Assembly: GCA_017856115.1 (NCBI GenBank)
Contig: JAFMFM010000008.1
Span: 1-52,961, forward strand
Source: Actinomycetota bacterium
GTDB taxonomy: Bacteria > Actinomycetota > Acidimicrobiia > Acidimicrobiales > Ilumatobacteraceae
DNA length: 52,961 bases
Reading direction: 5' to 3'
A program made the position numbers and the translations under genes. Each line of letters opens with the position of its first letter. Position 1 is the stretch's first letter. Shown here in pieces: positions 1-52,961 of the stretch. The notes under the pieces are model-generated. The model made no database searches and was not told where the DNA came from. It saw nothing but the letters and a program-made list of their open reading frames with translations.

Positions 1-7
1 TCGGTGG

Positions 8-613
8 TCATTTGCCCACCAGCCACAAGCGCTCGTCCTGCGCGGCCGCAAGTACCGCGGAGAGCGTTTCGTGTCGAACAGCCAGAGTGATCACCGCATC
101 AGCCGACGGCTGAAGGTCCTCGAGTGGTGGCGAATCGAGCACCACCGCATCGCGTGAAACCAATGTTGCCCCCGCGTCGGTGAGTGCGTACACATCCAAC
201 GTGTCGCCGGATATTCGTACCGCTCCCGACCAGTTTTGGGATGGCATGCGTACCGATGTGACGACGAAATCCTCACCAACCGCCGCGACGCGGCTACGGG
301 CAAACGATGACAGTGTGAGTTGCTGACCGGATGAATGATCGATGGCAAGTACCCCGGCCGAGATGGCGTCGAGCGACGAGAGTGCGCCGTCGGCAACCGC
401 GTCGAGGGGAAGGGAGCGAAGGGTGGACGCATTGCGAACCTCGTTGGCCGACGTGCCGGCATCGACCGCCCGTGTGAGCACCACCACCTGGACGGTTGCC
501 TCGGCGTCGGCGGAATTCTCGTCGCGGGGGAGCAGCAACCACGAACCCGCCAACACGAAGCCGAAGGAGAGCAGCGCGGGCAGGTACCTGGCGAGTTTTC
601 TGATGAACGTCAT
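8..613 (-). CDS. cpaB: CpaB/RcpC-like Flp pilus assembly protein (SAF domain)
   Basis: 201 residues. A short basic N-terminus is followed by one membrane segment (about residues 10-28) and a periplasmic/extracellular part that opens like a SAF domain (VVVLTRAVDAGTSANEV). CpaB/RcpC proteins of this type help assemble Flp (Tad) pili at the cell surface. The ATG at 613 is chosen over an upstream in-frame ATG at 652 because it has AAGGAG seven bases ahead and overlaps the TGA of the preceding TadG-like gene as ATGA, which suggests translational coupling. The protein is somewhat shorter than typical CpaB. It is the fourth gene of a minus-strand pilus operon that continues beyond the left edge, where the ATPase and platform genes would be expected. 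The family call rests on the SAF-like opening and the context. Confidence 0.72.
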   Translation of the reverse strand: MTFIRKLARYLPALLSFGFVLAGSWLLLPRDENSADAEATVQVVVLTRAVDAGTSANEVRNASTLRSLPLDAVADGALSSLDAISAGVLAIDHSSGQQLTLSSFARSRVAAVGEDFVVTSVRMPSQNWSGAVRISGDTLDVYALTDAGATLVSRDAVVLDSPPLEDLQPSADAVITLAVRHETLSAVLAAAQDERLWLVGK

Positions 614-1563
614 GAACAATCTCCTTCGTTGTCGTAGGCACAAATGGCCCAAGTGGTTATTCCGTAGTTGTCACCGTCGCCCACCGAAGCGGTTGCTCGG
701 TCGACGATGACCGTCTCGAATCGAACCGTGAGCGATCGGCTCGCGGCTGCACCTTTGAGTTGTGCGTCGAGAAGAATCGCACTCACGAATCCGGAGATTC
801 GGTAGGTGGCGTTGTTGCCCGACAACTCGGCGAGGTCAAACAGCGCGATGAGGATCGGATTGCCGATCATCGTTTCTATGCCGATCGAGCTCGTGAGACC
901 ACCCGGGCTACCGGACACCACGTCGCCGACGTCGAGCGCCTCGTCGTAGCCGTTCTGCACCCAATCGATGGTCTCGCCGGTGGAATTGTTGCCGCCGTTG
1001 AAGTCGAGCACACCCCAGTTGCCACCGACGGTCGTGCCGCAATTGGTTGGACCGCTCTGCAGCGTGATGGTGTAACTGGTGGTGAGCGAAAAGTCGGAAT
1101 CCTTCCACGCCAACAACGACGGATGAAACTCGCACAACGCCACGGGCCAAACCCCCACAAGTGACGACGCACTACCGGTGCGAATGGTGGTGCTGGCGGA
1201 AATGTTTGCACTCGATCGACCGAACAGTTGGGCAAAAAAGAGCGGCGAAGAGTCCGTGGCCGTCACCGTGAGCGTGCCATCCTGGGACTCCCCGGTGGTG
1301 GTGCAGTCGTGGGCGTCGGGTGACGCGTCGTCGACGGTGAGGTACTCGAGTGTGGCTGGAGGACACACGGAGCCGAGCCGTATCCATTCGGATGCTGCCG
1401 ATGCGGCCGTGACCTCAACGGCGTTCTGGAGGGCGGCTCGTTCCGACCACACTCGGCCCGAGTCGACCACGATCGCCAGACCGAGCACCAGAGGCACCAA
1501 GGCGATCGCCGACAATGCGGCGATAGCACCATCGTCGGTGTTGGAGTGACGGTGGGCGTTCAT
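610..1563 (-). CDS. TadG-like Flp pilus protein (putative minor pilin/secreted Tad protein)
   Basis: 317 residues. The N-terminus has the hallmark of TadG-like proteins: a short polar head, GAIAALSAIALVPLVLGLAI as a hydrophobic helix (about residues 12-31), then VDSGRVWSERAALQNAVE, the VD-G-x-LQNA pattern of the Tad N-terminal domain. The remainder is a Ser/Thr/Gly-rich extracellular region with several cysteines. Tad proteins of this class sit in or on the envelope with the Flp pilus. The ATG at 1563 overlaps the TGA of the TadE-like gene as ATGA, and the gene's own TGA overlaps the next ATG in the same way, so it is tightly coupled on both sides. The open frame extends further upstream to 2010, but that part is the shadow of tadE in another frame. 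Confidence 0.78.
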   Translation of the reverse strand: MNAHRHSNTDDGAIAALSAIALVPLVLGLAIVVDSGRVWSERAALQNAVEVTAASAASEWIRLGSVCPPATLEYLTVDDASPDAHDCTTTGESQDGTLTVTATDSSPLFFAQLFGRSSANISASTTIRTGSASSLVGVWPVALCEFHPSLLAWKDSDFSLTTSYTITLQSGPTNCGTTVGGNWGVLDFNGGNNSTGETIDWVQNGYDEALDVGDVVSGSPGGLTSSIGIETMIGNPILIALFDLAELSGNNATYRISGFVSAILLDAQLKGAAASRSLTVRFETVIVDRATASVGDGDNYGITTWAICAYDNEGDCS

Positions 1564-1952
1564 TGCGGGCACACGAACGAAGAAGTTGCCGAAAGGGTTA
1601 CGTCGCGGTCTCCGAGAAGTGGAATCGAATAGCTGTGGGCGGCACTCAGCGACATCTTGACGGCGCCCGACGAACAGTCCTCCACCACGAGGCATGTCAG
1701 GGTGCCGATGTCGTTGTTGCTCAGCGCGTTTTGTGCCACCGTGCAGGCATCGGTGATAGCCACCGATCCGACACGGGCCGCATCGCGAGCGGCCGACTGA
1801 ATGTGCAGTTGGTCGAAGAAGATTGAAGCGAGGGTCACCATGATGAAGAGGAGTACGAGCAGTAACGGAGCAATGATCGCGAATTCGGCTGCCACCGAAC
1901 CGCGGTCGTTTGGCCCCCGACGGGGGCCGTCGAGGGCCAAACGACTGGTCAT
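1560..1952 (-). CDS. tadE: TadE-like pilus protein (pseudopilin)
   Basis: 130 residues. Residues 18-32 read GSVAAEFAIIAPLLL, the TadE signature with the conserved Glu (E23) that follows a prepilin-peptidase-type processing region, then a transmembrane helix to about residue 46. After this comes AARDAARVGS, also typical of TadE proteins. TadE is a minor pseudopilin needed for Flp pilus production. The ATG at 1952 shares one base with the TAA of the Flp pilin gene (TAATG), indicating coupling, and no separate ribosome-binding site is evident. Codons 4-16 consist of a 39-nt near-perfect hairpin, described separately. This makes the pre-helix segment (RLALDGPRRGPNDR) longer and odder than usual. 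It is the second gene of the flp-tadE-tadG-cpaB unit. Confidence 0.82.
   Translation of the reverse strand: MTSRLALDGPRRGPNDRGSVAAEFAIIAPLLLVLLFIMVTLASIFFDQLHIQSAARDAARVGSVAITDACTVAQNALSNNDIGTLTCLVVEDCSSGAVKMSLSAAHSYSIPLLGDRDVTLSATSSFVCPQ
1906..1944 (-). repeat. 39-nt near-perfect hairpin inside the tadE 5' coding region
   Basis: Read on the coding (minus) strand: TCGTTTGGCCC, T, CGACGG, loop CCC, CCGTCG, G, GGGCCAAACGA. The outer arms pair over 11 bp, the T and G make a wobble, and the inner arms pair over 6 bp, giving 18 consecutive pairs around a 3-nt loop. It starts nine bases after the A of the tadE ATG, is 39 nt (13 codons) long and stays in frame. No T-run follows, so it is not a standard terminator. 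It may limit tadE translation or protect/terminate the flp mRNA, or be an inserted palindromic element. Confidence 0.85.
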
Positions 1953-2131
1953 TACGGCAGGACAGCGTCGAAGATGTCCTTGATACGGCCGCCGAGCCCG
2001 GTTGCCGCAATTGCCACGACTGCGACGACTCCTGCCAGGAGTACGCCGTACTCGGCGCTGACGGCGCCCTCGTCGTGTTGATGTTGACGGCTTTGCACCG
2101 CCGTCACCAGTTTGATTGCCAATTTCTTCAT
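1952..2131 (-). CDS. flp: Flp family type IVb pilin
   Basis: 59-residue Flp/Fap pilin too short for ordinary ORF thresholds. A basic head (MKKLAIKLVTAVQSRQ...) is followed by EGAVSAEYGVLLAGVVAVVA (residues 21-40). This contains the Flp signature of a prepilin-peptidase site with Glu-Tyr at +5/+6 after the Gly/Ala junction, then a hydrophobic helix. The C-terminus GGRIKDIFDAVLP is typical of Flp pilins. The product is the major subunit of the thin Flp/Tad adhesion pilus. GGAGGT lies six bases before the ATG, one of the strongest ribosome-binding sites in the window and fitting for an abundant protein. Its TAA overlaps the ATG of tadE by one base. Confidence 0.9.
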   Translation of the reverse strand: MKKLAIKLVTAVQSRQHQHDEGAVSAEYGVLLAGVVAVVAIAATGLGGRIKDIFDAVLP

Positions 2132-2247
2132 GTCGTTACCTCCATGTAAGGCGATCGGTTGATCGCGACGGAGTGTCTAGTGGTGGTGCTAGGTGCTTCC
2201 ACCAATTTTTCGTCGGTTGGTACACGTGTGCGTGGAGATTGGTATCA
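2132..2247. promoter_or_regulatory. Divergent intergenic region between flp and the secreted phage-like protein gene
   Basis: This 116-bp gap must carry the promoters of the leftward pilus operon and probably of the rightward gene. It holds a small inverted repeat, GCGATC-GGTT-GATCGC at 2151-2166, just upstream of the flp ribosome-binding site. No convincing -35/-10 pair can be named by eye. Confidence 0.4.
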
Positions 2248-2832
2248 ATGGCGTACCAAGAACGCAATGTGCACTGCGAGTGTTGCGTCGTGCGGAAGTT
2301 GTGGTCGAGGAGCGAGCACCGTCGATTGCGACTCGCAGTACATGCGATGTTGCTGGTGACACTTTGGGCCGGTGGTGTGGTGCTCGGCTCGTTCTTCGAC
2401 ACCACCACGGTGCCGCTACCTCGTTACGTGGCGACGCCGGTGCCGTTCGATACCACCGACTTTGCCGACGGAGTCTCCATCGTGGATGGCACGAAGATCA
2501 CCATGGCGGTGGGTGGAAAGTTCAACATCATGTTCTCATCGCAATTGGAAAAGGGCGACGCTGGAACCGACCTGGTCAGCGTGTGGCTGGCTAAGGACGG
2601 CGTGAACGCTGCATGGACGAACACCGACGTGGTCATCACGGCGAGCGGCGCCAACAGTCGGCACGTCGTGGCTTGGAACTTCTTCGTCGAGGCCGAAGTA
2701 GGTACGTATTTTCAACTTATGATGACCTCCACCACCAGCAGCCAGATGGTGATCCGGTCCGTTGCCAGCCAAACGAATCCGACGCGTCCCGAGATTCCCG
2801 GCGCCATCCTCACGGTGCAACAAGTAGGCTGA
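2248..2832 (+). CDS. Secreted or membrane-anchored protein with a phage-structural-protein-like C-terminal domain
   Basis: 194 residues from ATG 2248, which has GGAG about 10 bases upstream. The in-frame ATG at 2347 (residue 34) is an alternative start. One hydrophobic stretch ([17 protein letters not shown], about residues 34-50) would act as a signal peptide or anchor. The exported part (about residues 55-194) is beta-rich. It has the run [12 protein letters not shown]...[10 protein letters not shown]...[22 protein letters not shown]...[15 protein letters not shown], a layout I associate with tail-fibre/C1q-TNF-like beta-sandwich domains common in marine phage and viral metagenome proteins. 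That resemblance is from memory and unsearched. It is divergent from the Flp pilus operon and could be a surface adhesin. The function is unknown. Confidence 0.6.
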
Positions 2833-2912
2833 GCCCGCGGGCCAGCGTCGTCCCGGTGCTCACCAGTTGGTGGGTGCACCAGCAGGTACGACCATATGTA
2901 AGGACAGCCCGA

Positions 2913-5900
2913 GTGAACCGCGAGTTGCCGCACGCCGCCGAGCCGTTTGGCTTGCCGGCTGCCCACGGCCTGTACGACCCGCGCTTCGAGCACGACTCGT
3001 GCGGCGTGTCGTTCGTGGTGCACGTAAAGGGCGAGGCCAGCCATCGCATCGTGCAGACCGGACTCGGCGCCTTGTGCAGCATGGAGCACCGCGGCGCCAC
3101 CGGGGCAGAACCCGAAACCGGTGACGGCGCCGGAATCCTCCTGCAGGTGCCCGACACGTTCTTGCGCAAGGTTGCAGCGACGCAAGGAATTGGGGCGAAC
3201 GGTTCCCGCGGTTTCGAACTGCCGCCATACGGCGCATACGGCGTTGGCGTTGCGTTCCTCCCCGCCGATGCGTCGCACGCGACACGAGCCAAGGCAGCAA
3301 TCGAGCGCATCCTGAGCGAGGAAGGACTCGCCGCGCTCGGCTGGCGCCAGGTGCCGGTGGAACCATCGTGCCTCGGCGCGAGTGCGCGCAGCGTGATGCC
3401 GTCGTTCTCGCAACTGTTCGTCGCCGCGCGCGACGAAGCGCCTGGCTCGTCGCGCGACGGTGCAGCGGGCACCGTGACCGGCATCGCGCTCGATCGCAAA
3501 CTTTTCGTCGCACGCAAACGCATCGAGCACGAGCTGCCCGAGGAACAGCGAACGTACTTTCCTTCGCTCTCATCGCGAACACTCATATATAAAGGAATGC
3601 TCACCACCCCCGAACTAGGCATGTTCTTCCCCGATCTCTCCGATACCGACATGGAATCGGCTCTGGTGTTGGTGCACAGTCGCTTCAGCACCAACACGTT
3701 TCCGTCGTGGCCGCTGGCGCACCCGTACCGCTACATTGCGCACAACGGCGAAATCAACACCGTGCAGGGCAACCGAAACTGGATGCGAACACGGGAATCG
3801 CTCCTTGCCACTCCGCTGATATCCGGGCTCGAGCGGGCATTCCCCATCTGCACTCCCAACGGCAGCGACTCCATGAGTTTCGATGAAGTCCTCGAGTTGT
3901 TGCACCTCTCCGGTCGCTCACTGCCGCACGCCGTGTTGATGATGATTCCCGAAGCGTGGGAAAACCACGCCACGATGTCGGCCGATAAGCACGCGTTCTA
4001 CCAGTACCACTCCGCGTTGATGGAGCCATGGGACGGACCTGCAAGCGTGGCGTTCTCCGACGGCACAGTGATTGGTGCGGTGCTCGACCGAAACGGTCTG
4101 CGACCGAGCAGGTACTGGGTAACCGACGACGATCTGGTCATCATGGCCAGCGAAGTGGGCGTGGTGGATGTTGCGCCGGAGCGCGTGGTGCGAAAGGGTC
4201 GCCTCCAGCCAGGTCGCATGTTGTTGGTCGATACGGCTCAGGGCCGCATCGTGAGTGATGACGAAGTGAAGGAAACGCTCGCTGCCGCCCAGCCGTACGC
4301 GCGGTGGCTTGCCGATGGCATGGTGCAACTGCCCGACCTGCCCGACCGCGAACACGTGGTGCACAGCCACGAGAGCGTGCTGCGACGCCAGCAGGTGTTC
4401 GGCTACACGCACGAAGACATGAAGGTGATCATCGCACCGATGGCCAAGGGCGGCATCGAGCCGATCGGATCGATGGGTACCGATACGCCGCTCGCGGTGT
4501 TGTCGTCACGACCGCGACTGTTGTTCGACTACTTCAAGCAGTTGTTCGCGCAGGTGACCAACCCGCCACTCGATGCGATACGCGAGGAAGTGGTCACCTC
4601 CGTCGGCTCCACGCTCGGGCCGGAGGCCAATCTCCTCGATGCCACGCCCGACAACTGTCGGCAACTGGTGTTGCCGTTCCCCATCCTTGATAACGACGAA
4701 CTTGCCAAGATCATCCACATCAACGACGACGGCACCATGCCGCACCTGCGCAGCGTGGTGGTGAGCGGCTTGTATCGCGTAGCCGACGGCGCACATGGCA
4801 TGCGAACTGCAATCGACGACATCCGCAACAAGGTGAGCGATTTCATCGATGACGGTGCACGCATCATCGTGTTGTCTGACCGCAACAGCGACTCGGTGTA
4901 CGCGCCGATCCCGTCGTTGCTGCTTACTAGTGCGTTGCACCACCACCTGATTCGCGAACGCCAGCGAACCAAGGTGGGTTTGGTGATCGAATGCGGCGAT
5001 GCGCGCGAAGTGCACCACATGGCGCTGCTCATCGGCTACGGCGCGGGTGCGATCAACCCGTACCTCGCGTTCGAATCCATCGAGGACATGATTGCCGCCG
5101 ACGACGGTCGGGGTATGCACGGTTTGGGTGGCATGGACCCCAAGAAGGCCGTACGCAACTACATCAAGGCGGCCGGCAAGGGCGTGCTCAAGGTGATGAG
5201 CAAGATGGGTGTTTCCACCGTGGCGTCATACACCGGTGCGCAAATCTTCGAGGCCATCGGTTTGTCGCGCAACGTGGTGGACGAGTTCTTCACCGGCACC
5301 GTGTCGCGGCTCGACGGCATCGGGCTGGACGTCGTGGCGAGCGAGGTCGCCGCGCGTCATGCAGCCGCCCACCCGTCTCGGCCCGACCAGCGCGCGCACC
5401 GCAAGTTGGACCTGGGCGGCGAATACCAGTGGCGTCGTGAAGGCGAGCATCATCTCTTCAATCCCGAGACCGTGTATCGCTTGCAGCATTCCACCCGAGC
5501 CGGGCGTTACGACCTGTTCAAGCAGTACACCGCCGCGGTGGACGACCAGAGCAAGGTGCTCGCCACGTTGCGTGGATTGTTCGCGCTGCAACCGTCGAAT
5601 GCACCGGTGCCGATCGACGAGGTGGAACCGGTAAGTGAGATCGTCAAACGATTCTCCACCGGCGCAATGAGTTACGGCTCGATCTCCGCTGAAGCACACG
5701 AAACGCTCGCTATTGCGATGAACCGCATCGGTGGCAAGAGCAACACCGGCGAAGGGGGCGAGGACGCCGAACGATACGCGCCGTTGCCCAACGGCGACTC
5801 CAAGCGTTCGGCCATCAAGCAAGTGGCATCCGGACGTTTCGGTGTCACCAGCGAGTACCTGGTGAACGCCGACGACATTCAAATCAAGATGGCGCAGGGT

Positions 5901-7604
5901 GCCAAGCCCGGAGAAGGCGGACAGTTGCCCGGACACAAGGTGTATCCGTGGATTGCCAAGACCCGCTACAGCACACCCGGAGTGGGGCTCATCTCACCGC
6001 CGCCACACCACGACATCTATTCCATCGAGGATTTGAAGCAACTCATCCACGACCTGAAGAACTCCAACCCCGAAGCACGCGTGCACGTGAAGTTGGTGGC
6101 CGAAGTGGGCGTGGGCACCGTTGCGGCCGGTGTCAGCAAGGCCAAGGCCGATGTGGTGCTCATCTCCGGACACGACGGTGGCACCGGTGCGTCGCCGCTC
6201 ACCTCACTGAAACATGCGGGAGCACCGTGGGAACTCGGGTTGGCTGAAACCCAGCAGACGCTGATGCTCAACGGACTTCGTGATCGCATCGTGGTGCAAA
6301 CCGACGGACAAATGAAAACGGGTCGCGACGTGATCATCGCTGCGTTGTTGGGTGCCGAAGAATACGGCTTTGCCACCGCACCACTCGTGGTGAGCGGCTG
6401 CATCATGATGCGCGTGTGCCACCTCGACACCTGCCCGGTGGGCATCGCCACGCAGAACCCGGAGCTGCGCAAGAAGTTCAGCGGTCAGCCCGAGTTCGTG
6501 GTGAACTTCTTCGAATTCATCGCACAGGAAGTTCGCGAATATCTGGCAATGCTCGGTTTCCGATCGGTGGCCGAAGCCGTTGGCCGAGTGGATCGCATCA
6601 ACGCACAGGTGGCTGTGGACCACTGGAAGGCGAGCGGGCTCGACATCGCGCCATTGTTGGCCGTGCCGGCGAACCCGTACAACTCCACCCTGCACCACTC
6701 GGTGGCGCAGGACCACGGGTTGGCCGACGCTCTGGACAACGAATTGATTGCTCGTTGCGCACCTGCGCTCGAGGATGGTCATCGAGTGGAGGTGTCGTTG
6801 CCGATTCGCAACGTGAACCGCAGTGTTGGCACCATGCTCGGGAGTCGTCTCACCAAGAAGTGGGGCGGTGCGGGTTTGGCCGACGACACCATCACCCTGC
6901 GGTTCGCTGGTTCGGCCGGACAGTCGTTTGGTGCGTTCGTGCCACGCGGCATAACCATGATGTTGGAGGGCGACGCCAACGATTACCTCGCTAAGGGATT
7001 GTCCGGTGGGCGCATCGTGGTGCGACCCGATCGTCGTGCCACGTTCGCTGCGCAAGACAACGTGATTGCCGGCAACGTGATTGGCTACGGCGCCACGAGT
7101 GGCGAGATGTACCTGCGCGGTGTGGTGGGCGAGCGATTCTGCGTGCGCAACAGCGGCGCCACAGCCGTAGTGGAGGGTGTAGGCGACCACGGATGCGAGT
7201 ACATGACCGGTGGGCGGGTGGTGGTGCTGGGTGCAACCGGCCGCAACTTTGCCGCTGGCATGTCGGGCGGAATCGCGTACGTGTTGGACGAGTCTGGCTC
7301 GGGCACCGCTGCCGGTGCCCCCGGCGGCGATTTTGCCTCGTGCGTAAACACCGAACTGGTCGACATCGTTCCCCTCGATGCCGATGATCGCGAGTGGCTG
7401 CTGACCACACTGCGACGCCACTACGAGTTGACCGAATCGGCGGTTTCCGCGCGCCTGCTTGCGCTCGGCGATCCGCTCGTCAACTTCCGCAAGGTACTTC
7501 CGCGCGATTACGCACGGGTGCTTCGCGTGATTGCCGATGCCAAATCCGCAGGGCTCGACGACGCGGCAACATCGCAACGCATCATGGAGAGCGTAAATGG
7601 GTAA
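2913..7604 (+). CDS. gltB: Glutamate synthase (NADPH) large subunit
   Basis: 1563 residues, the usual size of GltB. It makes glutamate from glutamine and 2-oxoglutarate together with GltD. The N-terminal glutaminase domain starts at the conserved Cys30 ([16 protein letters not shown]), normally exposed by propeptide removal, with HRGATGAE and TGDGAGIL following. The central/FMN domain has [20 protein letters not shown] and [11 protein letters not shown]. The 3Fe-4S cluster cysteines are in [15 protein letters not shown], and the C-terminal part is the Gly-rich GXGXG beta-helix domain. GTG at 2913 is chosen: AAGGAC lies about eight bases upstream and the Cys then falls at a normal propeptide distance. 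The frame remains open back to 2613, but that overlaps the preceding gene and shows no homology. gltD follows after 26 bp. Confidence 0.96.
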
Positions 7605-7630
7605 CGCACACATCGCTCGGACGGTCGTCA

Positions 7631-9082
7631 ATGGGTGAGCCCACCGGATTCCTCAAGTGGGGTCGCACCACACCGAAGCGGCGCCCAATTCCCGTGCGCG
7701 TCTCCGACTGGCGCGAGGTGTACGAACCGTTCGACCAAGGAAAGTTGCGCGAGCAGGCAGGACGCTGCATGGACTGCGGTATACCGTTCTGCAACAACGG
7801 GTGCCCGCTCGGCAACCTGATTCCCGACTGGAACGACCTCGTGTATCGCGACCATTGGCGCGACGCCATCGAGCGTTTGCACGCCACGAACAACTTCCCG
7901 GAGTTCACCGGGCGCTTGTGTCCGGCGCCGTGCGAGTCGGCGTGCGTGCTGGGTATCAACCAAGATCCGGTTGCAATCAAGCAGGTGGAAGTGGAGATCA
8001 TCGATCGTGCTTGGCGCGAGGGGTGGGTTACCCCGCAGGTGCCGAGTGTGCGCACGGGGCATCGCATAGCGGTGATTGGCTCTGGGCCCGCAGGTCTGGC
8101 GGCTGCACAGCAGCTCACGCGTGCGGGTCACGAGGTCATCGTGCTGGAGCGTGCCGATCGCATCGGTGGATTGCTGCGGTACGGAATTCCCGAGTTCAAG
8201 ATGGAAAAGCAACACATCGAACGTCGCGTCGAGCAGATGAGGGCCGAGGGTACCGAATTTCGTACCAACGCCATCGTCGGAGAGAACGTGGACATCGACG
8301 TGCTTCGTGCGACGCACGATGCAATCGTGTTGGCGTGTGGTGCAACCGCGTGGCGCGACCTGCCGGTGCCAGGTCGTGAATTGAACGGCATCCATCAGGC
8401 AATGGAATACCTGCCGATCGCCAACAAGGTGCAGGAGGGTGACTTCACCGAACCCACCATCACCGCTGCCGGCAAGCACGTGGTGATCATCGGGGGAGGC
8501 GACACCGGCGCCGACTGCCTTGGCACCGCACATCGGCAGGGTGCCGCATCGGTGACCCAACTGGAGATCATGCCGCGGCCGCCCGAGGTTCGAACTGGTG
8601 ACAACCCGTGGCCGCAGTGGAGTCTGGTGTACCGCACATCGTCGGCACACGAAGAGGGTGGCGAGCGGGTGTTCAGTGTGTCCACCGAGGAATTCATCGG
8701 CGATGTCGATGGCAACGTGCGGGCGCTTGTGCTCAACGAGGTGCGGTTCGAATCCGGCACGTTCGTTCCGGTACCAGGTACACGAACCGAGCTACGAGCC
8801 GATCTGGTGTTGCTTGCCCTAGGTTTCGTTGGGCCCGAGAAAGGTTCGTGGCTCGACCAACTCGGCGTGGCATTGGACTCTCGCGGCAATGTGGCACGCA
8901 CCGACGACTACCGCACGAGCGTCGATGGTGTGTTCGTAGCAGGTGACATGGGTCGCGGACAGAGCCTGATCGTGTGGGCGATTGCCGAGGGTCGTGCAGC
9001 TGCTGCATCGGTCGACAAACATTTGATGGGGTCGTCGTCGTTGCCGTCGCCGATCGTGGCCTCCGCCCGACCGCTCGTATAG
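7631..9082 (+). CDS. gltD: Glutamate synthase small subunit
   Basis: 483 residues, standard for GltD. It passes electrons from NADPH via FAD and iron-sulfur clusters to GltB. Residues 46-58 give [13 protein letters not shown], and CPAPCESAC follows, the two cysteine groups that bind 4Fe-4S clusters. [20 protein letters not shown] is the FAD-binding fold, [20 protein letters not shown] the NADPH-binding fold, and [18 protein letters not shown] the C-terminal FAD motif. The ATG at 7631 is 26 bp after gltB and gives the typical [10 protein letters not shown] start; the open frame upstream of it is the gltB shadow. It is almost certainly cotranscribed with gltB. Confidence 0.96.
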
Positions 9083-9110
9083 CGCTGGGCGTGCCGCCTG
9101 TCGCTGGGGC

Positions 9111-9135
9111 GTCACCCTTTCACGAGACGGGTGAC
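9111..9135. repeat. 7-bp inverted repeat between gltD and the LysM gene
   Basis: GTCACCC (9111-9117) and GGGTGAC (9129-9135) are exact inverted copies with an 11-base spacer. They lie just after gltD and across the expected -35 region of the LysM gene, whose -10-like TAAACT begins three bases later. This could be an operator or a weak mRNA 3' hairpin; there is no T-run. Confidence 0.35.
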
Positions 9136-9137
9136 CG

Positions 9138-9143
9138 TAAACT
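9138..9143 (+). promoter_or_regulatory. -10 element (TAAACT) of a probable leaderless LysM transcript
   Basis: TAAACT ends seven bases before the ATG at 9151, with no Shine-Dalgarno sequence, so transcription would start at or next to the start codon. Confidence 0.5.
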
Positions 9144-9150
9144 CGTCGCA

Positions 9151-9711
9151 ATGCGTTCGCGTTGGCTGCTCCTTGTTGTAGTGCTCTCAGCGTGTGGTGT
9201 GGATGCCGCAGGTACGGCCACCACCATCGTGCCGATCGGTCCCACCGACTTTGCCACCATTCCGCCCGCAGTTACCACCATCGCTCCGGTCGTCACCACG
9301 CTTCCACCGGGGGCGGTCGGCGTGGAGCAGATCTACGTGGTGCAAGCCGGCGACTCGCCAATCAAAGTATCGAATGCATTCGGTATCTCGGTGGAGCAGT
9401 TGTTGTCGTGGAACGGACTCATCTCCACATCGCAGTTCCCGTATCCGGGGCGACAGTTGAAGATTCCTCCAAGCGCGCAGGTGACCGTGAATCAAACCCA
9501 GCAAACCGTGGTGGCGAACCCGGTTGGCAAGCCGGGTTGCGGTAACCGCCCGGCAGGCACCTACGAAGTGCAGGCGGGCGACTCCGTGTCGGCGATTCGA
9601 ACCAAGTTCTGTGTGTCGGTGAATGCACTGTTGGCGGCCAATCAGTGGCCGAGTGTGAACGTGTTCTTGTATCCGGGGTTGAAGATCAACATTCCGGCTG
9701 CCGGCAGCTGA
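9151..9711 (+). CDS. LysM-domain lipoprotein
   Basis: 186 residues. A lipoprotein signal (MRSRWLLLVVVLSACG) has its lipobox cysteine at residue 15. A Thr/Pro-rich linker (about residues 20-60) is followed by two LysM modules. The first is at about 63-108 (YVVQAGDSPIKVSNAFGIS...LKIPPSA), the second at about 142-184 (YEVQAGDSVSAIRTKFCVS...LKINIPAAG). LysM domains bind the N-acetylglucosamine backbone of peptidoglycan, so this is a cell-wall-bound lipoprotein of unknown precise role. No enzymatic domain is attached. The second LysM contains a cysteine pair candidate (C131-C149 region). It is convergent with ddl, leaving 53 bp between them with nothing clear in it. Confidence 0.85.
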   Translation: MRSRWLLLVVVLSACGVDAAGTATTIVPIGPTDFATIPPAVTTIAPVVTTLPPGAVGVEQIYVVQAGDSPIKVSNAFGISVEQLLSWNGLISTSQFPYPGRQLKIPPSAQVTVNQTQQTVVANPVGKPGCGNRPAGTYEVQAGDSVSAIRTKFCVSVNALLAANQWPSVNVFLYPGLKINIPAAGS

Positions 9712-9764
9712 TCCCGGGTACCGCTTGAGTCGTTCGTCGACGTGAGTCGTCGGGGTGGGCGTGC

Positions 9765-10913
9765 TTAGCGCTGGGTAGTGCGAAACTTTGCCCGGCGCTC
9801 GTGGCGCTCGAGTGCAAGTTGGATGAGTTCATCGATGAGTTCGGCGTAGGCAACCCCCGAGGCCTGCCACAACTTGGGATACATCGAAATCGGCGTGAAG
9901 CCCGGAATGGTGTTGATCTCGTTGCACAGAAAACCGCGACCCGAGCTGCCGTCGGCACGCCGTTCTTCGAAGAAGAAATCGACGCGAGCCATGCCCTCGG
10001 CCCGCACCGCGCGAAACACCTGCAACGCCATGTTGCGTACGGCGGCTGACTCGGCGTCGCTCAGCGGGGCGGGAATCAACAACGTGGCGCCATCGCCGAT
10101 GTACTTGTCCTCGTAGTCGTAGAACTCGCGGCCTGGGATGATCTCGCCAGCCACCGAGGCTCGCGGCTCGCGATTGCCGAGCACCGCAACCTCGATCTCT
10201 CGGCCTGTGACGGCTTCCTCGAATAACACCCATTCGTCGTAGGCGAGTGCAGCACGTGCGGCGGCAATGGCTTCCTCGAGTGTCTTTGCTTTGGCTACGC
10301 CGACGGACGAACCCATGTTGGCCGGCTTCACGAAGAGTGGGAGACCGAGTTGGGCGACCACGTCGGCGATGGCGGAGTTGTGGTTAGCCGAGCCGCTTGC
10401 GGTGACTCCGGCAATGTCGTCGGCGCGTCGTGCGACGAATCTGGGTTGCGCAATACCCTCCGCTGCCAACACGCGTTTGGTGGTGGCCTTGTCCATCGAA
10501 ACGGCGCTGCCCAACACACCGGCACCCACGTAGGCAACGTGGGCGAGGTCCAACATGCCCTGTACGGTGCCGTCTTCGCCCATGGGGCCATGGAGCAACG
10601 GGAGTACCACGGTGCGAGCAGCGCTGGTGCCAGCCATTGCGTTCGCGGCGCTCGCAATCACCTCACCCAGTGAGGACGGACGTCCTGCCGCTTCCAGGCG
10701 ATCGGGCACGGCGTCGCGACCGCGTGCGAGTGCACTCATTGCGCCGTCGGCCAACATCCATTCGCCACTGCGGGAAATGGCCACGGTGGTCACCTCGTAT
10801 CGCTCGGGGTCGAGCGCTCGCAAGACGTGGGCAGCGGTAACGCAACTGACATCGTGTTCAGCGGACTCGCCACCGAAGATGACGATCACATGGGTGCGCG
10901 AGCGCGAATTCAC
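9765..10913 (-). CDS. ddl: D-alanine--D-alanine ligase
   Basis: 382 residues. It joins two D-alanines with ATP hydrolysis to make the dipeptide that MurF adds to the peptidoglycan precursor. The N-terminus IVIFGGESAEHDVSCVTA, HGPMGEDGTVQGMLDLA, the KPANMGSSVGVAKAKT loop and the C-terminal FLCNEINTIPGFTPISMYPKLW are the conserved ATP-grasp Ddl motifs. The metal ligands E and N of NEINT are present. The start is a GTG at 10913 with GGAG four bases upstream. It is divergent from murF, which acts next in the same pathway, with only 39 bp between the two starts, so regulation is probably shared. Confidence 0.95.
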   Translation of the reverse strand: MNSRSRTHVIVIFGGESAEHDVSCVTAAHVLRALDPERYEVTTVAISRSGEWMLADGAMSALARGRDAVPDRLEAAGRPSSLGEVIASAANAMAGTSAARTVVLPLLHGPMGEDGTVQGMLDLAHVAYVGAGVLGSAVSMDKATTKRVLAAEGIAQPRFVARRADDIAGVTASGSANHNSAIADVVAQLGLPLFVKPANMGSSVGVAKAKTLEEAIAAARAALAYDEWVLFEEAVTGREIEVAVLGNREPRASVAGEIIPGREFYDYEDKYIGDGATLLIPAPLSDAESAAVRNMALQVFRAVRAEGMARVDFFFEERRADGSSGRGFLCNEINTIPGFTPISMYPKLWQASGVAYAELIDELIQLALERHERRAKFRTTQR

Positions 10914-10952
10914 TCGTCTCCACGGTACTTGGCTCGTACGCTAAGTAGTCGT

Positions 10953-12362
10953 ATGCGCTTCATGGCTAGCGATGTTGCTCATGCGGTAAACGGCGAATTG
11001 CGTGGCAAGAACGCACACCTCTCGGGCGCCACCTTCGACTCACGCAACTTGGTGATGGGGCAGCTCTTCGTTCCGATCGTTGCCGAGCGTGACGGGCACG
11101 ATTTCATTCCCGATGCGCTCGCACGTGGTGCGGGTGCCTACCTCACGTCGCGCGGTGGTGCAGGAGTCGGCGGTGACGATGCAGTAGCCGCCGGCGCGGA
11201 AGGCTCCAACGGCAAACTGCCCGGCACGGCCATCGTGGTGCCGAACACGCTGGAGGCACTGCGCAGTCTTGGTCGGTGGGCTCGCGAATCGTTGAGCGAT
11301 CGCGTTGAGCACCGCGTCGTTGGCATCACCGGGAGCGTTGGTAAAACCACTACCAAGGATCTGGCAGCAGCCGCCCTCGGATCGGCGCTGAAGGTGGCGG
11401 CGAGTTCGCGATCGTTCAACAATGACCAAGGGGTGCCCATCACGTTGTTGAACGCCCCCGACGACTGCCAAGCACTCGTGCTGGAGATGGGTATGCGCGG
11501 CCACGGTGAAATCACCCGCCTGGCCGAGGTTGGTCTCCCGCACATCGGAATCGTCACTGCCGTTGCCGAGGCGCACAGTGCACTACTCGACAACCTGGAT
11601 GGCATCGCTCGCGCCAAGGGTGAACTCATCGAGGCACTGCCGTCGAGCGGCTTTGCCATCTTGAATGCCGACGACGAGCGAGTCCTGGCAATGCAGTCGC
11701 GCACGTCGGCACAAGTCATCACGTTTGGCGAAGCACCGTCAGCAACCGTGCGAATCACTCGAGTGCAGCTCGACGAGCGTGCGCATGCCACCGTGCACCT
11801 CGCCACACCATGGGGAGAATTGTCGTTTGTACTACCCGTCGCAGGCCGCCACAGTGCGAGCAATGCGGCTGCTGCCATCGCTGCTGCGGGCGTATGCGGG
11901 GTAGATGTCCATGGCGCAGCGGAGGCGATTGCGTCGGCACCGATGTCGCCCAATCGCATGAGTGTGCACACCACCTCGCTCGGTGTGGTGCTGATTGATG
12001 ACTGCTACAACGCCAACCCAAAGTCGATGGCTGCGGCCTTCGATACGCTTGCGGCGATTCCTGCAAAGCGACGATTTGCCTTCCTCGGAACCATGGCCGA
12101 ACTGAAGGATCCGGAAATCGCGCATCGTGCGGTGGCGGCTCTGGCACGACGAATGGATATCCACGTCATTGCAGTGGATACCAATCTGTACGGCGAATCA
12201 GCGGGATCGGGCGACCCGGCGCTTGGGCCAGAGTCGGCTGGTGCGAGCATCACACTGCAGGCGGCCATAGATCGCATCGGCGACTTTGCCGACGGTGATG
12301 CCGTCCTTGTGAAGGGCTCGCGTGTGGCCGGACTCGAACGTCTGGTTCACGCGTTCAACTGA
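10953..12362 (+). CDS. murF: UDP-N-acetylmuramoyl-tripeptide--D-alanyl-D-alanine ligase
   Basis: 469 residues. It adds D-Ala-D-Ala to the UDP-MurNAc-tripeptide in the cytoplasm. Residues 126-134 give the ATP-binding loop GSVGKTTTK; the N-terminal substrate domain has TFDSRNLVMGQLFVPI, and the central domain has the lysine-containing segment and DDCYNANPKSMAAAF, both typical of MurF. A Gly/Ala-rich insertion lies at about residues 68-90. The open frame extends further upstream (10827), but that overlaps ddl; ATG 10953 matches the family start, with ATG 10962 as a second possibility. TACGCT ten bases before the ATG may be its -10. The 3' end overlaps the convergent MFS gene by 16 bp. Confidence 0.95.
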   Translation: MRFMASDVAHAVNGELRGKNAHLSGATFDSRNLVMGQLFVPIVAERDGHDFIPDALARGAGAYLTSRGGAGVGGDDAVAAGAEGSNGKLPGTAIVVPNTLEALRSLGRWARESLSDRVEHRVVGITGSVGKTTTKDLAAAALGSALKVAASSRSFNNDQGVPITLLNAPDDCQALVLEMGMRGHGEITRLAEVGLPHIGIVTAVAEAHSALLDNLDGIARAKGELIEALPSSGFAILNADDERVLAMQSRTSAQVITFGEAPSATVRITRVQLDERAHATVHLATPWGELSFVLPVAGRHSASNAAAAIAAAGVCGVDVHGAAEAIASAPMSPNRMSVHTTSLGVVLIDDCYNANPKSMAAAFDTLAAIPAKRRFAFLGTMAELKDPEIAHRAVAALARRMDIHVIAVDTNLYGESAGSGDPALGPESAGASITLQAAIDRIGDFADGDAVLVKGSRVAGLERLVHAFN

Positions 12363-13651
12363 GTAGCGGCGGCCGTGCCGCCAACGTCCCCCGAGGGGTA
12401 GCGCTCGTCGAGTGCTCGGGTGTTGCACCACCACGCGAGCACCAACGCCCACGCCGCGCCAAGGAAGAGCAACCAGCGAGCCCCGAAACGGTCCACCAAC
12501 GGACCAAACACGATGTTGCCGATCGGCACGGTGCCACCAAACGACATGAACCACAACGCCATAGTGCGACCGCGTTCGTGCGGAGCGAGTCGCCCCTGTA
12601 GCACGGTGCTCATCGCGGTGGTGGTGAAGAAGTACGACACGCCAAGGGCAAACCCCGTGATGAACGCAGGCACTGCCGAACGTGAGGCTGCGAAACCCAC
12701 CATTGCAACGGCGTTGGCGGTGAATCCCCAGCGAATCATCACGCGTGGATCGCGACCAACGAAGATCGTGCCGAGTGCCAATCCACCGAGGGCGGCGCCG
12801 AGGGCCCATGTGGCGTACAGCCATTTGTATACAGAGCTCGAATCGTCGATACCGAAGTTCAGTTCCGCGACCGCTGGAAACAGCCCGATGTAGGGCAGCG
12901 AGATGAGCGAGTACAACGCCAGGGTAAGAATGAGTCGCCGTACTACCGGTCGGTCGCGTGCAACGCGCAGGGCAAATGTGAAGCGTTGCCACCCGCGCGA
13001 GGTGTCGCGTTGATGCGTTGCCGCGGTAGTGCGTTGCAGCGCCCATACCACCAGCAGGTAAGTGACGGCATTGAAGGCAAAGAAATGCCAGGCCTTTGCG
13101 CCAAGCGGTGAGAAGAGCGCAACGAAGATCGGCCCGATTACTCGCGAACCGTTGATCAGTGCGGAGTTGAGCGACATGGCCCCGGGCAGGTCGTGGTGTG
13201 GCACCAGAGAGGGCAACAATGCCGACCACGCGGGCATGTTGAGCGCCGCGCCGATACCTACGCCCAGTTGCGCAAGGAACAACGCCCATATCGGGGCATC
13301 GACACGTGCCAGCGCCGCCAACACCACGGAAAACGACAGCATCACGATCTGCATCGATGCCAACCATTTGCGCCGATCCACCGCGTCGGCGACAACTCCG
13401 GCAGGAATTGCCAGCAACAACAATGGTCCCATCTGAGCGAGGATCATCAAGGCCACCATCGACGCCTTGCCGGTGCGATTGTAAATGTAGATGGGCAACA
13501 CCACGTTTTGAATCCACGTACCGATGTTGGAGCCAAACGAAGCAACGAAGATCCGGCGGAATTGTTCGTGTGACAGCGCCGATCTGGCGCTACCCGGACG
13601 AAGAATGGGCAGTTCGCTCGTTTCGGTGGTGAGAGCAGAACTATCAGTCAT
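12347..13651 (-). CDS. Major facilitator superfamily transporter (EntS-like exporter family)
   Basis: 434 residues with about 12 hydrophobic segments. After the polar N-terminus, FRRIFVASFGSNIGTWIQNVVLPIYIYNRTG matches the start of the MFS_3/EntS exporter group. The loop ADAVDRRKWL is the cytoplasmic motif A equivalent between helices 2 and 3, and NSALINGSRVIGPIFVALF is typical of the same group. Such proteins export siderophores, drugs or metabolites; the substrate cannot be told from the sequence. It ends 16 bp inside the convergent murF gene. The ATG at 13651 lies 33 bp from the divergent zinc-ribbon gene, so the two promoters overlap. Confidence 0.88.
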   Translation of the reverse strand: MTDSSALTTETSELPILRPGSARSALSHEQFRRIFVASFGSNIGTWIQNVVLPIYIYNRTGKASMVALMILAQMGPLLLLAIPAGVVADAVDRRKWLASMQIVMLSFSVVLAALARVDAPIWALFLAQLGVGIGAALNMPAWSALLPSLVPHHDLPGAMSLNSALINGSRVIGPIFVALFSPLGAKAWHFFAFNAVTYLLVVWALQRTTAATHQRDTSRGWQRFTFALRVARDRPVVRRLILTLALYSLISLPYIGLFPAVAELNFGIDDSSSVYKWLYATWALGAALGGLALGTIFVGRDPRVMIRWGFTANAVAMVGFAASRSAVPAFITGFALGVSYFFTTTAMSTVLQGRLAPHERGRTMALWFMSFGGTVPIGNIVFGPLVDRFGARWLLFLGAAWALVLAWWCNTRALDERYPSGDVGGTAAATQLNA

Positions 13652-13669
13652 TGGTAAACCGCAACGTTC

Positions 13670-13675
13670 TAACCT
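13670..13675 (+). promoter_or_regulatory. -10 element (TAACCT) upstream of the zinc-ribbon mini-protein
   Basis: TAACCT ends nine bases before the ATG at 13685. The run of Gs between them (AGGGGGCGG) could also act as a ribosome-binding site but sits very close to the start. Confidence 0.4.
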
Positions 13676-13684
13676 AGGGGGCGG

Positions 13685-13864
13685 ATGGCCACGCCAAACG
13701 ACTCGCCGACGACGATTGCGTCACAGTCGCACGTACCGCCAACCGAGTGCGCCACGCGGTTTGCCATCTTTTCCGAGTGCCCGCAATGCGGACACTCGCT
13801 ACACGCCGAGCACGCACATTACAAGTGCGGCGGATGCGGCTGGCGCGACAGTTGCTGCGACTGA
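13685..13864 (+). CDS. Small zinc-ribbon protein, 59 residues
   Basis: 59 residues, too short for most ORF filters. The N-terminal half is polar and low complexity. The C-terminal half reads CPQCGHSLHAEHAHYKCGGCGWRDSCCD, with Cys pairs at residues 32/35 and 48/51 forming a CPxCG...CxxCG zinc ribbon, plus a terminal CC pair and a His cluster between the knuckles. The xCGWRDSCCD ending looks like a conserved tail I have seen in small uncharacterised bacterial proteins; this is unsearched. It reads cleanly from ATG 13685, which has a -10-like TAACCT upstream. The role is unknown; metal or nucleic-acid binding is possible. Confidence 0.68.
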   Translation: MATPNDSPTTIASQSHVPPTECATRFAIFSECPQCGHSLHAEHAHYKCGGCGWRDSCCD

Positions 13865-13903
13865 CGCCGTGCGTGCCGCCCCGGCTGCGTTGACGAGCCG
13901 CGG

Positions 13904-14932
13904 CTAGGCCAACAAGTCGGCGTACATCTGCAGGAACCCAGCCGGCCCACCCACGAGGAACGTGGTCACCGCGGTTTCCTTCCACTTGGGCAGCTCGCCC
14001 TTGATCTTGTCGAGGGGTCCGACTAGCGCGACGTCTTCGACCATCTCCAGGGGAATGAGGGCCGCCGCTTCTTTCTTCTTGCCCTGAAGGTACAACTCCT
14101 GCACTTGGTTGGCGATGTGCTCCCAGCCCATGCGCGCGAATACTTCGAAGTGGAAGTTCGCGCCCTTGGCACCCATACCACCGGCATACAGCGCCACGAA
14201 CGGCCGGATCATGTCGGCGCACTTCTCGACGTCGTCACCTGGCACGACGAAAAGCGAGGCCACCACTTCAAAGTCATTTTGTTTGGCGGGGTTGCCCGAC
14301 TTTGAAAAACCCTCGTTCAGGCAACGGCGATAGTGCGCATCGTCCTTTGGTGAATAGAACAGCGGCAACCAGCCTTCGCAGATCTCAGCGGCGAGTGCAA
14401 CGTTCTTCGGACCTTCCGCTGCCAGGTAGATGGGTATTTCCTTGCGAAACGGGTGGATGGTGCTCTTCAGTGCCTTGCCCAACCCCGCGCCACCCTGCAA
14501 CGGCAAGTCGTAGAACTCACCGTGATGTTCGAGCGGTGCTTCACGTCGCACGATGGTGCGCACGATGTCGACGTATTCGCGGGTACGCGCCAGGGGTTTG
14601 GGGTAGGGCTGGCCGTACCAACCTTCCACCACCTGCGGTCCGGATGCGCCAATCCCGAGAATCATGCGACCGTTCGACAGATGGTCGAGCGTCATCGCCG
14701 ACATGGCGGTGGCAGCCGGTGTGCGTGCACTCATCTGCATGATGCCGGTACCGAGTTTGATGTTGGTGGTGTGTGAACCCCACCACGCAAGGGGAGTAAG
14801 GGCGTCGCTGCCGTAGGCCTCGGCGGTCCACAACGAATGGAAGCCAAGTTTGTCCGCCTCCTTCACCGCTTCCACCACTCCGGTTGGTGGACCAGAACCC
14901 CAATAGCCGGTGTTGTAGCCGAGTTTTGCCAT
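13904..14932 (-). CDS. LLM-class (luciferase-like) F420-dependent oxidoreductase
   Basis: 342 residues. This is a bacterial luciferase-like TIM barrel: LGYNTGYWGSG at the N-terminus, ADKLGFHSLWTAEAYGSDALTPL, IKLGTGIMQMSARTPAATAM, LGIGASGPQVVEGWYG and IPIYLAAEGPKNVALAAEI are all conserved segments of the F420-dependent LLM family, abundant in actinobacteria. The likely chemistry is hydride transfer to or from coenzyme F420; the substrate is unknown. The ATG at 14932 (MAKLGYNTG) is preferred to the ATG at 14965 because the family starts there. The sequence CAAACT six bases upstream resembles the -10 elements of leaderless genes here. It is followed on the same strand (upstream in transcription) by alanine dehydrogenase. 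Confidence 0.92.
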   Translation of the reverse strand: MAKLGYNTGYWGSGPPTGVVEAVKEADKLGFHSLWTAEAYGSDALTPLAWWGSHTTNIKLGTGIMQMSARTPAATAMSAMTLDHLSNGRMILGIGASGPQVVEGWYGQPYPKPLARTREYVDIVRTIVRREAPLEHHGEFYDLPLQGGAGLGKALKSTIHPFRKEIPIYLAAEGPKNVALAAEICEGWLPLFYSPKDDAHYRRCLNEGFSKSGNPAKQNDFEVVASLFVVPGDDVEKCADMIRPFVALYAGGMGAKGANFHFEVFARMGWEHIANQVQELYLQGKKKEAAALIPLEMVEDVALVGPLDKIKGELPKWKETAVTTFLVGGPAGFLQMYADLLA

Positions 14933-14980
14933 GCCGTCAGTTTGACACACGGTGCCCCGCCACAACGGGGCGGAGCAGCG

Positions 14981-16111
14981 CTACGCGCGTAGTGCGACGA
15001 GCGGTTCGACGAATTCGCGTCCCAGCGCCTCGGCGCTTGGCTTGTTGGTGAGCGAGCCGTCGACCGTATTCACAGCGAGTGCCATCGCCGAATCCGACGC
15101 GGCGGCGGTACGCGCACCGTGAATTGCCAATTGCAATTGGTATGGCAACGTGGCGTTGGTGAGCGCGTAGGTGCTGGTGTTCGGCACGGCTCCGGGCATG
15201 TTGCCGACGGCGTAATGAACGACACCGTGCATCTCGTACACCGGATCGGTGTGGGTGGTTTCGCGCATGGTTTCGATGCAGCCGCCCTGGTCGATGGCCA
15301 CGTCCACCATCACCGAACCCCGCTTCATGGTCTTCACCATGTCCTCGGTAACGACGATCGGTGCACGGGCACCGGCCACCAGCACCGCGCCGATCACCAG
15401 GTCCGCATCCGCCACGCTGCGCTCGATGGCACCGCGATTCGACGCAATCGTCACGATGCGTCCTCGATGAATTTGATCGACGAATCTCAGGCGATCGAGG
15501 TTCTTGTCCAGTAGCAACACTTCAGCTTCCATTCCGGCGGCGATCCACGCCGAGTTCCAACCAACGTTGCCTGCGCCAATCACCACCACCTTTGCGGGGC
15601 GTACTCCGGGTGCGCCACCCATCAGCACGCCACGACCGCCGTACGGGCGCTGCAGGTAATGCGCACCGGCCTGCGTTGCCAGCCGCCCTGCCACCTCGCT
15701 CATTGGTGCGAGCAGCGGTAATGAGCCGTCGGTGAGTTGCAACGTTTCGTACGCCACACCCGTGGTGCGATGGGCCAGTAGTGCTTCGGCAACCTTGGGG
15801 TACGCAGCGAGATGCAGATACGTGAACAACGTGAGATCGGGTCGCAGATAGCCGAACTCTTTCTCGGTGGGCTCCTTCACCTTTACCACCATGCTTTGGC
15901 TCCAGGCGTCGGCGGCGGTCGGCACGATGGTGGCACCGGCGGCTGCAAACTCGGCGTCAGAGATCGACGCTGCGGTCCCGGCGTCCTTCTCTATGAACAC
16001 TTCCACGCCGGCACGTTCGAATTCGCGAACACCGTCGGGGGTAAGGGCCACCCGACCCTCGAGGGTCTTGGTTTCCTTTGGGACGCCAAGGGTGGCGTGC
16101 GCCGGCTTCAC
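14981..16111 (-). CDS. ald: Alanine dehydrogenase
   Basis: 376 residues, the normal length. It interconverts L-alanine and pyruvate plus ammonia with NAD. The N-terminus GVPKETKTLEGRVALTPDGV has the substrate-binding Arg, VKVKEP carries the conserved Lys, and LFTYLHLAA the catalytic His. The Rossmann motif is VVVIGAGNVGWNSAWIAAGMEA, where the more usual GxGxxGxNAA is slightly altered. DVAIDQGGCIET and GNMPGAVPNTSTYALTNATL are diagnostic of alanine dehydrogenases. The start is a GTG at 16111. It could share a transcript with the LLM gene 48 bp downstream, or each may be separate. A 128-bp gap separates it from the divergent aldehyde dehydrogenase. Confidence 0.95.
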   Translation of the reverse strand: MKPAHATLGVPKETKTLEGRVALTPDGVREFERAGVEVFIEKDAGTAASISDAEFAAAGATIVPTAADAWSQSMVVKVKEPTEKEFGYLRPDLTLFTYLHLAAYPKVAEALLAHRTTGVAYETLQLTDGSLPLLAPMSEVAGRLATQAGAHYLQRPYGGRGVLMGGAPGVRPAKVVVIGAGNVGWNSAWIAAGMEAEVLLLDKNLDRLRFVDQIHRGRIVTIASNRGAIERSVADADLVIGAVLVAGARAPIVVTEDMVKTMKRGSVMVDVAIDQGGCIETMRETTHTDPVYEMHGVVHYAVGNMPGAVPNTSTYALTNATLPYQLQLAIHGARTAAASDSAMALAVNTVDGSLTNKPSAEALGREFVEPLVALRA

Positions 16112-16239
16112 GCGACTGTTCTACTACAACGACGGGGCGGTCCCGACTGGGGTGCTTGGCGATGGGCGCGACGCCGTGGCGAGGGTGTCATGCGGTGCGG
16201 GAGAAACGGTGCTGCGGGCGCTCGTGGTAGAAAAACTCC

Positions 16240-17664
16240 ATGAAAAAGTTCCAAAATTTCATCGACGGCACGCACGTTGACGCCGCCGACGGCAGCACCC
16301 TCGACATCATCAACCCCGCCACCGGCAAGGTGTACGCAACGTCGCCCAACAGCAAGCAGGCCGACATCGATGCGGCGATGGCGGCCGCGCAGCGCGGATT
16401 CGAGGTGTGGAAGGAGTCCACTCCGTCGGAGCGTTCGCTGGCATTGTTCCGCATAGCGGATGCCATCGAGGCACGCGCGAGCGAATTCGTGGCGATGGAA
16501 GTGGAGAATTGCGGCAAACCGGTGGCCATCACAACATCGGAGGAGATTCCACCGATGGTCGATCAGATTCGCTTCTTTGCAGGCGCCGCACGAATGTTGG
16601 AGGGTAAGAGTGCGGGTGAATACATGAAAGGTTTCACCTCCATGATTCGACGCGAACCAGTCGGCGTGTGTGCGCAAGTGGCGCCATGGAATTATCCGAT
16701 GATGATGGCGGTGTGGAAATTCGCCCCGGCGATCGCTGCCGGTAACAGCATCGTGTTGAAGCCGAGCGACACCACTCCGGCCACCACCGTGTTGCTGGCC
16801 GAAATCGCCAGCGAATTCCTGCCCCAGGGCGTATTCAACGTGGTGTGCGGAGATCGCGACACGGGTCGAACCATGGTTTCGCATCCCACACCGTCGATGG
16901 TGTCGGTTACCGGATCGGTCCGTGCCGGAATGGAAGTTGCTGAGGCTGCGTCGAAGTCGCTGAAGCGCGTGCACCTAGAACTTGGCGGCAAGGCACCTGT
17001 CATCGTGTTCGACGATGCCGACCTTGAGGCCGCCGCCGCACAAATCTCGATGACCGGCTACTTCAACGCCGGACAGGACTGCACCGCAGCAACGCGTGTG
17101 ATCGCCGGCCCGAAGGTGTACGGCGATTTCGTGGAAGCACTCGCCGCTGCAGCCAAGGGCACCAAGACGGGTCAACCCAACGACGACGTGTTGTACGGTG
17201 CGTTGAACAACGCCAACCAACTTGCCCGCGTTACCGGGTTCGTCGAGCGTGCACCCAAACATGCACGAGTTGTCACCGGCGGCAACAAGATTGGCAACGA
17301 CGGCTACTTCTTCGAGCCCACCGTGGTTGCCGACCTCAAGCAGAACGACGACATGATCCAGCAGGAAATCTTCGGACCGGTCATCACCGTGCAGAAGTTC
17401 AGCGACGAAGCCGAAGCCCTCACCTGGGCCAACGGCGTGGAGTACGGCCTGGCCTCATCGGTGTGGACCCGCGACTTCGGCAAGGCGATGCGCATGGCCA
17501 AATCACTGGATTTCGGCTGTGTATGGATCAACACGCACATTCCCGTGGTTGCCGAGATGCCGCACGGCGGCTACAAGAAGTCGGGCTACGGCAAGGACCT
17601 TTCGGCCTACGCGCTCGACGACTACACGCGAATCAAGCACGTGATGGCCAACATCACCATCTGA
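16240..17664 (+). CDS. Aldehyde dehydrogenase, probably gamma-aminobutyraldehyde/betaine-aldehyde type
   Basis: 474 residues. NAD-dependent oxidation of an aldehyde to the acid. Asn151 (PWNYP), Glu247 (HLELGGKAP) and catalytic Cys281 ([11 protein letters not shown]) are all in place, as are the FTGS-equivalent VTGSVRAG and the C-terminal EIFGPVITV. The sequence style ([46 protein letters not shown]) matches the PatD/BADH branch. The gene lies 57 bp upstream of a polyamine ABC transporter, which favours gamma-aminobutyraldehyde, made from putrescine, as the substrate. That assignment is an inference from context. No strong ribosome-binding site is seen before ATG 16240. Confidence 0.9.
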
Positions 17665-17673
17665 TCGATTCAC

Positions 17674-17679
17674 TAGCGT
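17674..17679 (+). promoter_or_regulatory. Possible -10 element (TAGCGT) for the pot operon
   Basis: TAGCGT lies just after the aldehyde dehydrogenase stop, about 42 bases before the potA ATG, which has its own GGGGTGGG ribosome-binding site. It would give a short leader. Confidence 0.35.
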
Positions 17680-17721
17680 GAGTCACGGCACCGATGCGAG
17701 CAACATGACCAAAGGGGTGGG

Positions 17722-18873
17722 ATGACCGACGAGAAGCGATCCGTCATCGAGCTCGATCACGTGCGCAAGCAGTACGGCGATTTCGTGGCCGTGCATGACG
17801 CCAACTTCTCCATCGCCAACGGCGAATTCTTCGCCATGCTCGGCCCGTCGGGTTGCGGCAAAACCACCACCTTGAAGATGATCGCCGGATTCGAGCAACC
17901 GACCAGTGGTCGTGTGTTGCTCGACGGCGACGACGTGTCGGCCGTGCCGCCGTACCGCCGCAATGTCAACACGGTGTTCCAGCAGTACGCGTTGTTTCCG
18001 CACATGACGGTGTTCGACAACGTGGCGTTCGGTCCGCGCAGTGCCAAGAAGTTGGACGAAGCACGGATCAAGAAGGACGTGATGGAGATGCTCGAGGTGG
18101 TGCGCCTCGACAAGTTTGCACATCGCAAACCCTCGCAGCTGTCGGGAGGGCAGCAGCAGCGGGTGGCGTTGGCGAGGGCGTTGGTGAACTTTCCGAGCGC
18201 GTTGCTGCTCGACGAACCGCTCGCGGCACTCGACCTGAAACTGCGCGAAGCGATGCAGATTGAACTGAAGCGAATTCAGCGGGAAGTCGGAATCTCGTTC
18301 GTGTTCGTTACACACGACCAGGGTGAAGCCATCACGATGAGCGATCGCATCGCAGTAATGAGCGAAGGTCAAGTGGAGCAGATCGGTACTCCCGAGCAGA
18401 TCTATCGATCGCCGGCGTCGCTGTTCGTGGCTGGCTTCATCGGCTCGGCGAACTTGTTGCCTGCAACCGTGGAGTCGAACTCTGGACAACAGCTCCACGT
18501 TCGCACCACCGGGGGAGCGCTGCTCAACGTGCCGCAGGGTGACGCGACGTTCTCGGTTGGCGATCGAGTATGCGTGATGTTGCGACCAGAGCGATTACAG
18601 CCAGCACAAACCATCACCACTGCCGGAAGCGGTGTGGAGGGCACGTTGACCGACCTCGTGTACCAAGGGGCCACGGCGCGGCTCATCGTGCGTCAACACG
18701 ACGACACCGAACTGTCGGCACTGGTGGATGCCACCTCGCTGCCGCATTGGGTGCGCACCGGTGAGACGATGTGCCTGGTATGGCCCAATGATTGCCCGTA
18801 CGTGTTGGCCGGCTGGCCCGAGCGAGCTGGGGCCACCACCACGAATGTGGACCATGTGGAGGCTGCGCTGTAG
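17722..18873 (+). CDS. potA: Spermidine/putrescine ABC transporter ATP-binding protein
   Basis: 383 residues. The nucleotide-binding domain has Walker A GPSGCGKT (41-48), Q-loop FQQYALFPHMTV, signature LSGGQQQR (140-147) and Walker B LLLDEP (161-166). This is followed by a C-terminal TOBE domain (about residues 240-370; CVMLRPERLQ, GVEGTLTDLVYQGA) typical of PotA/MalK-type importers. It powers uptake through PotB/PotC with PotD delivering the substrate. GGGGTGGG precedes ATG 17722. First gene of potA-potD-potB-potC; the order with the binding protein second is less common than potABCD. Confidence 0.95.
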   Translation: MTDEKRSVIELDHVRKQYGDFVAVHDANFSIANGEFFAMLGPSGCGKTTTLKMIAGFEQPTSGRVLLDGDDVSAVPPYRRNVNTVFQQYALFPHMTVFDNVAFGPRSAKKLDEARIKKDVMEMLEVVRLDKFAHRKPSQLSGGQQQRVALARALVNFPSALLLDEPLAALDLKLREAMQIELKRIQREVGISFVFVTHDQGEAITMSDRIAVMSEGQVEQIGTPEQIYRSPASLFVAGFIGSANLLPATVESNSGQQLHVRTTGGALLNVPQGDATFSVGDRVCVMLRPERLQPAQTITTAGSGVEGTLTDLVYQGATARLIVRQHDDTELSALVDATSLPHWVRTGETMCLVWPNDCPYVLAGWPERAGATTTNVDHVEAAL

Positions 18874-18879
18874 TTTTAC

Positions 18880-18885
18880 TATGCT
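18880..18885 (+). promoter_or_regulatory. -10 element (TATGCT) before potD
   Basis: ACTATGCTT at 18878-18886 begins five bases after the potA stop. The same nine bases precede the other binding-protein gene (45797-45805). It would give a leader of about 60 nt containing the potD ribosome-binding site, allowing extra expression of the binding protein. Confidence 0.5.
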
Positions 18886-18954
18886 TTGGGTCACGTGCAG
18901 TACCGCACGCTCGAGGCCACTATTACCCGTAAGCAACCACCACGAGGGGGAAAC

Positions 18955-20112
18955 ATGAACAAGCCAACCAATTCGGGCGCACGCAGAAATCCATGGACGC
19001 GTCGCGAATTCCTGCTTCGTAGCGGTGCGCTCGGCGTAGCCGGAGCGTCGCTGCCGGCCTTGCTCGCTGCCTGTGGCGGCGGCGGTGGCGGAGCCAACGC
19101 CCTGTTGTTCGACAACTGGCCGTTGTACATCGATCCGACCGAAGACGGGCTGGTTGGCTCTGTGGACCGCTTCATGGAAGCCAGCGGCGTCGACATGACC
19201 TACACCGAGTCGTACAACGACAACGACGAGTACTTCGCCAAGATTCAGCCGCTCCTGGGTGCGGGCAAGCGCATCGACCCCGACCTCATCGCTCCAACGT
19301 TCTGGATGGCGGGCCGACTCATCAACCTGGGTTGGGTCGACAAACTGCCGCTCGACAAGGTGGCCAACACCTCCAATCTTGAGGACAACTACGTGAAGCC
19401 ACCGTGGGACCCCACCGGCGAATACAGCATGCCGTGGCAGGCCGGAACCGCGGGTATCGCCTACAACATCGACGTGACCGGTCGCGAACTGAAGAGCACC
19501 GCCGATCTCTTCGACCCGGCATTCAAGGGCAAGATCGGAATGCTCACCGAGATGCGCGACACCATGGGGCTCATCCTCATGTCGCAGGGCGTCGACATCA
19601 CCAGCATTTCGTCGTTCGACCAGGCAGCAGGCGCATTCGAGCAGTTGGAGAAGGCGAAGGCCGACGGACAGATTCGCGCGTTCACCGGAAACGACTACAT
19701 CGACGACCTCGTCAGCGGCAACTACGCGGCGTGCGTTGGTTGGTCGGGTGACGTGTTGCAACTCGGCAAGGATTCGCCGAACATCCGCTTCGTTGTGCCC
19801 GAGGAGGGTGGAACCCTCTGGGCCGACGTAATGGTCATGCCGAAGGGCACCGAGAACACCGATGCCGTCGCCAAGTGGCTCGATTTCGTCTACGATCCGG
19901 AACAGGCCGCACAGATCACCAGCTACGTTCAGTACTTCTCGCCGGTCAAAGGAGTGCGAGAAGAAGTGGCGAAGATCGATCCCGAGTTGGCGGAGAACCC
20001 ACTGGTGTTCCCCGATGCAGAAACTGCATCGCGCCTCAAGTCGTGGGCGAATCTTTCGGAAGACGTCGACGCGCAGTTCGCCGACGCCTTCTCGTCGATC
20101 ACCGGCGCATAG
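18955..20112 (+). CDS. potD: Polyamine ABC transporter substrate-binding lipoprotein
   Basis: 385 residues. The N-terminus has a twin-arginine motif (TRREFLLRSGALGVAG, RR at 16-17) followed by a lipobox LAAC with Cys40 and a glycine linker, so it is probably exported folded by Tat and lipid-anchored. The mature part (ALLFDNWPLYIDPTEDG..., YNDNDEYFAKIQPLLGAG, PWQAGTAGIAYNID, WSGDVLQL) is the PotD/PotF fold that binds spermidine or putrescine. GAGGGGG lies a few bases before ATG 18955. The frame is open from 18886, but that part lacks any coding sense. It has its own promoter candidate in the potA-potD gap. Confidence 0.93.
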   Translation: MNKPTNSGARRNPWTRREFLLRSGALGVAGASLPALLAACGGGGGGANALLFDNWPLYIDPTEDGLVGSVDRFMEASGVDMTYTESYNDNDEYFAKIQPLLGAGKRIDPDLIAPTFWMAGRLINLGWVDKLPLDKVANTSNLEDNYVKPPWDPTGEYSMPWQAGTAGIAYNIDVTGRELKSTADLFDPAFKGKIGMLTEMRDTMGLILMSQGVDITSISSFDQAAGAFEQLEKAKADGQIRAFTGNDYIDDLVSGNYAACVGWSGDVLQLGKDSPNIRFVVPEEGGTLWADVMVMPKGTENTDAVAKWLDFVYDPEQAAQITSYVQYFSPVKGVREEVAKIDPELAENPLVFPDAETASRLKSWANLSEDVDAQFADAFSSITGA

Positions 20113-20145
20113 TCGGTACGCGACGACGAATCGACACAACGAGTC

Positions 20146-21192
20146 GTGATGCTCGCACGGCGAGCTGACAACCTCGGTCTAGCCGCGCTTGCGGTGGCTG
20201 CGGTCTGCCTGGTGGCCCTCGGCGCAGGGTGGTTCGATGGACCGCTCAACGCACTGGTGCTATTGGTGCTGCTCGTGGTGTTGGGTGGAGTGGGCGTGCT
20301 CGCAGCTTTCGGCGGTCCTGAGGCTCGACGCCTGCTTGCACCGTACGGGCTGATGAAGCCGGGGCTCTTGTGGATGGCGCTCTTCTTCCTTGCCCCCGTG
20401 TGGTCGCTGGTACGAATCTCTTTGTCGACCAAGGAGAGTCGCTTTTCGGTGCAGTACAACTTCACCTGGGCGTGGGACAACTACTCACGCGCCTTCAGCG
20501 ACTTCGGCGGGCAGTTCCAACGGGCGTTCCTGTACTCCTTGATTGCCACGCTGCTGACGATCGTCATCGGCTACCCGGTGGCCTACGTGATTGCCTTCCG
20601 TGGCGGAAGATTCAAAAATCTGCTGCTCGGTCTCGTGGTGATTCCGTTCTTCACCAGTTACCTCATTCGAACGATTGCATGGAGCACCATCCTGGCCGAC
20701 CAAGGTCCGATCGTGTCGCTCTTGAACACGTTCGGTTTGGTGAACGTGTTCGAATGGCTGCACATCATGGAGAACGGCAAGTTGTTGAACACGCCGGCCG
20801 CGGTGATCGGCGGCCTCACGTACAACTTCCTGCCGTTCATGTTGTTGCCCATCTACGTGAGCTTGGAGAAGATCGACCCAAATCTCGTGAATGCCGCCAA
20901 CGACCTGTATTCCACCCCCACCGCGGCATTTCGCAAGGTGGTGTTTCCACTTTCCATCCCCGGGGTGTTTGCAGGCACGTTGCTGACGTTCATTCCGGCT
21001 GCGGGCGACTTCGTGAACGCGCAGTTCCTCGGCAACCCCAACACCACGATGATCGGTAATTCCATCCAGGATCAGTTCTTGAAGCAGAACAACTATCCGG
21101 TGGCGAGCGCCATGAGCACCGTGCTGATGGTGAGCATCACGGCACTCGTATTGCTGTACACCAGATTCTTCGGCACCGAGGAACTGGCATGA
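20146..21192 (+). CDS. potB: Polyamine ABC transporter permease (PotB-like)
   Basis: 348 residues from GTG 20146; ATG 20149 is an equally good start. Residues 8-60 form two hydrophobic segments not usual in PotB. The standard six-helix permease core then begins at KPGLLWMALFFLAPVWSLVRISL. The EAA loop that docks on the ATPase is visible as NAANDLYSTPTAAFRKVVFPLSIPG. It pairs with PotC in the inner membrane. It follows potD by 33 bp and precedes potC by 25 bp. Confidence 0.92.
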   Translation: MMLARRADNLGLAALAVAAVCLVALGAGWFDGPLNALVLLVLLVVLGGVGVLAAFGGPEARRLLAPYGLMKPGLLWMALFFLAPVWSLVRISLSTKESRFSVQYNFTWAWDNYSRAFSDFGGQFQRAFLYSLIATLLTIVIGYPVAYVIAFRGGRFKNLLLGLVVIPFFTSYLIRTIAWSTILADQGPIVSLLNTFGLVNVFEWLHIMENGKLLNTPAAVIGGLTYNFLPFMLLPIYVSLEKIDPNLVNAANDLYSTPTAAFRKVVFPLSIPGVFAGTLLTFIPAAGDFVNAQFLGNPNTTMIGNSIQDQFLKQNNYPVASAMSTVLMVSITALVLLYTRFFGTEELA

Positions 21193-21217
21193 CACCGGCG
21201 CACTCACGGGAACCGGC

Positions 21218-22045
21218 ATGAACTCGCTGCGCTCGCGAATCGGCCGCATGGGGCTGAACGTGTTCGCCGGACTCGGCCTGGTGTATCTCTTCATGCCGAT
21301 CTTTTTCATCGTGTTGTTCAGTTTCAACAAGCCCAAGGGCAACTACAACATCGTGTGGCAGGAGTTCACGCTCGACAACTGGCTCGATCCGTTCTCGCAG
21401 AGTTCGCTCACCGCCGCTCTGTGGGTGAGCCTGCGAATCAGCGCGTTGGCCACCGTGATCTCCACCATCTTCGGATCGTTGATTGCGTTGGCGCTGTCAC
21501 GACGATCGTTCAAGGGGAGTTCCGTCATCAACCTGTTGTTGGTGTTGCCGCTCACCACGCCCGAGATCGTGCTCGGATCCTCCCTGGCAACGCTGTTTCT
21601 CAGCCAAACCTTCGTGGACTTCGGGTTCATCACCGTGGTGATTGCACACGTGATGTTCCAGGTGTCGTTCGTGGCACTCACCGTGCGGGCGCGTATCCGG
21701 GGCTTCGACTGGACGCTCGAACAAGCGGCCGCCGACCTCGGGGCAAAACCGTGGCGAACGTTCCGTTACGTGACGTTCCCGCTGATCCTTCCCGGTGTGC
21801 TGGCTGCGGCCCTGTTGGCGTTTGCGTTGTCGATCGACGACTTCATCATCACGTTCTTCAACGCAGGCTCCACCGTTACGTTCCCACTGCAGATTTACGG
21901 AGCAGCCCGCGTGCGGATTCCGCCGCAAATCAACGTGCTTGCGTCGATGGTGCTGTTCTTCAGCATCGCCTTGTTGGTGATCGGAGCGGTGCGCGGGCAG
22001 CGATCGGAAGCGGTAAAGGCCATGAAGCGTTCCAAGAACAAGTGA
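21218..22045 (+). CDS. potC: Polyamine ABC transporter permease (PotC-like)
   Basis: 275 residues with six predicted membrane helices. LVYLFMPIFFIVLFSFNKPKG at the N-terminus and the EAA motif EQAAADLGAKPWRTFRYVTFPLILPG are typical of PotC. LALSRRSFKGSS and LPLTTPEIVLGSSL are further conserved permease segments. It forms the channel with PotB. ATG 21218 lies 25 bp after potB. A 2-hydroxyacid dehydrogenase gene follows after 25 bp and may be in the same transcript. Confidence 0.93.
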   Translation: MNSLRSRIGRMGLNVFAGLGLVYLFMPIFFIVLFSFNKPKGNYNIVWQEFTLDNWLDPFSQSSLTAALWVSLRISALATVISTIFGSLIALALSRRSFKGSSVINLLLVLPLTTPEIVLGSSLATLFLSQTFVDFGFITVVIAHVMFQVSFVALTVRARIRGFDWTLEQAAADLGAKPWRTFRYVTFPLILPGVLAAALLAFALSIDDFIITFFNAGSTVTFPLQIYGAARVRIPPQINVLASMVLFFSIALLVIGAVRGQRSEAVKAMKRSKNK

Positions 22046-22070
22046 GCGTCGAATCGCACACGAGGCATCC

Positions 22071-22979
22071 GTGACGCGTATCGCGGTGGGGCCGTCTTCG
22101 GCCCCCGAGTGGCTACGAGACGCGGTGCGCGCAGGGGGATGCGAGGTAGCCGACTACGCACATGCGCAGGGCTTGGTGTGGGGTGATCCGCGAGGTGCGG
22201 ATGCACTTGGTGAGGTGCTGCGCGCGCACCAACATCTTGCGTGGGTGCAGTTGCCGTTTGCGGGGATAGAGAACTTCGTGGTGCACCTCGACGACGAACG
22301 AGTGTGGACCAGCGGCAAGGGTGTGTACGCAGAGCCGGTGGCGGAGTTGTGCATGGCATTCCTGCTCGGAGGTCTGCGGCACGTCATCGGCTATTCGCGA
22401 GTGCGCGAGTGGACGGTTGACCACGGTCGGTACCTGCTCGGCGGCAACATCGTGATCGTTGGCGGAGGCGGCATCACCGCGTCGTTGGTGCGGATGCTGC
22501 AGGGTTTCAACACGCACATCACCGTGGTTCGCCGCCACGACACGCCGCTACCGGGTGTGCAGCGGGTGGTCACACAGGCGCACCTGCACGAGGTGTTGCC
22601 CGCGGCCGACGCCGTGGTGCTGGCATGCGCACTCACGCCGGAAACCATGGGGCTGATCGGTGCCCGAGAGCTTCAACTGATGAAGCACGATGCGTGGCTG
22701 GTGAACGTGGGTCGCGGCAGATTGGTCGTTACCGACGACCTGGTGGTGGCGTTGCGCGACCAACGAATCGGCGGAGCGGCCCTGGACGTGACGGACCCCG
22801 AACCCTTGCCGACGCAACATCCGTTGTGGACCTTCGACAACTGTCTCGTCACACCGCACATCGGCAACACGCGAGCCATGGCCGTGCCGCTGCTGTCGGA
22901 GCGCGTGGCCACCAACTGTCGTCTGTTCGCCGCTGGGCAGCCGCTGGTGGGCGTGGTCGACGTAGGACTGGGTTACTGA
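22071..22979 (+). CDS. D-isomer-specific 2-hydroxyacid dehydrogenase family protein
   Basis: 302 residues from GTG 22071. The C-terminal two thirds has the NAD-binding fold IVIVGGGGITASLVRMLQ, where the usual GxGxxG reads GGGGIT. The catalytic residues are as follows: Arg in NVGRGRLVVTDDL, Glu in ALDVTDPEPLPTQHPLW and His in TPHIGNTRAM. These enzymes reduce 2-keto acids or oxidise D-2-hydroxy acids. The N-terminal catalytic half is short and divergent, so the substrate cannot be assigned. It lies 25 bp after potC, so cotranscription with the polyamine transporter is possible but not proof of a shared pathway. Confidence 0.85.
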   Translation: MTRIAVGPSSAPEWLRDAVRAGGCEVADYAHAQGLVWGDPRGADALGEVLRAHQHLAWVQLPFAGIENFVVHLDDERVWTSGKGVYAEPVAELCMAFLLGGLRHVIGYSRVREWTVDHGRYLLGGNIVIVGGGGITASLVRMLQGFNTHITVVRRHDTPLPGVQRVVTQAHLHEVLPAADAVVLACALTPETMGLIGARELQLMKHDAWLVNVGRGRLVVTDDLVVALRDQRIGGAALDVTDPEPLPTQHPLWTFDNCLVTPHIGNTRAMAVPLLSERVATNCRLFAAGQPLVGVVDVGLGY

Positions 22980-23044
22980 GTGGCGCGGCAACCGATCGGC
23001 ACGACTACCGCTGGTCGGTGATCTGCTGCCAGCATGGTGGCGCC

Positions 23045-23590
23045 ATGGCCGACCATTACGCAACCCTCAGAGTGGCGCGAAACGCGTCGCTGGACGACAT
23101 TCGTCGGGCATACCGCGCGCGAATGCGCGAGGTGCACCCCGACACGCGCGGATCGGCTGCATCCAGTTCGACGAGCGTCACGCAAATCGCCGAAGCATGG
23201 GACGTGTTGTCGTCGCCCGCACGACGCGCGGCGTATGATTCGCAATTCGCACCAACGACGCCGACGCGAATCGATCCGAACATCGATCGCGTGTATCCGC
23301 CGGCGCGGTTTCCGTGGCGATTCGTGTTGACCATCATCGGCATTGGCGCGGCGATCCTGCTCGTATTGCACATCATGGGGGATCCGATGCCGCCGCGAAG
23401 CATCGACGGGCTCATCAGCGCGGGTTCATGTGTGAACTTCGACGACATCGGTTCGGCATTCGAGGTGCCGTGCGACGGGCCGTATCAAGCACGCGTGCGC
23501 GAACTTGTGCCGTTCGATGCGCGATGTGACAGTGATACCACGCAAGCACGCGATCGACAGGGAATGGGCACCGTATGCCTGGAGCCGTAG
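23045..23590 (+). CDS. Membrane-anchored J-domain protein with an extracytoplasmic cysteine domain
   Basis: 181 residues from ATG 23045; the start is uncertain and no ribosome-binding site is clear. Residues 1-65 are a J domain (HYATLRVARNASLDDIRRAYRARMREVHPDTRG, with the HPD tripeptide; then AEAWDVLSSPARRAAYDSQ), which stimulates a DnaK partner. One transmembrane helix follows (about 98-117, VLTIIGIGAAILLVLHIMGD). The C-terminal 55 residues outside the membrane (GSCVNFDDIGSAFEVPCDGP..., ARCDSD..., GTVCLEP) have four cysteines and resemble the small LppU/septum-formation-type domain of actinobacteria. The frame is open further upstream, but that overlaps the hydroxyacid dehydrogenase gene. 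Confidence 0.75.
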   Translation: MADHYATLRVARNASLDDIRRAYRARMREVHPDTRGSAASSSTSVTQIAEAWDVLSSPARRAAYDSQFAPTTPTRIDPNIDRVYPPARFPWRFVLTIIGIGAAILLVLHIMGDPMPPRSIDGLISAGSCVNFDDIGSAFEVPCDGPYQARVRELVPFDARCDSDTTQARDRQGMGTVCLEP

Positions 23591-23632
23591 TCGGTAGCGA
23601 AGAATCGCCTTAATCGGTAACGAAGAATCGCC
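23591..23632 (+). repeat. Tandem 19-bp direct repeat upstream of the Gfo/Idh/MocA pair (possible operator)
   Basis: TCGGTAGCGAAGAATCGCC (23591-23609) and TCGGTAACGAAGAATCGCC (23614-23632) differ at one base. Their starts are 23 bp apart, close to two helical turns. They end ten bases before the -10-like TACGAT of the downstream gene. Confidence 0.7.
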
Positions 23633-23642
23633 ACGTTTGTAA

Positions 23643-23648
23643 TACGAT
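23643..23648 (+). promoter_or_regulatory. -10 element (TACGAT) of the Gfo/Idh/MocA pair
   Basis: TACGAT, overlapping TAATAC, ends seven bases before ATG 23656, fitting a leaderless transcript. The tandem repeats occupy the -35 region. Confidence 0.45.
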
Positions 23649-23655
23649 GGGTGCG

Positions 23656-24705
23656 ATGCCAGTCCACGCCGATGTTCGCGTCGGCCTTCTTGCATACGGC
23701 GCAATCGGGTACGAGCACAACCTGGCGGTGCAGAACACCGACGGCTTGCGCCTTGCTGCCGTGTGTGATTCCAAGCCCGAGCGCATTGCCGCTGCGCGGG
23801 AACTTGCCACCGACTTCACAGGTTTCGCCGACGCAACGGAAATGCTCGATTCGGGTTTGCTCGAACTCGTGGTCATCTCGACCCCGCCGAACAGCCACTA
23901 CCGCTGGGCCAAGGAGTCGCTCCTGCGGGGCATCCATGTGGTGCTCGAGAAACCGATGGCCCTCACCACCGCGGAATGCGACGAGTTGATGTCGCTGGCC
24001 CGTGACAAGAACCTTTTGTTGGTGGTGTATCAGAACCGCCGATTCGATCCCGATTTCGTGACGTTGCGGTCGGCGATCACCTCCGGTGCCATCGGTGACG
24101 TGTACCAGCTCGACACTTTCGTTGGTGGCTATTCGCGACCGTGCGACTACTGGCACTCCGACGCCGCCGTATCGGGTGGCGCGATCTTCGATTGGGGGAG
24201 CCACTTCATCGACCAGATTCTGAACGTGATCACCGACGACGTCGCACACGTGAGCGGCCAGAACCACAAGCGCGTCTGGACGCACGCAACGAATGCCGAC
24301 CATGCGCAGGTGACGATCACTTTTGCCACGGGCAAGCAGGCAACGTTCATCCATTCCGATCTGGCCGCCGCCCGCAAGCCCAAGTTCTACGTGCTCGGCA
24401 CGGCGGGGGCGATCGTGGGCGATTGGAATCCACTGGCCGAGCCGGCGGTGGCCGACCTTCCGGCCATCCTCACGCTGCATCGAGAGAATGCGGCGGCGGA
24501 ACGAATCGAGCTCGAGCCCGTCGCCGAATACGAGTTCCACCGGTCGATCGTTGCGCACCTTGCGTCCGGTGCGCCGATGGCGGTGAACGCAGTGCAATCT
24601 CGAAACGTGGTGGCGATCATGCAGGCCGCCGAGCAATCGGCCCTCAACAACGCAATGCCTGTCGTGCCCGACCTTCTCGCCGTTCACGACGTCACCGCGC
24701 GCTAA
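23656..24705 (+). CDS. Gfo/Idh/MocA family oxidoreductase
   Basis: 349 residues from ATG 23656, which sits seven bases after a -10-like TACGAT; ATG 23647 in the same frame overlaps that hexamer and is less likely. The Rossmann fold starts VRVGLLAYGAIGYEHNLAV. VVISTPPNSHYRWAKESLLRGIHVVLEKPMAL contains the conserved EKP with the catalytic Lys. The C-terminal domain has GGAIFDWGSHFIDQIL, the usual G-DxGxHxxD/N segment. These enzymes oxidise or reduce sugars and related polyols with NAD(P). The substrate is unknown. It is two bases upstream of a second, different family member, suggesting a two-enzyme step. Confidence 0.9.
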   Translation: MPVHADVRVGLLAYGAIGYEHNLAVQNTDGLRLAAVCDSKPERIAAARELATDFTGFADATEMLDSGLLELVVISTPPNSHYRWAKESLLRGIHVVLEKPMALTTAECDELMSLARDKNLLLVVYQNRRFDPDFVTLRSAITSGAIGDVYQLDTFVGGYSRPCDYWHSDAAVSGGAIFDWGSHFIDQILNVITDDVAHVSGQNHKRVWTHATNADHAQVTITFATGKQATFIHSDLAAARKPKFYVLGTAGAIVGDWNPLAEPAVADLPAILTLHRENAAAERIELEPVAEYEFHRSIVAHLASGAPMAVNAVQSRNVVAIMQAAEQSALNNAMPVVPDLLAVHDVTAR

Positions 24706-24707
24706 CC

Positions 24708-25655
24708 GTGCCGGTCAGGTGGGGGTTTCTCGGCGCCGGGTACGTGGCCAGTCGAGCGATGGCGCCGGCAGTGCATGCCGCGGTCAACGCGCAACTCTTC
24801 GGCGTTGCAAGCCGTGATCCCCAACGCTCGGTCGCACTCGAGCCGGTCGAGGTGTTCGACGGTTATCAGCGACTCCTCGACGACCCACGTATCGACGCGG
24901 TGTACATCAGCCTGACGAATGGTCAGCACCTGGAATGGGTGACCAAGTCGCTCGAAGCAGGAAAGCACGTGTTGTGCGAAAAGCCCCTCGGCTTGGGTGC
25001 ACAAGAAGTACGCGAGATGATGGCGTGCGCCGAGCGCAACAACCGGGTACTCGTGGAAGCCGTGTGGAGTCGTTGGCATCCGCGGTTTCGAAGGATCGTG
25101 GAGGCGGTTGCAGCCGGGGAGGTAGGCGATGTCGTGGGAATCGAATCGAAATTCGGCTTTGCGTCGGAGATGAGCAACAACTATCGACTCGATCCGTCGA
25201 TGGGCGGGGGAGCGCTGCTGGATGTGGGTTGCTACCAAGTGAACGCATGGGTCGGTATCACGCGCGGTGCTCGCGACGTGTCCATTCGAACGGTGAAGCG
25301 GAACGTGGGGCCCACCAAGGTTGATCTCACCACCGAGGTGGAGGCCGAAATCGACGATCGCGTGTCGGTGTACGCGGCGAGTTCGTTCGAGACGAACCTG
25401 GCGCAGCGCCTCGTGGTCACGGGCACGAACGGCACTATCGCCACCGAGAGCGGGGAAGCGTTCACCACGTGGCGCGAGCCGAGCTCGCTGCGCGTAAACG
25501 GACGTGTCGAAAACTTCGCCCCGATCGACGCGTTCGTTGCGATGACCGAAGCGGTGAGCGACCACATCGACGGGGGATCGGGCTGGGTGCTACCACTCGA
25601 GGAGTCGCTACGGGTTGCGGAGATTCTCGACCAGATTGCGGCACACGGAACGTGA
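24708..25655 (+). CDS. Gfo/Idh/MocA family oxidoreductase (second member)
   Basis: 315 residues. It starts at GTG 24708, two bases after the previous stop. The first residues VPVRWGFLGAGYVASRAM form the NAD(P)-binding motif. SLTNGQHLEWVTKSLEAGKHVLCEKPLGL has the EKP lysine, and GGGALLDVGCYQVNAWVGI the C-terminal signature with a Tyr in place of the usual His. This resembles the dihydrodiol dehydrogenase/1,5-anhydrofructose reductase branch. The open frame to the left is the shadow of the first gene. Cotranscribed and probably functionally paired with it. Confidence 0.9.
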   Translation: MPVRWGFLGAGYVASRAMAPAVHAAVNAQLFGVASRDPQRSVALEPVEVFDGYQRLLDDPRIDAVYISLTNGQHLEWVTKSLEAGKHVLCEKPLGLGAQEVREMMACAERNNRVLVEAVWSRWHPRFRRIVEAVAAGEVGDVVGIESKFGFASEMSNNYRLDPSMGGGALLDVGCYQVNAWVGITRGARDVSIRTVKRNVGPTKVDLTTEVEAEIDDRVSVYAASSFETNLAQRLVVTGTNGTIATESGEAFTTWREPSSLRVNGRVENFAPIDAFVAMTEAVSDHIDGGSGWVLPLEESLRVAEILDQIAAHGT

Positions 25656-25686
25656 GACGCAGCGGAACGTAAGGCGGCGCGGAACG
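25646..25686 (+). repeat. Three CGGAACG repeats at 17-bp spacing before tRNA-Val
   Basis: CGGAACG occurs at 25646-25652, 25663-25669 and 25680-25686, exactly 17 bp apart each time. The first copy overlaps the end of the preceding gene. The last copy ends four bases before the -10-like TAATAT of the tRNA. Confidence 0.65.
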
Positions 25687-25690
25687 CTGG

Positions 25691-25696
25691 TAATAT
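25691..25696 (+). promoter_or_regulatory. -10 element (TAATAT) of tRNA-Val
   Basis: TAATAT, near the bacterial consensus, lies 13 bases before the first base of the tRNA; the last CGGAACG repeat sits directly upstream. Confidence 0.6.
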
Positions 25697-25709
25697 TGAC
25701 GCCCAACAA

Positions 25710-25785
25710 GGGCGATTAGCTCAGTCGGAAGAGCGCTACGTTCACATCGTAGAAGTCGTGGGATCGAGGCCCGCATCGCCCACCA
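25710..25785 (+). tRNA. tRNA-Val (anticodon CAC)
   Basis: 76 nt including an encoded CCA. Acceptor GGGCGAT pairs with ATCGCCC; D-stem GCTC/GAGC; anticodon stem CTACG/CGTAG with loop TTCACAT, giving anticodon CAC (reads GTG); T-stem GTGGG/CCCGC with one G-T pair. The T-loop reads ATCGAGG, so position 54 is A rather than the nearly invariant T. All stems are otherwise intact, so it is probably functional. Confidence 0.93.
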
Positions 25786-25879
25786 GGAGCAGGGCGCTTG
25801 GCCGCGCCGGAACTCGTCACCGCGTGTCGGCATTCTTCGCCGCCGGCCCGTCATCGCCACCTTGTGTCACCGGAGTCCC

Positions 25880-25885
25880 TACTGT
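25880..25885 (+). promoter_or_regulatory. -10 element (TACTGT) of the DUF3499 gene
   Basis: TACTGT ends eight bases before GTG 25894, in keeping with the leaderless pattern seen across the window. Confidence 0.4.
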
Positions 25886-25893
25886 GGGGAACC

Positions 25894-26646
25894 GTGAATC
25901 GCAGTTGCGAAAAGCTCGGCTGCAACGAGCTGGCCGAGGTGGCATTCGGCATCGACCGTGCGGCATGCGTGGTGTGGCTGGAAATCTACGACGCCGACGA
26001 GCCGCGACATCTCAATCGTCTCTGCGGTGATCATTCGGCGCGGCTCACCTTGCCGCGTGGCTGGACCTTCGATGATCGCCGGGAGAAGTCGCCGCGTTTG
26101 TTTGTGGCACCACGACCGAGTGTCGCAAAGGCACCCAGTGCCACGAAGACCAAGCCGACCGCCAAGGTGGGAGGTGTTGCGAGTTCGCCCGCATCGGCCA
26201 AGCGACCTGCGCGAAGCGGCCGAACGTCGTCCGGCAACACCACGAACATTCCTCGACGCACGTCGCGAGATTCCTCGGCGCCGGTCAAGCGATTCGATGG
26301 GCCCGGATTGTTCGACCCGACGTTGCCGATTGGGTCGCCACTACTGGTCAATATGGCGGAACCGGTCAACGATGTGGACCGGAGTGCAGATCCCACCGAT
26401 TCCGCCGATGCGCAGTACACCCCGAAATTCGACCGCACGAGTGACGTTGGCGGTGCATTGAAGGCCACCGGTCGGTTGCTGAGTAGAGCATTTTCCAGTC
26501 AGACCAAGCCGATCGAACGCCCGACCGGTATCGAAGCCACCACTGATGTCGACACCACTACCAGTCGACGTCGCACCTCGGATACCGACTCGTTGCCCCA
26601 GGGCGACCACATCGACGACTTCCACCAGGGTGACCACGTCGAATAG
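25894..26646 (+). CDS. DUF3499 family protein with a long disordered tail
   Basis: 250 residues from GTG 25894. Residues 1-63 match the actinobacterial DUF3499 family: C5 and C10, then LNRLCGDHSARLTLPRGWTF with C44 and H47, a likely zinc site. The remaining ~190 residues are Ser/Thr/Pro/Lys-rich and low complexity, ending with a short repeat, QGDHIDDF and QGDHVE. Most DUF3499 proteins are shorter. The family has no known function but is characteristic of actinobacteria. The longer frame from 25798 begins 13 bases after the tRNA and has no family match, so the GTG is preferred. Confidence 0.78.
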   Translation: MNRSCEKLGCNELAEVAFGIDRAACVVWLEIYDADEPRHLNRLCGDHSARLTLPRGWTFDDRREKSPRLFVAPRPSVAKAPSATKTKPTAKVGGVASSPASAKRPARSGRTSSGNTTNIPRRTSRDSSAPVKRFDGPGLFDPTLPIGSPLLVNMAEPVNDVDRSADPTDSADAQYTPKFDRTSDVGGALKATGRLLSRAFSSQTKPIERPTGIEATTDVDTTTSRRRTSDTDSLPQGDHIDDFHQGDHVE

Positions 26647-26698
26647 GGCGTGTCGCCCCGCTCGGTAGCGCGGCTCGCACGGCCCAGGTTTTCATCAG

Positions 26699-27145
26699 AT
26701 GGACGTAGAGGCAGGTCTCACCACGGCGGCGCCCGTTTCGTCGGTGTTGGCCCAGGTCGACGATCTCTCTGCGTATCCGTCATGGATGTCGCTGGTGCAC
26801 TCCGCCATCCGTGTGGAAGGCGAGCAACCGCCGACGTGGAACGTGGAGTTGCGCGCCAGCGTCGGGCCACTTGCTCGGTCGAAGCGGCTGCGTCTCGTTC
26901 GCAGCGAATATGCGAAGATCGGCGATGTGCACCGAGTGGTGTTCGAGCGTCGCGAAACAGATGGTCGCACGCACGCCATGTGGAGGCTCACGGTGACCGT
27001 TACCGAGGCCGCGGGGCGCACCTCGCTGACCATGCATCTGCACTACGACGGGCGATTCTTCGTTGGCGTGGTGGAGTCGATCCTTCGACAGCACATCGAA
27101 GCGGGCCGCGCCCGGTTGAGCGAGTTGTTAGCGGCTAACGACTGA
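26699..27145 (+). CDS. SRPBCC (START-like/polyketide cyclase) family protein
   Basis: 148 residues. The pattern fits small SRPBCC helix-grip proteins: an N-terminal strand (VEAGLTTAAPVSSVLAQVDDLSAYPSWMS), a central beta-meander (VVFERRETDGRTHAMWRLTVTVTEAAGRTSLTMHLHYDG) and a long C-terminal helix (GVVESILRQHIEAGRARLSELL). Such proteins bind hydrophobic ligands in a deep pocket, and many actinobacteria have several. The ligand is unknown. The ATG at 26699 starts the first strand. It is 52 bp after DUF3499 and convergent with rlmN. Confidence 0.8.
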   Translation: MDVEAGLTTAAPVSSVLAQVDDLSAYPSWMSLVHSAIRVEGEQPPTWNVELRASVGPLARSKRLRLVRSEYAKIGDVHRVVFERRETDGRTHAMWRLTVTVTEAAGRTSLTMHLHYDGRFFVGVVESILRQHIEAGRARLSELLAAND

Positions 27146-27163
27146 ACGTCTGCGGAGTGCGTG

Positions 27164-28246
27164 TCACACGCCGCGGCGCCCGGTGAGTACCACGGGTTGC
27201 CCTGCAGCCAACTGGCCACATGCAGCGTCGATGTCGGTTCCGCGATTGCGACGGATTGTGGCATTGACCCCGCGGTCGGCGAGGCGATCCGCAAATCGAC
27301 GAACACCGGCTGCGTCGGTTCCGCGGGTTGGAAACCCCGGGGTGGGGTTGAGTGGAATCAGGTTCACGTGCGCCGTCGGCTTCAGCGAAAGCGCCAACTT
27401 GGCAAGTTCAGAGGCGTCACGTGCCGAATCGTTGACACCCGCGATCATCGCCCATTCGAAACTGATCCGGCGATTCTTCACGCGGAGGTAATCGCGACAC
27501 GCCGTCATCAATTCCTCCAGTGGATACCGTTTGTTGATCGGCACCAGGTCGTTGCGTAGCTCATCGCGTGCGGCATGCAACGACACCGCGAGGTTCACCG
27601 GCAGTGGGCGAGTGGCCAACGTGCGGATTCCGGGAACGATGCCTACGGTGGAAATGGTGAGGTGTCGCGCGGAGATGCCCATGTCTGCGTGGAAGCGTTC
27701 GACGGCACCCCACACGGCGGGTTCGTTGGCAAGTGGTTCGCCCATGCCCATGAACACGATGTTGGCCACCCGCTGCTTGCGTTGCTTGGCGTGCCGCGAT
27801 GCGCGCACCACTTGCTCCACGATTTCCCCCACGGTGAGCTGACGGCTGAAGCCGGCCTGGCCGGTTGCGCAGAAGCCGCAGGCCATGGCGCAGCCCGCCT
27901 GCGTGCTCACGCACACCGTGACACGGTCCGCGTAGTGCATGAGCACGGTTTCGATGGGATGGTTGCCGTCGGCGAGACGCCACAGAAACTTGATGGTGTC
28001 GCCTTTGTCGCTCACACTCTCGCGAGCGGGGACGAGCGCCGTAGGCAGTTGTTCGGTTAGTCGTGTCCGCAGCGCCGCCGACAACGTGGTGATGTCGTCG
28101 AGAGCCTTGCATTGCTCGTAGAGGCCGGACCACAACTGCTTGACGCGATACGCCGGCTCACCCGCAAGCACTGCCGCCAGCTGCGCACCGGTGGCGTCGT
28201 AGAGCGAACGCGGTGGGGTGGACGGGCGCTCGGCCTCTTGGTTCAC
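27164..28246 (-). CDS. rlmN: 23S rRNA (adenine2503-C2)-methyltransferase
   Basis: 360 residues. A radical-SAM enzyme that methylates A2503 of 23S rRNA (and A37 of some tRNAs). The cluster cysteines are C119, C123 and C126 in CAMACGFCATG, and the second catalytic cysteine is C343 near the C-terminus (DIDAACGQL). VFMGMGEPLANEPAVW and ISTVGIVPGIRTLA are family signatures. The start is a GTG at 28246 that overlaps the TGA of pepF as GTGA, indicating coupled translation. It is the last gene of the mshD-pepF-rlmN minus-strand group. Confidence 0.95.
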   Translation of the reverse strand: MNQEAERPSTPPRSLYDATGAQLAAVLAGEPAYRVKQLWSGLYEQCKALDDITTLSAALRTRLTEQLPTALVPARESVSDKGDTIKFLWRLADGNHPIETVLMHYADRVTVCVSTQAGCAMACGFCATGQAGFSRQLTVGEIVEQVVRASRHAKQRKQRVANIVFMGMGEPLANEPAVWGAVERFHADMGISARHLTISTVGIVPGIRTLATRPLPVNLAVSLHAARDELRNDLVPINKRYPLEELMTACRDYLRVKNRRISFEWAMIAGVNDSARDASELAKLALSLKPTAHVNLIPLNPTPGFPTRGTDAAGVRRFADRLADRGVNATIRRNRGTDIDAACGQLAAGQPVVLTGRRGV

Positions 28247-30072
28247 GACGTCAAGTGTGGCGCAGCCAGTTGCTCGTAGTCGCGCATGCGTGCTCGCAAC
28301 ACGTCGAGCGATGCGGTCCAGAAGTCTTCCTTCGTGACATCAAGGCCGAATGTTTGGCCGAGTTGCTCGGCGGAGTCCATGCCGGCGCGCGACAACAGGT
28401 CGTCGTAGCCGTTGCGGAATCGCTCTGGATCTCGCTGATATTGCGCGTACAGTCCGAGGCCGAACAGCAATCCGTAGGTGTAGGGCCAGTTGTAGAAGTG
28501 GCTGCCGTAGTAGTGGGGCTTCAACACCCACATGTGGGGGTGAGCGGTGGATTGGTCGATGCCGTCGCCGTACGCGCGGTATTGAGCGTCACCCATCAGT
28601 TCGTTGAGCTCGCTCACTCCGAGCGTGCGACGCTGGCGACGGGCGAACACCTCCGACTCGAACAGGAATCGGCTGTGGATGTCCACCACCACCTGGGCCG
28701 CACCCTGGAGGTCGACATCGAGCAGCGCCAAACGCTCGTCGCCCTGCAAGCGCGAGAGACCTTCCTCTACCACGAGGGTTTCACAGAAGATGCTCGCGGT
28801 TTCGGCGAGCGCCATCGGCAGACTGCGTTGCATTGGAGTGCGGTGCGCCAATTGCGTGTTGTGGTAGGCGTGGCCTAGTTCGTGCGCCGTGGTTTGTGCA
28901 GAATCCACGCTGCCGCTCCAATTGAGTAGCACCAGCGAGCGGTCGTCGACGAACGACATGCAGAAGGCGCCACCCACCTTTCCTTCGCGGGGTTCGGCAT
29001 CGATCCATTTCTCGTCGAGCGAGCGGTCGACGAGGCCGGCGAGACGATCGCTGTAGGCGCTGAATGCACCCCGAACCAATCGGACACCGTCGTCCCACGA
29101 GATGTTGCTCGGTGCAAACGAGAGCGGCGCGAGCAGGTTCCACCACGACACACCGTTCTGGTCGCCGTTCAACCGACCCTTCACTCGCAACCAGCGGCGG
29201 AAGTCGGGGAGCGACGCATGAACCGCCGACTGCATCGCGTCGAACGTGGCGCGGCTCACACTGTTGGCATAGAGCGAAGCATCGAGCGGCGATGCCCAAT
29301 CGCGACGACGGTTCACCGTGTTGGCTTCGCCCTTGATCGCATTCATCGCAGCGGCACATGCGGTGGCGATGGTGGGCCAGGCACGCATCTCGGCTTCGTA
29401 GGCGGCCTTGCGAACCTGCACGTCGGGATTGCTGGCCAACCCGCGAACGGCGGCCATCGGCAGTTCCTTGTCGCCGTCGGGCATCGCAACCACGGTCTTC
29501 AACTGCGACGTGAGGTCACCCTGCAGTCGACCCCACGACGACGAGCCGGTGGTCGACAATTCTGCGTACAGATGTTCCTCGTCTTCGCTCATTTGATGCT
29601 CGGCCCGCGCCTGGAGACGACGCAGCGGCCCGATGTGTTCGCGCGCCTGTTCGCTAAGCGCCGCCAGATCGTCGGCGTTGAGCGACTTCACCCATTCGGC
29701 CAGACGAGCCACCAGTGGCGACATCTTGCTGTCGATCACTTCGAGTTCCGAGAGCAACCCCTGGGCACGTTCATGGCGCGAATCGGTGCTCACCGTGGCG
29801 TACACGTAGGCACCAAGCACATTGTTGGCTTCTGCAACGGCGTTGAATGCGGTGATGACTGCGTCCGCAGCCTCGGCGTCCTGCGTCGTCGGTTTGCGTG
29901 GTGCCATTCCACGAACGTTGTGTTCGTCAAAGAGCGAGTTCAAGCGACCCACGTCGGCCCCCAGCCGCTCCATGGCGTCGGTGAACGAACGCGAATCGAA
30001 CGACTCGTGAACATCGGCCACACTCCAACGGGGCAAGGCGGGTGTTTCGGGAGCGGAAGGTGTTTGGGACAT
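28243..30072 (-). CDS. pepF: Oligoendopeptidase F family (M3) zinc metallopeptidase
   Basis: 609 residues, normal for PepF. It cleaves oligopeptides in the cytoplasm. The zinc motif HELGH is at residues 397-401 (TTAHELGHAYHN), with the third ligand Glu expected in MALAETASIFCETLV just after. GGAFCMSFVDDRSLVLLNWSG upstream and HFYNWPYTYGLLFGLGLYAQY downstream are typical M3B segments. The ATG at 30072 has no ribosome-binding site but a TAGTTT six bases ahead, suggesting it can also be transcribed on its own from the 24-bp gap after mshD. Its stop overlaps the rlmN start. Confidence 0.94.
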   Translation of the reverse strand: MSQTPSAPETPALPRWSVADVHESFDSRSFTDAMERLGADVGRLNSLFDEHNVRGMAPRKPTTQDAEAADAVITAFNAVAEANNVLGAYVYATVSTDSRHERAQGLLSELEVIDSKMSPLVARLAEWVKSLNADDLAALSEQAREHIGPLRRLQARAEHQMSEDEEHLYAELSTTGSSSWGRLQGDLTSQLKTVVAMPDGDKELPMAAVRGLASNPDVQVRKAAYEAEMRAWPTIATACAAAMNAIKGEANTVNRRRDWASPLDASLYANSVSRATFDAMQSAVHASLPDFRRWLRVKGRLNGDQNGVSWWNLLAPLSFAPSNISWDDGVRLVRGAFSAYSDRLAGLVDRSLDEKWIDAEPREGKVGGAFCMSFVDDRSLVLLNWSGSVDSAQTTAHELGHAYHNTQLAHRTPMQRSLPMALAETASIFCETLVVEEGLSRLQGDERLALLDVDLQGAAQVVVDIHSRFLFESEVFARRQRRTLGVSELNELMGDAQYRAYGDGIDQSTAHPHMWVLKPHYYGSHFYNWPYTYGLLFGLGLYAQYQRDPERFRNGYDDLLSRAGMDSAEQLGQTFGLDVTKEDFWTASLDVLRARMRDYEQLAAPHLTS

Positions 30073-30078
30073 GGTGCG

Positions 30079-30084
30079 AAACTA
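30079..30084 (-). promoter_or_regulatory. -10 element (TAGTTT) of pepF
   Basis: TAGTTT on the minus strand ends six bases before the pepF ATG, giving a probable leaderless start in the gap after mshD. Confidence 0.45.
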
Positions 30085-30096
30085 TCTGGAGCCCAA

Positions 30097-30885
30097 TTAC
30101 GCCACGACGCCGGAGAAGACGTCGTCTTGGTGTGCCACGCGCATCCCCAACGACGTGTACAGGCCTATCGCCGGGGCGTTGTCACCTGCCACGTACAACA
30201 TGCCGTGACGCAGCCCCTTCCCGGAGAGGTGCGCGAAACCCGCGATGGTCAGCGCACGACCCAGACCCTTCCCGTGGTGTGCAGGGTCGACGCCGATGAC
30301 GTAGATCTCGCCGGCGGGTTCCGAAGGACGATGTTCGTCATGGGCATGGTCATGATGTTGCACACCGGTGTGGTCGTGGTGATGCCCATCGGCATCGTGA
30401 TGATGGTGCACGCCGGCATCGTCGTGGACCTGGGTCCAGCAGAAACCGGCGATACGACCTTCCACTTCATGAATAAGGAATCCGTGCGGGTCGAACCACG
30501 GCGCGGCGAGTCGTTCGGCGAGAACAACGTGGTTCCAATCGCCTTGTTCGGGGTGCCCGGCGAATGCACGAGCGTTCACTTCGAGCCACTCGTCGTTGTC
30601 GAGTCCTGGTCGAAAGGGTCGCGTGGAGAATCCGTCGGGTACGCGGTGTCGTGCATCCAGCGGCAGGTCGCAGCGCATCAATAGCAACGGCACGTCGGGT
30701 GTGAGGTGGTGCCGTTTGGCGCAGGATTTCTCGACGTCGGTCGGGTGGCTTACGAACCAGCGGACGGCTCCGCCACCAGACGAGCGAATGGTGGATATCG
30801 CCGCGTCGAACTCGTCGGGCGACACGTGGTCGTGGCTTCGCAACACCCATCCGCGATTTACTCGCGAGACGTGAACGTGCGACAC
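30097..30885 (-). CDS. mshD: Mycothiol synthase-like GNAT acetyltransferase with a histidine-rich insertion
   Basis: 262 residues. MshD acetylates Cys-GlcN-Ins, the last step of mycothiol biosynthesis. The N-terminal half-domain includes VRWFVSHPTDVE and RCDLPLD. The C-terminal GNAT domain has NARAFAGHPEQGDWN, GFLIHEVEGRIAGFCWTQVH, then GEIYVIGVDPAHHGKGLGRAL with the acetyl-CoA-binding loop, and MLYVAGDNAPAIGLYTSLGM. Between the TQVH strand and GEIYV lies residues 154-185, a stretch with 14 histidines and several aspartates not expected in the family. It would form an exposed metal-binding loop. The start is GTG 30885, six bases after TAGCCT. The protein is shorter than typical MshD (about 300) at the N-terminus. 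pepF follows after 24 bp. Confidence 0.85.
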   Translation of the reverse strand: MSHVHVSRVNRGWVLRSHDHVSPDEFDAAISTIRSSGGGAVRWFVSHPTDVEKSCAKRHHLTPDVPLLLMRCDLPLDARHRVPDGFSTRPFRPGLDNDEWLEVNARAFAGHPEQGDWNHVVLAERLAAPWFDPHGFLIHEVEGRIAGFCWTQVHDDAGVHHHHDADGHHHDHTGVQHHDHAHDEHRPSEPAGEIYVIGVDPAHHGKGLGRALTIAGFAHLSGKGLRHGMLYVAGDNAPAIGLYTSLGMRVAHQDDVFSGVVA

Positions 30886-30891
30886 GGCAGA

Positions 30892-30897
30892 AGGCTA
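30892..30897 (-). promoter_or_regulatory. -10 element (TAGCCT) of mshD
   Basis: TAGCCT on the minus strand ends six bases before GTG 30885; leaderless start likely. Confidence 0.55.
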
Positions 30898-31005
30898 CCG
30901 ATATGACGCAGCGTGGCCGAACGCTGTCGCTACGCCGCAGCGCAGCCGAGGGCTTCCGAGAACACGCGACGCGGGTCGTCGCCAGGCAATTGCGATACTT
31001 CCGAT

Positions 31006-31011
31006 TACGGT
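31006..31011 (+). promoter_or_regulatory. -10 element (TACGGT) of nth
   Basis: TACGGT ends seven bases before ATG 31019, with no ribosome-binding site between. Confidence 0.45.
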
Positions 31012-31018
31012 TGAGCCG

Positions 31019-31711
31019 ATGTCAGCGCGCAAGTCAGGAGCAACGTCGAAGCGCACCGTGAAACCCAAGCGCCCCACGAAGGCGGAATTGCCCCAGCATG
31101 CGCGCACCATCCTGCGGGAACTGAAAAAGGATTACCCGATCGCCATCTGCGAACTCACGCACGAGACGCCGTTCCAGCTGTTGGCAGCCACGATTCTTTC
31201 GGCGCAATGCACCGATGCACGCGTCAACATGGTGACACCGAACCTTTTTGCGGCCTACCCAACGGCGGCGACCATGGCCGTCGCGGACGTTTCGCACGTA
31301 GAGGAACTCGTGCGATCAACCGGGTTCTACGGAACGAAGGCGAAGAATCTCATCGGCATGGCCAACGCGGTGATGACCCGATTTGGTGGCGAGGTTCCCA
31401 CCGCAATCGAAGATCTGGTGACACTGCCGGGCGTGGGGAGGAAAACCGCCAACGTGCTGCGCAGCGTTGCCTTCGGACTACCGGGTTTGCCCGTCGACAC
31501 CCACGTGCTGCGGTTGTCGAAGCGACTCGGTATCACCAAGGACGACGACCCCGTGAAGGTGGAGCATCAACTCAACGCACTGCTCCCACCCACGGAGTGG
31601 GGTGAATTCAGCCTGCGCATGATCCTGCACGGTCGACGCATCTGCGACGCGCGCAAACCCAACTGTGGTGAATGTCGGCTGGCCAACGTGTGTCCATCGC
31701 GCAACGTGTAG
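31019..31711 (+). CDS. nth: Endonuclease III
   Basis: 230 residues. A DNA glycosylase/AP lyase that removes oxidised pyrimidines. The helix-hairpin-helix LPGVGRKTANVL holds the catalytic Lys142, and Asp160 is in VDTHVLRLSKRLG. The 4Fe-4S cluster cysteines are C209, C216, C219 and C225 in the classical C-x6-C-x2-C-x5-C spacing. The first 20 residues are a basic extension. Transcribed from a probable leaderless promoter, divergent from mshD with 133 bp between them, which holds the two facing promoters and nothing else recognised. Confidence 0.96.
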   Translation: MSARKSGATSKRTVKPKRPTKAELPQHARTILRELKKDYPIAICELTHETPFQLLAATILSAQCTDARVNMVTPNLFAAYPTAATMAVADVSHVEELVRSTGFYGTKAKNLIGMANAVMTRFGGEVPTAIEDLVTLPGVGRKTANVLRSVAFGLPGLPVDTHVLRLSKRLGITKDDDPVKVEHQLNALLPPTEWGEFSLRMILHGRRICDARKPNCGECRLANVCPSRNV

Positions 31712-31753
31712 GACTGTGCGATGCTCCGCCACGGTGGGAACGTCGCGAACATC

Positions 31754-31759
31754 TAGCCT
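31754..31759 (+). promoter_or_regulatory. -10 element (TAGCCT) of the small helical protein gene
   Basis: TAGCCT ends eight bases before ATG 31768; leaderless start likely. Confidence 0.5.
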
Positions 31760-31767
31760 TGCGCACG

Positions 31768-31995
31768 ATGTCGAACAACCGCAGCGATGCATCGGCTGCA
31801 GCCGAACTTGCGGCCCTGGTCGATGCCGTTGATGCATGTCGTGCGCGACTCACCGCGTTGGCCGAGCGTCGGAATGCAGCGATTCGCAATGCCGACGACG
31901 ACTCGGACTCATTGTTGGTGTCGATCTACGAAGCAGAGCGTGGATTGTCGAGCGCCATTCGATTGTTGCAACGTGCGGTGCGAACCGCGCGCTGA
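31768..31995 (+). CDS. Small helical protein of unknown function
   Basis: 75 residues. Alanine-rich, charged and without aromatic clusters; AAELAALVDAVDACRARLTALAERRNAAI and the C-terminal EAERGLSSAIRLLQRAVRTA read as two amphipathic helices joined by an acidic linker (NADDDSDS), so a helical hairpin or coiled coil is likely. The start ATG 31768 is chosen because TAGCCT lies eight bases upstream, as at other genes here; the frame is open back to 31672 but that part overlaps nth. No family is recognised. It sits between nth and the his operon, 83 bp before hisC. Confidence 0.6.
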   Translation: MSNNRSDASAAAELAALVDAVDACRARLTALAERRNAAIRNADDDSDSLLVSIYEAERGLSSAIRLLQRAVRTAR

Positions 31996-32066
31996 AACAC
32001 GCCGCGCGCTCCGTTGTGCAGCGCGTGGAAACCGATGCGAAAGGACGTGCGCAAGACGTGCATCAG

Positions 32067-32072
32067 TAGCCT
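32067..32072 (+). promoter_or_regulatory. -10 element (TAGCCT) of the his operon
   Basis: TAGCCT ends six bases before the hisC GTG at 32079. With no leader there is no room for a classical his attenuator peptide. Confidence 0.55.
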
Positions 32073-32078
32073 TGTGAC

Positions 32079-33212
32079 GTGAATCGGTACCCCAAGCGCG
32101 ATGATTTGCGTGCGATGTCCGGGTACCACTCGCCGCAGGTGTCGGTGCCGGTACGGCTCAACACCAACGAGTCGCCGATCGAGCCGCCCACGGAATTCGT
32201 TCGCGATCTCGCTGCAGCCGTGGGTGACATCCGCTGGAATCGGTACCCAGACCGCGCCGCGCGAGAACTTCGCAGTGCCATCGCCGCCCTGCACCAGGTG
32301 CGTCCCGAGAACGTGTTCGTCGCGAACGGAAGCAACGAGGTGCTGCAGAGCGTGCTCCTTGCCTACGGTGGCGCCGGGCGCACGGTGGCAACGTTCGAAC
32401 CCACGTATCAGCTGCATTCGCACATCGCGCGGATTGCAGGTTCCACCGTGGTGAACGGCAATCGCAACGGCGACTTCACCCTGAGCGAGGACGAAGTGCG
32501 ACGTGTGCTGACCGACCACCAGCCGAGCGTCACCTTCCTTTGTTCGCCCAACAATCCCACGGGTCTCGCCGAAGATCCCGCGCTCATCGCCAGCACGGTC
32601 GCAACGGCGCCCGGAGTGGTGGTGGTCGACGAGGCGTACGCGCAGTTCTCGCCGCACAGTGCCCTTCCACTGGTGAACGACGAGTCGCGAGTCGCGGTGA
32701 GTCGAACCTTTTCCAAGACATGGTCGATGGCGGCGGCACGTCTCGGATATCTGATCGGCCCAACGTGGATGATCGAGGACCTCGATGTCGTGGCATTGCC
32801 GTACCACCTCGACGCGTTGAAGCAGGTCGCCGGTATCACCGCACTCAGATACGTGTCGCACATGGAGCGCGGCGTGGCCGACGTGGTTGCCGAGCGCGAG
32901 CGTCTGTTGAGCGAGATGCGAACCATGCCGTTGACCGTGTGGCCGAGCCAGGCAAACTTCATCTTGTTTCGCCCCGACAGCACGGGTGGTGCACGGTCCG
33001 GTGGTGCACGGTCCGGTGGCGGCCCAGCGGGCGGCGCGGCGGGCGAAATCGGCCGGCGGGTGTGGCAACACCTGCTCGACAACGGAGTGCTGGTGCGGGA
33101 TTGCTCGTCGTGGGAGGGTCTTGCCGGTTGTTTGCGAGTTACGGTGGGCTCGGCGGGCGAGAACGACGCCTTCCTGGTGGCGTTGCGCAGCGCCGTCTCG
33201 GCGCGAGACTAG
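32079..33212 (+). CDS. hisC: Histidinol-phosphate aminotransferase
   Basis: 377 residues. A PLP enzyme converting imidazole-acetol phosphate to histidinol phosphate. RLNTNESPIEPP, NGSNEVLQSVL, SPNNPTG, VVVDEAYAQF and SRTFSKTWSMAAARLGY (with the PLP Lys) are the conserved motifs in order. Near residue 305 a Gly/Ser/Ala-rich insertion is encoded by a tandem 15-bp repeat (32985-33014). The start GTG 32079 is six bases after TAGCCT. First gene of hisC-hisB-hisH-hisA-hisF. Its TAG ends five bases before the hisB ATG. Confidence 0.96.
   Translation: MNRYPKRDDLRAMSGYHSPQVSVPVRLNTNESPIEPPTEFVRDLAAAVGDIRWNRYPDRAARELRSAIAALHQVRPENVFVANGSNEVLQSVLLAYGGAGRTVATFEPTYQLHSHIARIAGSTVVNGNRNGDFTLSEDEVRRVLTDHQPSVTFLCSPNNPTGLAEDPALIASTVATAPGVVVVDEAYAQFSPHSALPLVNDESRVAVSRTFSKTWSMAAARLGYLIGPTWMIEDLDVVALPYHLDALKQVAGITALRYVSHMERGVADVVAERERLLSEMRTMPLTVWPSQANFILFRPDSTGGARSGGARSGGGPAGGAAGEIGRRVWQHLLDNGVLVRDCSSWEGLAGCLRVTVGSAGENDAFLVALRSAVSARD
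32985..33014 (+). repeat. Two tandem 15-bp repeats inside hisC
   Basis: GGTGGTGCACGGTCC occurs twice back to back, in frame (GGARS twice), and is followed by more Gly/Ala codons. It looks like a replication-slippage expansion of a surface loop. Confidence 0.8.
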
Positions 33213-33217
33213 GAGCC

Positions 33218-33808
33218 ATGGCTCGATCCGCTCGCCGATCACGTACGACCAAGGAAACCTCGGTCGACGTGTTCATCGACCTCGACGGCCCGGCTTCCAC
33301 CGCGGTGGATACGGGGATTCCCTTCTTCGATCACATGCTCGATCAGTTGGGTAAGCACGGGGGGTTTCGACTGGAGGTGCAGGCCAAGGGTGATCTGCAC
33401 ATCGACACACACCACACCATCGAAGACGTTTCCATCAGCCTCGGTGAGGCGTTCCGCGAGGCGCTCGGCGACAAGGCCGGAATCCGACGTTTTGCAAGCG
33501 GGGCATTTCCACTCGACGAAGCGCTCGTCGACGTGGCAATCGATTTGAGTGGTCGTCCGTTCGCGGCGTGGAACGTGGAGTTGCCCGAGTGTCTGCCGCT
33601 GGGAAATCCACCGTTCGATCCGCAGTTGGCGGAGCACGCAGTGTCGTCGTTTGCCACTGCCGCGGCAATCACGTTGCACGTCAACAAGCGTGCCGGCACC
33701 AACGTGCACCACATCATCGAGGCCACCTTCAAGGGCGTGGCGCGATGTTTGCGTGATGCCGTTCGCGTGGAGACCACCGGCGTTCCATCCACCAAGGGCA
33801 CGTTGTAG
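33218..33808 (+). CDS. hisB: Imidazoleglycerol-phosphate dehydratase
   Basis: 196 residues, the monofunctional form. It dehydrates imidazoleglycerol phosphate. It contains GIPFFDHMLDQLGKHGGF, DTHHTIEDVSISLG (manganese-binding His/Glu), HVNKRAGTNVHHIIEATFK and a second metal-binding histidine group, all diagnostic. ATG 33218 is five bases after the hisC stop with AGGAG close upstream. hisH begins 22 bp after its stop. Confidence 0.96.
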   Translation: MARSARRSRTTKETSVDVFIDLDGPASTAVDTGIPFFDHMLDQLGKHGGFRLEVQAKGDLHIDTHHTIEDVSISLGEAFREALGDKAGIRRFASGAFPLDEALVDVAIDLSGRPFAAWNVELPECLPLGNPPFDPQLAEHAVSSFATAAAITLHVNKRAGTNVHHIIEATFKGVARCLRDAVRVETTGVPSTKGTL

Positions 33809-33830
33809 TGGTCGCAGCGGGGCGGAAACC

Positions 33831-34487
33831 GTGACCGCGCCGCTCGTTGCCGTGCTCGACTACGGCATCGGCAATCTCCGTTCGGCACAAAAGGCGTTGC
33901 AGAAGGTCGGAGCCGATGCCCGGCTCACGAGTGACCCCGCCGTCATCCGCGATGCGCATGCCGCGGTGTTGCCCGGCGTCGGCAACTTCGGTGCCTGCAT
34001 GTCGGCGGTTCGCACCGCTGGTCTCGAGGATCTCGTGCACGAACGCATCGGCGGTGGTCTGCCGTTCATGGGAATCTGCGTGGGAATGCAGATGCTGTTC
34101 ACCGAGAGCGAGGAGAGCCCGGGGGTGACGGGCCTCGATGTGGTATCCGGCGTGGTGCGCTACCTGCCGTCGTCGGTGAAGCGTCCGCAAATGCAGTGGA
34201 ACCGGTTGCGTGTCAAAGGCGGGGGTGACGGTGTGGGTCTCGCATCGGCCGACCCGATGTTTGCATCGCTACCGCCCGAGCCATGGATGTACTTCGTGCA
34301 CTCATTGCACGGTGTGCCAAGCGACCGGTCGAGTATCGTCGCCACCGTCGACTACGGCTGCGAGGTGACTGCGGCCATTCGCGTGGGCAACGTGTTTGCG
34401 GTGCAGTTCCATCCCGAGAAGTCGGCCGCCGATGGGTTGGGGTTGTTGCGCAACTTCGTCGATGCAGCACGACTCGTTGCGGCATAG
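33831..34487 (+). CDS. hisH: Imidazole glycerol phosphate synthase glutaminase subunit
   Basis: 218 residues from GTG 33831. A class I glutamine amidotransferase that feeds ammonia to HisF. The N-terminus VAVLDYGIGNLRSAQKAL, PGVGNFGACM (oxyanion region), the nucleophile Cys83 in MGICVGMQML, and the His/Glu pair in AVQFHPEKSAADG are all present. It precedes hisA by seven bases. Confidence 0.96.
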   Translation: MTAPLVAVLDYGIGNLRSAQKALQKVGADARLTSDPAVIRDAHAAVLPGVGNFGACMSAVRTAGLEDLVHERIGGGLPFMGICVGMQMLFTESEESPGVTGLDVVSGVVRYLPSSVKRPQMQWNRLRVKGGGDGVGLASADPMFASLPPEPWMYFVHSLHGVPSDRSSIVATVDYGCEVTAAIRVGNVFAVQFHPEKSAADGLGLLRNFVDAARLVAA

Positions 34488-34494
34488 GCACAGC

Positions 34495-35205
34495 GTGGAC
34501 CTGTTTCCAGCCATCGATGTGCGCGGTGGGCGGGTCGTGCGCCTCGAGCAGGGCGACTTCGCGCGCGAGCGTCGCTACGACGACGATGCAATCGAAGTTG
34601 CGCGCAGGTTCGTTGCGAACGGAGCCACTTGGTTGCACGTGGTCGATCTGGACGCGGCCAAGGGTGACGGCAACAATCGTGACGTCGTACGACGTATCGC
34701 CAACGAGGTTGGCGGCGAGGTTCGCATTCAAGTGGGCGGTGGTGTGCGTAGTGTCGACGATGCGCAGCAATTGGCCGATGCCGGTGTGTCGCGTGTGGTC
34801 ATGGGATCCGCCGCGGTTCGTGAACCACAACTTGTCGACGTCGTCGCGCGCGTCATCGACGTGGCCGTGGGTTTGGATCACCGCAACGGCGAGGTTGCGA
34901 CCGACGGGTGGTTGCGTGGTTCGTCGCTCACGGTGTCGGCGGCGGTCACGCAGTATCCGAAAGCGGCGGCGCTCGTGATCACCGACATTTCTCGTGACGG
35001 CATGTTGGCCGGCCCGGATGTCGACGGGCTGCGCGACGTCTGCGCACTCACGTCGACGCCGGTGATCGCCAGCGGTGGCGTGGCACAACTCGACGATTTG
35101 CGGATGTTGCGCGAGGTGCGTGGGCTCGCAGGGGTGATCGTGGGCAAGGCCATCTACGAGGGTCGCTTCGAAGTGGGCGCCGCACTTCGGGTGTTGCGGG
35201 CATGA
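34495..35205 (+). CDS. hisA: ProFAR isomerase (HisA)
   Basis: 236 residues from GTG 34495. A TIM barrel that isomerises the aminotimidazole ribonucleotide ProFAR. The first catalytic Asp is in [15 protein letters not shown] and the second in [24 protein letters not shown] and [13 protein letters not shown] are the phosphate-binding loops. In many actinobacteria this enzyme (PriA) also serves tryptophan biosynthesis as TrpF. Whether that applies here cannot be read off, though no trpF is seen in the window. It starts seven bases after hisH and is followed by hisF after 25 bp. Confidence 0.93.
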
Positions 35206-35230
35206 TCTCATTACACGAGGGCTCGCGCAC

Positions 35231-35989
35231 ATGACCCGCGTTGCACGAGTGATCCCATGCTTGGACGTGACCGACGGTCGCGTGGTGAAGGGCGTCAACT
35301 TCGTCGGACTGCGCGATGCGGGTGATCCGGTGGAACTCGCCACGCGTTACGACGCCGAGGGCGCCGACGAGGTGGTGTTTCTCGACATCACGGCATCGAG
35401 CGACCAACGCGTCACCATGGTGGAGGTGGTATCGCGTGCCGCCGAGCAACTGTTCATTCCACTCACCGTGGGTGGGGGTATTCGCGACACGGATTCGGCC
35501 CGCGCCCTGCTGCGCGCCGGGGCCGACAAGGTGAGTGTCAACACCGCGGCCGTGCAGCGACCGGAACTCATCAGCGACATTGCGGGAGACTTCGGGAATC
35601 AATGCGTGGTGTGTGCGATTGACGCCAAGCGAGTCGACAACGGTTACGAAGTGTTCGTTCACGGCGGACGCACCGCCACCGGGATGGATGCAAGAGCGTG
35701 GGCCGAGCGTGCCGTTGCACTCGGTGCGGGCGAGATCTTGCTCACGTCGATGGATCGCGACGGCACTCGTGAAGGGTTCGACACGGGGCTCATCCGCGCC
35801 ATCGTGGATGTGGTGGGCGTGCCGGTCATCGCCAGTGGTGGGGTCGGCAGTCTCGAGCACCTGGCGCTGGGCGTGTTGGACGGGGGTGCCGATGCTGTGT
35901 TGGCGGCCTCGATCTTCCACTTCGGCGAGTTCACGGTGGCGCAGGCAAAAGACGCGATGGCTGCCCGTGGCGTCGTCGTGCGTCGGTAG
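35231..35989 (+). CDS. hisF: Imidazole glycerol phosphate synthase cyclase subunit
   Basis: 252 residues. A TIM barrel paired with HisH, making imidazoleglycerol phosphate and AICAR. The catalytic Asp pair is in [18 protein letters not shown] and [14 protein letters not shown], and LTVGGGIRD and [12 protein letters not shown] are the phosphate sites. ATG 35231. It is the last his gene in this cluster; hisI is separate, 16 kb downstream, and hisG, hisD and hisE are not in the window. Confidence 0.96.
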
Positions 35990-36042
35990 TCGAAGCCTCG
36001 ACCTGTTGCGTCGGCGGCCCAAGCCGCAGCGCTTCGCGTCGG

Positions 36043-36048
36043 TAGCCT
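36043..36048 (+). promoter_or_regulatory. -10 element (TAGCCT) of the GroES-like gene
   Basis: TAGCCT ends seven bases before ATG 36056; leaderless start likely. Confidence 0.55.
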
Positions 36049-36055
36049 GACCCAA

Positions 36056-36379
36056 ATGTCGGGTGACGCAAAACTGCCGATCAAGATGCTGAACGATCGG
36101 CTGTTGGTGAAGATTCCCAGCAGCGACGGTGAGCGACGCTCGGGTGGAGGCATCCTCATCCCGGCAACGGCCCAGGTGGCCAAACGCCTCGTGTGGGCAG
36201 AGGTGGTGGCGTTGGGACAAAGCGTTCGCGCCGCCGAAGTTGGTGACCGAGTGCTGTTCAGCCCCGACGACCGGTACGAAGTGGAAGTCGGCGGGATCGA
36301 CTACATCATGCTGCGCGAGCGTGACCTCCATGCGGTTGCCGCCTCGCGCATCGAGGCCAGCACCGGCCTGTATTTGTAG
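36056..36379 (+). CDS. GroES-like co-chaperonin
   Basis: 107 residues. PIKMLNDRLLVKI is the GroES N-terminal strand, ERRSGGGILIPATAQVAKRL covers the mobile-loop region with the GILIP contact motif, and EVGDRVLFSPDDRYEVEVGGIDYIMLRERDLHAV matches the rest of the barrel. GroES caps GroEL during protein folding. No groEL is adjacent, so this is an orphan or second copy and may have a special role. It lies eight bases before the trpE start and shares a transcript with it. Confidence 0.88.
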   Translation: MSGDAKLPIKMLNDRLLVKIPSSDGERRSGGGILIPATAQVAKRLVWAEVVALGQSVRAAEVGDRVLFSPDDRYEVEVGGIDYIMLRERDLHAVAASRIEASTGLYL

Positions 36380-36387
36380 GGTTCGGC

Positions 36388-37914
36388 GTGCGAATCTCCC
36401 CGAGTCGCGACGAGTTCCGTTCATTGGCCGTCGCCTACGGGGTGGTGCCGGTGTGGGCCGAGGTACTCGCCGATCGTCATACGCCGGTGGGTGCGTTCCT
36501 GGCGCTGGTCGGTGACGGACCCGGATTCCTGTTGGAGTCGGTGGAACACGGCGAGCGTTGGGCGCGGTTCAGCTTCGTCGGGTGTCGTCCACGTGCGGAG
36601 ATCGCGATGATCGACGGAGCGCTGCACGCGAGCGGTGCGATTCCGGCGTCGGTACCGCGCGACAAGGGATTCCTCGCCGCGCTGGAGGCGATGTTGGCGG
36701 CACACCGAGCACCGGTGATGCCAGAACTTCCGCCGTTGCAGGGAGGAATGATCGGGCACGTCGGTTACGACATGGTTCGCGAAATCGAGCATCTTCCGGA
36801 CGCGCCGCACGACGACCGCGATCTCCCGGATGCGATCATGAGCATGATCGGCTCGCTCGCGGCGTTCGATCACTGGCGACAGCGAGCCTTCCTCATCGAG
36901 AGCGTTCCAACGTTGGGGCTCGACTCCGCACGAATCGACGCGGCCTACGACGCAGCAGTGTCGGCCGTGCACCGAATGGTGGACGACCTGTCTCGTGCCG
37001 CCACCAGCGATGCAGTGGAGCCGCCCATCGCCGAAGCATCTCCGCTCGAAACCACGTCATCGATGCCCGACGGCAAGTATCAGGATGCCGTTCGCGTGGC
37101 AAAGGAACACATCCTTGCCGGGGACATCTTCCAGGTGGTGCTGTCGCAGCGATTTGAAACCACGCTCGATGCCGACCCGTTCGACTTTTACCGTGTGCTG
37201 CGACAGGTGAACCCGAGCCCCTACATGTATTACGTGAAGCACGATGCATTGACCATCGCCGGGAGTTCTCCCGAGCCGCTGGTACAAGTGCGAGACGGCA
37301 AGGTGGTGAGTCGCCCGATTGCCGGTACGCGCAAACGTGGTCGCGACGACGAGCACGATCGCAAACTCGCCGGCGAATTGCGCGAAAATCCCAAGGAGCG
37401 CGCTGAACACGTGATGTTGGTGGATCTCGCACGAAACGATGTGGGTCGTGTTGCCAAGTTCGGCACCGTCAAGGTGGATGAACTCATGACGCTGGAGCGC
37501 TACAGCCACGTGATGCACCTCACCTCTCAGGTGTCGGGGGAGTTGCGCGACGGACTCGGGCCAATCGACGTGCTGCGCGCCACCCTGCCGGCAGGCACGG
37601 TGAGCGGTGCCCCCAAGGTGCGTGCGATGGAGATCATCGACGCACTCGAGCCGGTTCGCCGCGGGCCGTATGCGGGCATCGTCGGGTACGTGGACTTCAA
37701 CGGCAATCTGGATGCAGCCATTGCCATCCGCACGATGTTTACCAAGGGCAATACCGCGTGGTTCCAGGCGGGGGCGGGCATCGTTGCCGACAGCGATCCG
37801 GACGACGAACATCTCGAATGTCAGAACAAGGCCGCTGCGTTGGTGGCGGCGCTTCCGACTGCACGCCGAATGACCGCCCAACGTTTGGCGGGCCAACCCG
37901 CGCCACGATCATGA
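36388..37914 (+). CDS. trpE: Anthranilate synthase component I
   Basis: 508 residues from GTG 36388. It forms anthranilate from chorismate with ammonia from TrpG. The N-terminal region has FLLESVEHGERWARFSFVG (tryptophan feedback-site LLES). The C-terminal chorismate-binding domain has GDIFQVVLSQRF, NPSPYMYYV, PIAGTRKRG, ERAEHVMLVDLARND, VSGELRDGLGPIDVLRATLPAGTVSGAPKVRAMEII and AGAGIVADSDP, all conserved. No trpG follows; the next gene is ygfZ after 22 bp. It starts eight bases after the GroES-like gene. Confidence 0.96.
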   Translation: MRISPSRDEFRSLAVAYGVVPVWAEVLADRHTPVGAFLALVGDGPGFLLESVEHGERWARFSFVGCRPRAEIAMIDGALHASGAIPASVPRDKGFLAALEAMLAAHRAPVMPELPPLQGGMIGHVGYDMVREIEHLPDAPHDDRDLPDAIMSMIGSLAAFDHWRQRAFLIESVPTLGLDSARIDAAYDAAVSAVHRMVDDLSRAATSDAVEPPIAEASPLETTSSMPDGKYQDAVRVAKEHILAGDIFQVVLSQRFETTLDADPFDFYRVLRQVNPSPYMYYVKHDALTIAGSSPEPLVQVRDGKVVSRPIAGTRKRGRDDEHDRKLAGELRENPKERAEHVMLVDLARNDVGRVAKFGTVKVDELMTLERYSHVMHLTSQVSGELRDGLGPIDVLRATLPAGTVSGAPKVRAMEIIDALEPVRRGPYAGIVGYVDFNGNLDAAIAIRTMFTKGNTAWFQAGAGIVADSDPDDEHLECQNKAAALVAALPTARRMTAQRLAGQPAPRS

Positions 37915-37925
37915 TGTCAATCGAG

Positions 37926-37939
37926 CATTGGCGCCAATG
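37926..37939. repeat. 14-bp perfect palindrome over the ygfZ start codon
   Basis: CATTGGCGCCAATG is its own reverse complement and ends with the ATG of ygfZ. It could be an operator or a coincidence. Confidence 0.5.
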
Positions 37940-38785
37940 ACCACCGTGCCGTTCCGCGTCGAACTCGAGCGCGATGTCATCGTCGCCTCGGGCAAGGATG
38001 CGCGAACGTTCCTGCATTCGCAACTGAGCAACGACATCGCTGCGCTCGCCGTGGGCGGTGTGACGTACGCGTTCATCCTCGATCCGGGCGGAAAACTGAA
38101 CGCTTTCTTTCGCGTGCACTGCGTGGCCGACGACCGATTCGTGCTCGACGTCGACCCGGGGTGTGGCGACGCCGCGCTGGCCAGATTGAACAAGTTCAAG
38201 ATTCGCGTGCAGTGCGACTTTGCGCTCCACACCCAACGCATCATCGCGGTTCGGGGACTTTCCGAAATACTCGCGGTGCCCGGCGCAGTTTCCGCGTGGC
38301 GGTCGGGTGACGGAGCAGTCGATGTCTTTGGTGACGAGACGAGTGGAGTCACCGAGATTCGCATCGGCACGCAGGCCGACTACCAGGCCGAGCGGGTGCG
38401 TTGCGCGTGGCCGATCTTCGGCGTTGACATCACCGAAGCGTCCCTTCCGGCGGAGACGGGGCTCATCGATGTGGCGGTGTCGTTCACGAAGGGCTGCTAT
38501 CCGGGCCAGGAACTCGTCGAACGCATGGACAGTCGGGGGAGTACCGCTCCACGCATGCTCCTGCGCCTACCCGCCGTGATGTCCGAGCCGCACCGAGATG
38601 GTGGTGGTGACGTTCCGGCGAATGCCGGTGTGGTGGCGGAACGTGCAGTTGCGGGATGTTCGTACCGAATCGACTCGGTCGACATCGGTACGTGCACGTC
38701 GGTTGCGGGGGACTACGCGTTGGTGTTGGTGTCGCGAGCGCATCTACCACTGGTCGACGCGGTACATCCGATCACCGCCACGTAA
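37937..38785 (+). CDS. ygfZ: Folate-binding YgfZ/GcvT-like protein
   Basis: 282 residues. The GcvT-like fold with KGCYPGQELVERM, the YgfZ signature containing the conserved cysteine, identifies a folate-dependent protein that supports iron-sulfur cluster assembly or repair. The N-terminus RDVIVASGKDARTFLHSQLSNDI...GGVTYAFILDPGGKLNAFFRV is also typical. ATG 37937 is used; an in-frame TTG lies nine bases earlier. The start codon is the right end of a 14-bp palindrome. It is 22 bp after trpE and may be cotranscribed. Confidence 0.92.
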   Translation: MTTVPFRVELERDVIVASGKDARTFLHSQLSNDIAALAVGGVTYAFILDPGGKLNAFFRVHCVADDRFVLDVDPGCGDAALARLNKFKIRVQCDFALHTQRIIAVRGLSEILAVPGAVSAWRSGDGAVDVFGDETSGVTEIRIGTQADYQAERVRCAWPIFGVDITEASLPAETGLIDVAVSFTKGCYPGQELVERMDSRGSTAPRMLLRLPAVMSEPHRDGGGDVPANAGVVAERAVAGCSYRIDSVDIGTCTSVAGDYALVLVSRAHLPLVDAVHPITAT

Positions 38786-38795
38786 ACCGGCAACG

Positions 38796-38801
38796 TAGAC
38801 T
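38796..38801 (+). promoter_or_regulatory. -10 element (TAGACT) of ppdK
   Basis: TAGACT ends nine bases before ATG 38811 with no ribosome-binding site. Confidence 0.45.
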
Positions 38802-38810
38802 CGCCAACGC

Positions 38811-41489
38811 ATGGCGTTCGTGTTCGATTTCGATCACAAACACCGCAAAGCGCCACGAAGCATGAAGGATCTGCTCGGTGGCAAGGGTGCCAATCTCGCC
38901 GAAATGATGACGGTGCTCAAACTTCCGGTGCCCTACGGATTCACGGTCACCACCGATGCAAGCAGGCACTACATGCGAAGTGGATGGCCGGCCTCCCTCG
39001 ACCGGGAAATCAGCGCACACATCGCCACGCTCGAATCCAAAATGGGAAGAAAACTCGGTGATGCCGTCGACCCATTGCTCGTGTCGGTTCGGTCGGGTGC
39101 CAAGTTCTCCATGCCGGGAATGATGGACACGGTGCTCAATCTCGGTCTCAACGATGCGAGCGTGGTGGCGCTCGCGCGGGCGACGAACGACGAACGCTTC
39201 GCCTACGACAGTTATCGCCGCTTCATCGCGATGTACGGCCGAATCGTGCTCGGTGTCGACGCGCAACGTTTCGAGCACCCACTGGAGCAGCGGAAAGCCG
39301 AGCGGCACGCAAGAACCGACGCCGACCTTCCGGCCAGCGTGCTCGGCGAACTCTGTACGCACTACAAGCTCATCATCAAGCAGGAAACCGGCAAGGACTT
39401 TCCGCAGATTCCCGCAAAGCAGTTGCGCGGGGCGATCGAGGCGGTCTTTCGTTCGTGGAACGGCGCGCGAGCCGTCGCGTATCGCACGCGCGAGCGAATC
39501 AGCCACGATCTGGGAACCGCGGTGAACGTGCAGGCGATGGTGTTCGGTAACCGAAACGACCAATCCGGTACGGGCGTCGGCTTCACGCGCAATCCGGCAA
39601 CGGGGGAGAACGTTGCGTACGGCGACTTCCTCACCAATGCCCAGGGTGAGGACGTGGTGGCGGGAATCCGCAACACCGAGAGCCTCGATGAGCTCGAGCG
39701 CAAGTTTCCCGACGTACATACGGAATTGCTCGACATCTTCGCGCGACTCGAGCACCACTATAAAGACATGTGCGATACCGAGTTCACGATCGAAAACGGC
39801 ACGTTGTGGATGTTGCAGACGCGAATCGGGAAGCGAACGGGAGCCGCTGCATTGCGCATGGCGGTGGAGATGACCAAGTCCAACGGCACCGGCAAGCGCA
39901 GATGGAGCATCTCCAGGAAGGAGGCCATCACGCGCGTGACCGCCGAACACCTCGACTCGGTCTTGCACCCGCAGTTCGCACGCGTCATTCCGCCGCTCGT
40001 CACGGGGCTCGGTGCGTCGCCGGGCGCCGCCGTTGGCACGGTGTATTTCACCTCCGACTCGGCAGCCGATGCCGCCAAGCGCGGCGAACACGTCATCCTG
40101 GTTCGTCACGAAACCAGTCCGGAGGACGTGCACGGCATGATGGCCGCGTCGGGCATCGTGACGTCGCGCGGCGGACTAGTGAGCCATGCCGCCGTGGTGG
40201 CGCGTGGCTGGGGAACTCCCGCCGTCGTCGGTGCCGAGTCATTGAAGATCGACGGCAAACGGTTCACCGTGGGCGACACGGTGGTTCATGAAGGCGAGAC
40301 GATATCCATCGATGGCTCGACCGGCGCCGTCATGGTTGGTGCGCTTGAGTTGGTGCCGGCCACACCGACGCCGGAGTTTCACACGATCCTCAAATGGGCG
40401 GATGAAATTCGCAAGGGCAAGTTGGGCGTTCGCGCCAATGCCGATACCGCAACCGATGCGGAGTTGGGCCGAACGTTCGGCGCGGAAGGCATCGGGTTGT
40501 GTCGCACCGAGCACATGTTCCTCACCCCCGAGCGGTTGCCGGTGGTTCGCCGGATGATCCTTGCCGACACACCAGAGCGCGAGGCCGCGGCACTCGAGGA
40601 ACTCCGTGAAGCGCAGAAGGAAGACTTCGTGGGCATCCTGCGCGCCATGAGCGGACTTCCCGTCACGGTCCGTCTGCTCGATCCGCCGCTCCACGAGTTT
40701 CTCCCGCACGTCCACGAACTCGAAATGAAGCAGGCTCGCAGTGGTCTCGATGCGCAGGAGGCCGACATGTTGACCGCCGCAAGAGCGTGGTCGGAGGTCA
40801 ACCCCATGTTGGGAACCCGCGGTGTGCGGTTGGGGGTGATGAAGCCGGGTCTGTATGCCATGCAGGTGCGAGCGCTGATGCAGGCTGCAGAGCAGGTGGC
40901 CGACGAGGGATTGGAGCCGATCGTGGAGGTGATGATTCCGCTCACCGTGTCCGACGACGAATTGTCGTTGGCCCGCGGCTGGGTGGAGGACGTGTTGAGC
41001 GAATTCGGCGACCTACCGCGCAACACCCCTTCGGGAAAGCGCGCCAAGCGAGCCAGGGTGACGATCGGAACGATGATCGAAACGCCGCGCGCAGCCCTGC
41101 GTGCCGAGGACCTGGCTGCCCATTCGGACTTCTTCAGTTTCGGAACCAACGACCTCACGCAGATGACGTTCGGCTTCAGCCGCGACGACGTGGAGAGTCG
41201 TACGATGCCGCGGTACCTGCAGTTGGGACTGTTGCAAGGCGACCCGTTCGAGAGCATCGATCGGGACGGTGTCGGCGAGTTGCTGTCGCTGGCGGTGAAG
41301 CGCGGTCGCAAGGCAAAGGGCAAACTCAAAATCGGGGTGTGCGGCGAACACGGCGGCGACCCCGAATCGATCGCCTTCTTCTATCGAACGGGGCTCGACT
41401 ACGTGAGTTGCTCGCCGTACCGGGTGCCGATAGCGCGATTGGCGGCGGCCCACACCATCATTGGTGGGGGAAAGAACGACACGAAGTGA
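38811..41489 (+). CDS. ppdK: Pyruvate, phosphate dikinase
   Basis: 892 residues, full length. It interconverts pyruvate, ATP and phosphate with PEP, AMP and pyrophosphate. The N-terminal nucleotide-binding domain has LLGGKGANLAEM, SVRSGAKFSMPGMMDTVLNLG and GVGFTRNPATGE. The phosphohistidine domain carries His459 in GGLVSHAAVVARGWGTP. The C-terminal PEP domain has GIGLCRTEHMF, GTMIETPRAAL, FGTNDLTQMTFGFSRDD and the catalytic Cys867 in YVSCSPYRVP. It has a leaderless-type promoter. Its TGA overlaps the GTG of the TerC gene, so the two are cotranslated. Confidence 0.97.
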   Translation: MAFVFDFDHKHRKAPRSMKDLLGGKGANLAEMMTVLKLPVPYGFTVTTDASRHYMRSGWPASLDREISAHIATLESKMGRKLGDAVDPLLVSVRSGAKFSMPGMMDTVLNLGLNDASVVALARATNDERFAYDSYRRFIAMYGRIVLGVDAQRFEHPLEQRKAERHARTDADLPASVLGELCTHYKLIIKQETGKDFPQIPAKQLRGAIEAVFRSWNGARAVAYRTRERISHDLGTAVNVQAMVFGNRNDQSGTGVGFTRNPATGENVAYGDFLTNAQGEDVVAGIRNTESLDELERKFPDVHTELLDIFARLEHHYKDMCDTEFTIENGTLWMLQTRIGKRTGAAALRMAVEMTKSNGTGKRRWSISRKEAITRVTAEHLDSVLHPQFARVIPPLVTGLGASPGAAVGTVYFTSDSAADAAKRGEHVILVRHETSPEDVHGMMAASGIVTSRGGLVSHAAVVARGWGTPAVVGAESLKIDGKRFTVGDTVVHEGETISIDGSTGAVMVGALELVPATPTPEFHTILKWADEIRKGKLGVRANADTATDAELGRTFGAEGIGLCRTEHMFLTPERLPVVRRMILADTPEREAAALEELREAQKEDFVGILRAMSGLPVTVRLLDPPLHEFLPHVHELEMKQARSGLDAQEADMLTAARAWSEVNPMLGTRGVRLGVMKPGLYAMQVRALMQAAEQVADEGLEPIVEVMIPLTVSDDELSLARGWVEDVLSEFGDLPRNTPSGKRAKRARVTIGTMIETPRAALRAEDLAAHSDFFSFGTNDLTQMTFGFSRDDVESRTMPRYLQLGLLQGDPFESIDRDGVGELLSLAVKRGRKAKGKLKIGVCGEHGGDPESIAFFYRTGLDYVSCSPYRVPIARLAAAHTIIGGGKNDTK

Positions 41490-42493
41490 CCGCCTACACA
41501 CGGCTCATCGCCGCATCCGGTTCGGAGAAGTTCGCCGACGTCAGCGTTCCGGTGTGGGGCTGGCCGCTCCTCGTTGGGGTGATCGCCACTGCGCTCCTGG
41601 TGGACCTGCTGGTGGTTCATCGAAAGGCCCACGTGGTGGGGTTGCGTGAAGCGGCCATCGAAAGTGCCGTGTGGATCGGACTTGGTCTCGGATTCACCGC
41701 CGTTATCGCCACGATGTTCGCCGGCCAGGGTCAGGCTGGCGCCGCATCGGTGGAGTACCTCAGTGCGTATCTGATCGAAAAGAGTCTCTCGGTCGACAAC
41801 GTCTTCGTGTGGGCGATCATCTTCGCCCACTTTGCCGTACCACGGCAGTACCAGCACCGAACGCTCTTTTGGGGAATCTTCGGGGCACTGCTGTTCCGAT
41901 TCGTCTTTATCTTCGTCGGTACCGCGGTCATCAACCGCTTCAAGGTGTTGCTCCTGGTGTTCGGGCTGTTCCTCATCTATACGGGATGGAAGATCGTCAG
42001 CGGAAAGGACGTCGACACCAACCCCAACGACACCGCCACCATGAAGTTGTTCCGCCGTTTCGTGCCGTCGGTGGATCACTACGAAGGGCAACGGATGTTC
42101 ACCCGTGTGAACGGGAAGCGCTTCGCCACACCACTCTTGGCGGTGCTGGTGGTAGTGGAGGTCACCGACGTGATCTTTGCGGTCGATTCCGTGCCGGCCG
42201 TGTTGGCCGTGAGCCGCGAGCAGTTCATCGTGTTTGCCTCCAATGCGTGGGCAATCCTTGGTCTGCGAGCCTTGTACTTCTTGCTGTCCGACATGCGGGA
42301 ACGATTCGTCTACATGCCACACACCATCTCGGCACTACTCATCTACGTGGGGGTGAAGATGACCTTGGCGTGGCGCGAAGTTCACATCCCGGTGGCAGTG
42401 TCGTTGGCGATCATCGTCGTGTTCCTCATCACCGGCGTGGTTGCCTCGGTGGTGGCGAACAAGCGCCGGGGTTTCGTCAAGCCCCGCAATTGA
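41486..42493 (+). CDS. TerC family integral membrane protein
   Basis: 335 residues from GTG 41486, which overlaps the ppdK TGA as GTGA. About eight to nine membrane helices. The TerC signatures are present: LLVDLLVVHRKAH, EYLSAYLIEKSLSVDNVFVWAIIF, and EVTDVIFAVDSVPAVLAV with acidic residues inside membrane segments, plus SNAWAILGLRALYFLLSDM. TerC-family (Alx-like) proteins are linked to manganese/metal export and tellurite resistance. The overlap with ppdK, a magnesium/manganese-using enzyme, hints at co-regulation but proves no shared role. Confidence 0.93.
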   Translation: MTAYTRLIAASGSEKFADVSVPVWGWPLLVGVIATALLVDLLVVHRKAHVVGLREAAIESAVWIGLGLGFTAVIATMFAGQGQAGAASVEYLSAYLIEKSLSVDNVFVWAIIFAHFAVPRQYQHRTLFWGIFGALLFRFVFIFVGTAVINRFKVLLLVFGLFLIYTGWKIVSGKDVDTNPNDTATMKLFRRFVPSVDHYEGQRMFTRVNGKRFATPLLAVLVVVEVTDVIFAVDSVPAVLAVSREQFIVFASNAWAILGLRALYFLLSDMRERFVYMPHTISALLIYVGVKMTLAWREVHIPVAVSLAIIVVFLITGVVASVVANKRRGFVKPRN

Positions 42494-42510
42494 CGCTCGG
42501 GTGCCGCAAC

Positions 42511-42516
42511 TAGTCT
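42511..42516 (+). promoter_or_regulatory. -10 element (TAGTCT) of dnaG-rpoD
   Basis: TAGTCT ends seven bases before GTG 42524; leaderless start likely. Confidence 0.5.
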
Positions 42517-42523
42517 CTCGCGC

Positions 42524-44296
42524 GTGGCAATCTCCGACGACGACATCGAGAGGGTGCGCACTGCGCAACCCATCTCGGCGGTCATCGGCAACTACGTAGC
42601 GCTCAAGCGTGCGGGCCGCAACTTTCTCGGGTTGTGTCCGTTTCACGGCGAGAAAACGCCGTCGTTCAACGTGCGCGACGAAACCGGTCGATACAAGTGT
42701 TTCGGTTGCGGTGCATCGGGAGACGTGTTCAAGTTCGTGCAGGAGGTGGAACGCCTCGACTTCGTCGGCGCCATCGAGCACCTGGCGGCAAAGTCGGGGA
42801 TCACCATCACCTACACCGCCGGTGGCCCGTCGAAGGATCGACAGCGAAACAAACGGCTCTTCGAACTCATGGAACAGGCGGTGGAGTGGTACCACCAGCG
42901 ATTGCTGAGTGCGCCCGACGCCAAGGATGCACGCGAATATCTGCGCACCCGCGGGCTGAGCGGCGACATCGCGAGGCAGTTCAAATTGGGATGGGCACCC
43001 GATGCATGGGATGCCCTCTCCGTGGAACTCGGAGCCGACGCGGAGATGTTGCGCGACTGTGGGCTTGCATTCACCAACAGTCGCGGACGGCTGCAGGATT
43101 CGTTTCGCGCGCGAGTGATGTTCCCCATCTTCAAGGACTCAGGCGAAGCGGTGGCCTTCGGCGGCCGCATCCTGCCGGGCAGCAAGGATCCGGCCAAGTA
43201 CAAGAACTCCTCGGAGTCGAAGATCTACACCAAGTCCAAGACGCTCTACGGGTTGAACTGGGCCAAGGCCGACGTGGTGAAGGCGGACCAGATCGTCGTG
43301 TGCGAGGGCTACACCGACGTGATTGGTTTCCATCGGGTGGGCTTTACCCGCGCCGTTGCGACGTGCGGCACCGCGTTGACCGAGGATCACGTGCGACTCA
43401 TGAAGCGCTTCGCCAACAACGTGGTGCTGGCATTCGATGCGGATGCCGCCGGCCAGGGAGCCGCCGAACGCTTCTACGAATGGGAACGCAAGATCGACAT
43501 TCGTGTCAACGTCGCCAGATTGAAGGGCGGCAAAGACCCGGGCGATCTCGCCGACAGCGACCCGCAAGGTCTGTTGAACTCGGTGGAGAACGCCGAGCCG
43601 TTCATGGCATTCCGCGTGCGTCGGGTGCTGGATGGCGCCCGAATCAACACACCCGAGGACAAGGCCCGTGTGGCGGAGCGGGCGATCGCCATCATCAACG
43701 AACATCCCAACGTGATCGTCCGGCGCGACTACGCCACCCAGGTTGCCGAGCAACTGTGGGGCAACGACAAAAAGCAGATCGATGACGTGGTGCAGAAGGT
43801 CGACCGGAAGTTCGGGGCTACCCGTTCGCGCAACGAGGCCCAGGCGATGGCGCCATCGGGAAACAAGGAGAACGCCGAATTCGTCATCCTGGCACTGATG
43901 ATCGCGCGCTGTGACGACGTGACCGGCATCGTGGCCGAGGAGGTCTTTTCCGACGACACGCACCGCAGGGTGTTCCGGGCGCTGCTGTCGCACCGTGGCA
44001 ACCACAAACAGGCAGAGGCCGATCTCGACCCGGAAGCACTCGAATTGTTGTCTCGGGTGGAGGTGTTCGACGTGCCTGCGGATGCCGACGCTCGCAAAGA
44101 AGGCATCAACCTGTTGCGAGCAGCCGTGCGCCGCGAACTGGCGCGTCGTGTGACGGATACCTCGAGCGCGGTGATCACCCGTGACCGTGAGATCAAGCGG
44201 ATGGTGGAGCAGTTGACGGCGCGAGATGTGGCAGACTCGGTGATAGCGGACTTGTTGGCATGGCTGTACGACGTAACCTCCGCGAACGAGGCGTGA
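42524..44296 (+). CDS. dnaG: DNA primase
   Basis: 590 residues. It lays RNA primers at replication forks. The CHC2 zinc finger uses C38, H41, C59 and C62 (CPFHGEKTPSFNV, YKCFGCGASGD). The RNA polymerase core has FGGRILPG and the Toprim domain VCEGYTDVIGFHRVGF, FDADAAGQGAAERF with the metal-binding Glu/Asp residues. The C-terminal region is a helical helicase-binding domain. Starts at GTG 42524 from a leaderless-type promoter. rpoD starts seven bases after its stop, the conserved macromolecular-synthesis operon arrangement, here without rpsU. Confidence 0.97.
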   Translation: MAISDDDIERVRTAQPISAVIGNYVALKRAGRNFLGLCPFHGEKTPSFNVRDETGRYKCFGCGASGDVFKFVQEVERLDFVGAIEHLAAKSGITITYTAGGPSKDRQRNKRLFELMEQAVEWYHQRLLSAPDAKDAREYLRTRGLSGDIARQFKLGWAPDAWDALSVELGADAEMLRDCGLAFTNSRGRLQDSFRARVMFPIFKDSGEAVAFGGRILPGSKDPAKYKNSSESKIYTKSKTLYGLNWAKADVVKADQIVVCEGYTDVIGFHRVGFTRAVATCGTALTEDHVRLMKRFANNVVLAFDADAAGQGAAERFYEWERKIDIRVNVARLKGGKDPGDLADSDPQGLLNSVENAEPFMAFRVRRVLDGARINTPEDKARVAERAIAIINEHPNVIVRRDYATQVAEQLWGNDKKQIDDVVQKVDRKFGATRSRNEAQAMAPSGNKENAEFVILALMIARCDDVTGIVAEEVFSDDTHRRVFRALLSHRGNHKQAEADLDPEALELLSRVEVFDVPADADARKEGINLLRAAVRRELARRVTDTSSAVITRDREIKRMVEQLTARDVADSVIADLLAWLYDVTSANEA

Positions 44297-44303
44297 CCAC
44301 AAC

Positions 44304-45269
44304 GTGAGACGACCAAGGATTTCCGGCGGTGACTCGCCCGACACGGTGCGTCAGTACCTGAACGAGATCGGTCAGGTTCCGCTGCTGACCTCCGCCGACG
44401 AAAAGACGCTTGGCAAGGCCGTGAAGGACGGCCAGCAGGCCCAGCAGCGATTGGAAGATGCCAAGGCGTCGGGCCGAACCAAACTGTCGGCTAGCGACCG
44501 CAAGACCCTGCGCGACGTCGTGAAGGCGGGGGAGAAGGCGAAGGATCGCATGGTTCGCGCAAACCTGCGCTTGGTGGTGTCGATCGCGCGTCGCTACGAC
44601 CGCAAGGAACTGCACTTGTCCGACCTCATCCAGGAGGGCAACATCGGCCTCATGCACGCAGTCGACAAGTACGACTACGAAAAGGGATTCAAGTTCTCCA
44701 CCTATGCCACGTGGTGGATTCGCCAGTCGATGACTCGTGCGATGGCCGACCAGGGTCGCAACATTCGAATACCCGGCCACATGATGGAAATCGTCAACCG
44801 GGTGCAACGATCCGAGCGCGAACTCACGGCGGAACTGAAGCGGGATCCGACACCCGAGGAGGTTGCTGCACGGTGCGACATCACGGTGGAGAAGTTGTTC
44901 GAGATCCAGCAACTCACGTTGTCGACCGCAAGCCTGGATGCCCCGGTCGGTGTCGACGTGGACGACCTCACCGTCGGAGAAACGCTGGCCAGTCCCGATG
45001 CAACCGACCCGTTGAACGAAACCGTCCAGCGCGAACTGGTGAGTCAGATCGAGAAATCGTTGGACGGGCTACCCGAACGGGAGCGACGCATCATGTCGAT
45101 GCGCTTCGGGTTGGGTGAGTTCATCGGGAAGCAACACACCCTGGAGGAGGTTGCGGAGAAAGAAGACATCACGCGCGAACGGGTGCGCCAGATCGAGCAG
45201 AAGACGCTGGCCAGGATGCGACACCCGCACAACAACAGCGGGCTGCGTTCGTTCGTCGAAGACGAGTAG
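44304..45269 (+). CDS. rpoD: RNA polymerase sigma factor, RpoD/SigA group
   Basis: 321 residues. Region 1.2 ([21 protein letters not shown]), region 2 ([54 protein letters not shown]), region 3 ([14 protein letters not shown]) and region 4 ([44 protein letters not shown]) are all complete. It lacks a long region 1.1, so it is of SigB/short-SigA size; linkage to dnaG favours the primary sigma factor. It would recognise the TANNNT -10 elements seen across the window. GTG 44304, seven bases after dnaG. Confidence 0.93.
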
Positions 45270-45319
45270 GCATCGTTCGCCCAACGCGAGGCGACGGGCG
45301 GTTCGGCACGAGGTGCGAG

Positions 45320-45325
45320 TAGCCT
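45320..45325 (+). promoter_or_regulatory. -10 element (TAGCCT) of the tRNA-Asn/tRNA-Met unit
   Basis: TAGCCT lies 12 bases before the first base of tRNA-Asn, the same hexamer used at several protein genes. Confidence 0.55.
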
Positions 45326-45337
45326 CAAGTGACCCTT

Positions 45338-45413
45338 TCCGGGGTAGCTCAGTTGGCAGAGCAACGGACTGTTAATCCGTCGGCCGTGGGTTCGAGCCCC
45401 ACCCCCGGAGCCA
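45338..45413 (+). tRNA. tRNA-Asn (anticodon GTT)
   Basis: 76 nt with encoded CCA. Acceptor TCCGGGG/CCCCGGA, D-stem GCTC/GAGC, anticodon stem ACGGA/TCCGT with loop CTGTTAA (anticodon GTT), T-stem GTGGG/CCCAC with normal loop TTCGAGC. Followed after 12 bp by tRNA-Met. Confidence 0.96.
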
Positions 45414-45425
45414 CCACTTCCACCG

Positions 45426-45498
45426 GGGCCAGTAGCTCAGTGGTCAGAGCAGGGGACTCATAATCCCTTGGTCGTAGGTTCGATCCCTACCTGGCCCA
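45426..45498 (+). tRNA. tRNA-Met (anticodon CAT), probably elongator
   Basis: 73 nt without encoded CCA (the bases after the discriminator A are CTC). Acceptor GGGCCAG/CTGGCCC is fully paired at 1-72, unlike an initiator. Anticodon stem GGGGA/TCCCT with loop CTCATAA gives CAT. T-stem GTAGG/CCTAC with loop TTCGATC. A tRNA-Ile2 whose C34 is modified to lysidine also has CAT; the body looks more like elongator Met. Confidence 0.85.
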
Positions 45499-45538
45499 CT
45501 CGATGTGGCGAGCCGCATATGGCGGAATCCGCGTTCGG

Positions 45539-45700
45539 TCAACTTTGTTTCTTGTACTGCTTGACCAGTTCGGCCGCTTCGGGGTGACCCTGCTCGGCAA
45601 GTGCCTGTGCAATATCGGCCTTCAGCGCCTGCACCACCCGATGGGTTCCGTTGCACTGCTTTTGTTCATCGGTCGAATAGCCACAGCCACATGCGCCCAT
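45539..45700 (-). CDS. CDGSH-like mini-protein, 53 residues
   Basis: 53 residues from ATG 45700, with AAGGGG eight bases upstream. Residues 4-20 read CGCGYSTDEQKQCNGTH. This matches the CDGSH 2Fe-2S ligand set of three Cys and one His (C4, C6, C16, H20), but with one extra residue between the cysteines and CNGTH in place of CDGSH. The rest (RVVQALKADIAQALAEQGHPEAAELVKQYKKQS) is a helical hairpin. A longer frame to 45862 exists, but the start here has the ribosome-binding site. The function is unknown; iron-sulfur or zinc binding is likely. Divergent from the BMP gene. Confidence 0.6.
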   Translation of the reverse strand: MGACGCGYSTDEQKQCNGTHRVVQALKADIAQALAEQGHPEAAELVKQYKKQS

Positions 45701-45731
45701 GCTGATGCCCCTTGTCTCGTCGTCGCCGACG

Positions 45732-45737
45732 ACCTTA
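45732..45737 (-). promoter_or_regulatory. Possible -10 element (TAAGGT) of the CDGSH-like gene
   Basis: TAAGGT on the minus strand is about 31 bases before ATG 45700, leaving room for the AAGGGG ribosome-binding site. Confidence 0.35.
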
Positions 45738-45798
45738 CCAGCAGGGTGGCCCCTGTCCGCGGGGTTGGGCCGTACCGACTGGGGTGTATGCGCTGAAC

Positions 45799-45804
45799 TA
45801 TGCT
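45799..45804 (+). promoter_or_regulatory. -10 element (TATGCT) of the BMP transporter operon
   Basis: Part of ACTATGCTT (45797-45805), the same nine bases found before potD. It gives a leader of roughly 50 nt with GAGGAGGAG as ribosome-binding site. Confidence 0.5.
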
Positions 45805-45861
45805 TGCGCACATCAACAAACACATGTGGCAACCGCTGCATGAGGAGGAGACAACAAACCA

Positions 45862-46947
45862 ATGAGAAAGCACAAAGGACTGAAGTCCGCTGCGCTCGCC
45901 CTCGCCGCCTTTGCGCTGATTGCCAGCGCCTGTGGCAGCGATGACGAAGCAGCCGACGACGTCAGCGACGACACCGAAGCGACCGAGGAGGTCGCCGACG
46001 AGGCGTCCGATCCTTGCGAAGGCACCGACTTGAAACTCGGTTTGGCATTCGACACGGGTGGACGTGGTGACGGAACCTTCAACGACTCCGCAGCACGCGG
46101 TGCCGACCAGGCCGCAACCGAACTCTGCTACACGGTGCAAGAACTCGAAGCCACCACCGACGACGACCGCAAGCCGAACCTCGAGGCTCTCTCGGGCGCC
46201 GGCAACAACCCGGTCATCGTGGTTGGTTTCGCATTCGGTGGCGTGATCGAAGAGATCGCAGCCGCCAATCCCGACACGGTGTACGGATGGGTCGACGGTT
46301 ACCTCGACCTGCCGAACGTGAAGACGCTCACCTTCGCCGAACATGAGGGTTCGTTCCTCGTCGGCGCAGCCGCTGCGTTGAAGAGCGCAACCGGCACCAT
46401 CGGCTTCATCGGTGGTCAGGAGATCGACCTCATCAAGAAGTTCGAGGCCGGTTACATCGCTGGTGCGAAGGCCATCAACCCCGACATCGTCGTGAAGTCG
46501 CAGTACCTCGGTGCTGCCGGCGACAACGCCGCGTGGGGTTCACCGGACAAGGCGAAGGAAATCGCCCTTGCCTGGTACAAGGATGGCGCAGACATCGTCT
46601 ACACCGCAGCCGGTGGCTCGGGTCGTGGCACGATCGAAGCAGCAGTCGAAGCTGGTGAAGGCAAGTGGGCGATTGGCGTGGACTCTGACGAGTACTTCGT
46701 CGACACCGACGAGCAGAAGCAGCACCGCCTCACCTCGATGCTCAAGCGCGTCGACAATGCGGTGTACCTCACTGCCCAGGCCGTCAAGGATGGCGACCTC
46801 AGCGGTGGCTTCAAGGTGTTCGACCTCAGCACTGACGGTGTTGGCTACGCAACGACGGGTGGATACCTCGACGATGTCGTGGATCAGCTCGAAGAGTTGA
46901 AGGCCAAGGTCATCAGCGGCGAGATCGTCGTACCGACACAGCCCTAA
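45862..46947 (+). CDS. BMP family ABC transporter substrate-binding lipoprotein
   Basis: 361 residues. The signal peptide has lipobox Cys24 (ALIASACGSD), then a long acidic linker (about residues 26-48) and a periplasmic-binding-protein I fold. Segments such as LGLAFDTGGRGDGTFNDSA, VGFAFGGVIEEIAAANPDTVYGWVD, TLTFAEHEGSFLVGAAAAL, IGFIGGQEIDLIKKFEAGYIAGAKA and YTAAGGSGRGTIEAAVEAG match basic membrane protein A/PnrA-type nucleoside-binding proteins. It would capture purine or other nucleosides for the ATPase and permeases downstream. GAGGAGGAG precedes ATG 45862. A terminator 45 bp after the stop separates it from the ABC genes. Confidence 0.93.
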   Translation: MRKHKGLKSAALALAAFALIASACGSDDEAADDVSDDTEATEEVADEASDPCEGTDLKLGLAFDTGGRGDGTFNDSAARGADQAATELCYTVQELEATTDDDRKPNLEALSGAGNNPVIVVGFAFGGVIEEIAAANPDTVYGWVDGYLDLPNVKTLTFAEHEGSFLVGAAAALKSATGTIGFIGGQEIDLIKKFEAGYIAGAKAINPDIVVKSQYLGAAGDNAAWGSPDKAKEIALAWYKDGADIVYTAAGGSGRGTIEAAVEAGEGKWAIGVDSDEYFVDTDEQKQHRLTSMLKRVDNAVYLTAQAVKDGDLSGGFKVFDLSTDGVGYATTGGYLDDVVDQLEELKAKVISGEIVVPTQP

Positions 46948-46991
46948 GCAACAACGCAACTGATTGCGCGACGTTCGTCGCGTGACGGTAG

Positions 46992-47027
46992 AAGGGACCC
47001 GGGCGAAAGCCCGGGTCCCTTTGTTTG
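46992..47027 (+). terminator. Rho-independent terminator/attenuator between the BMP gene and the ABC genes
   Basis: AAGGGACCCGGGC (46992-47004), loop GAAA, GCCCGGGTCCCTT (47009-47021), a perfect 13-bp stem followed by TGTTTG. It lies 45 bp after the binding-protein stop and about 100 bp before the ATPase gene, so it could reduce readthrough and keep the binding protein in excess. Confidence 0.92.
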
Positions 47028-47125
47028 TAGCCGTACGTCTCTTCGCAGCCGTTCGTCGCAGCGGTGCGTTGTGGCGGTGCGGTGTGACGGTGCCCCCACT
47101 CGGTTGGGTGTGGCAGTATTTGTCG

Positions 47126-48676
47126 ATGCCTGATTCGGCTGCAAACGGTTCCGCTTCTGCGCACGGCACGGCGCCCGCGGTCGAACTGCACAACATCAGC
47201 AAGGGATTCCCCGGCGTCATCGCCAATCGTGATATCTCCATGACGGTGGAGCGCGGCACCATCCATGCAATCGTCGGGGAGAACGGGGCGGGTAAGTCCA
47301 CCCTCATGAAGACGCTCTACGGGCTGCACCAACCCGATTCGGGCACCATCGCCGTCAACGGCACGGAAGTGGAATTCAGTTCGCCGAGCGATGCGATCGA
47401 GGCCGGCATCGGCATGGTGCACCAGCACTTCATGCTGGCCGACAACTTGACCGTGCTGGAGAACATCATCCTCGGTGCCGAACCAGCCAAGGGTGGTGTC
47501 ATCGATTCGCGCGAGGCCGCTCGACAGATCACCGAACTGGCTCGGTCACTTGGTGTGGAAATCGACGTGAACAGTCCGGTTGCCGAACTTGGTGTCGGCC
47601 AGCGCCAACGGGTGGAGATCCTCAAGGTGTTGTACCGGGGTGCAAAGACCCTCATTCTCGACGAGCCCACCGCTGTGTTGGTGCCACAGGAGGTGGACGA
47701 GCTGTTCGAGAACCTTCGTCGTCTCGTGGATGCCGGCACCACCGTGCTCTTCATCAGCCACAAATTGGACGAGGTGCTTGCGGTAAGCAGCCGCATCACG
47801 GTGATTCGACAAGGCACCACCGTGGGTACGGTGACGCCCGCCGAGGTGACACGGCGTCAGTTGGCCGAAATGATGGTGGGATCCGACCTTCCACAACCAG
47901 AGCCGCGAACCTCCGAGGTGTTGGATCGGGTGCGTCTCGAGGTGAACAACCTCAGCGTTTCGCGCCCTGGGCGGCGCGACCTCGTGCACGATGTGTCGTT
48001 CGCCATTCGTTCCGGGGAGATCCTTGGTGTTGCGGGAGTGGAGGGCAATGGGCAGTTCGAACTTTGTTCGGCGCTGCTCGGCCGCGAACACAGCAGCGGC
48101 ACCGTTGCAATCGACGGTAAGGACGTGTCGCATGCCTCCGTGCGCGACCGGAAGAACGCCGGCATCGCCTACGTGCCCTTCGACCGACAGCGAGAAGGGC
48201 TCATGCTCACCTCGTCGTTGTGGGAGAACAATCTGCTCGGTCAGGAGGAGAAGTTCAGCAAGTACGGGTTCGTCAACGTGGCAGCCGCACGCGCGGCCTG
48301 TCGGGAGGTGATCTCACGTTTCGGTGTGCTCACGCCGAACGAGGATGTGCCCGCCTTTGCCCTGTCGGGTGGCAACCAGCAGAAACTGGTGGTCGGGCGA
48401 ACCATGTCGATGAATCCGGCGGTGTTGCTGGCGGCGCACCCCACTCGTGGAATCGACGTCGGGGCCCAAGCCGCGGTGTGGGAAGAAATCCGCACGGCGC
48501 GCGATGCGGGGTTGGCGGTACTGCTGGTCTCGGCCGATTTGGAAGAACTGCTCGGTTTGTCGGATCGCGTCATCGTGATGTTCGAAGGCAGCGTGGTTGC
48601 CGAACTGTCGCCACGTGATGCCACGCCCGAATTGCTCGGCAGTTACATGACCGGTGCAAAGGTTGCCGCACGATGA
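47126..48676 (+). CDS. Nucleoside/sugar-type ABC transporter ATP-binding protein (two NBDs)
   Basis: 516 residues with two fused nucleotide-binding domains. NBD1 has Walker A VGENGAGKST (about residues 53-62), signature region ELGVGQRQRVEI and Walker B LILDEPTAV. NBD2 has the degenerate Walker A GVEGNGQFELC, signature LSGGNQQKLVVGR and Walker B VLLAAHPTRGIDVG. Degeneracy of the second Walker A is normal for the CUT2/nucleoside family. It energises the two permeases below. ATG 47126 begins a 20-residue polar head; no good ribosome-binding site, and AGTATT close upstream is only a weak -10 candidate. Located after the terminator. Confidence 0.94.
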   Translation: MPDSAANGSASAHGTAPAVELHNISKGFPGVIANRDISMTVERGTIHAIVGENGAGKSTLMKTLYGLHQPDSGTIAVNGTEVEFSSPSDAIEAGIGMVHQHFMLADNLTVLENIILGAEPAKGGVIDSREAARQITELARSLGVEIDVNSPVAELGVGQRQRVEILKVLYRGAKTLILDEPTAVLVPQEVDELFENLRRLVDAGTTVLFISHKLDEVLAVSSRITVIRQGTTVGTVTPAEVTRRQLAEMMVGSDLPQPEPRTSEVLDRVRLEVNNLSVSRPGRRDLVHDVSFAIRSGEILGVAGVEGNGQFELCSALLGREHSSGTVAIDGKDVSHASVRDRKNAGIAYVPFDRQREGLMLTSSLWENNLLGQEEKFSKYGFVNVAAARAACREVISRFGVLTPNEDVPAFALSGGNQQKLVVGRTMSMNPAVLLAAHPTRGIDVGAQAAVWEEIRTARDAGLAVLLVSADLEELLGLSDRVIVMFEGSVVAELSPRDATPELLGSYMTGAKVAAR

Positions 48677-48698
48677 TGCTCCATGGGATCGACCTACG

Positions 48699-49799
48699 AT
48701 GACCAGCAAACGGAACGTCATCGACACGTTGCCACGCCCCGTGGTAACACTGTTGAGTTCGTTGGTGGCAGTGCTGCTGGCACTCGCGATCTGCGGCGTA
48801 TTGCTGCTCGTCACCGGCAAGGATCCGCTGGCCGCATACCGAACCATCTTGGAAACAGGACTCACCGGCAACAAGTTGCTGGAGATGCTGAAGCGAAGCA
48901 CCCCGCTCATGTTGAGCGCCAGTGCGGTGGCCATCGGATTCAAGATGAACCTGTTCAACATCGGAGTTGAAGGCCAGTACCTGTTCGCTGCGCTCATCGC
49001 GGCAGAGTTCGCGTCGCGAATCAGCGCACCTCCCGTGTTGCATGTGTTGCTCACGCTGATGGTGGCATCCGCCGCCGGGGCCTTCTGGGCGAGCATCGCA
49101 GCGATGTTGAAGATCACCCGTGGCATCAACGAGGTGATCTCCACCATCATGCTCAACTTCATCTCGTTGTCGGTGATGCAGTGGTTGTTCGACAACTACA
49201 TGCGCGACGACTCCGACGGTGGCTTGCGGGTGACCACCACCGAGATCGCCCCGTCAGGTCAGGTTCCCGACATCGTCGACGGCCGGCTCAATGGCATGTG
49301 GCTCGTCGCGCTCTTCGTGGTGTTCTGTTACTGGCTCATCGTGTTCCGCAGCAAGTTCGGCTTCCGGTTGCGTTCCAGCGGCCTCAACTCCACGGCGGCA
49401 CAAACCTCGGGCATTGCTGCGAACCGAATGATCGTGGTGGCGATGCTGCTTTCCGGTGCCATCGCCGGGTTGGTGGCCATGCAGAGCGTGGTGGGTGAAG
49501 AGTACGCGTACGGTCCGCAAGCCACGCCGACCGGGTTCGGATTCGCGGGTATCGCGGTGGCGCTGCTCGGACGCAACCACCCCATTGGCATTGTGGTGGC
49601 GGCGATGTTGTTCGGGTTCCTCGACTCGACGTCTGCGGTTCTGCAGTTGTCGGGCATTCCCAACTCCATCGTGAAGGTGATCCAGGCGGTGGTGGTCATC
49701 ACCGTGGTGATCGTCAACGAGGCAACGTCTCGTTACATGAACCGCCGCACGGCAGAACAGACCGCGGCGGCACTGAGGACCGACAAGGTGGGCGCATGA
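48699..49799 (+). CDS. ABC transporter permease (nucleoside type)
   Basis: 366 residues with about nine hydrophobic segments. ASAVAIGFKMNLFNIGVEGQYLFAAL contains the NIG-x-EGQ motif of BPD_transp_2/NupP-type permeases, and RGINEVISTIMLNFISLSVMQWLF and GIAANRMIVVAMLLSGAIAGLV are further conserved stretches. It forms one half of the channel. ATG 48699 is used; an in-frame ATG at 48654 lies inside the ATPase gene. Its TGA overlaps the next ATG as ATGA. Confidence 0.93.
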   Translation: MTSKRNVIDTLPRPVVTLLSSLVAVLLALAICGVLLLVTGKDPLAAYRTILETGLTGNKLLEMLKRSTPLMLSASAVAIGFKMNLFNIGVEGQYLFAALIAAEFASRISAPPVLHVLLTLMVASAAGAFWASIAAMLKITRGINEVISTIMLNFISLSVMQWLFDNYMRDDSDGGLRVTTTEIAPSGQVPDIVDGRLNGMWLVALFVVFCYWLIVFRSKFGFRLRSSGLNSTAAQTSGIAANRMIVVAMLLSGAIAGLVAMQSVVGEEYAYGPQATPTGFGFAGIAVALLGRNHPIGIVVAAMLFGFLDSTSAVLQLSGIPNSIVKVIQAVVVITVVIVNEATSRYMNRRTAEQTAAALRTDKVGA

Positions 49800-51037
49800 A
49801 GTTGACGGGTCGCGCACGGCTGTTGGTGTTCTTTGCCGTACCCGTGGCATTGATGTCGATCGTTCGGTTGTGGTCGGGGGAGGATGCGTTGACCTCCTCC
49901 GACACCATCGGTGCCTCGCTGCGCCTGTCGGTGCCGATTCTCCTGGCCGGCATGGCGGGATTGTGGGCCGAGCGTTGCGGCGTGCTGAACATCGGAATCG
50001 AAGGCATGATGATTTTCGGAACCTGGTTCGGCGGATGGGGCGCCTGGCAGTTCGGCCCGTGGGTGGGGCTGATGTTCGCCGTGGTGGGCGGCATGCTCGG
50101 TGGTCTCATTCACGCCGTAGCCACGGTGCGGTTCAACGTCGACCAGATCATCTCCGGTGTGGTGCTGAACTTGTTGGCATTCTTCGGGGTTCGCTACATG
50201 AGCGACCTCGCCTTCGTTGGTCAGCCGGGTGGTGGTGTCAGCCAGTCGCCGCCGCAAACGTCGGCCATCCCGCGCTTCGACATCCCCGTACTCTCCGGCG
50301 GCGAGGTGTTCGGCTGGAAATCGCCGAACATTTTGCTCAACCTGGAGGAACGCGGCTGGTTCTTCGTGAGCGACCTGGCGGGAATCCTCCACGGTCTCAC
50401 CCACAATTTGTCGTGGGGCACGGTCATTGGTGTCGCGGCGGTTCCGGCAACGTTCTGGATCCTGTGGCGTACCCGAATCGGCTTGCGACTGCGGTCGTCG
50501 GGGGAGTCGCCCGTTGCCGCCGAAACGCTCGGCGTGAACGTCATTCGCTTGCGTTACCTCGGATTGCTCGTGAGCGGTGGTCTTGCTGGTTACGCCGGTG
50601 GAATCCTGTCAATCGTCGCTTCGTCGTACTACCGCCAGGGACAGACCGCGGGACGTGGTTACATCGGTTTGGCCACGATGATCTTCGGCAACTGGCGACC
50701 GGTTGGTGTGCTCGGTGGCGCCTCGCTCTTCGGATACGCCGAGGGCGTGAAGTTGGTGGCCAACGACGCGATCTCGACCTTGTTCTTGTTCGTGGCGCTG
50801 GCTGCGGTGTTGCTGGTGGTAGCGGCGGTGGTGAACCGGAACACCACGCGCGGCATCGTCACGGCGTTCGTGGCGGTCATCGCGGCGTACACGTACCTGG
50901 CCATCGACGACGTGCCGGAATCTCTCACGCAGTCGCTGCCGTATTTTGCAACCCTGGTGGTGCTCGCCACGGCAAGTCAGCGGTTGCGTCCGCCGGCGAT
51001 GGCGGGCATTCCCTACCGACGTGGCGAGTCCCACTAG
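49796..51037 (+). CDS. ABC transporter permease (nucleoside type, second subunit)
   Basis: 413 residues. AGMAGLWAERCGVLNIGIEGMMIFGTW is the equivalent NIGIEG motif, FNVDQIISGVVLNLLAFFGVRYM and VAAETLGVNVIRLRYLGLLVSGGLAGYAGGIL are family segments, and a long loop (about residues 140-185) lies between helices. A Tyr/Trp-rich C-terminal pair of extra hydrophobic helices extends it beyond the usual length of about 310. Coupled to the first permease by a 4-nt overlap; second half of the nucleoside channel. Confidence 0.92.
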   Translation: MKLTGRARLLVFFAVPVALMSIVRLWSGEDALTSSDTIGASLRLSVPILLAGMAGLWAERCGVLNIGIEGMMIFGTWFGGWGAWQFGPWVGLMFAVVGGMLGGLIHAVATVRFNVDQIISGVVLNLLAFFGVRYMSDLAFVGQPGGGVSQSPPQTSAIPRFDIPVLSGGEVFGWKSPNILLNLEERGWFFVSDLAGILHGLTHNLSWGTVIGVAAVPATFWILWRTRIGLRLRSSGESPVAAETLGVNVIRLRYLGLLVSGGLAGYAGGILSIVASSYYRQGQTAGRGYIGLATMIFGNWRPVGVLGGASLFGYAEGVKLVANDAISTLFLFVALAAVLLVVAAVVNRNTTRGIVTAFVAVIAAYTYLAIDDVPESLTQSLPYFATLVVLATASQRLRPPAMAGIPYRRGESH

Positions 51038-51043
51038 GACCGC

Positions 51044-51877
51044 GTGACGGCAATGACCACCTCGCATTTGCCCGAGTCCACTCCCACCCCGCACTTCGGT
51101 TTTCGCGGCAAACGCGTGGTGGTGACCGGCGCAGCGTCGGGTATCGGTCACCGAGTCACCGAGCTGCTCCTGGAGGCCGGCGCACACGTGATTGCGCTCG
51201 ACCGTAGCGCGGTCGACCTCTCCGTCGAACGATTCATACGGGTCGACTTCACCGATCCGGAATCCATCGACGCTGCCGTGGCGGAGATCGATGGTGAGAT
51301 CGACGTGCTGTTGAACATCGCCGGTGTGCCGGGTACCGCCGACCCTGAGGTCACCATGCGGGTGAACGTACTCGGGCTTCGCATGCTGACAGAACTGTTG
51401 ATTCACAAGATCAACCACGGGGGATCGGTCACCAACGTGGCGTCGATCGCCGGGGCACAGTGGCAATCCCACCTCGAGGAGGTGCAGCGCATGCTCGCCA
51501 CCCCCGATTATGCGACCGGTGTCGACTGGGTTCGTGACCACCCCATGGATGGCAAGCGTGCCTACGACTTCTCCAAGGAGTGCGTCGTGGTGCTCACCAA
51601 ACAGCACGGCAGGTACTTGCGCGAGCACGGCGTGAGGGTCAACTCGGTGAGCCCCGGCCCCGTGAAGACGCCGATCCTGAAGGACTTCCGCGAATCGGTC
51701 GGGCCGATCATGGACATCGTCACCCGTGAGACGGGTCGTGACGCCAGCACCGACGACATCGCCCGGGTGTTGCTCTTTGTGTCGGATCCGGTGCTGCAGT
51801 GGCTGAACGCGACCGATGTGCAGGTGGACGGAGGATTCATGAGCGGCCTCGTCGGCGGCTGGGTGAAAATCGGCTGA
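51044..51877 (+). CDS. Short-chain dehydrogenase/reductase (coniferyl-alcohol/3-alpha-HSD-like)
   Basis: 277 residues from GTG 51044; ATG 51053 is an alternative. The cofactor motif TGAASGIG is at residues 28-35 and the catalytic residues are S134, Y174 and K178 (YDFSK). The short N-terminal half with LLNIAGVPGTADPEVTMRVNVLGLRMLTELL and the long loop before the Tyr resemble the coniferyl-alcohol dehydrogenase/3-alpha-hydroxysteroid-dehydrogenase-like branch. The substrate is unknown. It starts six bases after the permease gene, so it may be cotranscribed with the transporter. Confidence 0.88.
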   Translation: MTAMTTSHLPESTPTPHFGFRGKRVVVTGAASGIGHRVTELLLEAGAHVIALDRSAVDLSVERFIRVDFTDPESIDAAVAEIDGEIDVLLNIAGVPGTADPEVTMRVNVLGLRMLTELLIHKINHGGSVTNVASIAGAQWQSHLEEVQRMLATPDYATGVDWVRDHPMDGKRAYDFSKECVVVLTKQHGRYLREHGVRVNSVSPGPVKTPILKDFRESVGPIMDIVTRETGRDASTDDIARVLLFVSDPVLQWLNATDVQVDGGFMSGLVGGWVKIG

Positions 51878-51888
51878 GTTTCTGCTCG

Positions 51889-51894
51889 TAGCCT
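51889..51894 (+). promoter_or_regulatory. -10 element (TAGCCT) of hisI
   Basis: TAGCCT ends seven bases before GTG 51902; leaderless start likely. Confidence 0.55.
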
Positions 51895-51901
51895 TGAAGG
51901 C

Positions 51902-52387
51902 GTGAGCAACACATCGCACCGCTGGTATGCCGCTCGCACCACCGTGGAGCAGGTGGAAGAAGGGCGCCAACTCGCACCGCGATTCGACGCTGATGGTCTC
52001 ATTCCCGTGGTGACCACCGACCACGCCACCGGGGAAGTGCTAATGGTTGCCAACATGAACGCCGAAGCCTTCGCCAAAACCATCGAACTCGGCGAGGCCG
52101 TGTACTACAGCCGCAGTCGCAAGCAGTTGTGGCACAAGGGGGCAACGAGTGGTCTCGTGCAAAAGGTGAAGGAGATTCTCGTAGACGACGACCAGGACGC
52201 CGTGTGGCTACGAGTCGACGTACAGGGCGGAGCCAGTTGCCACGTGGGGTACCGCTCGTGCTTCTATCGCAGCGTTCCGATTGCTCCGTCCGACGAGGGG
52301 CCACTCGATCTCGAGTTCACGATCACCGAGAAGGTGTTCGACCCGAAAGTGGTGTACGGCGACGCGCCGAACCCCACCAAGTTGTAA
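51902..52387 (+). CDS. hisI: Phosphoribosyl-AMP cyclohydrolase
   Basis: 161 residues from GTG 51902, without the HisE domain. It opens the purine ring of phosphoribosyl-AMP, step three of histidine synthesis. [17 protein letters not shown] is the substrate motif, [14 protein letters not shown] the metal-binding aspartates (95-99), and C113 and C120 in CHVGYRSC the zinc ligands. The N-terminus (about residues 1-28) is longer than usual. It is separated from the other his genes by 16 kb and has its own leaderless-type promoter. Confidence 0.95.
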
Positions 52388-52389
52388 TC

Positions 52390-52407
52390 GCGCCGCCTGA
52401 GCGGCGC
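52390..52407. terminator. Hairpin between convergent hisI and mogA
   Basis: GCGCCGC-CTGA-GCGGCGC, a perfect 7-bp stem three bases after the hisI stop, without a T-run; it may serve as a weak bidirectional 3' structure. Confidence 0.4.
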
Positions 52408-52429
52408 CGAACTTCGTCGCCGCGCGTTG

Positions 52430-52954
52430 TCAGGCGCCCTTGGGGCGAAACGCGCTGAGCCCACCGCCAACCTCCAACCGCGCACCACCGATGAGGTCGA
52501 CGCAGTAGGGAATTGCGGGTAACACCGCGGTAAGGCAGTCGGCGATCGACGATGGCTTGCCCGGCAAATTCACGATGAGTGATGAGCCACGTATGCCGGC
52601 TGTCTGACGAGACAGTATCGCGGTCGGCACCACCTTCAGTGATACCGCACGCATGAGTTCGCCGAATCCGGGCATCATCTTGTCGCAGACTCGTTCGGTG
52701 GCCTCGGGCGTCACGTCGCGCGGTGCCGGGCCCGTTCCGCCGGTGGTCACGATGAGACTGCAACGTTCGAGATCGGCGAGATCGCGCAGCGTTCGCGCGA
52801 TGGTGTCGATGTCGTCGTTGATCACCCTCGTCACGGCCTCCCACTTGCTCGTGAGATGGGCGGTGAGAAACTCGCGAATCGCCGGACCGCCTTTATCTTC
52901 GTATACGCCCGCTGACGCGCGATCGCTCACCGTGACGACGCCGATTCGTGCCAA
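52430..52954 (-). CDS. mogA: Molybdopterin adenylyltransferase (MogA/MoaB family)
   Basis: 174 residues. It activates molybdopterin with AMP for molybdenum cofactor synthesis. RIGVVTVSDRASAGVYEDKGGP at the N-terminus, VTTGGTGPAPRDVTPEAT (the GGTG phosphate loop) and GIRGSSLIVNLPGKPSSIADCL are the family signatures. The start used is a TTG at 52954, seven bases from the window edge; it matches the usual family N-terminus, but an upstream start outside the window cannot be excluded. Convergent with hisI, 42 bp apart. Confidence 0.9.
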   Translation of the reverse strand: MARIGVVTVSDRASAGVYEDKGGPAIREFLTAHLTSKWEAVTRVINDDIDTIARTLRDLADLERCSLIVTTGGTGPAPRDVTPEATERVCDKMMPGFGELMRAVSLKVVPTAILSRQTAGIRGSSLIVNLPGKPSSIADCLTAVLPAIPYCVDLIGGARLEVGGGLSAFRPKGA

Positions 52955-52961
52955 CGGGGTG

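Follow-up and report, generated by a model that had tools for sequence, protein, structure and literature searches.

Most actinomycetes use mycothiol as their main small thiol, and MshD is the last enzyme of its synthesis. The locus described here, part of a 52,961-nucleotide stretch of DNA (the window), encodes an MshD-like protein with a dense run of histidines. The question it raises is whether this run binds metal beside the active site of a biosynthetic enzyme, or is a repeat that has grown with no such role.

The mshD-like gene and its product

30097-30885, minus strand: mshD-like gene, 262 amino acids, GTG start, a stop being the fourth codon upstream
30667-30885, minus strand: shortened N-terminal GNAT domain, residues 1-73, from the predicted model set against 1ozp and 2c27
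30331-30426, minus strand: histidine-rich loop (residues 154-185), whose 32 residues include 14 His and 7 Asp

The open frame of the gene spans 265 residues and is closed just upstream of the start. The TIGR03448 (MshD) model gives the protein 158.4 bits, narrowly under the curated cut-off of 163.1, and in the whole-genome search it found one stretch, at 90.1 bits; the low score is probably caused by the absence of the N-terminal part together with the inserted loop. By sequence, the closest PDB relatives are the MshD structures 2c27 and 1ozp, and alignment with these places residue 1 of the model at MshD residue 62, so that the protein does not possess two full-length GNAT domains. The N-terminal domain is short genus-wide, all 13 copies having open frames of only 236-266 residues. 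In the solved MshD this domain contributes to substrate binding (PMC4964394). Since it is shortened here and the TIGR03448 cut-off is missed, the activity of the window protein is open to doubt; we infer a putative MshD activity, through which it would make mycothiol.

The genome of the window also yields an MshC-like match of 402 bits (cut-off 485.1) and an MshA-like match of 375.1 (cut-off 462.5). Both models match in 13 of 13 genus genomes, above cut-off in none, and also in 14 of 14 control genomes, above cut-off in one. In the genus genomes G006 (L344) and G003, the MshC-like match extends across a single TGA stop.

The histidine-rich loop

Translation confirms the 14 histidines in residues 154-185 which a sequence-only reading of the window had reported, and their number is far above chance. 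One of them, His154, is the conserved histidine in the WTQVH flank. Histidine makes up 7.4% of the rest of the protein, and the binomial probability of at least 14 in 32 residues is 1.9e-8, or 4e-6 over all positions, figures which reflect composition only and ignore the repeat nature of the stretch. The reading frame and the flanks are whole, as had also been claimed, with CWTQVH before the loop and GEIYVIGVDP and HHGKGLG after it.

A six-frame scan covered 19% of the same genome, 317,611 bases made up of the window and 20 stretches, and revealed no other open frame of at least 100 residues that exceeds 10 His per 32; the runner-up frames look like wrong frames. Heuristic gene calling on the window, the 20 stretches and 80 related loci gave 901 genes. 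At least 6 His in 25 residues occur in 28 of them, and MshD accounts for the top four and for 9 of the 28; the caller is crude, and the genes it overlooked include at least the His-rich mshD genes of L034 and L039. A genome-wide leaning to His tracts was considered, and was not seen in these 318 kb (19% of the genome) or 901 heuristic genes. A HEHGHEP stretch in L353 was inspected and looks like a wrong frame.

Predicted structure

30424-30456, minus strand: strand before the loop in the model, residues 144-154, ending at His154, which is invariant in 41 aligned rows
30334-30414, minus strand: loop residues 158-184, pLDDT under 50
30289-30315, minus strand: predicted strand after the loop, residues 191-199
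30307-30309, minus strand: Glu193, invariant in the 41 aligned rows and aligned with E234 of M. tuberculosis MshD
30259-30279, minus strand: HHGKGLG, residues 203-209, with G205 and G207 nearly invariant and G209 invariant in the 41 rows; by its GNAT motif presumably the acetyl-CoA pyrophosphate-binding segment

AlphaFold2 (41 rows) returned a confident MshD fold outside the loop, with a mean pLDDT of 89.1. Residues 158-184 are read as disordered or flexible, and in the model the loop is the tip of the beta-hairpin carrying the presumed catalytic Glu, its end lying 8 residues before Glu193. E234 has been proposed as the general base of the M. tuberculosis enzyme (PMC4964394). The protein thus retains the catalytic Glu and the CoA-binding segment of an MshD, and model and flanks together support the earlier placing of the loop between two GNAT strands, ahead of the acetyl-CoA segment. 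The inserted segment is His-rich and at the surface, and is predicted to be flexible.

The model best matches 1ozp (Z 21.3, 222 aligned, rmsd 4.1), followed by 2c27 (Z 21.2, 227 aligned, rmsd 3.6); Foldseek was also run. The next structure, 7q3a (Z 19.4), is another tandem GNAT, and the absence of other folds from the comparison counts as no evidence. M. tuberculosis MshD (Rv0819; 1ozp, 1p0h, 2c27) is accordingly the best match in both sequence and fold, at 33% identity, and shares the WTKVH...GEVYV hairpin, the catalytic Glu and the C-terminal GNAT domain. It differs in two respects: its N-terminal GNAT domain is full, whereas the window protein lacks about 61 residues, and only six residues (2c27 numbering; three displayed) separate the His of WTKVH from GEVYV, leaving no room for a His cluster. 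The one solved MshD lacks the loop, and the enzyme that has been studied is therefore not the whole family. The model of L097, a full-length relative with a whole N-terminal domain, has a loop at the same place, likewise of low confidence.

Loops within the genus

The mshD gene is present in 12 of 13 genus genomes as 13 copies, one genome having two. After the conserved His, the loop of the window protein has 37 residues with 13 His; the other copies have (length/His) 37/11, 38/16, 27/10, 26/7, 26/6, 26/7, 22/6, 19/3, 14/4, 14/4, 6/0 and 6/0. Eleven of the 13 thus carry a loop with 3-16 His, and two have 6 residues and no His.

The genome with two copies is G003, where L005 and L031, on different contigs, encode proteins that share 66% and 65% identity with that of the window; this is either a second copy or a mixture of strains. 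The record holding L038 and L040 is titled Bifidobacterium breve, yet its neighbouring genes are 76-89% identical to those of the genus, and it is surely a mislabelled MAG. The other named genus records are MAGs that bear the titles Ilumatobacteraceae, Acidimicrobiia or Actinomycetota, and isolate names such as Lanier suggest a lake habitat.

Loops in wider relatives

Loop parsing was applied to 340 loci, of which 319 were parsed and 21 were not, giving 289 distinct loops; L032 and L033, second pieces of L012 and L011, had been excluded beforehand. A family search matched 183 of 221 genomes at 1e-10. The same family and order, sampled outside the genus, supplied 43 distinct loops (17, 15 and 11 from three draws); these have 4-18 residues and at most 2 His, none reaching 4. 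In a draw from the phylum, 117 of 396 genomes matched at 1e-20 and 80 were above the cut-off; 70 loci were taken, and none of the 62 distinct loops parsed has at least 4 His, the maximum being 3. Since the loop is short in these two sets and in two genus copies, MshD does not need it.

The class draw around G439 gave a different picture. This group is the class Actinomycetes, since it contains the genome of L097 (titled Acidothermaceae). At 1e-30 the L097 protein finds a match in 313 of its 394 genomes. At least 4 His occur in 42 of 103 distinct parsed loops, and 82 of the 103 have HxH; the sample is the best 110 of 313 ranked against a His-rich query, and is therefore biased; taken as a floor, the count is 42 of 313. 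The L097 genome itself was kept under L097, outside the 103. The extremes (length/His) are L311 with 63/19, L246 and L248 with 41/14 each, L252 with 37/13, L236 with 35/12 and L097 with 38/11. Among 64 distinct loops from 68 named non-genus loci, at least 4 His are found only in L082, L097, L098 and L104. Histidine forms 22.4% of 43 long Actinomycetes loops against 4.3% of the rest of the proteins; in the same loops, obtained with an earlier loop parser than the final counts, G, D, P, E and I are raised and V, L, F, W, R and K are low.

The His-rich MshDs of L097, L104, L246, L248 and L311 resemble the window protein in having, at the same site and within the same flanks, a long loop rich in His, Asp, Glu and Gly. 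Unlike it, they have frames of 330-372 residues, with room for the whole N-terminal domain, and lie on the other side of the tree. The first residue of their loops is G and the last ones are often HGH[DE]PI, a pattern found in many Actinomycetes loops.

These counts alter what the sequence-only reading had made of the loop. It had taken the loop for an oddity of the window protein, a view overturned by the genus copies and the Actinomycetes cases; nor is the loop absent from all relatives. That family members normally lack it holds nearby (0 of 43) and fails for large parts of Actinomycetes (42 of 103). Across Acidimicrobiia, the spread takes in most genus copies (11 of 13) and none of the loops parsed from the rest of the family and order.

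Other loops at this site take several forms. L334 has a His-free loop of 47 residues which is a direct repeat (SSGPSFASPSSRLAEPL), that is, another repeat-built insert. In families f58, f65 and f72, a loop of 11-15 residues with 2-3 His follows WTKWH or WTKYH (L175, L177-L182, L184-L186, L188-L191), many being of the type GHESDEVPAHEPV; L195, L198 and L203 of f72 have none. Small genomes (1.2-2.2 Mb) belonging to family f117 encode a compact loop with the pattern H.H.H...H.H, 18-19 residues long and with 5-7 His (L271, L272, L277, L297, L329).

Gene order and phylogeny

27164-28246, minus strand: radical SAM protein gene by Pfam and gene order, rlmN-like
28243-30072, minus strand: pepF, M3-family oligopeptidase F-like by Pfam and gene order, downstream neighbour
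31019-31711, plus strand: nth, endonuclease III-like by Pfam and gene order, upstream divergent neighbour

At the 12 named genus loci, nth lies beside mshD in all 12, pepF in 11, L040 ending before it is reached, and rlmN in 10; at 68 other named loci the numbers are 51 for nth, 24 for rlmN and 4 for pepF. None of the three is found at L082, L097, L098 or L104, the last two being on short contigs. One scan of viral contigs found no relatives. A plasmid collection gave 3 matches, each below 60% identity, in actinobacterial records of 0.22-11.9 Mb.

A FastTree phylogeny of 289 rows, built without the loop columns, requires 21 changes of the state "at least 4 His." A smaller tree of 95 rows (IQ-TREE, quick) was built from the 13 genus copies, 38 other Acidimicrobiia, and a random draw of 22 Actinomycetes with and 22 without 4 His. 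In it the genus forms a single clade (SH-aLRT 99) nested among the Acidimicrobiia rows (98), with Actinomycetes on one side (98), and 12 changes are required. Five of the 38 rows labelled Acidimicrobiia are titled otherwise (L046 as Acidobacteriota; L052, L054, L068 and L100 as wider actinobacterial) but group there. By its place in the tree and its gene order the window gene is an Acidimicrobiia mshD ortholog, and horizontal gain of the loop gene from Actinomycetes was rejected on the same two grounds; the presence of nth beside mshD in the genus and at most other named loci speaks against transfer.

Because the genus lies inside Acidimicrobiia, apart from the His-rich Actinomycetes, the simplest reading, and the one indicated, is that the loop arose twice, in the genus and in Actinomycetes. 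It may instead be ancient, the genus having retained it while other Acidimicrobiia lost it on several occasions. The tree is unrooted, and gains and losses within Actinomycetes are therefore inseparable.

Growth of the loop and retention of histidine

30343-30423, no strand assigned: degenerate 24-bp tandem repeat with an 8-amino-acid unit, 3.4 copies, 68% matches

The loop grows by tandem duplication. Besides the degenerate repeat in the window, L003 has four near-identical 8-residue units and L004 a shorter array. One account of such growth is neutral: a tolerant hairpin tip in which slippage or unequal exchange multiplied a short seed containing a few His codons, the resulting His content being incidental and without a metal role. 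We consider this possible, although on balance unlikely. The repeats themselves agree with it, as do the range of loop lengths within one genus (6-38) and the long His-poor inserts at the same site, L334 among them. Against it stand the occurrence of His-rich loops at a single position in two classes, and the loops of L236, L246, L248, L252, L256 and L311, all of one genus of family f125, which differ strongly in sequence and range from 31 to 63 residues yet have 9-19 His each. The window loop uses mixed His codons, CAC 5 times and CAT 8 times in a 35-residue piece, which suggests age and also argues against the neutral account.

Whether histidine outlasts its neighbours depends in part on the method of counting, and all P values are rough, the columns being dependent on each other. 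In 26 equal-length pairs sharing no row, His columns are identical in 85 of 105 cases versus 56 of 108 for Asp and Glu (P 7e-6); with the last 6 residues removed, the figures are 40 of 58 versus 36 of 78 (P 0.009). Counted per residue, His is retained in 162 of 182 cases versus 400 of 604 in 25 pairs with at least 40% loop likeness, and in 170 of 205 versus 408 of 747 in 29 pairs taken without the likeness filter, again to the disadvantage of the neutral account. When columns with any His are compared with columns without His in the 26 pairs, the retention signal is gone, at 85 of 105 versus 218 of 302 (P 0.09), or 40 of 58 versus 128 of 193 (P 0.75) without the last 6 residues. Three pairs within the genus are uninformative, His columns giving 21 of 24 versus 45 of 53. 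That His is not extra conserved by this column count or in the genus pairs counts in favour of neutral expansion.

The codons offer a further view. Differences at the His codons of the loop are synonymous in 13 cases and replacements in 20, against 16 and 52 in the flanks; since 8 of the 9 point changes of a His codon replace His, these loop codons look constrained. Better keeping of His than of the neighbouring loop residues is thus indicated by the alignments, though not firmly, and selection and slippage both seem to act on the loop. The possibility, raised from the outset, that this is merely a slippage-prone repeat is right in that tandem duplication builds the loop, and falls short in that His outlasts other residues between equal-length relatives, apart from the column count and the genus pairs above.

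Metal binding and other roles

We lean slightly toward a flexible metal-binding loop, set on the hairpin with the presumed catalytic Glu of an MshD-type GNAT enzyme. A flexible loop of His and Asp has the usual look of a metal-binding segment, and flexible HxH-rich segments are found in metal proteins such as zinc transporters, HypB, SlyD and UreE. In those proteins metal handling is the task, whereas the host here is a thiol acetyltransferase. The loop would bind a divalent transition metal through its HxH and HHxH groups and Asp, most likely zinc, with copper or nickel possible. A point against this reading is that long loops can be poor in His: 72 of the 289 distinct loops have at least 16 residues, and 48 of these have at least 4 His, but 17, at the same site, have fewer than 3.

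A comparable segment is described in PA4063, a periplasmic zinc protein of Pseudomonas aeruginosa, where a His-rich stretch between strands beta3 and beta4 is disordered in the zinc-free state and gains partial order when zinc is present (PMC8561739). PA4063 has another fold and no relevant cavity, and its zinc binding has been measured, whereas that of the window loop is only predicted. Bacillithiol binds zinc as N2S2 (PMC5120989), and the substrate of MshD has a free cysteinyl amine which the enzyme acetylates (PMC4964394). As this substrate has a free amine like bacillithiol, a local metal acceptor beside the active site would be sensible; the loop may keep metal off the substrate thiol and amine, or alternatively may slow the enzyme when metal is high. 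For Frankia, mycothiol is named in the handling of copper, selenium and arsenic, and no such loop is mentioned in the part of that source available (PMC4531530). A His-rich MshD loop was found nowhere among the matches listed from titles and abstract beginnings of the openly licensed literature. The recurrence of the loop hints at a link between thiol synthesis and metals, and a fast-changing, recurrent His loop on the last mycothiol enzyme makes that link concrete and testable.

A more specific proposal, which we regard as unlikely, is that the loop is a metal-stripping arm that removes zinc from the substrate, or captures it upon acetylation, and so ties mycothiol output to free zinc. With its free cysteinyl amine and thiol, the MshD substrate should chelate zinc tightly, and the acetylated product more weakly. 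A metal-bound amine cannot be acetylated, and turnover on metal-loaded substrate would have to remove the ion; separate lineages would have met this same need by growing the same loop.

It is less probable still that charge rather than metal is what matters, a His-rich loop with a pKa near 6-7 covering CoA and the substrate like a lid whose action is electrostatic or depends on pH. The loop does adjoin the base on the predicted model, and the kinetics of MshD point to a base pKa of 6.6-7.0 (PMC4964394), but these come from a short-loop enzyme, and the raised Asp and Glu and low Arg and Lys of the long loops suit metal sites better than a cationic lid. A bulk reserve of zinc or nickel with no effect on the enzyme is very improbable: although as many as 19 His are packed into 63 residues (L311), a biosynthetic enzyme is usually too scarce for a store, a place beside the active site is unneeded for one, and none of the four window neighbours is identified by Pfam as a metal transporter or regulator, a result that weighs against the metal-binding reading as well. 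M3 peptidases such as that encoded by pepF are zinc enzymes, and an M3 peptidase gene is present also at L041 and L045, which lack the loop.
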